From assembly GCF_023716945.1 (NCBI RefSeq), contig NZ_JAMQQF010000016.1, forward strand, positions 1 through 37,097: a DNA stretch of 37,097 nucleotides, written 5' to 3'. Every line of letters begins with the position of its first letter. Position 1 is the first letter of the stretch. The notes under the pieces were generated by a model. That model saw only the letters and a program-made list of their open reading frames with translations, was not told the DNA's origin and did not search any database. This stretch comes from Frankia sp. AiPs1. Lineage in GTDB: Bacteria > Actinomycetota > Actinomycetes > Frankiales > Frankiaceae. A program made the translations under genes and the position numbers. Positions 1 to 37,097 of this stretch are shown in pieces.

Positions 1-1
1 G

Positions 2-406
2 GGCAGCGGTGACCGGGCCGACCCGGCGGTGGCCGGACCGGAGCCGGCGACCGGGCCCGGCGGCACCCTGGTTCCTGCGGCCGGCATCTGGCGGACCGTC
101 GCCACCACGCAGGACCTGCCGGAAGGCGGCGTGCGTGCCTTCGACACCGGGACCGTGGTCGGGTTCGTGCGACGGACCGGCGGGCGCGTCCGCGCGACGT
201 CGGGCATCTGCACGCATCAGGGCTGCCGGCTGGCCCTGGACCCGGCGCAGCAGCGGCTGACCTGCCCCTGCCACCGCATGGCCTTCTCGCTGGCCGGCGA
301 GGTCGTGAACTACAAGATCCGCACCCCGCCGCGTCCGCTGCCCAGCCTCACCGTTCGCGAGGTCGACGGCGTCGTGCAGGTCTACGTGCCACCCACTCCC
401 ACCTGA
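2..406 (+). CDS. Rieske [2Fe-2S] protein, 5' end cut by window edge
   Basis: This is a Rieske-type ferredoxin domain that would carry electrons through a [2Fe-2S] cluster. Both cluster boxes are present: CTHQGC, then CPCH about 17 residues later, giving two Cys and two His ligands. The usual Gly after the second His is replaced by Arg. The reading frame is open to the left edge, so the N-terminus (possibly a TAT signal or anchor) may lie outside the window. The first in-window start is a GTG at 29 with no convincing ribosome binding site. About 90 residues of the fold follow, ending in the usual beta-strand-rich tail. The redox partner is unknown because the upstream gene is not visible. The family assignment is secure and the start is not. 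Confidence 0.88.
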   Translation, partial: GSGDRADPAVAGPEPATGPGGTLVPAAGIWRTVATTQDLPEGGVRAFDTGTVVGFVRRTGGRVRATSGICTHQGCRLALDPAQQRLTCPCHRMAFSLAGEVVNYKIRTPPRPLPSLTVREVDGVVQVYVPPTPT

Positions 407-482
407 GCACCCCAGGCGTGACCGTGTGCGCGCTCATGATCTGGTCCCCTGGTCGCGCGCCAGGCCCGCCGGCAGCTCGGCG

Positions 483-511
483 TGTTCGTACGTGCGCGTA
501 CTCTGTTCGTA
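483..511 (+). promoter_or_regulatory. Putative leaderless promoter with paired 8-bp repeats for the AbrB-Fic pair
   Basis: TGTTCGTA occurs at 483-490 and again at 504-511, 21 bp apart, or two helical turns. A near-palindrome GTAC-N6-GTAC lies at 488-501. A TANNNT hexamer, TACTCT, sits at 499-504. Transcription would then start at about the A of the ATG at 511, which has no Shine-Dalgarno sequence in front of it. This fits a leaderless mRNA and self-repression by the AbrB protein, both of which are inferences. Confidence 0.4.
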
Positions 512-717
512 TGCGGAAGAAGGTCGTCACGATCGGGAACTCGGCGGGCATCACCATCAGCCCGGCCGAGCTGCGCGCTCTGGGTATCAGCCCCGGCGAC
601 ACGGTCGAGGTCACCGTTCGCGCCGGGGTGCTCGAGGCTCGCGCCGTGAGCCGGTACGAGGACGCCTCCCTGCCCGAGCTGCTGGCCGTGATCAACGCGG
701 CCCGGACCCGGCCGTGA
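511..717 (+). CDS. AbrB/SpoVT-type DNA-binding protein, likely antitoxin
   Basis: This 68-residue protein is built almost entirely from one swapped-hairpin AbrB/MazE domain. The N-terminus reads KKVVTIGNSAGITI, followed by LGISPGDTVEVTV, the classic pattern of the fold. Such proteins dimerise, bind DNA, and often act as antitoxin and autorepressor for the gene that follows. The ATG at 511 is chosen because the domain starts right after it and because of the promoter layout; the frame is open further upstream to 418, but that stretch looks non-coding. The stop overlaps the next gene's GTG by 3 nt (GTGA), so the two are translationally coupled. Its partner is a Fic protein rather than MazF or VapC. 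The DNA-binding family is clear. The antitoxin role is inferred from the pairing. Confidence 0.82.
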   Translation: MRKKVVTIGNSAGITISPAELRALGISPGDTVEVTVRAGVLEARAVSRYEDASLPELLAVINAARTRP

Positions 718-1424
718 CCTGGACCAGGCAGGAGTTCCTGGCCGAGGCGGCCGGCTCGGGGGTCCTGTCGCCGGAGTACGCCGAGGATGTCCTGGTGCGC
801 CTGGCGCACCACTCCGCGGCGATCGAGGGTAATACGCTCACCCTGGCTGACACCGTCACCCTGCTGGTCGACGAACGAGTACCCGTGGCCGGCACGCCGG
901 TGCGCGAGCTGTACGAGATCGCCAATCACTACCAGGCGCTCGCCCGCATCCTGAGCGCCGTCGCCGACGGCGAACCACTGACCACCAGCCTCGTCCGGGA
1001 CCTGCACGCCGCGCTGATGGACCACCTGACCCACGAGCGCGGCCACTACAAGACTTCCAGCAACATCGTGACCGGAGCGTCCTGGCAGCCCGCGCCACCC
1101 GCACACGTCCCCGAACTCATGCGCCAGTGGGTCGACCAGACCGAGTGGCAGACAGCCAACCTCGATAACGAGGCCCTGCTGGAGGCCATAGCCGCCGCGC
1201 ACATCGCGTTCGAACGCATCCACCCGTTCTCGGACGGCAACGGCCGCACCGGCCGCGCGATCATCGCGTGGCAGACCATCCGCAGGTTCGGATTTCCCGC
1301 CATCGTCCAGGTCACCCAGCGACCCGCGTACATCACGATGCTCGACACCCAGGACACGCCCGCGCTGATCCGCCTCCTCGCGGTCGCGCTTGCCGACGAG
1401 GCGACCCGCCGCGCCGCGACGTAG
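714..1424 (+). CDS. Fic family protein (probable AMPylase) with N-terminal inhibitory motif
   Basis: Fic proteins transfer AMP, or less often another nucleotide part, from ATP onto hydroxyl side chains of target proteins. The catalytic loop HPFSDGNGRTGR is complete, with the base His at about residue 170. Near the N-terminus is SAAIEGN, residues 34-40. It matches the [S/T]xxxE[G/N] inhibitory helix, whose Glu (E38 here) blocks productive ATP binding in family members. By that scheme this is a class II Fic enzyme that inhibits itself in cis. It starts at a GTG overlapping the stop of the AbrB-like gene, so synthesis is coupled. Length is 236 residues. An N-terminal inhibitory helix together with a separate DNA-binding partner suggests that the partner controls expression rather than activity. 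The target is unknown. Confidence 0.9.
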   Translation: MTWTRQEFLAEAAGSGVLSPEYAEDVLVRLAHHSAAIEGNTLTLADTVTLLVDERVPVAGTPVRELYEIANHYQALARILSAVADGEPLTTSLVRDLHAALMDHLTHERGHYKTSSNIVTGASWQPAPPAHVPELMRQWVDQTEWQTANLDNEALLEAIAAAHIAFERIHPFSDGNGRTGRAIIAWQTIRRFGFPAIVQVTQRPAYITMLDTQDTPALIRLLAVALADEATRRAAT

Positions 1425-1427
1425 CCG

Positions 1428-1467
1428 TGATCAGGACGCCGTCCCGGCCACGCCGCTGTCCTGATCA
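1428..1467. terminator. Inverted repeat between convergent genes, likely bidirectional terminator
   Basis: TGATCAGGAC at 1428-1437 pairs perfectly with GTCCTGATCA at 1458-1467, leaving a 20-nt G+C-rich loop. It begins 3 nt after the Fic stop and lies just past the 3' end of the OmpA-like gene. There is no T-tract, as is common for actinobacterial terminators. Confidence 0.5.
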
Positions 1468-1496
1468 TCAGCGTGGGGGTGAGCCAGCCCCGTTCG

Positions 1497-2312
1497 CTAC
1501 TGGTGGAGGCGGACGACGAGTTCGACGCGCCGGTTGAAGCGTTGGCCCTCGGGGTCGGGGGAGCCGTCCGGGTTGGCCTCCTCGGCCAGGGGGCGGGTGC
1601 TGCCGAGGCCGACGGAGGTGACCGAGGCCGCCCGGATCCCATGATCGACGAGGTAGCGCCGGACGGTGTCGGCCCGTCGTTGCGAGAGGGTCTGGTTGGC
1701 GGCGGGCGATCCGGTCGCGTCGGTGTGGCCGCGTACCTGGATGTCGCCGCCGGCGTAGTGGGAGTTGAGCAGCCTGATGGTCGCGTCCAGCGTGTCGGTG
1801 CTGCCGATGGTGAAGCTGCCGGTGTCGAACAGGGCGTCACTGTTGAAGATCAGGATGACGGCTTCGCGGCCCGCGGCGTCGGTGGCGGCGAGGTTCTCGC
1901 CGGAGATGCCGGTGAGATCGACGTCGTCGGGCCCGGGTAGCCGGTAGAGCGAGTTCGCCACCAGCCTCGTCCCGTCCTCCGGGGTGTGCGCGTACTGGCC
2001 GTAGTCCCCGCAGGGCAGCCGTAGCACCAGCCCGGCGCCGAAGTCCTGGGTGCCGCACGTGGGGTCGGGTGTGCCGTCGCCGGTGTAGTCATGCAGACCG
2101 GGCCGGGCTCCCGGCGGCAACGCCGACGCGGACGGATCCGCCGGCGGCGTACTCGCCGCCGGCGCCGGCTCGGCTTTCGCCGCGGCACGCGGTGTGCGCG
2201 GGGCCGCGGACGCGTCCCCGCCCGAGCCCGAGGAACCTCCGCAGCCACCGGCGAACAGCACCCCGGCCGCCGCGACCGCCGCCAGCAACGGAACCGCGAA
2301 TCTGCGCTCCAC
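1497..2312 (-). CDS. OmpA-family lipoprotein
   Basis: This is a predicted exported lipoprotein with a C-terminal OmpA/MotB peptidoglycan-binding domain. From the GTG at 2312 the protein has a short charged start, a hydrophobic stretch and a Cys in an AGGC context that fits a lipobox loosely, followed by a Gly/Ser/Ala/Pro-rich spacer. The C-terminal 120 residues carry the family's core: RGHTDATG, then LSQRRADTVRRYL, then GxGSTRP and the closing FNRRVELVV. Such proteins tether the envelope to the cell wall. A longer frame reaches 2372, but 2312 follows a G-rich ribosome-binding stretch and places the signal peptide at the terminus. It lies downstream of the GST gene on the same strand, 171 bp away. 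The domain is certain. The physiological role is not. Confidence 0.85.
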   Translation of the reverse strand: MERRFAVPLLAAVAAAGVLFAGGCGGSSGSGGDASAAPRTPRAAAKAEPAPAASTPPADPSASALPPGARPGLHDYTGDGTPDPTCGTQDFGAGLVLRLPCGDYGQYAHTPEDGTRLVANSLYRLPGPDDVDLTGISGENLAATDAAGREAVILIFNSDALFDTGSFTIGSTDTLDATIRLLNSHYAGGDIQVRGHTDATGSPAANQTLSQRRADTVRRYLVDHGIRAASVTSVGLGSTRPLAEEANPDGSPDPEGQRFNRRVELVVRLHQ

Positions 2313-2404
2313 ACCGCCCCCCAAGAGCCTCGATGGGCGGGACGTTACGCGTGGCTGGTCCCCGACGGTCACTGCTGCCGGATAGCTGACAGGGCGCCCG
2401 GCAC

Positions 2405-2440
2405 GGCGGACACGGCGGATACGGCGGACACGGCCGACCG
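2405..2440. repeat. 9-bp tandem repeat, about 4 copies
   Basis: GGCGGACAC, GGCGGATAC, GGCGGACAC and a degenerate GGCCGACCG run head to tail between the GST stop and the OmpA-like start. No coding function is seen in this 171-bp gap. Confidence 0.6.
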
Positions 2441-2483
2441 CCGGCCAGGTGGTCCGTTACCGCCGGCGGTCGTGCCGAAGCGG

Positions 2484-3398
2484 CTATGCGTCGTCGCCGG
2501 GCGCGGTGTCCCAGCCCGCCAGGACGGCGTCCGGCTCCGAGAAGGTGGCGAAGTCGGTGGTCGCGCGGAAGGCGGGGAGCTGGTAAAGGGCGCGGGCGTA
2601 GGTCCACAGGTGCGGGTAGTCCGACAGCGGCGGCAGGGTCGCCAGGTCACCGCGGCGGCCGCGGTAGCGGACCAGGGAGACCCACAGGCGCACGTCGGCC
2701 TCTGTCAGTTTGCCGCCCGCCAGGTACCGGGTGTCGGCGAGCCGGGTGTCGAGCCTCGCGAACGCGTCGAGCAGCGTCGCGCGGACGGCGTCATCGTGCG
2801 CCGCCCGGTGCGCCCCGTGGTTCACCGCCGGGCCGATCCAGGAGTCGAGCTCGGCGATCTCGGCGCGCAGGTGCTCGGGGTAGGTGTCGGTGCCGTTCGA
2901 CCAGCGGCCGAACTGGGTGGCCAGGTCGATGCCCAGGCTGGTGAAGTCGTTGGACACGACCTGACCGGTCTGGCGGTCCCACAGCGTCGGGACGGAGACG
3001 TGGCCGTCGAAGCCCGGTTCGGTGCGCTCGTAGGCGTCGCGCAGCAGGGTGAAGCCGTTGATCGGGTCCGGGCCGTAGCTCTCGCGGAACCCCCAACCGC
3101 GGGCGTCGCGGGTGCCGTCGACGTAGGAGACGCTGATGACGTCCTCAAGCCCGTGGAGCGCGCGTTCGAGCAGCACACGGTGCGCCCAGGGGCAGAACCA
3201 GCCGGAGTAGATGTGGTAGCGGCCCGGCTCGGCCAGGAATCCGCTCGACCCGTCCGCGGTGATCCTCCCGGCGAACCGGTAGAGCGGCCGGGTGTCCGCG
3301 GGGTCCCGTCTGATCGTGTACTCGCCGTACGTCGCCACATCGGTCGGGCTGGCATACACCGGTCTGGTGTTCGCGGAGACGGCGGCGGCCTGGGACAC
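2484..3398 (-). CDS. Glutathionyl-hydroquinone reductase-like (Xi-class GST)
   Basis: This 304-residue protein matches Xi-class glutathione transferases (YqjG/Ecm4/PcpF type), which reduce glutathionyl- or other thiol-adducted hydroquinones. The signature active site WFCPWAHR is present, with the catalytic Cys before Pro-Trp-Ala-His. It follows the family's typical N-terminal segment and precedes the VPTLWD and SNDF stretches that bind the thiol. An all-helical C-terminal domain follows. The GTG at 3398 is chosen because AGGAGGA lies at ideal spacing before it, although the frame stays open to 3554. Actinobacteria mostly lack glutathione, so the natural thiol may be mycothiol; that is inference. 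Upstream on the same strand are two small coupled ORFs; no co-function is evident. Confidence 0.88.
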   Translation of the reverse strand: MSQAAAVSANTRPVYASPTDVATYGEYTIRRDPADTRPLYRFAGRITADGSSGFLAEPGRYHIYSGWFCPWAHRVLLERALHGLEDVISVSYVDGTRDARGWGFRESYGPDPINGFTLLRDAYERTEPGFDGHVSVPTLWDRQTGQVVSNDFTSLGIDLATQFGRWSNGTDTYPEHLRAEIAELDSWIGPAVNHGAHRAAHDDAVRATLLDAFARLDTRLADTRYLAGGKLTEADVRLWVSLVRYRGRRGDLATLPPLSDYPHLWTYARALYQLPAFRATTDFATFSEPDAVLAGWDTAPGDDA

Positions 3399-3504
3399 GA
3401 GCGTCCTCCTCGGGGCGCTGGTGAAGCGGCCACGCCGATCGCGGCCCGTGTCTTCCAAGGCCGGCGACCTCCGCGCTATTCCGGCAGCGGACCTGGCCGG
3501 CGGC

Positions 3505-3741
3505 TCACGGGACGACGCGGGCCGCGTCGGCGGGGACGACGCGGAACTTGCCACCCACGATTCTTCCGTACATCTCCGCCGACATCGGCCCGGGAAACGT
3601 GGCTCCGACCGATGTGGGTGAACCGTCGTCGTCGACGAAGACGACCGCGTAGGACTCCGGCGCGGAGCATCTGCCGCAGACAGGGGACTCGGTGCGGGTC
3701 CAGGTTGCGTCGGGTCGCGCGGGACGGCGGGGCACTGTCAC
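3505..3741 (-). CDS. Hypothetical small protein with CxxC, coupled downstream ORF
   Basis: I do not recognise this 78-residue protein. It begins at a GTG that overlaps the stop of the preceding small ORF by GTGA, so translation is probably coupled. The N-terminal third is Arg/Pro-rich. Then comes a CGRC pair that could bind metal or form a disulfide, and a beta-rich C-terminal part (AVVFVDDDGSP, then MYGRIVGGKFRVVP). The frame continues upstream to 3936 in competition with the other small ORF. That upstream part looks like out-of-frame reading. It lies 106 bp upstream of the GST gene. An alternative is that this and the next entry are the two halves of one gene broken by a frameshift. Confidence 0.5.
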   Translation of the reverse strand: MTVPRRPARPDATWTRTESPVCGRCSAPESYAVVFVDDDGSPTSVGATFPGPMSAEMYGRIVGGKFRVVPADAARVVP

Positions 3742-3878
3742 ACCGTCTCCGCTCCGCTCCGAAGCGGGGCGGACCGCGCCCGCGTTGGTGCATCCGCGAA
3801 AAGGTAAACCAATGTGCCCTTGCCGAAGAAATGGAATGCCATCGTGCCGACATCGGTGAGCCGGAACGTTCTCGCCAT
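3738..3878 (-). CDS. Hypothetical 46-residue protein with strong ribosome binding site
   Basis: I do not recognise this very short protein. The ATG at 3878 is preceded by AAGGAGGGG at good spacing, one of the best Shine-Dalgarno sites in the window, which argues for real translation. The sequence begins MARTFRLTDVGTMAF and contains FHFFGKGTLVYLF, a compact aromatic segment that may be a beta hairpin or a peripheral membrane contact. It ends in GTGTGA, where the next ORF starts. It might instead be the N-terminal part of a single protein disrupted by a frameshift. Confidence 0.5.
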   Translation of the reverse strand: MARTFRLTDVGTMAFHFFGKGTLVYLFADAPTRARSAPLRSGAETV

Positions 3879-4205
3879 GCTCCCCTCCTTGTCCGTCGGA
3901 GTGCTGGTTACGGCTGGCACCCGCCTGGGTGCACATACGACGCTCGCGGATGGCGGGCCGCTTGGCGAGGGTGTGAGAGCGGTCATACTGGGTGGGGAAA
4001 GGTCGGTGCGGCGGCCTCGTGCAGGTGGGCCACCCGTGGCGCGGGGGAGACCTGGTTACGTGCGATGATCAGTTGACGAGCAGTTGACGAGCAGTCGACG
4101 TCCGGCCGGCCTGGCAGCCCGCGCGCTCGCTCGGGGTGTGACAACAAGCAGACCAGGTGACATCGTCCGGCGACGATCCACAACCGAGGACTCCGGGTAG
4201 ACGAT
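3879..4205. other. Divergent intergenic region with operator-like repeats
   Basis: This 327-bp gap separates the small ORFs (minus strand) from the XRE regulator (plus strand). The only clear structure is the 11-bp repeat at 4070-4102. No gene is supported here. Confidence 0.5.
4070..4102 (+). promoter_or_regulatory. 11-bp direct repeats upstream of XRE regulator, candidate operator
   Basis: CAGTTGACGAG occurs at 4070-4080 and 4081-4091, and a degenerate copy (CAGTCGACGTC) fills 4092-4102. The period is one helical turn, so bound subunits would line up on one face. Each full copy contains TTGACG, which also resembles a -35 element. The array lies about 105 bp before the regulator's start. 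Confidence 0.45.
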
Positions 4206-5063
4206 GTGATGGACATGCAACCCCGCCTTGCCACCCTCCTGGCGAGCATCGTCGGGCTGAGGAAGGCGGCCGGGCTGAGCCAGGCCCAGCTCGCCAGTCG
4301 GGTCCGGTACCAGCCCAGCTACCTGTCCAAGGCCGAGCGCGGCCTGCTCGGCGTGCCGTCCCAGTCGCTCATCAGCGCGATCGACGCCGAGCTGAATGCC
4401 GGCGGTCGGCTGGTCGAGCTGCGGCGGCACGCCTGGTTGGAGGACAAGGGGAGCCAGGAAGGCATCATCTGGCCGCGCGCACTGGAGGAGGTGGACACCA
4501 CGGATCGTCGACAGCTCATGGTGGGGGGAAGCGCCGCCGCCGTCGGTCCCGTCGCAAGCCCACAACCGCCCGCGCCCGGACCCGGACCCGGACCCGGAAC
4601 CGCGCCGTCGGCGCCGCCGTCGCCGAGCGGCGCCGGCGGTCGGGCCGGTGGCGGCATCGACCTGTCCGGGCGCTGGTGGACGGCCTGGCAGACGTTCCGG
4701 GACGGCGAGGAGATGCATTCCGCGCAGGAGGCGAGCCTGGAGCAGTCCGGCGCGAAGATTCACATTGAGGCGATCACTCGCGGCCTGTCCACCGAGCTGG
4801 GCGGATATCTCTGGTGGGGCGAACTCCAGATTTTCGACGAAGAGATCATCATGGGCTGGTACGTCAGTTCGGAGGGTCCGGTTCGCTCGAAGGGGTCGCT
4901 GTTCCTCTCGCTGAATCCGCACGGCGACCGCCTCACCGGGCGGTGGGTCGGGCTGAGCTACGACGGCATGTTCATCGAGGGCTGGGGCGCGGTGGCCCGG
5001 GACGAGCAGACCGCGCTCGCCCTCATCGAGCGGCTCAAGAAGCAGTATCCAAAGGTCGCCTGA
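4206..5063 (+). CDS. XRE-family regulator fused to barrel-like sensor domain
   Basis: This 285-residue protein has two parts joined by a flexible linker. Residues about 5-70 are a helix-turn-helix of the XRE/Cro type (SQAQLASRVRYQPSYLSKAE). Residues about 115-145 are Pro/Gly-rich and encoded partly by four tandem CCCGGA hexamers at 4575-4598. The C-terminal 135 residues start with DLSGRWWTAW. They consist of short alternating strands rich in Gly, Trp and Glu (YLWWGELQIFDEE, then GDRLTGRWVGLSYDG), which looks like a small beta-barrel with a lipocalin-like GxW opening. I do not recognise the domain by name. The natural reading is a ligand-sensing regulator, which is inference. The GTG at 4206, ATG at 4209 or ATG at 4215 could each be the start; the ribosome binding site is weak. 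Confidence 0.75.
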   Translation: MMDMQPRLATLLASIVGLRKAAGLSQAQLASRVRYQPSYLSKAERGLLGVPSQSLISAIDAELNAGGRLVELRRHAWLEDKGSQEGIIWPRALEEVDTTDRRQLMVGGSAAAVGPVASPQPPAPGPGPGPGTAPSAPPSPSGAGGRAGGGIDLSGRWWTAWQTFRDGEEMHSAQEASLEQSGAKIHIEAITRGLSTELGGYLWWGELQIFDEEIIMGWYVSSEGPVRSKGSLFLSLNPHGDRLTGRWVGLSYDGMFIEGWGAVARDEQTALALIERLKKQYPKVA

Positions 5064-5114
5064 GTCCCGGCGTTCGTGTACGGGTGGTCCGGGTGCCGCC
5101 GGGCGGTCGGCGTT

Positions 5115-5867
5115 TCACCCGGTGAAGAAACTCTGGTGGCGCCGAGCCTCGGCGTCGACGAATTCCGCCATGCTGCTGCGTTCGGCCAGCAGGAGGTTGG
5201 CCTTCATTCCGCGTACCGATCTCAACGGGCGCGATCCCAGCTCGGTGACCATCGCGGCGACCTCGGCCTCGAACCGGTCGTCGGGAAACACCCGGGCCAC
5301 CAGCCCGATCCGCCGGGCGTCGTCCGCGGTGAGTTTTGCCGGCAGGAAGCAGAGGTCACGGGCCACGGCCCCGCCGAGCGCGCGGGCCAGCGTCCACGGC
5401 AGGCCGAGCTCGCTGGTGAGACCGAGCTGGGGAAACGCGACGGAGAAACGGGCCCGGGCGGCGGCGACCCGCAGATCGCACGCCGCCGCCCAGGCGAACC
5501 CGGCGCCCGCGCATCCGCCGTTGACCGCGGCGATGGTGAGCTGCGGCATCTCGTGCAGCAGGGTCGCCGACTGGTAGGCCGCCACCGGCGGGAGGTCGGG
5601 GGCGCGGTCGCGATCGGTGAGCACCGCCGTCAGATCCGCCCCCGGGCAGAACGTCCGGCCGGCGCCGGTGAGGACGACGACGGAGAGCGTGTCGTCCCGG
5701 GCCAGGTCCGTGAGCACGGCGTGCATCTCGATCATCATGGTCGTGGTGACGGTGTTGTGCGCAACCGGGCGGTCGAACCGGACCCAGGCGAGCGGCGCAC
5801 TGACGCGTACGTCCAGCGTGGTCCAGGGCCCCTGCGCCGGGTGCTGCGATGGCTCGGTGGTCATCAT
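5115..5867 (-). CDS. Enoyl-CoA hydratase/isomerase family protein
   Basis: This 250-residue crotonase-fold protein would act on acyl-CoA thioesters, for example by hydrating an enoyl-CoA or shifting its double bond. The oxyanion-hole segments are present: GRTFCPGADL and NGGCAGAGFAWAAACDLRVA, followed by FPQLGLTSELGLPWTL. In the second catalytic position, where true hydratases carry Glu, SELG provides one candidate Glu, so activity is plausible but the exact reaction is not fixed. The start is the first of two adjacent ATGs at 5867. The frame extends upstream without family resemblance. It ends convergent with the XRE regulator. The DUF72 gene lies just upstream on the same strand. No pathway genes are nearby. 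Confidence 0.85.
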   Translation of the reverse strand: MMTTEPSQHPAQGPWTTLDVRVSAPLAWVRFDRPVAHNTVTTTMMIEMHAVLTDLARDDTLSVVVLTGAGRTFCPGADLTAVLTDRDRAPDLPPVAAYQSATLLHEMPQLTIAAVNGGCAGAGFAWAAACDLRVAAARARFSVAFPQLGLTSELGLPWTLARALGGAVARDLCFLPAKLTADDARRIGLVARVFPDDRFEAEVAAMVTELGSRPLRSVRGMKANLLLAERSSMAEFVDAEARRHQSFFTG

Positions 5868-5937
5868 CCGTCCAGTCTTCTCGCCTGGGCACCCCCGCGC
5901 GGATCCCGCCCCTGGTCGAGTGCCGCTCATGCGCCGC

Positions 5938-6615
5938 TCATGCGCCGCACAGGCGGCGCAGGCGGCGGGAGTCGTCGACGGCGTAGCCGTGGCCGTCGTT
6001 GTTGAAGTAGGCGTAGACGTCCAGGCCGCTGCCCGCCCATTCGTCGATGCGGGCGGCCCACCAGCGCAGCGCGTCATCGTCGTAGGAACCGGCGTAGAGG
6101 GTCGTGGGGTCGGGGCCGTGCAGGCGCACGTACACGAACGGCGCGGTGGCCCGTAGGACACATGGCAGGCCGGCACCGCTCATCACGCAGTAGGCCGCGC
6201 CGTACCGTTCGAGGATCCGGTAGACCGCCTCGTCGTGCCAGCTCGGATGGCGGAACTCGACCGCCACCCGCAGCCACGGTGGCACCCCGGCCAGGAAGTA
6301 CTCCAGCCGGGCGTCGTCGCGGCCGCAGCGCCCGTCGAGCTGCACCAGAACGGCCGCTCGCCGGTCGGCGAGCTCATGCCAGGCACCCGCGATCCGACTG
6401 GTCCACGCCTCCGGTGCGTAGAGCCGCTTGGCGTGGGTCAACCCGCGGGACGCCTTCACCGACATCACGAAGCCCGGCGGTAGCCGGCGGCGCCAACCGG
6501 CGAACGTCGCGTCGCTCGGCCAGCGGTAGAAGCTGGCGTTCAGCTCGACCGTGTCGTACTCGGTCGCGTAGATCGCGAGTCGGCGCCCGGGCGGCGTCCC
6601 CGGCGGGTAGAGCAC
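5938..6615 (-). CDS. DUF72 family protein, N-terminus lacks a standard start codon
   Basis: This is a DUF72 (YecE-like) TIM-barrel protein of unknown biochemical function. The frame shows ELNASFYRWPS, VEFRHPSW and a C-terminal AYFNNDGHGYAV, all typical. The annotated start (GTG at 6615) omits the family's conserved opening. Reading upstream in the same frame gives IAIHIGTSGWSYGHWDG, clearly part of the protein, up to a stop at 6673-6675. No ATG, GTG or TTG lies in that stretch. A GTG at 6676 with an excellent GGAGGAGGG site is one base out of frame. Either an ATC codon is used or a single-base frameshift exists near 6655-6676. The gene may therefore be damaged, or there may be a sequence error. 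Confidence 0.75.
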   Translation of the reverse strand: MLYPPGTPPGRRLAIYATEYDTVELNASFYRWPSDATFAGWRRRLPPGFVMSVKASRGLTHAKRLYAPEAWTSRIAGAWHELADRRAAVLVQLDGRCGRDDARLEYFLAGVPPWLRVAVEFRHPSWHDEAVYRILERYGAAYCVMSGAGLPCVLRATAPFVYVRLHGPDPTTLYAGSYDDDALRWWAARIDEWAGSGLDVYAYFNNDGHGYAVDDSRRLRRLCGA

Positions 6616-6711
6616 GCCGTCCCAGTGGCCGTAACTCCATCCCGAGGTGCCGATGTGGATCGCGATCGACGCTCACCCTCCTCCGGTCGATGTGCGCCGT
6701 GCCGCTCGCGC

Positions 6712-6735
6712 GGTCTCGGTCTCGGTCTCGGTCTC
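6712..6735. repeat. GGTCTC hexamer, four tandem copies
   Basis: Four exact GGTCTC units run at 6712-6735 in the divergent gap between the DUF72 gene and the next plus-strand gene. No other feature is seen in this 290-bp gap apart from the ribosome binding sites at its ends. Confidence 0.7.
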
Positions 6736-6964
6736 GGGGGCCGTCCTGTCTTCGTGGGTCGTCCCGTCGGTCGGAATTCGTCCAGCCGGCGACGCCATAC
6801 CCGGCATCAGGCCGCTAACTCGGCGGTCGAGGCACGCCCGTGCGGCGACCGGCGACGTCCGGCGAGGACCCGCCAACCATCCCCGGGGTCGTCGGTGTTG
6901 ACCCGACGGACCGGGGAAGGGCCAGGTGTCGAAGCGATCTGGAGCCGCCCCGGAGGAGGCAGAC

Positions 6965-7333
6965 ATGTCCGTCACGCCCTTCAAGGATTTTCCGTTGGCC
7001 GACCGCACGCGTGCCTGGAACGGCGCGGCGGCGGAGAAGCGGGTCCGGCGCTGGGCCCAGGCCCAGGAGACCCCCAACGGCAGATACCGTGAGGCGCACG
7101 TCTGGTACGACCGGGAGAAGAAGGACGAATTCACCGGTTACAAGCTGCTCATCGCCGACGTGATCGACGGCGAGCTGACGGTTGTTCCTCGCGGAGTGAT
7201 GGCCGCGGCGGCGGTCATGCAGGGCTCGCGCGGCGGCGTGAATCTCCCCGCGGCCGACATCTCCCGGGCCAGGAACCACCTCGCCAAGTACTACAAGAAG
7301 ATGGGCGACGACGCCCCCTGGGAAACGCGGTAG
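6965..7333 (+). CDS. Small hypothetical protein, phage-capsid-neighbour-like motif
   Basis: This 122-residue protein starts at the ATG at 6965 behind GGAGGAGG. I do not recognise a named domain. Its second half (AAAAVMQGSRGG, then ISRARNHLAKYYKKMGD) resembles a motif seen in phage proteins encoded near prohead proteases, where an Ala-rich helix and a Gly-Gly turn precede a His/Lys-rich helix. Some actinobacterial chromosomes carry free-standing versions. The middle contains HVWYDREKKDEFTGYKLLIADVIDGEL, which looks like an antiparallel beta sheet. Neighbours do not clarify function; a DUF2637 gene follows 256 bp downstream. The gene is well supported by its ribosome binding site and codon use, but the function is unknown. 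Confidence 0.65.
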   Translation: MSVTPFKDFPLADRTRAWNGAAAEKRVRRWAQAQETPNGRYREAHVWYDREKKDEFTGYKLLIADVIDGELTVVPRGVMAAAAVMQGSRGGVNLPAADISRARNHLAKYYKKMGDDAPWETR

Positions 7334-7589
7334 GCGGCCGGATCGTCGGAGCTCACCCCGAGGTCGGCCCGATCGACGGATCGACCGCCTGCAACAGATC
7401 CGATTCGAACGGTCAGGGTGTCCGGTCGCCCGCCGTGATCCGGGAAATGCGCAGGCGGACAGGGTTATCACGGATGGCACCAGGGCGAATACCGACATTC
7501 CGTATCGAGCGGGGTGTTTGGACCACACGATCGGCTTCGGCGCAAACTGGGTCCTGGCGGGGCATTCCGGAGCAGGCGAGGAGATCGGT

Positions 7590-8609
7590 GTGGACGGTGA
7601 TCAGCCGGTGAGCGAGGGTCGACCCTCCGGTGTCCGGGCGGAGCGGGCGATCCGGGTCACCACGGTGGTGGCGGTGGCGACGGTGGCCGTGGTGGCGGCC
7701 TTCGTTTCCTACCGGCACATGCGCGGGGTCGCCATCGCGCACGGGGAGGATGCGATGACGGCGGCGGTGCTGCCGTTCAGCGTGGACGGGTTGATCGTGG
7801 CCGCGTCGATGGCGATGCTGGCGGACCGTCGCGCCGGGCGTAACCGGTCCTGGCTGTCCTATGTGCTGCTGGCGCTGGGGGCCTGCGCGTCCCTGCTCGC
7901 GAACGTGTTGCACGCAGAACCCACGTTCACCGCCCGGATCATCGCCGGCTGGCCGCCGCTGGCCCTGCTCGGTTCCTACGAGCTGCTCATGCGCCAGATC
8001 CATCCGGCCGGACGCCGGAGCGCCGGCGACCCGGTCACGACCGTCCTGCCGATCCCCCCGCAACGCGGCCCGACAGTCACCGCCGCCACTGCCGCTGCTA
8101 CTGCCACCACTGCCGCCGCTACTGCGGCCGCCGTCGACTGGGCGGACATCGACCGGCCGGCTGTGGCGTCCCTGCCCGCCGGGCTGGACGACGTGGCGGA
8201 CCGGGCCGCCGGGCTGGCCGCTGCGGTGGTCCCGGCCGCGAGGGTGGCGGACGTGGGGGTGGCGGACGTGGCCGCCGGCCTGGGCGCCGTGGGGGACCCG
8301 CCCGCCGACCTGGGCGCGGAGGTGGACCTGGCCGCCGGGCTGGACGGCGCGGCGGACCCGGCCGCGAAACGCGAGGCGATCGCGCGCACCCTCGACCAGA
8401 CCGGCGGATCGGTCACCGAGACGGTCGCGGTGCTCGCCGCGCAGGGCATCACGGTCAGCAGGAGCTGGGTCTACCAGGTACGGAGGAACACCCCGCACGC
8501 CGACGTCAACACCGGCCCGTCCACCCGGCCCACGCACCGGCCATCCGTCCGCGAGCGGCGCCGCGGCATGGCTTCCGAGCGGACCCTCGTCCCCACCTCC
8601 GGCCAGTAG
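7590..8609 (+). CDS. DUF2637 membrane protein with C-terminal helix-turn-helix
   Basis: This 339-residue protein starts at a GTG behind GAGGAG. Its N-terminal third is a DUF2637 domain with four predicted membrane helices; the second carries the characteristic LPFSVDGLIVAASM and the last ends in SYELLM. DUF2637 proteins are common in actinomycetes, and some are linked to plasmid spread (Spd) and integrative elements. A long Ala/Thr/Val/Asp-rich region follows, with repeated AAGL-type segments. The C-terminus is a helix-turn-helix segment (REAIARTLDQTGGSVTETV, then VSRSWVYQVRR) that could bind DNA. A membrane-anchored DNA-binding protein is therefore possible. There are no transfer genes next to it, so it may be a remnant or a domesticated gene. 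Confidence 0.8.
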   Translation: MDGDQPVSEGRPSGVRAERAIRVTTVVAVATVAVVAAFVSYRHMRGVAIAHGEDAMTAAVLPFSVDGLIVAASMAMLADRRAGRNRSWLSYVLLALGACASLLANVLHAEPTFTARIIAGWPPLALLGSYELLMRQIHPAGRRSAGDPVTTVLPIPPQRGPTVTAATAAATATTAAATAAAVDWADIDRPAVASLPAGLDDVADRAAGLAAAVVPAARVADVGVADVAAGLGAVGDPPADLGAEVDLAAGLDGAADPAAKREAIARTLDQTGGSVTETVAVLAAQGITVSRSWVYQVRRNTPHADVNTGPSTRPTHRPSVRERRRGMASERTLVPTSGQ

Positions 8610-8610
8610 T

Positions 8611-8627
8611 CCGCACACGCAGTGCGG
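8611..8627 (+). terminator. Short hairpin directly after the DUF2637 stop
   Basis: CCGCAC and GTGCGG form a 6-bp stem with a 5-nt loop starting 2 nt after the stop codon. No T-run follows. It lies in the gap between convergent genes. Confidence 0.35.
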
Positions 8628-8685
8628 GCGCCGGCCAACGAGGTGCTCGCGCACGCCATCCGCTGATTGCGAGGGGGGACGCGGC

Positions 8686-9168
8686 CTACTCCCGCTCGAC
8701 CCTGCGCAGTCCTTGCGCCGGCGTCCAGGACTCGATGACGAGCCTGGTGGCCTCGGCGTTGAGGTGGGTGAGGACGACCTCGGTGATGTCGGCGACGAAC
8801 AGTTCCCCGTCGGGAGGGTCACCCGACTCGGCCGTGGTCACCGGGCCGGCGGGAACGGCCCGCCCGGCGATCTTCGCCTCGCCCGGCCAGTCGCCCTCTC
8901 TGCCCTCCTCGGGGTGGAAGGTCGGGCCGTGCAGCGCGAACCGGGGATCCCGACGCAGATCCGCGCCCTTGCGGGCACCGGTCATCGAACCGAAGCGGAG
9001 ATTGCCGTCGGCGAACTCGCACTCGATGCCCGAGATACGCGGCGAGCAATCGGCGCGCAGCGTCGCGATGGTCTTGTGGCGACCGGCGTCGAACAGCCGC
9101 CGCACCCGCCCGGCAAACTCCGGTTCCGCCTGCTCGATCGCCTTCCACGCTGGCACGTCGCGGAGCAT
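8686..9168 (-). CDS. Pyridoxamine 5'-phosphate oxidase-fold protein
   Basis: This 160-residue protein has the split-barrel flavin-binding fold of PNPOx-like and F420-dependent oxidoreductases. It opens with a helical cap, then KTIATLRADCSPRISGIECEF, the first strands and turn of the barrel. Next comes GSMTGARKGADLRRDPRFAL, where the Lys and Asp-Pro-Arg typically contact a flavin or F420 phosphate. The ATG at 9168 is preferred; the frame is open to 9510. The ribosome binding site is weak. It is convergent with the DUF2637 gene and divergent, over 102 bp, from a DUF1360 gene. The cofactor (FMN, F420 or heme) cannot be told from the sequence. Confidence 0.78.
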   Translation of the reverse strand: MLRDVPAWKAIEQAEPEFAGRVRRLFDAGRHKTIATLRADCSPRISGIECEFADGNLRFGSMTGARKGADLRRDPRFALHGPTFHPEEGREGDWPGEAKIAGRAVPAGPVTTAESGDPPDGELFVADITEVVLTHLNAEATRLVIESWTPAQGLRRVERE

Positions 9169-9270
9169 ACCGGCAACGGCCGACCGGCCGATCCGAACAC
9201 GGGGGCGCTGACTCCCGCCCTGCGTGGCGGCGCTCGGTTTGGGACCCTCGGTCGGGGTACGCCGGCAAAG

Positions 9271-9819
9271 ATGATGACAGCATGGGAATCGACCGCCCGC
9301 CAGGTCGCCGATCGGGTCGCCGGGGTCGCGCGGCGGGAGGAAGCGGAGTATTCCGGCGGCGAGCCGCGTCCGCTCGGCGGCTACCTGGCGACGTTGGGGA
9401 CCTATGGCGCCGTGTGCGCCTCGATGGTCGGGGTCGCCCGGCTCGTCGGGGCGGCGCCGCCGGAGCGGGTGAGCGCGGCCGACCTCGCGCTGGTCACCGT
9501 CGCCACCCACAAGCTCAGCCGGGTGCTGACCAAGGATCCGGTGACGAGTCCGTTGCGGGCGCCGTTCACCCGTTTCCGCGGCCAGTCGGGTCCGGCCGAG
9601 CTGGCCGAGGACGCGCGCGAGTCAAACGGGGCCCGGCACAGCCTCGGCGAGCTGCTCACCTGCCCGTTCTGCGCCGCGCAGTGGGTGGCCACCGGCTTCG
9701 TGTTCGGGCTGGTGGTCGCCCCCCGGTTCACCCGGCTGGCCGCCTCGGTGTTCACCGCCGTGGCCGGTTCCGACGCCCTCCAGTTCGCCTATGCCCGCCT
9801 GGAGCAGGCGGCCGATTAG
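9271..9819 (+). CDS. DUF1360 family membrane protein
   Basis: This 182-residue protein belongs to the DUF1360 family, small proteins of unknown role first noted in sporulating bacteria. The conserved segments are visible in order. They are THKLSRVLTKDPVTSPLRAPF, ending in a Phe-Thr-Arg-Phe, then GELLTCPFCAAQWVATGF with its CPFC pair, followed by a hydrophobic helix. The two Cys could bind a metal or form a disulfide. Two or three membrane-associated helices are likely. Either of two adjacent ATGs (9271 or 9274) could start it. The upstream neighbour is divergent and the downstream neighbour is convergent, so it forms its own transcription unit. Confidence 0.82.
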   Translation: MMTAWESTARQVADRVAGVARREEAEYSGGEPRPLGGYLATLGTYGAVCASMVGVARLVGAAPPERVSAADLALVTVATHKLSRVLTKDPVTSPLRAPFTRFRGQSGPAELAEDARESNGARHSLGELLTCPFCAAQWVATGFVFGLVVAPRFTRLAASVFTAVAGSDALQFAYARLEQAAD

Positions 9820-9898
9820 CCCGCCTGGCGGAACCGGAACGCAGAAGATCTGAAATTGCGGCAGAGCGACCAGCGGGCGAACCTGGCCGGACGGGGCG

Positions 9899-10411
9899 CT
9901 AGATATCCCCGGTCAGGGTTCGCTCCGCCTGACTGCGCTCCACACAGAACTCGTTCCCTTCGATGTCGATCATAACGACCCAGCCCGTACCGTCCGGCTT
10001 GCGGAAGTCCGCGACAAGCTTGGCGCCGAGGCCCAACAGCCGCTCGACTTCTTCATCCCGAGCTCGGTCCTGTGGCTGAAGGTCCAGGTGCAGCCGATTC
10101 TTGAGTTTCTTGCCCTCGGGTACGGCGAGGAACAGCAGGCCTGGCCCGCTGCCCTCGCCGCTGTTCACGAGTACCTCCGGGACCTCGGGCCGGTCGTCCT
10201 CGTAGCGGACCCCGCCCAGGACTTCTGCTGCGCGCTGATCGCCGCCCGCCGGGTCGCGACACCGCCCCTCGGACTCGATGGTTCTTGAACTCGAGCCTCG
10301 GACTCGATGCCTTGGACTCGACGACGGCCTGCCAGCGGGTGCTGCCCGGGCCGTGTAACCACCCCGGCTATTGACAACCGCGACGACGGACGCGGTCCCC
10401 GAGCCGAACAC
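9899..10411 (-). CDS. VOC/glyoxalase-like protein with degenerate N-terminus
   Basis: The last 105 residues match the vicinal-oxygen-chelate fold, glyoxalase-like subgroup: GLLFLAVPEGKKLKNRLHLD, a DEEVERLLGLGAKLV helix, then the closing IDIEGNEFCVE. Such domains bind a small molecule or divalent metal. The expected first beta-alpha unit is hard to recognise: RDPAGGDQRAAEVLGG occupies the place of the usual DP-x-ALxxFYAxVLGG helix. Everything before it is low-complexity. No plausible ribosome binding site supports the GTG at 10411 or any internal start. Three copies of a short repeat lie in this 5' part. The gene may be intact with an unusual start, or a decaying gene with a rearranged 5' end. 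Confidence 0.6.
   Translation of the reverse strand: MFGSGTASVVAVVNSRGGYTARAAPAGRPSSSPRHRVRGSSSRTIESEGRCRDPAGGDQRAAEVLGGVRYEDDRPEVPEVLVNSGEGSGPGLLFLAVPEGKKLKNRLHLDLQPQDRARDEEVERLLGLGAKLVADFRKPDGTGWVVMIDIEGNEFCVERSQAERTLTGDI
10266..10322. repeat. Short direct repeats in the VOC 5' region
   Basis: CCTCGGACTCGATG occurs at about 10267-10280 and 10296-10309, followed at once by a third diverged copy (CTTGGACTCGACG). They fall where the VOC protein's N-terminal fold is unrecognisable. Confidence 0.5.
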
Positions 10412-10461
10412 GGTGGGCCCACGGCACTGGCCCGGCAGACGGGCCGGAAAGGCAGTTATCG

Positions 10462-11013
10462 ATGTGGAGTTCTTTCGCGCTGCGCCGACCTCGGCGGCTG
10501 TTCGCGGTCGCCGTTCTGGCTGTGGCGATTCCCGGTCTTGCGGCCTGCGGCAGCGGGTCGGACGGGACCTCGCAGGCCGCGGCGCCGGCCTACGCTCCGA
10601 GCGCGACGGCGACCTCAGGGGCCGGGGCGTCAGGGGCTGGGGCGAACGGTGGCACGACGCCGGCCCCGATGCCGAGCATGTCTGGGATGCCCGGGATGGC
10701 GGCGGGCGCGCCGGGTGCAGCGGGTGGCGGTGGTGCGACGGCGGCCGGAAAGGCGGTGTCGACGGCCAGGGTCGCCATCCAGAACTTCGCGTTCTCGCCG
10801 GCGACCGTCACGGTGAAGGTCGGCACGACAGTCACCTGGACGAACCAGGATTCCGAGCCGCACACGGTGACCGCGAAGAGCGGCGCGGGCCCGGACTCAC
10901 CGACCCTCGACCAGGGGGCGACCTACCAGTACACGTTCACCAAGGCCGGTCAGTACCCCTACCTGTGCACCATCCACCCCTTCATGCTCGGCACCGTGGT
11001 GGTCACCCCGTGA
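10462..11013 (+). CDS. Cupredoxin lipoprotein (amicyanin/plastocyanin-like)
   Basis: This 183-residue exported copper protein probably carries electrons or binds Cu at the cell surface. A basic N-terminus and hydrophobic stretch end in LAAC, a good lipobox. A long Ala/Gly/Ser/Thr spacer follows and contains a Met-rich patch, PMPSMSGMPGM, that could bind Cu(I). The C-terminal 90 residues are a cupredoxin domain. VTWTNQDSEPHTV supplies the first His ligand (H134), and CTIHPFM supplies Cys169, His172 and Met175, the same spacing as in amicyanin. The ATG-start gene ends in GTGA, overlapping the next gene, so the three-gene operon is translationally coupled. The copper site is clear; the redox partner is unknown. 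Confidence 0.92.
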   Translation: MWSSFALRRPRRLFAVAVLAVAIPGLAACGSGSDGTSQAAAPAYAPSATATSGAGASGAGANGGTTPAPMPSMSGMPGMAAGAPGAAGGGGATAAGKAVSTARVAIQNFAFSPATVTVKVGTTVTWTNQDSEPHTVTAKSGAGPDSPTLDQGATYQYTFTKAGQYPYLCTIHPFMLGTVVVTP

Positions 11014-11990
11014 CCGCCGGCGACGAGCGTGGCCCCGGCGGCCCCGGGCCCGGCGAGGCGGATCGACCGGGTGGCATGACCCGGCGCCAGCTTGCCCGCC
11101 ACGGCGCGTGGTTCGGCGCGGCGGTGGCGCTCAGCGTCGTCGGCGGCGAGGTGATCAGCTCGGTCGTCGGCGGGACGACACCGAGTGCCGCGGCGGCCGA
11201 CGACACCGTCACGTTGCGGTTCGTCCAGCTCAGCGACAGCCATCTGGGCTTCACCGGAACGGCGAACCCCGACGTCACGGGCTCGTTCTCCCGGGCGATC
11301 GACCAGGTCAACGCGCTGCCCTACCGGCCGGACTTCGTCATGCACACCGGCGATCTCACCCACCTGTCCACCGCCGCCCAGTTCGACCAGGTCAAGCAGA
11401 TGCTCGGTGGCGTGCGCGCCGGCGGTGTGCACACCGTGCCCGGGGAGCACGACTCGGTCGGCGACCACGGCCGGGGCTACCTTGCGACCTTCGGCGCCGG
11501 CTCTGCCGGTGACGGCTGGTACAGCTTCGACATCAAGGGTGTCCACGTCATCGCGTTGGTCAACACCCTGAGCCTGGAGCAGCTCGGCCACCTCGGCCCG
11601 GCTCAGCTCGACTTCGTGCGCAGGGATGTGGCCGGGCTGTCCAGCGACACGCCGATCATCGTCTTCTCCCACATCCCGCTGTTCGCCATGTACCCGGCGT
11701 GGGGCTGGGGCACCGACGACGCCACGCAGGCCCTGAGCCACCTGCGGCGGTTCTCCTCGGTGACCTGCCTCAACGGCCACGTCCACCAGCTGTTCACGAA
11801 GACCGAGGGCACGGTGACCTTCCACAGCGCCACGACGACCGCCTACCCCCTGCCCCGGCCCGGGGTCGGCCCGGCACCGACGCCGCAGACCCTGCCCGCC
11901 GGCCGGCTGCGGGCGGCGCTCGGCATCCGCGAGGTCAGCCACGTCCAGGGCCGGACCGCCCTGGCGATCAAAGACAGCGTGCTCGCATGA
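11010..11990 (+). CDS. TAT-exported metallophosphoesterase
   Basis: This 326-residue protein is a calcineurin-like phosphoesterase, a two-metal hydrolase of phosphate esters. It has QLSDSHLG (DxH), then HTGDLTH (GD), then PGEHD in place of the usual GNHD, then FSHIPL and NGHVH (GHxH). All metal ligands except the Asn of GNHD are conserved. A twin-arginine signal (MTRRQLARHG plus a hydrophobic stretch ending AAA) indicates folding before export. That suits a metal enzyme working beside the preceding cupredoxin. The GTG at 11010 overlaps the cupredoxin stop (GTGA); an ATG at 11076 just before the RR pair is an alternative. It overlaps the next gene by ATGA. The substrate is unknown. A copper-related role is inferred from the context. 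Confidence 0.88.
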   Translation: MTAGDERGPGGPGPGEADRPGGMTRRQLARHGAWFGAAVALSVVGGEVISSVVGGTTPSAAAADDTVTLRFVQLSDSHLGFTGTANPDVTGSFSRAIDQVNALPYRPDFVMHTGDLTHLSTAAQFDQVKQMLGGVRAGGVHTVPGEHDSVGDHGRGYLATFGAGSAGDGWYSFDIKGVHVIALVNTLSLEQLGHLGPAQLDFVRRDVAGLSSDTPIIVFSHIPLFAMYPAWGWGTDDATQALSHLRRFSSVTCLNGHVHQLFTKTEGTVTFHSATTTAYPLPRPGVGPAPTPQTLPAGRLRAALGIREVSHVQGRTALAIKDSVLA

Positions 11991-12439
11991 CCGCGTCGCG
12001 GATCGCCCAGGCGGCGGCGAAGGTCGTCGTGGCCGCCCTGCTGGCCTGGAGCGGCTACATCCACTACGACCTGTACGCCGACCACGGCTACCGCCACGTC
12101 CACACCATCGGCCCGGCGTTCCTCGTTCAGGCCGGGGGTTCGTTCGCCGTGGCGTTCCTGCTCGTGGTCAGCGTGGCGCTGCCCGGGTCGGTCCTGCTGT
12201 CGATCCTGGCCGCGGGCCTGTCCGGGGGCGCGCTGGTCGGTTTCGTGCTGTCCCGGACGACCGGCGTCGCCGGGTTCGAGGAACGCGGCTTCACGCCATC
12301 CCCGGACGCCGCGATCAGTGTGGCCGTGGAGATCGGGGTCCTGGTGGTGCTCGCCGCCGCGGCAGCGGTGAGCCGACGTTTCGGTGCCTCTCGGACGAAC
12401 CTGCTCACCGGACGATCATCGCAGTCCCCGGCCGGGTAG
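11987..12439 (+). CDS. Small membrane protein, third gene of cupredoxin operon
   Basis: I do not recognise a named family in this 150-residue protein. Four hydrophobic segments are visible (roughly residues 9-25, 44-64, 66-88 and 108-126). The loop after the first is rich in His and Tyr (SGYIHYDLYADHGYRHVHTIG), which could bind a metal or heme. It starts at an ATG that overlaps the metallophosphoesterase stop by ATGA, so it is made with the two exported proteins. It could anchor or serve as redox partner for the cupredoxin, by inference from context. Its stop lies only 15 bp from the stop of the convergent aldehyde dehydrogenase gene. Confidence 0.75.
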   Translation: MTASRIAQAAAKVVVAALLAWSGYIHYDLYADHGYRHVHTIGPAFLVQAGGSFAVAFLLVVSVALPGSVLLSILAAGLSGGALVGFVLSRTTGVAGFEERGFTPSPDAAISVAVEIGVLVVLAAAAAVSRRFGASRTNLLTGRSSQSPAG

Positions 12440-12454
12440 GCGACGCTGTCCAGG

Positions 12455-13927
12455 TCAGCCGCGTGCCACGCCCCAGACGACCGACTTCGTCTGGAGGAAC
12501 TCGTCGAGTCCGTGCTCGCCCCATTCGCGGCCCAGCCCGCTCTGCTTGTAGCCGCCGAAGGCGGTGTGCGGGCTGAGGCCACCGCCGCCACCGTTGATCG
12601 TGACGAAGCCGGCGCGGAGCTGTTTGGCGAGATCGTATGCGCGGATCGGATCCTTCGCCCAGGCGGCCGCGGCGAGCCCGTACGGACTGTCGTTGGCGAT
12701 CCGGACGGCCTGGGCGTCGTCGTCGAACGGGATGATCACACCGACGGGGCCGAAGAACTCGGTGCGCGCGATGGTCATGGCGTTGTCGACCCCGGTGAAC
12801 AGCGTCGGCTCGACGAAGTACCCCCGGTCGAGCCCGGCCGGCCGGCCACCGCCGAAGGCGATCCGGGCGCCCTCCTTCTCCCCGGTGCGGATGAGTTCCT
12901 CCACCTTGGCGCGCTGCGCGTCGCTGATGAGCGGGCCCATGGCGGTGTCTGCTTCGACGGGGTTGCCGACCTTGACCTGGGCCAGCGCGGCGGTGACCTT
13001 CTCGACGAGTTCGTCGTGCCGGGAGCGGTGCACGAGCGTGCGGGTGAGTAGCGAGCAGCCCTGCCCGGCGTGCAGGGTGATGCCGGTCAGCACGTCGACG
13101 ATCGCGAGGTCGAGGTCGGCGTCGGCGCAGATGATGTTGGCCGACTTGCCGCCGAGCTCCAGCACGACCTTCTTCAGGGTCGGCGCGGCCTGGCTGTAGA
13201 CCAGCCGGCCGACGGTGTCCGAGCCGGTGAAGCTGACGAGGTCGACCATCGGGTTGCTGGTCAGTTCCTGGCCGGCTTCGACATCGCCGGTGACGACGTT
13301 GAGCACGCCGGGGGGAAGCCCGGCCTCCTGCGCGATCTCGGCGATCAGGAAGGACTCGAGCGGGGTCGTGGGAGCGGGCTTCAACACGACGGTGCACCCG
13401 GCGGCGAGGGCGGGCGCAAGCTTCATCATGCTGAGGAAGAAGGGAAAGTTGTAGGCGGAGATCAGCCCGACGACGCCGAACGGTTCGCGGCGCAGCACAC
13501 CCTGGCCGATGCCGGCGCCGACGAACGGCATGAGCGGCTTCTCCCAGCCGAAGGAGGGCATTACCCGCTCGGCCATGTCGCGCAGGTGCGCGACCGGGAT
13601 GCCCACCTGGACGGATTCGGCGAGCCAGCGGACCGACCCCGCCTCGACGATGTTCAGGTTGACGATCTCGGCCAGCCGGCGTTCCATCACCGACGCCATG
13701 CGCAGCAGGATCCGGGCCCGCTCCCCGGGTGCCATCCGCGGCCATGGTCCGTCGTCGAAGGCCCGCCGGGCGGCCTCGATGGCGCGGGCCACGTCACCGC
13801 GCGTCGCCTGCGGCACCCGGCCGATGACCTCCTCGGTCGCCGGGTTCAGAACCTCGAGCTGCGTTGCGCCCGCACCGTCGGACCAGGTTCCGTCGATGTA
13901 GAGCCGGTAGGAGAAGTCGGTGGCCAT
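12455..13927 (-). CDS. NAD(P)-dependent aldehyde dehydrogenase
   Basis: This 490-residue enzyme oxidises an aldehyde to a carboxylic acid using NAD(P)+. The catalytic Cys is C291 in GQGCSLL, and the general-base Glu is E257 in ELGGKSAN. The cofactor-binding stretches are also present: SAYNFPFF, KPAPTTPLES and FTGSDTVGR. Length is normal for the family. The ATG at 13927 follows AAGGGAGA. The gene is last in a minus-strand group of four: CrtC-like protein, phosphotransferase, P450 and this enzyme, with 80 bp after the P450. In that setting it most likely finishes oxidation of an alcohol or aldehyde made by the P450 pathway, which is inference. The product's exact identity is unknown. Confidence 0.93.
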   Translation of the reverse strand: MATDFSYRLYIDGTWSDGAGATQLEVLNPATEEVIGRVPQATRGDVARAIEAARRAFDDGPWPRMAPGERARILLRMASVMERRLAEIVNLNIVEAGSVRWLAESVQVGIPVAHLRDMAERVMPSFGWEKPLMPFVGAGIGQGVLRREPFGVVGLISAYNFPFFLSMMKLAPALAAGCTVVLKPAPTTPLESFLIAEIAQEAGLPPGVLNVVTGDVEAGQELTSNPMVDLVSFTGSDTVGRLVYSQAAPTLKKVVLELGGKSANIICADADLDLAIVDVLTGITLHAGQGCSLLTRTLVHRSRHDELVEKVTAALAQVKVGNPVEADTAMGPLISDAQRAKVEELIRTGEKEGARIAFGGGRPAGLDRGYFVEPTLFTGVDNAMTIARTEFFGPVGVIIPFDDDAQAVRIANDSPYGLAAAAWAKDPIRAYDLAKQLRAGFVTINGGGGGLSPHTAFGGYKQSGLGREWGEHGLDEFLQTKSVVWGVARG

Positions 13928-14007
13928 GGTTCTCCCTTTCAACGATCGGTGCCGTGACGGCGGCGGGCCGGTTGACCGCCTCGTTGCCGAGACTGCGTCA
14001 GCCGGTG

Positions 14008-15258
14008 TCAGACGGCCCACCGCAGGGGCAGGGACTCCAGGCCCCACACCCCACCGCCGTGTTCGAGGGGAACCTCGGCGAGCTCGTAGTCGGGAATGAG
14101 GCGGTGCCATTCCTGCAACAGCACGGCGAGTTCCTGGCGAGCCAGGTGGGAACCGAGGCAGCGGTGGGGGCCGCCACCGAAGGAAAGATGACGGATCGTC
14201 GGGCGATCGAGATCGACCTGCTTGGCGTCGGGATAGGCCTGCTCGTCCCGGCCGGCCGCGGAGAGCGGGAAGGCCGCCATGTCTCCCTTCCTGATCGGAC
14301 AGCCGTGGAACTGCGCGTCCCGGGTGGCCTTACGGGCCGTCTGCACGATCGGATATGCCCGGAGTAGTTCCTCCACGGCGTGCGGGATCAGCGCGGGCTC
14401 GGCGACGATCCGGGCCCGGTCGGCCGGGTGGGTGGCCAGGTGCAGGAGGGCGTAGGAGGACTGGCCGGCGACGGTGTCGAGGCCGGCCATGAACAGCAGC
14501 AGGAGGCAGTTGAGCACGTCCGCGTCGGTCACCGGCTCGCCGTCGATCTCCCAGGAGATCGCGGCGCTGACGACGTCCTGAGCGCGGGGGTCGGGGTTCG
14601 CCCGTCGCTCGGCGACGAGGCCGGCGAAGTAGGTCTGGACGGCCTGCATGCCCGCGAGTCGGACCGAGCCGGTGGGGTCGCTGTCGTTGTTCTCGTGCAG
14701 GATCATGTGCTCCCACTGCATGAACTCGCCGAGCTGTTCCCTCGGCATCCCCATGATCTCCAGAAAGATCGTGCTGGGAAACACCTGCGCGAAGTCACTC
14801 ACGAAGTCGCAGTCGCCGCGTGCGCGCAGGCCCTCGATGAGCTCGACCGCGAGCCGGTGCTGGCCGGCCTTCATCGCCTTCGTTCGGCCAGGTGAGAAAT
14901 ACGATCCGAGCAGATGGCGCCACTTCGTGTGTTCCGGCGGGTCGAGCATGATCGGGATCCATCGATAAGGCGGATCCGGCTCGGTGGGGACGATCACCGA
15001 GTTCGACCAGAGGTCAGGCCGCTGGAGCCCGTCCAGGATCACGGCATGGTCGGTGAATATCCAGTACCCGCCCGCCTCGTCGGTCCGGACGGCGGGGCGG
15101 CCGGCCGCCTGATGGTCGTCCATGCGTTGGAACTGGGTCAGGGCCGGTGCGGGCGGCGGGCCGCTGACATAGTCCACGACCGGGCAGGTGCGGGCGACGG
15201 GTCCGACCTCGGCATGGGTATCGGGATAAGTAGCGGCATGGGTATCGGCATCGGTCAT
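14008..15258 (-). CDS. Cytochrome P450
   Basis: This soluble bacterial P450 of 416 residues would hydroxylate a hydrophobic substrate with O2 and electrons from a ferredoxin. The marks of the family are all present. The I-helix FMAGLDTVAGQ has its acid-Thr pair, the ExxR is in EELLRAYP, and the heme loop FGGGPHRCLGSHLAR has the thiolate ligand C367. The ATG at 15258 follows CGGAGTGA and lies 2 nt past the phosphotransferase stop, so the two are one operon. The first 25 residues vary and contain a duplicated segment: GGCATGGGTATCGG occurs at 15211-15224 and 15235-15248 on the plus strand. No ferredoxin or reductase gene is nearby, so partners are supplied from elsewhere. Confidence 0.95.
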   Translation of the reverse strand: MTDADTHAATYPDTHAEVGPVARTCPVVDYVSGPPPAPALTQFQRMDDHQAAGRPAVRTDEAGGYWIFTDHAVILDGLQRPDLWSNSVIVPTEPDPPYRWIPIMLDPPEHTKWRHLLGSYFSPGRTKAMKAGQHRLAVELIEGLRARGDCDFVSDFAQVFPSTIFLEIMGMPREQLGEFMQWEHMILHENNDSDPTGSVRLAGMQAVQTYFAGLVAERRANPDPRAQDVVSAAISWEIDGEPVTDADVLNCLLLLFMAGLDTVAGQSSYALLHLATHPADRARIVAEPALIPHAVEELLRAYPIVQTARKATRDAQFHGCPIRKGDMAAFPLSAAGRDEQAYPDAKQVDLDRPTIRHLSFGGGPHRCLGSHLARQELAVLLQEWHRLIPDYELAEVPLEHGGGVWGLESLPLRWAV

Positions 15259-15260
15259 GC

Positions 15261-16760
15261 TCACTCCGTGGTGGTCGCGACGGGCGTTCTCGCACCCGCG
15301 TCGGTCAGCGGCGGCCAGGTGCGAAGGTGCAGGGCACCGGACGCATGGCGCATCACGTGGTCGTCCCGCATCACCCGGTTCCATAGGTATCGCGTGAAAT
15401 CCTCATCGCTGACCTGCCGGGCGGCATTCGCCGCAGCGACCGCGTCCCGGCCCGCCTGCAGCGACGACGGTGGGTTTCCGAGCAGCAGAGCGATGTCGGA
15501 GCGCTCCAGCTCGTCGCACTCCCGGCCGCAGGCGTCCAGCTCCCGCAGATGACGGACCACCCGGGCTATCCCCTTCAGCCATTGCGACGCCAACGGGTCG
15601 GTGATCCGTGGCGTGATCGTGCGCAGCATGGCCAGCACATCTCCGTACAGGGGCTGCCAGCCGGGTGGATCCGCCGCCTGCGGCAGGACCGGCCTGGTGA
15701 GTTCGAGACCCATGACGGCGTTCAACGCCTCCAGCCACAGCCGGCGGTGGAGCTGGAGATAGAGCATGGTGTTGCCGACGTCCTTCTCGGCAGCCGACTT
15801 CTCGGCAGCCGACTTCTCGGCAGCCGACAGCTCGTCGTCCACCGCCGGGGCGCCGGGGCCTTCGTGGGGAGTGAGCGTTGCCATCGTCGTCTCCGCGAAC
15901 ACCCGGTAGTACAGGACTCGGTCGACGTCGATCGGGTGGCCGGAGAGCTTCTCGTATTCGGCGAGGCGGTCGGGCAGGTGGGTGAAGGTGTCCTGCACGG
16001 TTCGCAGGGACAACCAGGCGATGTCATCCATCGGATCCCCGAAATGGCAGAGTTCCCAGTCCAGCACGGCCGTGACCCGACCGTCCTGGTACAGGAAGTT
16101 CCCGGGCCCGGTATCGCCCTGGACCAGGACGACAGGGCCGTCGTAGTCGGGTACGTGGGCTTCCAGCCAGTCCGCCGACAGACGGACCAGGGGGTCGATC
16201 GACCCGTCCGCAGCGGTGGCGCGCCGGCGGATCGCCGCGATGCGCTCCAGGGCATGCTCCCGCGCCGACCGCACCGGCCCGAGCCCGGGTACGGTCAGGC
16301 GGGCCGGATCGAGACGATGGACGGTGGCCAGGCTCCTGATGAAGTCCCGCGCCACCCGGACCTGCTCGTCGGGGTCGCGGATGCGGTAGAACCACGTCTC
16401 TCCCGGCATCCGTTCGAGCAGGACCGCCTCGTGCGCGGGATGGACCGCGTACACGGCGGGAACCGCAATTCCGGCGCTGCCCAGGGCCTGCATCACCTCG
16501 GCCTCGGTGGCCAGCCGGTGAAAGGCGCTGCGGGCGGGCAGTGGCTGCGGGCTGTATCGCAGGAACAGCTTCCCGCCGTTCCCGCCGTTCCCGTCCTTCT
16601 CGCCGTGCCCGTCGACGTCGACGTCGACGTCGACGTCGACGTCGACGAACCAGCCCTGGCGGGTGCCACCGCCCGGTATTCTCGTCGCGCTCAGGACCGG
16701 ATGTCCCACCGCCTTCTCGACCCATTCCAGGATGGCGGCGGGCAGGGTCAGGCTGCCCAT
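15261..16760 (-). CDS. APH-fold phosphotransferase with in-frame microsatellites
   Basis: This 499-residue protein has an aminoglycoside-phosphotransferase/choline-kinase-like fold, common in lipid-catabolic clusters of actinobacteria, where the substrate is often unknown. The catalytic and Mg sites are intact: LVQGDTGPGNFLYQ (QGD in place of HGD), then AVLDWELCHFGDP. The ATG at 16760 is chosen for GGGAG six bases upstream; it overlaps the preceding gene by 13 nt. Two tandem repeats are read in frame: six GTCGAC units (16611-16646) give a Val-Asp run before strand 3, and three 15-bp units (15784-15828) give SAAEK repeats. A Gly-Asn-Gly segment follows the first. These lengthen loops outside the catalytic core. 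Antibiotic resistance is unlikely given the operon. Confidence 0.86.
   Translation of the reverse strand: MGSLTLPAAILEWVEKAVGHPVLSATRIPGGGTRQGWFVDVDVDVDVDVDGHGEKDGNGGNGGKLFLRYSPQPLPARSAFHRLATEAEVMQALGSAGIAVPAVYAVHPAHEAVLLERMPGETWFYRIRDPDEQVRVARDFIRSLATVHRLDPARLTVPGLGPVRSAREHALERIAAIRRRATAADGSIDPLVRLSADWLEAHVPDYDGPVVLVQGDTGPGNFLYQDGRVTAVLDWELCHFGDPMDDIAWLSLRTVQDTFTHLPDRLAEYEKLSGHPIDVDRVLYYRVFAETTMATLTPHEGPGAPAVDDELSAAEKSAAEKSAAEKDVGNTMLYLQLHRRLWLEALNAVMGLELTRPVLPQAADPPGWQPLYGDVLAMLRTITPRITDPLASQWLKGIARVVRHLRELDACGRECDELERSDIALLLGNPPSSLQAGRDAVAAANAARQVSDEDFTRYLWNRVMRDDHVMRHASGALHLRTWPPLTDAGARTPVATTTE
15784..15828. repeat. 15-bp tandem repeat, three copies, in phosphotransferase gene
   Basis: TTCTCGGCAGCCGAC occurs three times head to tail with no mismatch. 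Read on the minus strand, it codes for repeated SAAEK. Confidence 0.9.
16611..16646. repeat. GTCGAC hexamer, six tandem copies, in phosphotransferase gene
   Basis: Six perfect GTCGAC units code for six Val-Asp pairs. A change in copy number keeps the reading frame, so length can vary without loss of the gene. Confidence 0.95.
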
Positions 16761-17707
16761 CGGACGCTCCCGCGGCGAAGCAGTCGCCACTCGTCGATCG
16801 GCCAGACGTCCTGGTCCTCGCCGTGCAGGGGGCGGCCGTCAACATTCCACCGCAGTGCGGTGTTGATACAGACCGAGGTACCACCGGGAAGGATCATGCG
16901 GCTCGCGCCGTCGGCCCGGCCGACGGTGGCGCGACCCTGCTCGTCGACGACCTCGAGATCGACGCCGGTGATCCAGCCCTGCTCCGGATCGCGGTGCACC
17001 GTGCGACGGCCCTCGACGATCCGGGCGAGCCTGCCGTCGCGGCGGACGTAGCCGGAATGGACGCGTTCCGGGCCCGTGCCGCCCTGCTGAGCCGCCGGCG
17101 ACGTGTACGTGAGCAGGCTCAGCCCGGGGGAGGCGGCCCAGGTGTAGCCGACACGTCGGTAGCCGCGCTCGGCCCGGGGCCCCCAGGAGCGGTCGCGCAT
17201 GGCGTGACAGTCGACCTCGACCCGCTCACCGTCGAGCAGCAGGTGACCGGTGACGTGCCCGGTCTGGTCATAGTGCGAGGCCTTCGGGTACGGCGGCGCC
17301 CCCCGCCGCAGCGGCACCGGCGGTTCGAGCGCGTCGAAGCGCAGGTCGACCCGGCACCGGTTGCGGTCGTCATAACCGAGGCGGTAGGAGGTGGCGGGTT
17401 CGCGAACCTCCACCGTCATCCCGGTCGGAAACGTCAGGCGGCCCGGCGACGGCTGCCTCGGCGCTTTGAGGTGCGCGAACTGTTCGTAGAACGGAATGTC
17501 CCACGGCGCGCTACCGGCGGCGTCCCAGATCCAGCAGCCGCCCGCCGTTCCCCCGGCGTTGTGCTTGACCGACGCGTAGAGCCAGGCGCCCAGCGCCCGG
17601 TCCGGCACGAAGAACGAGAACCAGAATGTCTCGGTCTCATAATAGTCTGCCGATGGAGTATGGAGGTCGTCGTCGGCGGGAGTGAAGCAGCTCGGGTCAT
17701 CGCCCAC
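16748..17707 (-). CDS. CrtC/AttH-like lipocalin-fold protein (DUF7064/7065 type)
   Basis: This 319-residue protein resembles the hydroxyneurosporene-synthase/AttH-like group, two linked lipocalin-like barrels that act on or bind hydrophobic molecules. The key stretch is CHAMRDRSWGPR, the family's central Asp-Arg-Ser-Trp-Gly motif. YETETFWFSFF near the N-terminus and a Trp-rich close add support. Newer annotation often names such proteins DUF7064/DUF7065 domain proteins. The GTG at 17707 follows AAGGGAG at good spacing. It heads the operon that continues with the phosphotransferase, P450 and aldehyde dehydrogenase, and is divergent from the LysR regulator. A role in hydration or carriage of a terpenoid, steroid or fatty substrate is inference. 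Confidence 0.78.
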   Translation of the reverse strand: MGDDPSCFTPADDDLHTPSADYYETETFWFSFFVPDRALGAWLYASVKHNAGGTAGGCWIWDAAGSAPWDIPFYEQFAHLKAPRQPSPGRLTFPTGMTVEVREPATSYRLGYDDRNRCRVDLRFDALEPPVPLRRGAPPYPKASHYDQTGHVTGHLLLDGERVEVDCHAMRDRSWGPRAERGYRRVGYTWAASPGLSLLTYTSPAAQQGGTGPERVHSGYVRRDGRLARIVEGRRTVHRDPEQGWITGVDLEVVDEQGRATVGRADGASRMILPGGTSVCINTALRWNVDGRPLHGEDQDVWPIDEWRLLRRGSVRWAA

Positions 17708-17831
17708 ATCGGCTCCCTTCGTTGCGGGAGTGGAATCCGGATACCTGATCGACCGATGCCGCCGAGACTGCGTGCGTCGGCCGGCCCCGCGAGTTTCCGC
17801 CCACCCCAGCCCCGGATCAAGAGCCGTCCGG

Positions 17832-17869
17832 TTGACGCATCGTTTCCCGTTCGGGGACGATCCTCCAGG
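17832..17869 (+). promoter_or_regulatory. Candidate LysR promoter and inverted-repeat operator
   Basis: TTGACG at 17832-17837 and GACGAT at 17856-17861 are 18 bp apart, placing transcription start at about the GTG at 17869; that gene lacks a clear ribosome binding site, so it may be leaderless. ATCGT-N13-ACGAT (17839-17861) overlaps this promoter and could be the LysR autoregulatory site. This is inferred from pattern only. Confidence 0.4.
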
Positions 17870-18759
17870 TGGGGATTGATCACTTAGAGGTGTTTGTCGC
17901 CCTCGCCGACGAGCTGCACTTCGGCCGGACCGCCGCTCGGCTGGGCCTGAGCACCTCCGGCGTCAGCAAGCGACTGCGGGAATTCGAGGCCAGCGTCGGT
18001 ATCCGGCTGTTCGCGCGCACCAGCCGCCGCGTCGCCCTCACCCCCGAGGCGGGGCCCCTGCTCGACCAGGCGCGCCTCGTCCTCGCCAGCATCGAGACCT
18101 TCCGGGCCGTTGCCGCCGGCACGGCGAACGGCACCGCCGGCACCGTCGGTCTGCTCCACGCCAGCAACCACTTCGACGTCGTCTCGTCGCTCGTCCGGTC
18201 GCTTCGGTCCCGCCACCCCGACCTCAGGCTCGAGTACCGGGAGAAGCCGAACCAGAAGATCGCGGCATCGGTTCTTGCCGGGCGGAGCTCCCTCGGCATG
18301 TGCTGGGGGGAGCTGCCCGTGGGGCTCGACGCCTACCGTTTCGACGTCCTCATTCTCGACACGGTCTTCGTTTCCGCCGGCCATCCCCTCGCCCGCCGAT
18401 CCGCGATCGACCTCGACGACCTCGACGGCGAGACCTTCATCCTGACCGGCCCGGATCCCGCCGCCCGCTGGCAGACCGCCGGAATCACCATCACTGTCAC
18501 CCGCCCCCCCATCCACGGCCGCGACGAACTCGCCACCCGGGTCGAGACCGGCGAGGGCATTGCGCTGACCGCCTCCCGCGCGGTGCCGAGATACCGGCAC
18601 CGGGCCGTCGTCGCGGTCCCGCTCGCGGACCCGGCCTCGTGGGTCCGCCTGGATCAGCTCCTGATCTGGCGCACGGGCGAGGACAGCCCCGCCGTTCGCC
18701 ATGTCGTCGAGGCCGCGAAGAAACTGGTCCTCCCGACGGGGCCGCCCCGCGACGGGTAG
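17869..18759 (+). CDS. LysR-family transcriptional regulator
   Basis: This 296-residue regulator has a winged helix-turn-helix at its N-terminus (TAARLGLSTSGVSKRLREFE, then LFARTSRRVALT) and a substrate-binding co-inducer domain behind it. The layout is classic: it is divergent, over 162 bp, from the operon of the CrtC-like protein, phosphotransferase, P450 and aldehyde dehydrogenase. It most likely controls that operon in response to its substrate or a product. The GTG at 17869 puts the helix-turn-helix at the usual distance from the N-terminus. It ends convergent with the glycosyltransferase gene. The ligand cannot be read from the sequence. Confidence 0.92.
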   Translation: MGIDHLEVFVALADELHFGRTAARLGLSTSGVSKRLREFEASVGIRLFARTSRRVALTPEAGPLLDQARLVLASIETFRAVAAGTANGTAGTVGLLHASNHFDVVSSLVRSLRSRHPDLRLEYREKPNQKIAASVLAGRSSLGMCWGELPVGLDAYRFDVLILDTVFVSAGHPLARRSAIDLDDLDGETFILTGPDPAARWQTAGITITVTRPPIHGRDELATRVETGEGIALTASRAVPRYRHRAVVAVPLADPASWVRLDQLLIWRTGEDSPAVRHVVEAAKKLVLPTGPPRDG

Positions 18760-18821
18760 GCCGGCAGCGATCGGCGCCCGGGTTGCGGTGCCGGAGCGCG
18801 TGAGCGGGAAGCAAGGCGATG

Positions 18822-19766
18822 TCAGCGCTTGACGAGCAGGTGCGCGGGTGGCGGGCCGAAGCGGCCGTGGAGGAAGTCGACGAGCGCTCGCAGGCGGCCT
18901 TCGAGATGCCAGTAGGGGCCGCGTCGGGCCGGTACGACGGCGCCCGAGGCGAGGTGCCACAGCGCGATGCAGAACCGGATGAACGCGTGGTAGCGGCCGG
19001 AGTGTTCCCGTACGAGCAGCAGGGTGTTGCGAAGCTGCAGGTAGTCGATCGCCGCGGAGGTCGAGCTGATGTGCGGATTGGTGACCATCGCGCCGCGCAC
19101 GAGTCCGGATTCCCAGCCGGCGGACCTCGCCCGTAGCGCGAGGTCCGCCTCCTCGCAGTACGCGAAGTAGCGTTCGTCGAAGATCCCGACCTCGTCGAGG
19201 CAGGCGCGCCGGGCGAACATCAGGGTGCCGTGCGGGTGGCCGGCCGGCTCCCAGCCCTCGTCGACGCTCGCGGGCGCGAGAATCCCGCCGAAGTAGGGGT
19301 CGATGACCGGCGTCGCGCCGTCGCCAACGTCGGCACACGCCAGCCCCGCTCGTGGCTGCTGCGCCAGCACGCTCAGCATGTGACGCAGACAGGTGGGCTC
19401 GGGCAGCGCGTCGTGCGGTGCGAGTACCACCCATTCGCCCGCGTCCTCGTCGGCGAGGAACGCCCGAAAGCCGATGTTGGCCGCCGGCCCGAACCCCAGG
19501 TTGCCGCCGGCCAGCACGACCGCGACATCGGCGGCCTCGACCGGCGGCGGGACCGCCGATCCGTTGTCGACGACCGTGATCATGACGGGGACGTCCTGCG
19601 CGCGGAACGCGTCGATCGTGTCCACGAGCCGCGTCGGCTGGTCACGATGCACGATGACGACCGGGACAGGCTGGGCGACGGAGAGAGACGGGGCGACCGG
19701 GAGAGGCTGGGCGACCGGGAGAGACGGGGCGACCGAGGGCGGCCGGCCGCCTGGGAGAGGCTGCAC
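18822..19766 (-). CDS. Family 2 glycosyltransferase
   Basis: This 314-residue GT-A enzyme resembles rhamnosyltransferases and other wall- or capsule-polymer transferases. PVVIVHRDQP opens the fold, VDNGS and GGNLGFGPAANIGFR bind nucleotide sugar, and AYCEEADLALRARSAGW supplies the acceptor-site acid. In place of the usual DxD the protein has LAPHDALPEP, so the metal-site spacing should be checked. The first 35 residues are a Pro/Val/Ser-rich repeat (VAPSLPVAQPLP type) encoded by near-repeats at about 19665-19745. No start codon exists between that repeat and the fold, so the GTG at 19766 is the only option. The repeat may be a flexible leader. No other polysaccharide genes are near. Confidence 0.85.
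   Translation of the reverse strand: MQPLPGGRPPSVAPSLPVAQPLPVAPSLSVAQPVPVVIVHRDQPTRLVDTIDAFRAQDVPVMITVVDNGSAVPPPVEAADVAVVLAGGNLGFGPAANIGFRAFLADEDAGEWVVLAPHDALPEPTCLRHMLSVLAQQPRAGLACADVGDGATPVIDPYFGGILAPASVDEGWEPAGHPHGTLMFARRACLDEVGIFDERYFAYCEEADLALRARSAGWESGLVRGAMVTNPHISSTSAAIDYLQLRNTLLLVREHSGRYHAFIRFCIALWHLASGAVVPARRGPYWHLEGRLRALVDFLHGRFGPPPAHLLVKR
19665..19745. repeat. Imperfect tandem repeat at glycosyltransferase 5' end
   Basis: Units of about 15 and 30 bp built on GGGCGACCGGGAGAG recur along this stretch and code for alternating VAPSL/VAQPL segments. Confidence 0.65.
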
Positions 19767-19871
19767 GGACTCAGTGCTAACACCAGTGCCGCCGACACGC
19801 GCGGTACAGCCGCGGGCCGGGCACGGCGGCGGCCGCCCGGGGGGACCAGGCGGCCGCCGCCGTACCGGCGA

Positions 19872-19908
19872 TGACGGTCAACAGCTGACGGTCAACAGCT
19901 GACGGTCA
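19872..19908. promoter_or_regulatory. Three TGACGGTCA half-palindromes, 14-bp period
   Basis: TGACGGTCAACAGC occurs at 19872-19885 and 19886-19899, and TGACGGTCA again at 19900-19908. TGAC-N-GTCA is a near-palindrome, as expected of a dimer binding site. It lies 106-142 bp upstream of the glycosyltransferase start and just past the CsbD-like stop. The opposite strand reads TTGACC, resembling -35 elements. Role unproven. Confidence 0.4.
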
Positions 19909-19944
19909 GGTGGAACGGCAGAACCGTCTTGGTGAGGTCGCTGG

Positions 19945-20226
19945 CTAGGCGCCGAACGGCTGGCGCTGCTGGCGGCCCCCCTGGTTGCCCTGCTGGCCGC
20001 CGCCGACGCCCGTCAACTGCCGCAGCCGGTTCTCGACGTACTGCTCACTGTGGTGCGTTCGGTCGGCAATCCGCGCGACGAGGTCATTGATGCCGGCTGC
20101 GGCGTCGAGATCCGCCGAGCTGACCTGATTGAACTGGTCGAGGATGCGGTAGCGCAGCTGGTGCCAGTTCTGGCGCAAATTCTGCTCTACCTGGCGGCGC
20201 TGCTCCTGCTGCTCCTGCTGGGTCAC
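19945..20226 (-). CDS. CsbD-like stress-response protein
   Basis: This 93-residue protein matches the CsbD pattern: NWHQLRYRILDQFNQVSSADL, DAAAGINDLVARIADR and a final SEQYVENRL helix. CsbD proteins are small, hydrophilic, abundant under general stress and of unknown mechanism. A Gly/Gln/Asn-rich tail (GGGQQGNQGG) ends the protein, and a Gln/Glu-rich stretch opens it. The GTG at 20226 is chosen because AGAAGGGA lies seven bases upstream; an ATG at 20247 is possible. The 140-bp gap behind it contains an A+T-rich stretch (about 20308-20335) that probably holds the promoter. Confidence 0.78.
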   Translation of the reverse strand: MTQQEQQEQRRQVEQNLRQNWHQLRYRILDQFNQVSSADLDAAAGINDLVARIADRTHHSEQYVENRLRQLTGVGGGQQGNQGGRQQRQPFGA

Positions 20227-20367
20227 TTTGTGATCCCTTCTGGTCATTCCCTGAACGCGCTGAAGGTGCGGGAGGGACGGTACCTCAGCCGGCTCGGACA
20301 GCGCCAAACCGATATCGGAATTGAATGTTAAGAGCGTGTTGTGAACTCCATCGGAAAGCGACGCCTC

Positions 20368-22323
20368 CTACCAGATGCGGACCCGGTCGGCCGGGTCGAG
20401 CCACAGCCCGTCGCCGGGTGCGGTGGCGAAGACCTCGTGGAACTCGTCGAGGTTGCGGACGATGTTGGCGCGCAGCTCCGGCGGGCTGTGCGGGTCGGTG
20501 GTGAGGTACTGCCGCTCGAGCTCGAGCCGCCGCTTGGTGCGCCACACGTAGGCCCAGTTCATGAACAGCCGCCGCCGGTCGTCGGGCGACGCCTCGCCGC
20601 CCTGGGAGATGACGTAGGCCTGGTGCGCGATGGTCAGGCCGCCGAGATCGCCGATGTTCTCGCCGACGGTGAGTGCGCCGTTCACCTTTTCGCCCGGCAG
20701 GTTGCGCGACTCGAACGCGTTGTACTGCTCCACCAGCGTCTTCGACTTCACCTCGAAGGCGGCCTTGTCGGCCGGGGTCCACCAGTCGTTGAGGTTGCCG
20801 GCGCCGTCGTACTGCGCCCCCTGGTCGTCGAAGCCGTGACCGACCTCGTGACCGATGACCGCGCCGATGCCCCCGTAGTTCTCGGCCGGGTGGGCGTCGG
20901 GGCTGAAGAACGGCCGCTGCAGGATGCCCGCCGGGAAGCAGATCTCGTTGGTGCCGGGGTTGTAGTAGGCGTTGACGGTCTGCGGGAGCATGAACCACTC
21001 GTCGCGATCGACCGGTGAACCGATCTTGGCCAGGTCCCGGTCGGTTTCGAACGCGGCGGCGGCGCGGGCGTTGCCCATCAGGTCGCCGTGGCGGACGAGC
21101 AGCCCCGAGTAGTCGCGGAACTCGTCGGGGTAGCCGATCTTCGGCCGGAACGTCGCGAGTTTGTCGTACGCCCGGAGCTTGGTCTCCTCGGTCATCCAGT
21201 CCAGCCGGGAGATCGACTCGCGGTAGGCCGCGAGCAGGTTCGCGACGAGGTCGTCCATCTGTGCCTTGGCCCGCGGCGGGAAATGGCGGGCGACGTACTC
21301 CCTGCCGACGGCCTCACCGACCGCCCCCTCGACGAAGCCCACCGCGCGCTTCCACCGGGCCCGCAGCTCGGGCGTGCCGCTGAGGGTGCGGCCGTAGAAG
21401 TCGAACGAAGCCTCGACGAACTCGTCGGGCAGGTACGCCGCGGCGGCCCGCAGCACGCGGCTGACCACCCAGTCGCGCCACACCTCGATCGGCGTGTCGG
21501 TCAGCACGGTCGACAGGTGCGCGAAGTACGACGGCTGGCGCACGCACGCCTCCGCCAGCGTCGCGTGCGGGCCGGTGAGCTGCCCGCCCAGACCGGTGAC
21601 GTAGGCGTCCCAGGCGAAGGCCGGGCAGAGCGCCGTCAGCTCCTCGGCCGTCGTCAGGTTGTAGGTCTTCTGGACGTCGCGGGTCTCGGCCCGCTCCCAG
21701 TGGCCCTTCGCGAGCAGGGTTTCGAGGGCGAGGATCCGCTGCGCGGCGCCGGCGGGGTCGGGATGCTCGCCCAGTCCGAGCATGTGGGTCAGGTAGGCGA
21801 CGTACTTCTCGCGCGTCGCGGCGAACCTCTCGTCGCGGTAGTACGACTCGTCGGGCAGGCCGAGGCCCCCCTGGCGCAGGTGGAACAGGTAGCGGTCGGA
21901 GTTGCGGTCGTCGGTGTCGACGTAGGAGCCGAACAACCCGGGGCCGCCGGCGCGTTCGAGCTCGCCGAGGAACGCGGCGAGGTCGCGGACGTTGCCCAGG
22001 CCACGCGCGGCGGCCAGCAGGGGCCGCACCGGATCCAGGCCGAGAGCCTCGATCGTTTCGCTGTCCAGGAACGAGTTGTACAGGTCGGCGATCTTCCTGG
22101 CCTCGACGCTCTGGGCGGCCGGGTCCTGCCCGGCCAGGTCGGTGATGATGTCGCGGACCTGCTGCTCGGCGACATCGGCGAGCTGCAGGAACGGGCCCCA
22201 GCTGGAGCGGTCGGACGGAATCTCCGTCTCGGCGAGCCACCGGCCGTTCACGTGGCCGAAGAGGTCGTCCTGCGGTCGGACGTCAGGGTCCATGCCCTCG
22301 CGGGCGTCGTCGAGGATGCTCAC
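20368..22323 (-). CDS. M13-family zinc metallopeptidase (neprilysin/PepO-like)
   Basis: This 651-residue enzyme is a gluzincin that cuts oligopeptides. The zinc site is HEVGH (H492, E493, H496) within VIGHEVGHGFDDQGAQYDG, and the third ligand is E555 in ENIGDLGG. NAYYNPGTNEICFPAGIL, the substrate-binding strand, comes before them, and the C-terminal end keeps the family's closing segment. The N-terminal M13 domain is complete. No signal peptide or membrane helix is seen, so it is probably cytosolic. The GTG at 22323 is chosen for GGAG upstream and because the fold begins right after; the frame extends to 22413. It lies downstream of the TetR gene on the same strand with 136 bp between. No functional link to that gene is evident. 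Confidence 0.93.
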   Translation of the reverse strand: MSILDDAREGMDPDVRPQDDLFGHVNGRWLAETEIPSDRSSWGPFLQLADVAEQQVRDIITDLAGQDPAAQSVEARKIADLYNSFLDSETIEALGLDPVRPLLAAARGLGNVRDLAAFLGELERAGGPGLFGSYVDTDDRNSDRYLFHLRQGGLGLPDESYYRDERFAATREKYVAYLTHMLGLGEHPDPAGAAQRILALETLLAKGHWERAETRDVQKTYNLTTAEELTALCPAFAWDAYVTGLGGQLTGPHATLAEACVRQPSYFAHLSTVLTDTPIEVWRDWVVSRVLRAAAAYLPDEFVEASFDFYGRTLSGTPELRARWKRAVGFVEGAVGEAVGREYVARHFPPRAKAQMDDLVANLLAAYRESISRLDWMTEETKLRAYDKLATFRPKIGYPDEFRDYSGLLVRHGDLMGNARAAAAFETDRDLAKIGSPVDRDEWFMLPQTVNAYYNPGTNEICFPAGILQRPFFSPDAHPAENYGGIGAVIGHEVGHGFDDQGAQYDGAGNLNDWWTPADKAAFEVKSKTLVEQYNAFESRNLPGEKVNGALTVGENIGDLGGLTIAHQAYVISQGGEASPDDRRRLFMNWAYVWRTKRRLELERQYLTTDPHSPPELRANIVRNLDEFHEVFATAPGDGLWLDPADRVRIW

Positions 22324-22459
22324 AGAACAGCAGTCTCCAACCGATTGCCTGCCCAGGGAAGGACCCCGCGGGCAGCGGCCGGATGTGGATCGGGTGACGC
22401 CTCCTCGACGCACCCGGCCGACCGGCGGGCGTGCTCGGGCCAGGGCCGCCCGTAGCGGC

Positions 22460-23038
22460 TCAGCGTTCGTCGAGGACGTGGTCGAGCAGCGCGATGACTG
22501 TCTCGGTGTCCGCGCGGGCGAGTGTGGCGAGGACCCCGGTGTGACGGGCGAGAACGACGCCGATGAGTGCGGCGGTGAGCAGCTCGGCCCGCAGTTGCGC
22601 GTCGGCGGCGTGCTCGTGGGCCAACCGGGCTGCCAGCGGCGCGACGATGCGACGGTGGAGTTCGGTGGCCGCGGCCTCCTGCGCCGTCCGGTCGTCGTAG
22701 GGTTTGATCGCGGCCTGGAAGATCGGCCCTGGACCGCTTCGGTCGGTGCGCCGGATCAGGGCGGCGAGCCGGTCGGGCTCGAGGAAGTCGGTGGGAGTCT
22801 CCCCGGCGTCTGCTGCCTGCAGTGTCGCGATGTAGAGCTGGGCCTTCCCGCCGAAGTAGCGGGCGATCATGGTGGGGTCGACACCGGCGAGCTGGCCGAT
22901 GTCGCGAGCGGTGGTCCTGTCGAACCCGCGTTCGGCGAACAGCTGCGCGGCGGCGGCGAGCAGGCGTTCCTTGCTGGCGGCGGCGTCGCGGCGGCGCGGC
23001 ACCGTCGTGTTCTTCGCCGTGGACGTCTCATGATTCAC
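22460..23038 (-). CDS. TetR-family transcriptional regulator
   Basis: This 192-residue repressor has the N-terminal helix-turn-helix (RLLAAAAQLFAERGFDRTTA, then VDPTMIARYFGGKAQLY) and a helical ligand-binding domain. It starts at a GTG 18 nt after the stop of the MFS exporter gene, so the two are probably one transcript and the regulator likely controls the exporter in response to an exported compound. The ribosome binding site is weak (GAAGAGGAA about 12 nt away), so the start is less secure than the family. Confidence 0.9.
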   Translation of the reverse strand: MNHETSTAKNTTVPRRRDAAASKERLLAAAAQLFAERGFDRTTARDIGQLAGVDPTMIARYFGGKAQLYIATLQAADAGETPTDFLEPDRLAALIRRTDRSGPGPIFQAAIKPYDDRTAQEAAATELHRRIVAPLAARLAHEHAADAQLRAELLTAALIGVVLARHTGVLATLARADTETVIALLDHVLDER

Positions 23039-23056
23039 GAAGGGTCATGTTCCTCT

Positions 23057-24622
23057 TCATCGACGTTCCCCGGGTCTGCCGGTATCGGTCTGCTCGCCGG
23101 CGGCGCCTGGCCGGCCGGCATCGCCGGGGACCGCCAAAGCGAGGCTTTCGAGATCCTGCTCCTCTTCTTCGACGATGGCCTCCCGCTCTTCGACGATGGC
23201 CTCCTGCGCCGGGCTCAGGCCGAACCGCCGGCCGCCGAGCCAGGGCAGAAACACGCTGCTGGCCGCCGTCAGGACCCACATGAAGCAGGATGCGACGGCA
23301 ACCGCGGTATAGCCGCGGTCGGCCGGAAACGACGCCCCGGGCCGGGTGTGCGCCTGCAGGATCGCGGCGCTGGCGCTGCTGCCGATTCCGTAGCCGACGT
23401 AGCGCAGCACCTGGTTGAAGCTGAGCGCACTGCCGGTCTCGCGAGCGGGCACCGACTGCACGATGAACCCGGGCATGACGGCGAAGATCGCGCCGATCCC
23501 GAGGCCGGCGATGGCCATCACCACCGCGATCTCCACGAACGTGTCGTGGGCCAGGGCGAACATGACCATCCCGGCCAGCAGCACGCTCGCGGCAAGCGAG
23601 AGCACCCGGCCCGGCGCCATCCTGCGGATCAGCGCCCGGGTGATGCTGCTGGCCGCGATCGTGCCGACGGAGAACGGCGTCAGCATCAAGCCCGCGACGG
23701 CGACCGAGGCACCCAGCCCGTAGCCCACGCTCGTGGGCGTCTGCACCAGGCGGGTCACCGTCGAGGTGAGCAGGTACATGCCGACGCCGGTGAACACTGC
23801 GCACACGTCGGCGGTCAGCACGACGATGTGCCGCAACCGGCGCACATCGACCAGCGGATGATCGCTGCGCAGCTCCAGCCCCACCCAGCCGGCCAGCATC
23901 GCGATCGCGACCGCGACGGTGCCGAGCAGGCGCGCCGACGCCCAGCCCCACCGCCCGCCCTCACTGATCGCCAACAGCAACCCGGCCAGGGCGATCCCGA
24001 GCGTGCTCGCGCCGGCAAGATCGAGCCGGGTCGCCGGCCGATGGCGGGAGGACGGCACCACCACCATCGCGGCGAGCAGTGCCGCGACCGCGATGGCAAC
24101 CCCGAACCAGAACGCCACGCGCAGGCCGCAGGTCTCGGCGATCAGCGCGACGAGCGGGTATCCCAGGCCGATGCCGGCAACGGTGGTGATCGACAGGATC
24201 GCCATCGCCGGGCGGGCGCGCTCTGGTGGCAGGGCGTCGCGGGCCACCGTCAGGGTGAGTGGGGTGAGGCCGAGGCCCACGCCCTGGGCCGCCCGGCCGC
24301 CGAGCAGCGTCGGAAAGCCCAGCGGCAGGGCGGCGAGGGCGCCGCCGATCGCCACGATGACCAGGCCGACCAGCAGCACCGGTTTGCGGTACTGGCCGTC
24401 GCCCAGGCGCCCGATGGTCGGCGTGGCGACCGCGCCGACCAGGAAGGTGATCGTCAGTGACCACTGCGCGTCGTCGACCGAGACGTGATTGACCGCGGCG
24501 ACCAGTGGCACCAGCGGCGCGCCCAGGCTGCCGACCACGGCGACGACCATGCCGATGAAGACCAGTCCAGGCACCAGGAGTCTGTGTGCGGCCCGTCCGG
24601 GCCCCGCGTCATCGCGATTCAT
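23057..24622 (-). CDS. MFS drug exporter (DHA2-like, about 14 helices)
   Basis: This 521-residue membrane protein belongs to the major facilitator superfamily and is like the 14-helix DHA2 exporters that pump drugs or metabolites with the proton gradient. Hydrophobic segments run the length of the protein. GRLGDGQYRKPVLLVG is the loop 2-3 signature (GxLaDrxGrkxxl type), and LGYPLVALIAE lies in helix 5, the antiporter motif C region. The C-terminal 45 residues are hydrophilic and contain a duplicated EAIVEE segment encoded by a 16-bp repeat at 23167-23182 and 23188-23203. The ATG at 24622 starts the fold. It shares a transcript with the TetR gene. The substrate is unknown; the divergent synthetase product is one possibility. 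Confidence 0.92.
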   Translation of the reverse strand: MNRDDAGPGRAAHRLLVPGLVFIGMVVAVVGSLGAPLVPLVAAVNHVSVDDAQWSLTITFLVGAVATPTIGRLGDGQYRKPVLLVGLVIVAIGGALAALPLGFPTLLGGRAAQGVGLGLTPLTLTVARDALPPERARPAMAILSITTVAGIGLGYPLVALIAETCGLRVAFWFGVAIAVAALLAAMVVVPSSRHRPATRLDLAGASTLGIALAGLLLAISEGGRWGWASARLLGTVAVAIAMLAGWVGLELRSDHPLVDVRRLRHIVVLTADVCAVFTGVGMYLLTSTVTRLVQTPTSVGYGLGASVAVAGLMLTPFSVGTIAASSITRALIRRMAPGRVLSLAASVLLAGMVMFALAHDTFVEIAVVMAIAGLGIGAIFAVMPGFIVQSVPARETGSALSFNQVLRYVGYGIGSSASAAILQAHTRPGASFPADRGYTAVAVASCFMWVLTAASSVFLPWLGGRRFGLSPAQEAIVEEREAIVEEEEQDLESLALAVPGDAGRPGAAGEQTDTGRPGERR

Positions 24623-24653
24623 CCGACATCCACCCCATTCAGCGACAAGGTAA

Positions 24654-24673
24654 GTCTACGCCTGATGTCTACG
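24654..24673 (-). promoter_or_regulatory. Direct repeat near MFS start, candidate TetR operator
   Basis: GTCTACG occurs twice, 13 bp apart, 32-51 bp upstream of the exporter start codon, where a TetR repressor could block transcription. The reverse strand carries TAGACT, which resembles a -10 element. This is a pattern-based guess. Confidence 0.3.
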
Positions 24674-24710
24674 GGCGATGGCAAACCTCGCCGCGGGCGC
24701 CCGGATCCCC

Positions 24711-24760
24711 GGCACCCTTCGCACCCTCGGCACCCTTCGCACCCTCGGCACCCTCGGCAC
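24711..24760. repeat. 18-bp and 9-bp tandem repeat
   Basis: GGCACCCTTCGCACCCTC occurs twice at 24711-24746 and is followed by two shorter GGCACCCTC-like units. No gene is supported over it. Confidence 0.75.
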
Positions 24761-25270
24761 CGCGGACGGAGAGGCCGACGCTGTCCTGCCGCGGGTGGCC
24801 GTCTCCGCTGGCAGGCGGCGGGGGTGCTGGGACGATCGCCGGCTCGTCGAGGAAACGTGCCCCGGGATTGCCGGTCGGCGGACCTGCCTGTACCGGGCCC
24901 GGAGTCACCGGTGGACGGTCCGGTAGACAGCGGCGTGAGCGTTGTCGATAGCACGCCCTTCGGCAGTTTCTTCCGCGGCCGCAGTTCCTCGTTCGGTGGC
25001 GATTCCTCGATCTCGATGGACGGGGTAAGTCGTAAGTGCCATCACATTCGTGTGAACTCCGCCACCGGCACGATTGACCCGGCGGCGCGAAGAGGCGGTG
25101 GCGCTTCGTGGTGGGCCGACTCGCGAGGGCAGGGATTCATGGCAACCACGCATTCACGTTAATGATTACTACGGAGGTGGGTGGCAGGCCGCAAAGTCGT
25201 TCGTGTTGAATCTGAACCGATCGGAGCGCGCGGTCACGGCGCCCACACCAATGCCCGCACCGGAGGCATC

Positions 25271-25315
25271 ATGACAATACCGTCCGTCCCTGGACGACCG
25301 ACCCGGCTGACATGA
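25271..25315 (+). CDS. Candidate 14-residue leader ORF coupled to synthetase
   Basis: GGAGG at 25262-25266 precedes an ATG at 25271 with ideal spacing. The ORF reads MTIPSVPGRPTRLT and its TGA overlaps the synthetase ATG as ATGA. The synthetase start has no other good ribosome binding site, so ribosomes finishing this ORF could reinitiate there. A longer ORF in another frame (66 residues from a TTG at 25074) ends at TGA 25272-25274, overlapping this ATG in the same way. The peptide shows no run of one regulatory amino acid, so classic attenuation is not indicated. Real translation is unproven. Confidence 0.4.
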   Translation: MTIPSVPGRPTRLT

Positions 25316-28161
25316 GGGAGGGCCCGCCCTCCCGGCCGGTGTCGATGTCGGCATCGACACCGACACCGATCGGGCCGCCGGTGCCGCCACTGCGTCCCGA
25401 CGACCGGTTCGGAAACCTCGTCGACCGGATCCGCGCCGTCGCCGCGGTCTGCCGCGACGTCGTGGCGGTCCGCGATGAGCACCTGGCCGTCACCTTCGCC
25501 GAGCTCGTCGCCTGGGTGGACGTCGTCGCCGACCGGATCCTGCGGGAGCCGGCCGCGGCCGACCCGGACACGCCCGTCGCGGTGCTGCTGCCCCACGGCG
25601 CGAGTGGCATCGCGGCCGTCCTGGGCGTCGTCGCGAGCGGCCGGCCCTGCGTGCCCCTCGACGGGCTGACTCCCCCCGACCGCCTCGCGCAGATCGTGGG
25701 ACTGGCCGGGGCCCCGGTGTGCGTCACCGGACCGGCCGGCTCCGCCGACCAGCGGACCGCCGCCGCGCTGCCGGGGATCGTGGCGACGGTCGACGTCGGC
25801 GACGAGCGCGCCGCCGCCTGGTCCCCGGCGTTGGCCGACCGGGTGGCGTCGACCGCGCCGCGCCGGGCCGACACCGATCCGGCCGTGCTGATCTTCACCT
25901 CCGGGTCGACCGGAGCACCCAAGGGCGTCGTCTGGCACCACCGCGCCCTGCTCGGCATCCACTACGCCATCCAGGTCCGGGACGTGATGCGGCCGGTGCC
26001 GGGCGACCGGCTGCCGTTGTTCCTGCCCTACTCCTTCATCTCGGGGCTGAACCGGATGGTTGGTGGCCTGGTCTTCGGCACCACCCTGGAGATGTACGAC
26101 CCGCGGGTCCGCGGCGTGCGCAATCTGGCCGGCTGGCTGCGCACCACCCGGCCGGCCGGCATCGTGGCCACGCCGGCGCTGATCCGGACCGTGTTCGGCT
26201 GCCTCGAGCCGGACGAGGTGCTCGACGACCTGCGGTTCGTCATGTCGGTCGGCGAGGCGATCTACGCCCGCGACGTCGCGCTGGCCCGCCGTCACCTGCC
26301 GCCGACCGCGGCGTTCCTGGTCTCCTACGGGGCCTCGGAGCTCGGCACGGCGACCTGCGCCCCGATCTGGTCGGACGAGGACCTGCCCGACGGCGTGATG
26401 CCGGCCGGGCGGCCGGTGGTCGACGTCGCGGTGCGGGTGATCTCACCGGACGGCGTCGAGCTGTCACCCGGACAGACGGGTGAGATCGTCGTGGCGGGCC
26501 ACTTCATCACGGGAGGCTACTGGCGGGCGCCGGCGGCGAGCGCCGCGCGGTTCGGCGTCGGCCCGGACGGCACGCCCACCTACCGCACCGGCGACCTCGG
26601 CCGCCTCGATGCCGGTGGCCAGCTGCGGGTCGTCGGCCGCAACGACGCGGCCGTGAAGATCCGCGGGTACCTCGTCGAGCCGATCGAGATCGAGTCCGCC
26701 CTGCTCGCGACCTCGGACGTGCTCGAGGCCGTCGTCGTGGCCGACCGGAGCACCGAGCGCACCCGCCTGGTCGCCTACGTCGTCCCCGCGTCCGGCGCCC
26801 GGGTCTCGCCGGCCTCGATCAGACGCCTGCTGCGGGCCAAGCTGCCGTCCTACATGGTGCCGGCCGTCGTCATGCTGGTCTCCGCGCTGCCGAGGACCGA
26901 CCGCAGCAAGGTGGACCGCCTGCACCTGCCCCCCGCCCCCACCGGCCCGAGATCCGACCAGAACCCGCCGCGCGACCAGTGGGAGGAGGCCGTCGCCGGC
27001 GTGTGGGCCGCCGCCCTGCACCTCGACGACGTCGGCATCCACGACGACTTCGTCGAACTCGGCGGGGACTCCCTCATCGCCGAGGAGCTGCTCAGCAGGA
27101 TCGCCGACGAACTCGGCGTCGACCTGCCCACCTCCACCGTCGCCGACGCCCCCACCGTCGCCGAGTTCACCGTCCGCCTGCGCAACACCGGTACCGACGT
27201 GCTGCGGCACCCCACCGTCGTCCCGCTGCGCACCACCGGCGACGGCCCGCCCCTGTTCTGCTTCTGCGGCGCCGGCGGCCTGGCCATCGGCATGCTCGGC
27301 TTCGCCCGCCACTTCGACGGCGAGCGTCCCGTCTACGGCATCCAGGCCCACGGCCTGGAATACCGCGGCCTGCCCGACTGGTCCATCCTTGCCGCCGCCC
27401 GCCGCCACGCCCGCACCCTGCGCCTGCTCCAACCCGCCGGCCCCTACCACCTCGCCGGGCACTCCTTCGGTGGGCTCGTCGCCTTCGAGACCGCACGGCT
27501 GCTCACCGAGGCCGGCGGCCACGTCGAGGTGCTGATCCTCATCGACAGCTTCCCGCCCGACCCGTCCGGCGGCGTCTTCGCGGGCGGGGTGCTGCCCTCC
27601 GCGCTGCCAGGGGCCCCGGCCATGGCCTCGCCTCCGGCCATGCCCTCGCCTCCGGGTATGCCCTCGCCTCCGGGTATGCCTTCGCCTCCGGGTATGACCT
27701 CGCCTTTGGCCGCGACCTCGCCCCCGGGCACGACGCCGCCTCCGGGCGCAGCCGCGGACCGGGTCGGGGGATCGGCCACGGGCCCGGCGCGCGGCGTGGG
27801 GGCTGCCGCGCGGGTCGCCGCCCGGGCCCTGCTCGGCCGGGCCTGGCGCGCGGCCCAGCTTCCGATGGCCGGTGTCGTCCAGTTCAGGGGCATGAACCAG
27901 TACGACGTCTTCTACGACCAGTCCCGGGTGCTCACCAGGTTGTACCGGCCGAGGCCCTGGAACGGGCGGGCGCTGGTCTACACGGCGACCGCGTCGCCGG
28001 CGCACCGTCGGGATGTCTGGCGCGCGCTGCTGACCGGCGAGGCGGTCTACCGGACCGTGGGCGGCGACCACGACACCGTGCTACGCGAACCCGTCGTCAG
28101 CGAGATCGCCGCCGACATCCGGGCGGTCCTCGCCGGCCGCACCAGCCCCCGCAGGGCCTGA
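25312..28161 (+). CDS. A-T-TE nonribosomal peptide synthetase-like enzyme
   Basis: This 949-residue single-module enzyme has adenylation (about 40-530), thiolation (about 548-620) and thioesterase (about 633-940) domains and no condensation domain. The A motifs are present: LIFTSGSTGAPKG, SYGASE, YRTGDLG, KIRGYLVEPIEIES, and the A10 Lys in TDRSKVDR. The T Ser is S587 in LGGDSL. The TE triad is S718 (GHSFGG), D745 and H920. Where amino-acid-activating domains have the amine-binding Asp (GrsA D235), the gapless alignment gives I243 (SFISGL). The substrate is therefore probably an alpha-keto, aryl or hydroxy acid. Atromentin- and ralfuranone-type synthetases share this architecture. Residues about 765-820 of the TE are a Pro/Ser/Met repeat insertion. 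It begins at the ATGA overlap with the leader ORF. Confidence 0.93.
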   Translation: MREGPPSRPVSMSASTPTPIGPPVPPLRPDDRFGNLVDRIRAVAAVCRDVVAVRDEHLAVTFAELVAWVDVVADRILREPAAADPDTPVAVLLPHGASGIAAVLGVVASGRPCVPLDGLTPPDRLAQIVGLAGAPVCVTGPAGSADQRTAAALPGIVATVDVGDERAAAWSPALADRVASTAPRRADTDPAVLIFTSGSTGAPKGVVWHHRALLGIHYAIQVRDVMRPVPGDRLPLFLPYSFISGLNRMVGGLVFGTTLEMYDPRVRGVRNLAGWLRTTRPAGIVATPALIRTVFGCLEPDEVLDDLRFVMSVGEAIYARDVALARRHLPPTAAFLVSYGASELGTATCAPIWSDEDLPDGVMPAGRPVVDVAVRVISPDGVELSPGQTGEIVVAGHFITGGYWRAPAASAARFGVGPDGTPTYRTGDLGRLDAGGQLRVVGRNDAAVKIRGYLVEPIEIESALLATSDVLEAVVVADRSTERTRLVAYVVPASGARVSPASIRRLLRAKLPSYMVPAVVMLVSALPRTDRSKVDRLHLPPAPTGPRSDQNPPRDQWEEAVAGVWAAALHLDDVGIHDDFVELGGDSLIAEELLSRIADELGVDLPTSTVADAPTVAEFTVRLRNTGTDVLRHPTVVPLRTTGDGPPLFCFCGAGGLAIGMLGFARHFDGERPVYGIQAHGLEYRGLPDWSILAAARRHARTLRLLQPAGPYHLAGHSFGGLVAFETARLLTEAGGHVEVLILIDSFPPDPSGGVFAGGVLPSALPGAPAMASPPAMPSPPGMPSPPGMPSPPGMTSPLAATSPPGTTPPPGAAADRVGGSATGPARGVGAAARVAARALLGRAWRAAQLPMAGVVQFRGMNQYDVFYDQSRVLTRLYRPRPWNGRALVYTATASPAHRRDVWRALLTGEAVYRTVGGDHDTVLREPVVSEIAADIRAVLAGRTSPRRA
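25316..25333 (+). promoter_or_regulatory. Hairpin overlapping the synthetase start
   Basis: GGGAGGGC and GCCCTCCC are perfect inverted arms, 2 nt apart, beginning 4 nt after the A of the start codon at 25312. In mRNA this could hide the start codon region until translation of the leader ORF opens it. Confidence 0.4.
27607..27740. repeat. 18-bp tandem repeat inside thioesterase coding region
   Basis: Units of the type ATGCCCTCGCCTCCGGGT recur at least three times with few changes, flanked by diverged copies. They code for MPSPPG repeats and preserve the reading frame. Confidence 0.85.
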
Positions 28162-28183
28162 CCCGCCCCCGCAGGGACTGACC
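28145..28183. repeat. 20-bp-period direct repeat across the synthetase stop
   Basis: GCCCCCGCAGGGCCTGACC (28145-28163) and a copy with one change (28165-28183) run in tandem. The synthetase stop codon lies in the first copy. GGTCCTGACC-type repeats continue to about 28215. Confidence 0.7.
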
Positions 28184-28334
28184 GGTCCTGACCGGTCCCC
28201 GGAGGGCCTGACCGGCCGCCGCGTGGGTGCTTCCTGGCGTGATGCCGGCCGGGCGGCCGGTGGACCGACTGACCATCTCGGCGGCGGGGAGGACCGCGCT
28301 GCCGTGACCCGCCGACAGCGAAGGGTCCGTATTC

Positions 28335-29537
28335 GTGAGGGTGCAGGACGCAGTCAACGTCGAGGACGTCCGGAGGCTGGCGCGCCGCCGGCTTCCCCGG
28401 GTGGTCTTCGACGCCCTGGCGGGCGGCGCCGGCGACGAGGTGTCGCTGCGGCGCAACCGTACGGCGTTCGACCGCATCGAGTTCCGTCCGCGGCCGCTCG
28501 CCGACGTCGCGACGCGGGACCTCTCGACGACCGTGTTCGGTGAACGGCTGTCGATGCCGATCATGCTGGCGCCCACGGGCGCGAGCCGCCTCGCCCGTTC
28601 CTCCGCGGAGCTCGCCGTGGCGCGGGCCGCGGCGCGGGCGGACGTCGTGTACATGCAGAGCACCGTGGCGGCCTTCCCGCTCGAGGACGTCGCCGCCGCC
28701 TCGGCCGGCACGCTGTGGTACCAGCTCTACCTGCCCCCCGACCGCGCCGAGCTCGGCGACCTCCTCCGGCGGATCGCGGCGGCCGGGTACCGGGCGCTGG
28801 CCATCACCATCGACACCCCGGTCCTGGGTAACCGGGAGCGCGACACGCGCAACCGGCTCATGAACCGGCCGCCGCATCCCCGGACGCTGCTGCAGGGCGC
28901 GGGCAAGCCGGCGTGGGCAGCCGACTTCGTCCGCGGCAAAGTCGACTACCTGCGCGGCCAGCTCGGCGCCGGCCGTGCCGCCAGTCCGGCCGGTGCGGCC
29001 AGTCCGACCCCCCTGAGCCTCGACCAGACCCGGGCGACGATCACGTCGTCGTCGGACTGCATCACCTGGTCGGACGTCGAGCGGATCCGGTCGTTGTGGG
29101 AGGGCCCGCTGCTTCTCAAGGGTCTGATGCGTGGGGACGAGTGCGACCGGCTCGTCGAGCTGGGCGTCGACGGGGTCGTCGTCTCGAACCACGGCGGTCG
29201 GCAGCTCGACGGCGTCCCCGCGACCATCGACATCCTGCCGGAGGTGGTCGACGCGGCGGCGGGCCGGCTCGCGGTGTTCCTCGACGGAGGTGTCCGGCGC
29301 GGCAACGACGTGGCCAAGGCGCTCGCCCTCGGCGCCGCGGGTGTCTTCGTGGGACGGCCCTATCTGTACGGCCTGGCCGCGGGCGGTGAGGCCGGCGTCC
29401 TGCGGGTGATCGAGCTGCTGCGCGCGGAGTTCGACCGCGCGATGGCCCTGCTCGGCGCCGCGACCGTGGCGGACCTCGACCGAAGCCTCGTTTCGGGTGC
29501 GCGCATCCCCGCCATCCCGTCACCGTCGACGCCGTAG
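28335..29537 (+). CDS. FMN-dependent alpha-hydroxyacid oxidase/dehydrogenase
   Basis: This 400-residue TIM-barrel flavoenzyme oxidises an alpha-hydroxy acid (lactate, mandelate, glycolate or similar) to the keto acid. The sites are intact: YQLYLPPD, TIDTPVLGNRERDTRN, LLLKGLM (Lys), the base H286 in SNHGGRQLDG, and DGGVRRGND (substrate-carboxylate Arg). A variable loop, residues about 200-240, precedes the catalytic half and is rich in Ala/Ser/Pro. The GTG at 28335 has GAAGGG nine bases upstream; GTG at 28341 is possible. It follows the A-T-TE synthetase on the same strand after 173 bp. If linked, it would make the alpha-keto acid the synthetase activates, similar to hydroxymandelate oxidase feeding keto acids to NRPS pathways. 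This link is inference. Confidence 0.92.
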   Translation: MRVQDAVNVEDVRRLARRRLPRVVFDALAGGAGDEVSLRRNRTAFDRIEFRPRPLADVATRDLSTTVFGERLSMPIMLAPTGASRLARSSAELAVARAAARADVVYMQSTVAAFPLEDVAAASAGTLWYQLYLPPDRAELGDLLRRIAAAGYRALAITIDTPVLGNRERDTRNRLMNRPPHPRTLLQGAGKPAWAADFVRGKVDYLRGQLGAGRAASPAGAASPTPLSLDQTRATITSSSDCITWSDVERIRSLWEGPLLLKGLMRGDECDRLVELGVDGVVVSNHGGRQLDGVPATIDILPEVVDAAAGRLAVFLDGGVRRGNDVAKALALGAAGVFVGRPYLYGLAAGGEAGVLRVIELLRAEFDRAMALLGAATVADLDRSLVSGARIPAIPSPSTP

Positions 29538-29583
29538 GCCCGGCCTGCTCGACCGGCCGAGTGCGGCCGCCTCCGCCCATGCG

Positions 29584-30231
29584 CTATCCCTCCAGGTAGG
29601 CGAGGACGGCGAGGACGCGGCGGTTGTCGTCCTCGGACGGTTGCAGGCCGAGTTTGGTGAAGATGCTGGCCGTGTGCTTCCCGACGGCCCTTTCGGTGAT
29701 CACCAGGCTGGCTCCGATCGCGGCATTCGAGCGGCCCTGGGCCATGTGGGCGAGCACCTCGCGTTCCCGCGGGCTGAGTCGGTCCAGCGGCCGGCGGCGA
29801 CTGTCGAGCAGCTTCGCCACGACGCTCGGGTCGAGCGCCGTGCCGCCGTCGGCGACGCGCCGTACCGCCGCGATGAACTGCCCGACGTCGGAGACCCGGT
29901 CCTTGAGCAGGTAGCCGATTCCACCAAGCCCGTCGGCCAGCAGCTCCCGGGCGTAGAGCTGCTCGACGTACTGGGACAGGACGAGCACCGGCAGGCCGGG
30001 AACCTGCTGGCGGGCGGCGAGCACCGCCCGCAGCCCCTCGTCGGAGTAGCCGGGTGGCAGGCGGACGTCGACCACCGCGACGTCCGGGCGCAGCGCGACG
30101 AGATCCCGGATGAGCTGGGGACCGTTGTCGACCGCCGCGACGACCTCGAAGTCGTGCGCCTGGAACAGCCGGATGAGCCCGTCGCGCAGCAGGGTCAGGT
30201 CCTCGGCGAGCACGATCCGCATCCGGCTCAC
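29584..30231 (-). CDS. NarL/LuxR-type response regulator
   Basis: This 215-residue protein has a receiver domain with the phosphoacceptor D55 in VVDVRLPP and the acidic pair near the N-terminus (AED). The C-terminal LuxR helix-turn-helix opens with LSPREREVLAHMAQGRSNAAI. It is the partner of the histidine kinase encoded immediately upstream. The start may be the GTG at 30231 or the ATG at 30222. The gap of 10 bp to the kinase stop arose in a 14-bp duplication at 30224-30251. Targets are unknown; neighbouring genes on the same strand are candidates. Confidence 0.93.
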   Translation of the reverse strand: MSRMRIVLAEDLTLLRDGLIRLFQAHDFEVVAAVDNGPQLIRDLVALRPDVAVVDVRLPPGYSDEGLRAVLAARQQVPGLPVLVLSQYVEQLYARELLADGLGGIGYLLKDRVSDVGQFIAAVRRVADGGTALDPSVVAKLLDSRRRPLDRLSPREREVLAHMAQGRSNAAIGASLVITERAVGKHTASIFTKLGLQPSEDDNRRVLAVLAYLEG

Positions 30232-30251
30232 GGCAGGCGGCTCACGGCAGG
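30224..30251. repeat. 14-bp perfect tandem duplication at kinase/regulator junction
   Basis: CGGCTCACGGCAGG occurs twice head to tail. The kinase stop codon lies in one copy and the regulator GTG in the other. Confidence 0.9.
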
Positions 30252-31129
30252 CGGCCCGGACCGTGGGGCACGGTGATCGTGATGACGGTGGGCCCGCCCG
30301 CCGGGCTGTCGAGGTCGAGCCGGCCGTCGAAGGTCTCGAGCCGGCGCATGACGCCGCGCAGCCCCAGCCCTGCCGCGGGGTCGGCGCCCCCGATCCCGTT
30401 GTCGGTGACGACGATCCTCAGGACGGCCCCGTCGTGGCGCAGGGTGACCCCGCCGGCCGTGGCCCGGCTGTGCTTGACGGCGTTGGCGAGACACTCGGCG
30501 GTCGCGAGGTAGGCGGCCGACTGCACCGCCGCAGGCAGCGCCGCCGGGGCATCGCCGTCGACGGTCACCGGCAGCGCGAGGTCCAGGGCGAGGGCCCGCA
30601 GACCGCCGGCGAGGCCGCGGTCGGCGAGCACCGCGGGGTGGATGCTGTGCATGACGGTGCGCAGGTCGGCCAGGGCGCTGACCGCGGTGGACCGGGCCTC
30701 GCTCAGCAGTTGCGCGGTCGCGTCGGGGTCCGCCCGGATCAGGTCCTGCGCCATGCCGAGGCTGAGCGCGAGCGAGACCATGCGCGCCTGGGCGCCGTCA
30801 TGGAGGTCCCGTTCGACCCGGGCGAGTTCGGCGGCCTGCCCGTCGAGGGCCCGGCGGCGGGTGTGCGTCAGGATGTCGACCCGTCTGGTGAGCTCCTTCT
30901 CCCGGCCGTCCGGGCGGCGGCTGACCACCCAGGCGTGCACGCCGAAGAGGATCGACCACGCTGTGGTGCTCCACAGCGGCCAGAAGTACCCACCCCCGGA
31001 GAGCGCCCACACCGTCAGATCGACCGGCACGAGGAGCACCAGCACCGCTCGTCCGGCCGCCAGCCGCCGGCGGCGGCCCGGCGGCCGGCGAAGCGTCCAG
31101 CCCGCCAAGCAGGCCGGCGAGGGCGGCAA
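30242..31129 (-). CDS. Sensor histidine kinase (NarL-partner type) with 2TM domain
   Basis: This 295-residue kinase has an Arg-rich N-terminus, then a 2TM-type sensor of two membrane helices around GGGYFWPLW. A dimerisation/phosphoacceptor domain follows with H110 in RVERDLHDGAQARM, and the ATP-binding domain has CLANAVKHS (N box), DNGIGG (G1) and GLGLRGV (G2). The only upstream start that keeps the Arg-rich segment is a TTG at 31129, and a GTG at 31045 is the other option; both have weak ribosome binding sites. Its first 332 bp overlap the end of the DUF418 gene in another frame, so the N-terminus may be shortened or the start displaced by a past deletion. Confidence 0.88.
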   Translation of the reverse strand: MPPSPACLAGWTLRRPPGRRRRLAAGRAVLVLLVPVDLTVWALSGGGYFWPLWSTTAWSILFGVHAWVVSRRPDGREKELTRRVDILTHTRRRALDGQAAELARVERDLHDGAQARMVSLALSLGMAQDLIRADPDATAQLLSEARSTAVSALADLRTVMHSIHPAVLADRGLAGGLRALALDLALPVTVDGDAPAALPAAVQSAAYLATAECLANAVKHSRATAGGVTLRHDGAVLRIVVTDNGIGGADPAAGLGLRGVMRRLETFDGRLDLDSPAGGPTVITITVPHGPGRLP

Positions 31130-32198
31130 CGTAGGTGGAGCCGCCGAGGTCGAGTGCCCACCGGGAGAACAGCGCCAGCCACACCACCGACTGGAACAGG
31201 TATCCCGTCATCGAACGGCGTCCCAGGGCGGCCACGTCGTGCACACAGCTCCAGGCCCGATCCGAGCGCACGCGCCGCGGCTGGGCCAGTCGCGCCGCCA
31301 GCAGGCCGAACAGGGCCACGTAGCCGGGGCCGGCGTACTCGCCCGTGACCGCGTGGAGCCACGACATGCGGTGCACTGTACCTGCGTCGACATGCGCGAT
31401 ACCGGCCGAAACGAAGGCGTACGGCAGCGCGCCGGCGATGGCGATACCGAGGCCGACGCAGGCGACCCGACGCAGCAGCGTCCGGTGCGCGGCAGGGTCC
31501 TCGAGGATGCGCCGCCGTGCCGCCCAGATGCCCAGCCAGACGATGACGAGGAAGGGAATCACGGTCGCGGTGTGGACGGGCCATTCGGCGAGCCGGTCGA
31601 GGACCGAGCGCCCGTAGGACGACGCCGCCAGCGACGGGTCGGCCGAGTTGGTCAGTGTCGCCTGCCCCCGCTGCCAGCGCAGGACGACCGCCAGCGCGAC
31701 GGCCGCGGCCTCGAGCGTCTGGATTCCCCAGAGCCAGAGCACGAGCCGGTGGAAACGGTCGCCTCGATGGAGCATGAAAAGGGTCGCGAGGATGCCGACG
31801 ATTCCGTAGGCGCCGAGGAAGTCGCCGAAGTAGAGCAGCGTCGCATGCACGAAGCCGAAGCCGATGAGGCAGGCGTTGCGGCGCAGCAGGACACGCCGCC
31901 CGCCGTCGCGGTCGGTCGCCCGGCGGCGGGCGAGTTGGACGAGGCTGTAACCGAACATGACCGCGAAGACCGGGTACGCCCGGTTGTTCACCAGCGTGAT
32001 CATCAGGAAGTTCACGACGCGCTCCGCGCCGCGGGGCGTGCCGTCAATGCCGGGCCGGCCGGCGAAGGCGCAGTTCCCGGCGTTGGCGAGCGCGATGAAC
32101 AGCAGCATCGCGCCGCGGGCCAGGTCGGGGGCCAGCGCGCGCTGCACGAGGTGCACAGGTCCGGGCGAGGATGCCGGCGCGGGAAGTGGCTGCGTCAT
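30798..32198 (-). CDS. DUF418-type membrane protein with overrun 3' end
   Basis: This is a DUF418/YeiB-like membrane protein of unknown function. From the ATG at 32198 (behind GAGGGTC) it keeps the N-terminal helices (GAMLLFIALAN), NNRAYPVFAVMFGYSLVQLARR, RRNACLIGFGFVHATLLYFGDFL and the late RRSMTGYLFQSVVWLALFSRWAL. After the helix ending near 31110 the usual closing part of the family (a helix and a G-P-x-E-x-L-LR-x-LT segment) is missing. The frame runs on through low-complexity sequence into the kinase gene until 30798. The last 110 or so codons overlap the kinase and are probably not native. A deletion that joined the two genes would explain it. Confidence 0.75.
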   Translation of the reverse strand: MTQPLPAPASSPGPVHLVQRALAPDLARGAMLLFIALANAGNCAFAGRPGIDGTPRGAERVVNFLMITLVNNRAYPVFAVMFGYSLVQLARRRATDRDGGRRVLLRRNACLIGFGFVHATLLYFGDFLGAYGIVGILATLFMLHRGDRFHRLVLWLWGIQTLEAAAVALAVVLRWQRGQATLTNSADPSLAASSYGRSVLDRLAEWPVHTATVIPFLVIVWLGIWAARRRILEDPAAHRTLLRRVACVGLGIAIAGALPYAFVSAGIAHVDAGTVHRMSWLHAVTGEYAGPGYVALFGLLAARLAQPRRVRSDRAWSCVHDVAALGRRSMTGYLFQSVVWLALFSRWALDLGGSTYVAALAGLLGGLDASPAAGPPPAAGGRTSGAGAPRAGRSDGVGALRGWVLLAAVEHHSVVDPLRRARLGGQPPPGRPGEGAHQTGRHPDAHPPPGPRRAGRRTRPGRTGPP

Positions 32199-32476
32199 GA
32201 CCCTCAGACTCGCGGCGCCCGGCCACCGCCACGAGGGGCCTGGACACCCTCTTCGATCGGGGGCCTGCACCCTCCCCAGCTCGCCTGACGCCGCCATGTC
32301 CGCCGCCCATGGCTCCGGGGAATCGTGTGACAGGCGGGGCCGTGGCGCTCATGATGATCGTCGTATGCCCGCCATGCGAGCCGAGTGAGGGCCGACGACC
32401 GAGTAACCGCGGCAGGTCGGTGACGAGCGTCGACACGTGTGCGTGGGCTCGGCCGCGATGACGCTGGGAGGCCAGG

Positions 32477-33823
32477 TTGCCTGACCACGGTGACGAGCAC
32501 GCCAGGTGGATCACCGGCTGGTTGGAACGTGAGGTGGGCGGGAAGGTCGTCCGCATCGAGCGGCAGGCGCGCTGGCGCCCGGCCTGGTGGGTCGATGTCG
32601 AACGCGACGGCGAGCTGGTGCCGTTATACGTGCGGGGCGAGCGGGTCGACTCGCCGTCGGCGTTCCCGCTCGCGCACGAGATGCGTTTCCAGTCGGTCCT
32701 GCAGGACCAGGGCATTCCGGTGCCGGCCGTCCACGGCTGGTCGGAGGAGCCGCGGGCATATGTGATGGCGCGCGTCGAGGGACGCGACTCCTTCGAGGGC
32801 GTGCCGGCCGACGAGCGCCGCCGGGCGATGGAGGACTACATCGACATCCTCGTCCGGTTGCATGCGCTCGACCTGGCGCCGTTCGTGGCGGCGGGCGTCG
32901 TGCGGGCCGGTGCCGGTGAGGATCCCGGTGCGGTGGGCCTGCGGCACTTCGAGGAGTCCGCCTACCGGAAGTTGAAGAAGCGACCCGATCCCTTCCAGGA
33001 ATTCGTGCTGGGCTGGCTGTCGCGGCATCGCCCCGACTCACGCGGCCGCGAGTCGGCCATCGTCTGGGATGCCGGCCAGCTCCTGCATTCCGGCGGGCGC
33101 ATCACCGCGCTGCTTGACCTGGAGTTCGGCCATGTCGGCGACCCCATGCAGGATCTCGGCGGGATGTGGGTGCGCAGCCCGTTCGTGGCCCTCGGCGACC
33201 TCGCCCCCCTGATGCGCCGCTACGAGGAGCGCAGCGGCACCGCGGTGGACCTCCAGGCCGTCCATTACCACTACATTCTGTGGGCGCTGTCGAACCAGCT
33301 CGAGTTCCACTCCGTGCTCGCCGATCCGGTGCCCGGCACGGACTACATGCTCAATCTGCACTGGTGCATCGAGACCAATCTGATGGCGCTCGAAGGAATC
33401 GCCACCGTCGTCGGGGTCGAGCTGGCGCAGGTGGCCGAGCCCGGGCCGGTCGGGTCGGCTTACGGGCCGGCGCACCAGCACCTGACCCGCTCACTCGAGG
33501 GGCAGGACCTCGGCGCCGGCGCGCAGCGCTACCACAACCGCATGTCGGTGCGGCTCGCCCGACACCTGCAGCGGATCGACGAGATCGGGGCGGCGGTCGT
33601 CGACGCGGACCTCGACGACACCGCCGCCCTGGTGGGCCGACGCCCGCGGTCGTGGGTGGACGGCGAGCGGGCGCTGGAGGACTTCGTCCTCGCCGACGAC
33701 GGCCGCCACGACGCCGAGCTCGTCGCGCTGTTCCACCGTCGCCTGCACCGGGCCCGCATGCTCAACGGCCCGGCGGGCTCGTGGATCACACAGCACCGCG
33801 ACGTCGCGCAGCCCAGCCTGTGA
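32477..33823 (+). CDS. APH-fold phosphotransferase-like protein, variant catalytic loop
   Basis: This 448-residue protein is related to the phosphotransferase at 15261-16760. The start is a TTG at 32477 behind a strong GGGAGG. VMARVEGRDSFEGVP and RRAMEDYIDILVRLHALD match the hinge and alpha-C end of the fold. The Mg site LLDLEFGHVGDPMQDLGG is kept. The catalytic loop, however, reads IVWDAGQLLH instead of HGD-x4-N, a few residues shorter. Related sequences with a DxGQ loop exist, so the form is a subgroup rather than damage, but kinase activity is doubtful. The substrate is unknown. It stands alone, convergent with the ABC binding protein gene. Confidence 0.8.
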   Translation: MPDHGDEHARWITGWLEREVGGKVVRIERQARWRPAWWVDVERDGELVPLYVRGERVDSPSAFPLAHEMRFQSVLQDQGIPVPAVHGWSEEPRAYVMARVEGRDSFEGVPADERRRAMEDYIDILVRLHALDLAPFVAAGVVRAGAGEDPGAVGLRHFEESAYRKLKKRPDPFQEFVLGWLSRHRPDSRGRESAIVWDAGQLLHSGGRITALLDLEFGHVGDPMQDLGGMWVRSPFVALGDLAPLMRRYEERSGTAVDLQAVHYHYILWALSNQLEFHSVLADPVPGTDYMLNLHWCIETNLMALEGIATVVGVELAQVAEPGPVGSAYGPAHQHLTRSLEGQDLGAGAQRYHNRMSVRLARHLQRIDEIGAAVVDADLDDTAALVGRRPRSWVDGERALEDFVLADDGRHDAELVALFHRRLHRARMLNGPAGSWITQHRDVAQPSL

Positions 33824-33844
33824 GCGGGGCGGGGGTTTCGCGGA

Positions 33845-35065
33845 TCAGGGGGTGAGCTCCTTGCCGCACAGATTCGGTGCCACCACGTCGAACGCGCTGC
33901 CCTTGGCGTTGGCCTGGACGAAGGCGTAGCAGGTGGTCGGCTTGCCGAGGCCGGTCCTGATGTTGATCGGACTGATCAGGCCGCCGGCGTCGTAGCGCGT
34001 CACGGATCGCAGCGCGGTGATGAAGCCGTCTCGGGTGGGGCAGGCGCCGGCGAGTTCCAGGCCGCGGATGAACATGTCCGCCTCGATGTAGGAGGTCACG
34101 GCGAGGTCCTGCTCCGGCTGGCTGATCTGGGGCGAGTAGCGGGTCATCGCCGTGGTGTAGGCGGCCAGGGCCGGGCCGCCGGACTCGAAGGGCCGGTAGA
34201 AGACGGGGACGCTCAGTCCCGCCAGCCGGGGGCCGTAGGTGCGCAGCAGCCGGCGGTCGTAGCCGCTCGCGGACAGGACGACCTTCGGGCTTCGGCCCGC
34301 GGCGCGCAGCGCGTCGAGGATCGCGACGAGAGCGTCCGGCTGGACCACGCTGATGACGGTGTCCGGATCGAGGGCGGCGATCCGCTGGGCGACCGACTGC
34401 GGGCTGTCCGCGCCCGGGGTGTAGTTCAGCGTGTCGAGGACCTGCACACCGGCGGCGTCCACGCTGCGCCCGTATCTCGCCGCCGCGTCCGAGACGCCGG
34501 TCGACAGCGCGGTCTGCACCACGACCGCTCGGCTGCCGCCCTGGGAGCGCACGTACTGCCCGTAGGTGTCGGTGGGAGCGGCGCTGACGTACGAGAAGGC
34601 GAACATGTTCTGGTATTTCGACCAGACCTGCTCGGCGGCCAGGCCGGTCACCGGGACATTCCGGTCCGCCAGGTACTGCGCACTACCGCTCGCGGCGAGG
34701 GTCGCCTCGATGATGCCGAAGACATGCTGGCCGTCGACGAGATCGCGGGCGGCGGTCTCGTTCGTGGCGGCCGCGCCCTGGTCGTCCCGCCAGGTGTAGG
34801 TGATGGTGCGGCCGCGGACACCGCCGGTGGAATTCGCCACGCCCAGGCGGGCGTCGATCCCGGAACGGACGGCGCCGAAGGCGCTCGCGACCGCTCCCGT
34901 GTCGGGGTAGAGGACGCCGAGGTTGACGTGGTCGGCCGTCACCCCCGGGGTGTCGCAGGTGGACGCCGAGGCCACACCGGAGGTTGAGCAACCACCGGCA
35001 CCGGCGACCACCAGAAGTAACATGGCGCTCACCGCCAGAGGTCTCGAATGGCGGCACGTGAACAT
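33845..35065 (-). CDS. ABC-transporter amino-acid-type substrate-binding lipoprotein
   Basis: This 406-residue protein is a periplasmic-type binding protein of the branched-chain amino acid/amide (LivJ-like) class, anchored by lipid. The signal peptide ends in GAGGC. The mature part starts with VNLGVLYPDTGAVASAFGAV and STGGVRGRTITYTWRDDQG, then FGIIEATLAASG, then TDTYGQYV, all typical of the type I fold. The ATG at 35065 follows CAGGGAG. No permease or ATPase genes are next to it, so it may work with a transporter encoded elsewhere or act as a sensor. Its ligand is unknown. Confidence 0.88.
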   Translation of the reverse strand: MFTCRHSRPLAVSAMLLLVVAGAGGCSTSGVASASTCDTPGVTADHVNLGVLYPDTGAVASAFGAVRSGIDARLGVANSTGGVRGRTITYTWRDDQGAAATNETAARDLVDGQHVFGIIEATLAASGSAQYLADRNVPVTGLAAEQVWSKYQNMFAFSYVSAAPTDTYGQYVRSQGGSRAVVVQTALSTGVSDAAARYGRSVDAAGVQVLDTLNYTPGADSPQSVAQRIAALDPDTVISVVQPDALVAILDALRAAGRSPKVVLSASGYDRRLLRTYGPRLAGLSVPVFYRPFESGGPALAAYTTAMTRYSPQISQPEQDLAVTSYIEADMFIRGLELAGACPTRDGFITALRSVTRYDAGGLISPINIRTGLGKPTTCYAFVQANAKGSAFDVVAPNLCGKELTP

Positions 35066-35184
35066 GGGACTCCCTGGCACGGAGGTGGGTGGCAGCGCGC
35101 TAATCGGGCGGCAGGACGGCACATCCGCCGGCGAGGTGGAGTTGCCGCCGGCGAGGCGGAATAAGCGTCCGTGCATTCGATCCT

Positions 35185-35216
35185 GCACTGATCAACATTG
35201 TGGAGCTGATCAGTGC
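35185..35216. promoter_or_regulatory. Perfect 10-bp inverted repeat upstream of binding protein
   Basis: GCACTGATCA (35185-35194) and TGATCAGTGC (35207-35216) face each other across 12 bp, a typical dimer operator layout. They lie 120-151 bp upstream of the binding-protein start and 129 bp or more past the methyltransferase stop. A terminator for the latter is the alternative. Confidence 0.45.
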
Positions 35217-35344
35217 GGCAACACTACCGAGGCCGGCATCCGCGGCCAATGACTGGCTGGCATATTCGTTATTGTCGCGAATGTCCCGATGTGCGCAATC
35301 ACGTGGTGTTGGGCGGAACCGGGCCAGGCCGCCCGCCCGGCGGG

Positions 35345-36202
35345 TTACGCCTTGCGGGCGATGCCGCCGTACACGCTGACGTCGGCGTCGGTGAGATCGG
35401 CGTGGACGGGGTCCGGGAGCCAGCGGTGGACGAGGTCGACGCCGGGGGAAAGCAGTTCCAGGTCGAGGAACAGGCGCTGCACCTCGGCGCGGCTGCGGAG
35501 CTGGTTGGGGATGCGGCGATTGCGGTACGCCGACGCCGACGCCTCGAAGGCGGGATCGAAGTCGGCGGTGGCGTGGGTGAGGGCCAGGTAGCTGCCCGCG
35601 GGCAGCGCGTCGAGCAGCGTGCGAAGAATGTCGAGCGGGGAGTCGGAGTCGGGGATGAACGGGAAGATCGAGATGAGTGAGAGGGCGACCGGCCGGGTCA
35701 GGTCGAGGGTCTCGGTCAGCTCGGGGGAGTCGAGGATGAGGCCCGGGTTGCGCAGGTCCGCGTCGAGGTAGGCGGTGCGGCCCGCGGGGCTGCTGGTCAG
35801 CAGGGCGCGGGCGTGGGCGAGCACGATCGGATCGTTGTCGACATAGACGACCCGGGTGTCCGGGGCGATCTCCTGAACCACCTCGTGCAGGTTGGGCGAG
35901 GTGGGGATGCCGGTGCCGATGTCGAGGAACTGGCGGATCCCGCGGTCGCCGGCGAGGAAGCGGGTCGCGCGGATCATGAAGGCGCGGTTGTGTCGGGCGA
36001 CGTTGCGGGCGTTCGGATAGGTGGCCAGCACCTGTTCCGCGGCCTGCCGGTCGGCCGGGAAGTTGTCCTTCCCGCCCAGGTAGTAGTCGTACATCCGGGC
36101 GGAATGCGCCTCGTCGATCTTCAGGTCGGCCGGCTGGGGCTCGTCGGCGAGGGAGGTCCACCACTGCCCGCCGGGGGCGTTTCCTGCAGCCGCTTCGGTC
36201 AC
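35345..36202 (-). CDS. S-adenosyl methyltransferase (PF04672/DUF574 type)
   Basis: This 285-residue SAM-dependent methyltransferase is of the kind multiplied in actinomycete genomes. ARMYDYYLGGKDNFPADRQA is its hallmark. FLDIGTGIPTSPNLHEVV is the SAM-binding loop, and VVYVDNDPIVLAHARALL holds the acid for the ribose. VALSLISIFPFI and SYLALTHAT follow in the right order. The GTG at 36202 is chosen because GAGGGGCAGG precedes it and because the family starts at this point; a GTG at 36301 is open too. Substrates of this family are unknown. It lies upstream of the binding-protein gene on the same strand, 279 bp away, and is divergent from an SCO6745-type gene. Confidence 0.92.
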   Translation of the reverse strand: MTEAAAGNAPGGQWWTSLADEPQPADLKIDEAHSARMYDYYLGGKDNFPADRQAAEQVLATYPNARNVARHNRAFMIRATRFLAGDRGIRQFLDIGTGIPTSPNLHEVVQEIAPDTRVVYVDNDPIVLAHARALLTSSPAGRTAYLDADLRNPGLILDSPELTETLDLTRPVALSLISIFPFIPDSDSPLDILRTLLDALPAGSYLALTHATADFDPAFEASASAYRNRRIPNQLRSRAEVQRLFLDLELLSPGVDLVHRWLPDPVHADLTDADVSVYGGIARKA

Positions 36203-36674
36203 CGCAACCTGCCCCTCAAAGTCGGACGATCCCGCCCTAATCACCCTAGCCGCAGCGGCCTCGGTGGGTCCACGAGTCGGCGGAAGGTCAACGCTGTTCA
36301 CTGCGTGGCTGGAGAGTGGTACGGTGCCGCCGTGACCATCATTTCCGCTCGCCGCGCTAACACCATTATCGGCGTCGGACCACCGTTACCCGGCTCTGCG
36401 AGCAGTACGGACGGCCGCCGCGCGGACGGTCCGTCTCCCGTTCCGACCGGATCGCCTTGCGACGCCATTCTTCGGCCCGCCGCCGGTCGTCCTCCGCGGT
36501 TTGTGGGAGGACCCGTGCGGCCGTCCGACGCCGATATCGAATCAGCCGGCGTCGCCGTGCGTCCGGCGATTTTCCGGCGCGTGCACACGCGTATTGTCCG
36601 CTCGGCCGGTTCTTCGTGCCCGACGTGTCGGGTCGCCGTTGCGGCGTCACTACCCGCGTGATGAGAGGAGACGA
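36203..36674. other. Divergent intergenic region, 472 bp
   Basis: No convincing gene is seen here. It contains a few A+T-richer stretches (about 36225-36245 and 36330-36370) where the divergent promoters probably lie, and the ribosome binding site AGGAG of the next gene at its right end. Confidence 0.5.
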
Positions 36675-37097
36675 ATGGTGACCACGGACGGGCACATCCT
36701 GACAGACGGCGCAGCGGCCGGAGTGGACGTGGCCCGCACCCGTCCCGCGCTGCTGGCGATCGAGCCCACCTTCGGCGCCGGCGTGCTCTGCCCGGCTGTC
36801 CACGCGGCGCTGGCCCGACTCGACCTCGGGCTCGACGACGTCGCGGTCGTGAACCTGGTGACCCGCGCCGCGCTGTTGGGACCGACGTCGGCCGACGTGG
36901 TGGTGGCGACCTTCTACAACGTCAACCCCCGGCTGGTCGCCAGCATCATTCCGGCCGTGTGGCGCAAGGCGTCACCCGAGGCCATCCTTGCGGCGCAACA
37001 GGAGGCGTTCGCGCCGGTGCTCGCCGCGGCGCTCGCGCCGATCGACCCGGCCGAGCTCGGCGAGCTGGCCGAACTCGCGCGCACGGCCGGGCAGGCC
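36675..37097 (+). CDS. SCO6745-family helical protein, 3' end cut by window edge
   Basis: The ATG at 36675, behind AGGAG, opens a frame of 141 codons that runs off the right edge. The sequence resembles the SCO6745 family, helical proteins with a helix-turn-helix-like fold (HTH_67) and unknown role. LLGPTSADVVVATFYNVNPR is the family's signature, followed by IIPAVWRKASPEAILAAQ. The N-terminal FGAGVLCPAVHAALARLDL fits as well. About half of a family-typical protein of roughly 280 residues is visible. It is transcribed away from the methyltransferase gene. Confidence 0.82.
   Translation, partial: MVTTDGHILTDGAAAGVDVARTRPALLAIEPTFGAGVLCPAVHAALARLDLGLDDVAVVNLVTRAALLGPTSADVVVATFYNVNPRLVASIIPAVWRKASPEAILAAQQEAFAPVLAAALAPIDPAELGELAELARTAGQA

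What the first reader, a model, noticed from the sequence alone, without database searches (positions are those of the whole stretch)
25312..29537. A-T-TE synthetase without the amine-binding Asp, next to an alpha-hydroxyacid oxidase
In a gapless 28-residue match to the GrsA A4 region, the D235 position is I243. Known: loss of this Asp marks domains that activate alpha-keto, aryl or hydroxy acids, and A-T-TE enzymes such as atromentin and ralfuranone synthetases dimerise arylpyruvates. The adjacent flavoenzyme could make the keto acid. The pair suggests a compact, possibly undescribed pathway to a furanone, quinone or dimeric keto-acid product.
Basis: partly seen in the sequence, partly recalled or inferred. 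Interest (0 to 1): 0.7.

Follow-up and report, generated by a model that had tools for sequence, protein, structure and literature searches.

The report
Asp-less A-T-TE synthetase with hydroxyacid oxidase
Some Frankia bacteria and close relatives carry a small, conserved pair of genes, one that probably loads and releases an organic acid other than an amino acid and one that is probably an oxidase, and what the pair makes is unknown.

Summary
Observation confirmed. Window 25312-28161 encodes an intact A-T-TE protein in which Ile243 stands at the GrsA D235 site; an FMN alpha-hydroxyacid-oxidase-family gene follows (28335-29537). The orthologous synthetase is in 8 of 35 Frankiaceae genomes searched, each time with the oxidase downstream on the same strand although the flanks differ. 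dN/dS is below 0.4 for both.

Interpretation partly supported. Loss of Asp is not a keto-acid mark here: 44 of 44 aligned A domains of a wider actinobacterial A-T-TE branch lack it, while 11 of 12 other A domains in the same alignment keep it. Seven related loci lie with 3-amino-5-hydroxybenzoate-type genes and one beside 3-amino-4-hydroxybenzoate-type genes, so aryl acids are as plausible as keto acids. Residues reported for aryl-pyruvate quinone synthetases are not matched. The oxidase keeps its catalytic residues but has Ala for glycolate oxidase Tyr24 (9 of 9); of 24 homologues outside its clade only a pre-mycofactocin synthase has Ala. That weakens "it simply makes the keto acid".

Verdict: a conserved two-gene cassette, a new variant of a known kind, that I found described nowhere in the searches made. 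Substrate and product are unresolved; furanone or quinone formation is speculation.

The parts
25312..28161 (+). A-T-TE synthetase, 949 aa (adenylation, carrier, thioesterase)
   Evidence: orthologues at 77-88% identity in L001, L046-L048, L067-L069
25438..26523 (+). A domain core (residues 43-404); AlphaFold2 model of residues 31-545 has mean pLDDT 91.1, pTM 0.88
26038..26040 (+). codon of Ile243, the GrsA D235 position
26332..26334 (+). codon of Ala341 (YGASE), the Pro of amino-acid A domains and the StsA M415 site
26989..27168 (+). carrier (T) domain, residues 560-619, Ser587
27247..28158 (+). thioesterase domain from residue 646 to the end, Ser718/Asp745/His920; Pfam matched 646-749 only, the rest is by alignment
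27616..27747 (+). 18-bp tandem repeat (7.3 copies), a Pro-rich insert inside the TE domain; its length differs between orthologues
28335..29537 (+). FMN-dependent alpha-hydroxyacid oxidase/dehydrogenase family, 400 aa; Ala27 = GOX Tyr24, Val111 = GOX Trp108; Tyr132, Asp160, Arg167, Lys262, His286, Arg289 kept

Best explanation
A stand-alone, probably two-gene pathway. The A domain adenylates a carboxylic acid that lacks an alpha-amino group (an alpha-hydroxy/alpha-keto acid or an aryl acid) and loads it on the T domain, and the TE releases it by transfer to a second molecule or to water. The FMN enzyme next door oxidises the alpha-carbon of the same acyl unit, either as the free acid before loading or when its carboxyl is already engaged. 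Shown: domain anatomy, catalytic residues in place, loss of Asp, conserved pairing, purifying selection. Inferred: that the substrate lacks an amine, that the two enzymes share a substrate, the order of steps and the kind of release. Unknown: the substrate and the product.
For: Catalytic residues in 8 of 8 orthologues. 0 of 44 branch A domains have Asp against 11 of 12 other A domains. The 44 branch rows separate from the rest with 99/95 support in a midpoint-rooted tree. Relatives have aminohydroxybenzoate-type genes as neighbours. Pairing in 8 of 8 genomes that hold this synthetase, gaps 64-173 bp in seven loci and about 350 bp in L067, while the immediate flanks differ between window/L001/L046, L047, L048 and the Pseudofrankia-type loci. 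dN/dS below 0.4. The oxidase keeps His286, Arg289, Arg167, Asp160, Tyr132, Lys262.
Against: G029 keeps an oxidase orthologue (78% identity) with no orthologous A-T-TE beside it; only more distant A-T-TEs were found in that genome, so the oxidase may have a separate role. McyG activates Phe with Val at this site (PMC11253843 passages), so an amino-acid substrate is not strictly excluded. The pocket is not wholly constant among orthologues: position 331 is Ala in five and Thr in three, 299 is Met in seven and Leu in one.
Confidence: 0.6

Rival explanations
1. One reading: the oxidase makes a free alpha-keto acid, the A domain loads it, and the TE dimerises two units into a furanone, quinone or similar product, as atromentin and ralfuranone synthetases do.
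For: Same architecture; Ile at the Asp site as in StsA; Pro to Ala at the StsA M415 site, a change (P483A) that gave LgrA a small rise in keto-acid activity (PMC11253843 passages); both Arg on the carboxylate side of the oxidase are kept.
Against: Both A-domain features are branch-wide; the reported aryl-pyruvate code is not matched; Tyr24 is lost in the oxidase. RalA, EchA and the fungal enzymes were not compared by sequence. In HcaB a predicted keto-acid A domain keeps Asp235 (PMC10949194 passages), so the residue is not decisive in that direction either.
Confidence: 0.25
2. Aryl-acid model: like its relatives the A domain loads a substituted benzoic acid; the TE joins it to another molecule, and the oxidase acts on a mandelate-like or product-borne hydroxyl.
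For: Seven of seven A-T-TE loci read in sister genus g5 (six genomes) hold at least one gene of an AHBA-type set (families assigned in L129 and L130 only; TIGR01454 above its cut-off); L137 has an adjacent DHQS-II and ADH-synthase pair, both above subfamily cut-offs; a BenE-family gene lies next to the A-T-TE of L133.
Against: In six group I loci none of the neighbours fell into the gene clusters of that set; the window pocket (I S N V M V S T A K) shares only the Lys with the L129 pocket (A A T H T S W S L K) and only N, V and K with L137.
Confidence: 0.3
3. On-line oxidation: the A domain loads an alpha-hydroxy acid and the FMN enzyme oxidises it while it is held as a carrier thioester or after release as an ester, so no free carboxylate is needed.
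For: Tyr24 is Ala in 9 of 9 clade members; of 24 homologues outside the clade 20 have Tyr, 3 Phe and 1 Ala, the last a pre-mycofactocin synthase by its model (688.6 bits, cut-off 470.85), an enzyme whose substrate AHDP is a pyrrolidinone (PMC7491314 passages).
Against: Arg167 and Arg289 are kept, whereas the MftD-like protein has Asn at the latter site; the oxidase persists without this synthetase in G029.
Confidence: 0.25
4. The A domain activates an ordinary alpha-amino acid in spite of the lost Asp, as McyG does with Val at that site.
For: McyG precedent (PMC11253843 passages); the best NCBIfam match is the amino-acid adenylation domain model, 250 bits, below its cut-off of 317.4.
Against: Branch-wide loss of Asp and of the A5 Pro.
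Confidence: 0.08

Closest known systems
StsA / cereulide-type alpha-keto-acid A domains
   Same: Asp replaced by Ile; A5 Pro replaced (Met in StsA, Ala here)
   Different: StsA sits in an A-KR-T module that reduces the keto acid; here A-T-TE plus a separate oxidase, the opposite redox direction
Atromentin/polyporic acid synthetases and ralfuranone synthetase (A-T-TE)
   Same: domain order, size, no C domain, Asp lost
   Different: code positions 1 and 5 differ from those reported; no sequence comparison was made; no product known
Actinobacterial A-T-TE proteins with AHBA-type or 3,4-AHBA-type genes (L125-L131, L137)
   Same: same A-domain branch, Asp and A5 Pro absent; A, T and TE domains shown in L129 and L137
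   Different: different pocket; no such genes seen by the window's pair; the oxidase gene beside them was not looked for beyond gene clusters, which showed none
FMN alpha-hydroxyacid oxidases (glycolate oxidase, LldD, mandelate dehydrogenase)
   Same: PF01070 family and catalytic residues
   Different: Tyr24 is Ala; below the curated cut-offs of the NCBIfam models for lactate dehydrogenase, lactate oxidase and MftD
MftD, pre-mycofactocin synthase
   Same: Ala at the Tyr24 site in the Frankia copy L076; same superfamily
   Different: 39% identical; L076 has Asn where the cassette oxidase keeps Arg289

Membership tests
NRPS-like A-T-TE synthetase | A, T and TE domains in one chain, no condensation domain | tested here: met
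NRPS-like A-T-TE synthetase | A Lys, T Ser, TE Ser-Asp-His in place | tested here: met
   8 of 8 orthologues
alpha-keto-acid A domain (StsA type) | Asp235 replaced by an aliphatic residue | tested here: met
   Ile243, 8 of 8; shared by relatives with aryl-acid genes, so not diagnostic
alpha-keto-acid A domain (StsA type) | A5 Pro replaced | tested here: met
   Ala341, 8 of 8; not diagnostic, 44 of 44 branch rows lack the Pro
alpha-keto-acid A domain (StsA type) | adenylates alpha-keto acids | not testable with these tools
   needs ATP exchange
aryl-pyruvate quinone/furanone synthetase | Val at code position 1; Ile/Val or Asn at position 5 | tested here: not met
   Ile; Met in 7 of 8, Leu in 1 of 8; reported code from PMC10316625 passages
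aryl-pyruvate quinone/furanone synthetase | groups with RalA, EchA or fungal enzymes in a tree | not tested
   no reference sequences on hand
aminohydroxybenzoate A-T-TE branch | same A-domain branch | tested here: met
   44 rows together, 99/95
aminohydroxybenzoate A-T-TE branch | aminohydroxybenzoate genes beside it | tested here: not met
   no neighbour in window, L047, L048, L067-L069 clusters with the set; ten window genes were run against Pfam, most neighbours in the other loci were not
FMN alpha-hydroxyacid oxidase | PF01070 with catalytic His, Arg, Asp, Tyr, Lys | tested here: met
FMN alpha-hydroxyacid oxidase | Tyr24 substrate contact (Phe in long-chain enzymes) | tested here: not met
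   Ala in 9 of 9; the role of Tyr24 is recalled, with a cited title and a figure legend seen in PMC10153336

The most novel reading that the evidence does not exclude
The FMN enzyme is a hydroxyacid-oxidase-family member that works on a carrier-held or esterified alpha-hydroxyacyl group made by an A-T-TE synthetase, giving an alpha-keto (thio)ester that the TE condenses: a two-protein activate, oxidise and release line of a kind that none of my paper searches turned up.
Probability: 0.2. Interest if true: 0.7.

Novelty: new variant of a known kind. Interest (0 to 1): 0.45.

Why it matters
A-T-TE enzymes without condensation domains may be missed in cluster surveys: one 2013 survey counted only four unique NRPS clusters, and two hybrids, in the genus Frankia (PMC3848822 passages). 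Here members of this A-T-TE branch are found in 24 of 35 Frankiaceae genomes, and one kind carries an oxidase beside it. Finding its substrate would show whether loss of Asp235 means keto, hydroxy or aryl acids in this branch, and could reveal a small molecule of nitrogen-fixing plant symbionts.

Tried and rejected

A mandelate-type pocket in the oxidase (Gly82, Val111) was considered and dropped: Gly at that site is in 24 of 24 homologues outside the clade too. Plasmid tblastn matched 2859 records, none covering 80% of the query; the 30 listed have 32-36% identity. No A-T-TE was matched in the fetched flanks (about 1.5 kb) of 18 oxidase homologues, nor in the 12-18 kb around six others. Paper searches that could have shown the pair gave no description of it in titles and abstracts listed; one search returned 0 papers. 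They cover only the held open-access library.

Limits. GrsA, RalA, EchA and fungal synthetase sequences were not on hand. The 44 branch rows are not every member found: near-identical ones (such as L025, L032) and a cut-off one (L012) were left out, and of 19 genomes outside Frankiaceae with a TE match nine regions were fetched and eight used (L141, open frame 495 aa, left out). The assignment of pocket position 278 is by eye; the HMMER alignment puts a gap there. The 24 oxidase homologues are six chosen and the 18 best new loci, which lists matches in 56 of 393 genomes. Genes in loci were called by my own GC-based script, which missed some genes (for example the oxidase in L067, found by tblastn). 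An earlier count said 42 rows; the right number is 44.

Full report
What is there. ORF 25312-28161 (+) encodes 949 aa with AMP-binding, AMP-binding_C, PP-binding and Thioesterase domains and no condensation domain. ORF 28335-29537 (+) encodes a 400-aa member of PF01070 (FMN_dh), scoring below the curated cut-offs of the lactate dehydrogenase, lactate oxidase and pre-mycofactocin synthase models.

Asp loss. In phmmer alignments with the two LgrA A domains the A4 region is gapless and I243 faces the Asp of both; A341 in YGASE faces the Pro of YGPTE, which counts as P483 in the printed LgrA chain. The review PMC11253843 (passages) says that StsA, an alpha-keto-acid enzyme, has Ile306 at the Asp site and Met415 at the Pro site, and that LgrA P483A or P483M gains a small amount of keto-acid activity. 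By alignment the pocket (GrsA 235, 236, 239, 278, 299, 301, 322, 330, 331, 517) reads I S N V M V S T A K; in the eight orthologues position 299 is Met in seven and Leu in one, and 331 is Ala in five and Thr in three.

Control. In one alignment of 56 A domains (kept from 96 tblastn matches by length and by a 95% identity filter), 44 of 44 members of the A-T-TE branch lack Asp (Ala 24, Ile 13, Gly 4, His 2, Ser 1) and lack the A5 Pro (Ala 21, Ser 21, Val 1, Thr 1). Of the 12 other A domains 11 have Asp (L005 has Gly) and 8 have the Pro; a full-length alignment of the 44 gives the same counts. The 44 separate from the rest with 99/95 support, in a tree rooted at the midpoint for drawing; inside it the eight window orthologues are sister to five other proteins with Ile at the Asp site (100/99). 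So the loss of Asp is a trait of the branch, not of this enzyme.

Neighbours of relatives. In sister genus g5 all seven A-T-TE loci read (six genomes) hold at least one gene of a set; the dehydroquinate-synthase-like gene is in six of the seven (clusters). The set was assigned in L129 and L130 as DegT aminotransferase, GFO/IDH/MocA oxidoreductase, ROK kinase, shikimate-dehydrogenase-like, dehydroquinate-synthase-like, and a HAD protein above the cut-off of TIGR01454 (AHBA synthesis associated protein, 342.2 against 246.65 bits). That such a set makes 3-amino-5-hydroxybenzoate, as in rifamycin clusters, is recalled. In L137 the A-T-TE lies beside a dehydroquinate synthase II (476 against 375) and an ADH synthase (275.7 against 241), which also match the 3,4-AHBA models BagC/FevH and BagB/FevI, below their cut-offs. 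These contexts make substituted benzoates the likely substrates of those relatives, by inference.

Pairing. An oxidase orthologue (78% tblastn identity or more) was found in 9 of 35 Frankiaceae genomes. In 8 of the 9 the orthologous synthetase lies directly upstream on the same strand; the ninth, G029, has the oxidase alone, with more distant A-T-TEs elsewhere. By a TE-segment search the orthologous synthetase is in 8 of 35 Frankiaceae genomes, and A-T-TE proteins of the branch are in 24 of 35 (best match per genome E below 1e-38); two more genomes have weak TE matches in short frames. Of 393 genomes of the class, drawn evenly, 43 have a TE match at 1e-24 or better, 24 of them Frankiaceae; in the 19 others identity is at most 52%, so none looks orthologous. 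A pattern scan of one genome for each of 84,980 species gave nine loci, four of them close (77-87%), all Frankia or Pseudofrankia; the scan finds close relatives only and may leave out the window's own genome. Immediate flanks are shared by the window, L001 and L046, and among the Pseudofrankia-type loci, but differ between these groups, L047 and L048. Pairwise dN/dS is 0.28-0.38 and 0.20-0.24.

The oxidase. Tyr132, Asp160, Arg167, Lys262, His286 and Arg289 match Tyr129, Asp157, Arg164, Lys230, His254 and Arg257 of glycolate oxidase; Tyr24 is Ala27 and Trp108 is Val111 (the spinach numbering is recalled). PMC10153336 (passages) calls the active-site residues well conserved, notes Phe in place of the Tyr in long-chain enzymes and says that Trp is specific to glycolate oxidases; [quoted passage not shown] All 9 clade members have Ala; of 24 homologues outside the clade 20 have Tyr, 3 Phe and 1 Ala (L076, a pre-mycofactocin synthase by its model). 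PMC7491314 (passages) says MftD oxidatively deaminates AHDP, which is a pyrrolidinone. This hints at a substrate whose carboxyl is engaged, but both Arg are kept here while L076 has Asn at one, so free acids remain possible.

Reading. I hold that the A domain most likely uses an acid without an alpha-amine (about 0.9), that the two enzymes work in one pathway (about 0.8), and that the substrate class is open: alpha-keto or alpha-hydroxy acid and aryl acid are near equal. The aryl-pyruvate code reported for quinone synthetases (PMC10316625 passages) is not matched, so I do not file this as such a synthetase, though it could still work like one. The numbers given to the explanations overlap, since the first is general and the first three rivals are special cases of it.

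Noticed in passing
L013, L037-L041, L052:8981-10288 and others: A shorter protein (about 367-475 aa open frame) with the same kind of TE domain is in 12 of 13 Frankia-genus genomes (all but G006) and in two of genus g7; in L052 only the Thioesterase domain reached Pfam threshold, and a luciferase-like monooxygenase gene is next to it.
   Followed up: partly
L011, L022-L033, L049-L051, L094: A second A-T-TE (about 41-45% tblastn identity, Ala at the Asp site in the 11 aligned) is in 13 of 13 Frankia-genus genomes, in a neighbourhood shared by L049-L051 that in L049 holds SpoIIE, DUF4230, Hsp20 and ABC-transporter genes.
   Followed up: partly
L125-L131: A-T-TE with an AHBA-type gene set and, in five of seven loci, a neighbouring gene of one cluster that is an ABC transporter in L129: a likely aminohydroxybenzoate product in sister genus g5.
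   Followed up: partly
window 22460-24622: A TetR regulator and an EmrB-like MFS efflux gene lie between the M13 peptidase gene and the A-T-TE in the window but not in L046 or L001, which otherwise share that flank.
   Followed up: no
window 30242-32297: A histidine kinase ORF and a DUF418 ORF overlap by about 330 bp in different frames on the minus strand; the end of the DUF418 ORF looks out of frame, possibly a frameshift or assembly error.
   Followed up: no
L137:6858-10736: The A-T-TE beside 3,4-AHBA-type genes has about 450 N-terminal residues before its A domain with no Pfam match.
   Followed up: no
L046:7329-8666: The oxidase orthologue carries an extra stretch of roughly 30-45 residues near query residues 211-224 (two match pieces, open frame), perhaps the flexible loop 4.
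   Followed up: no
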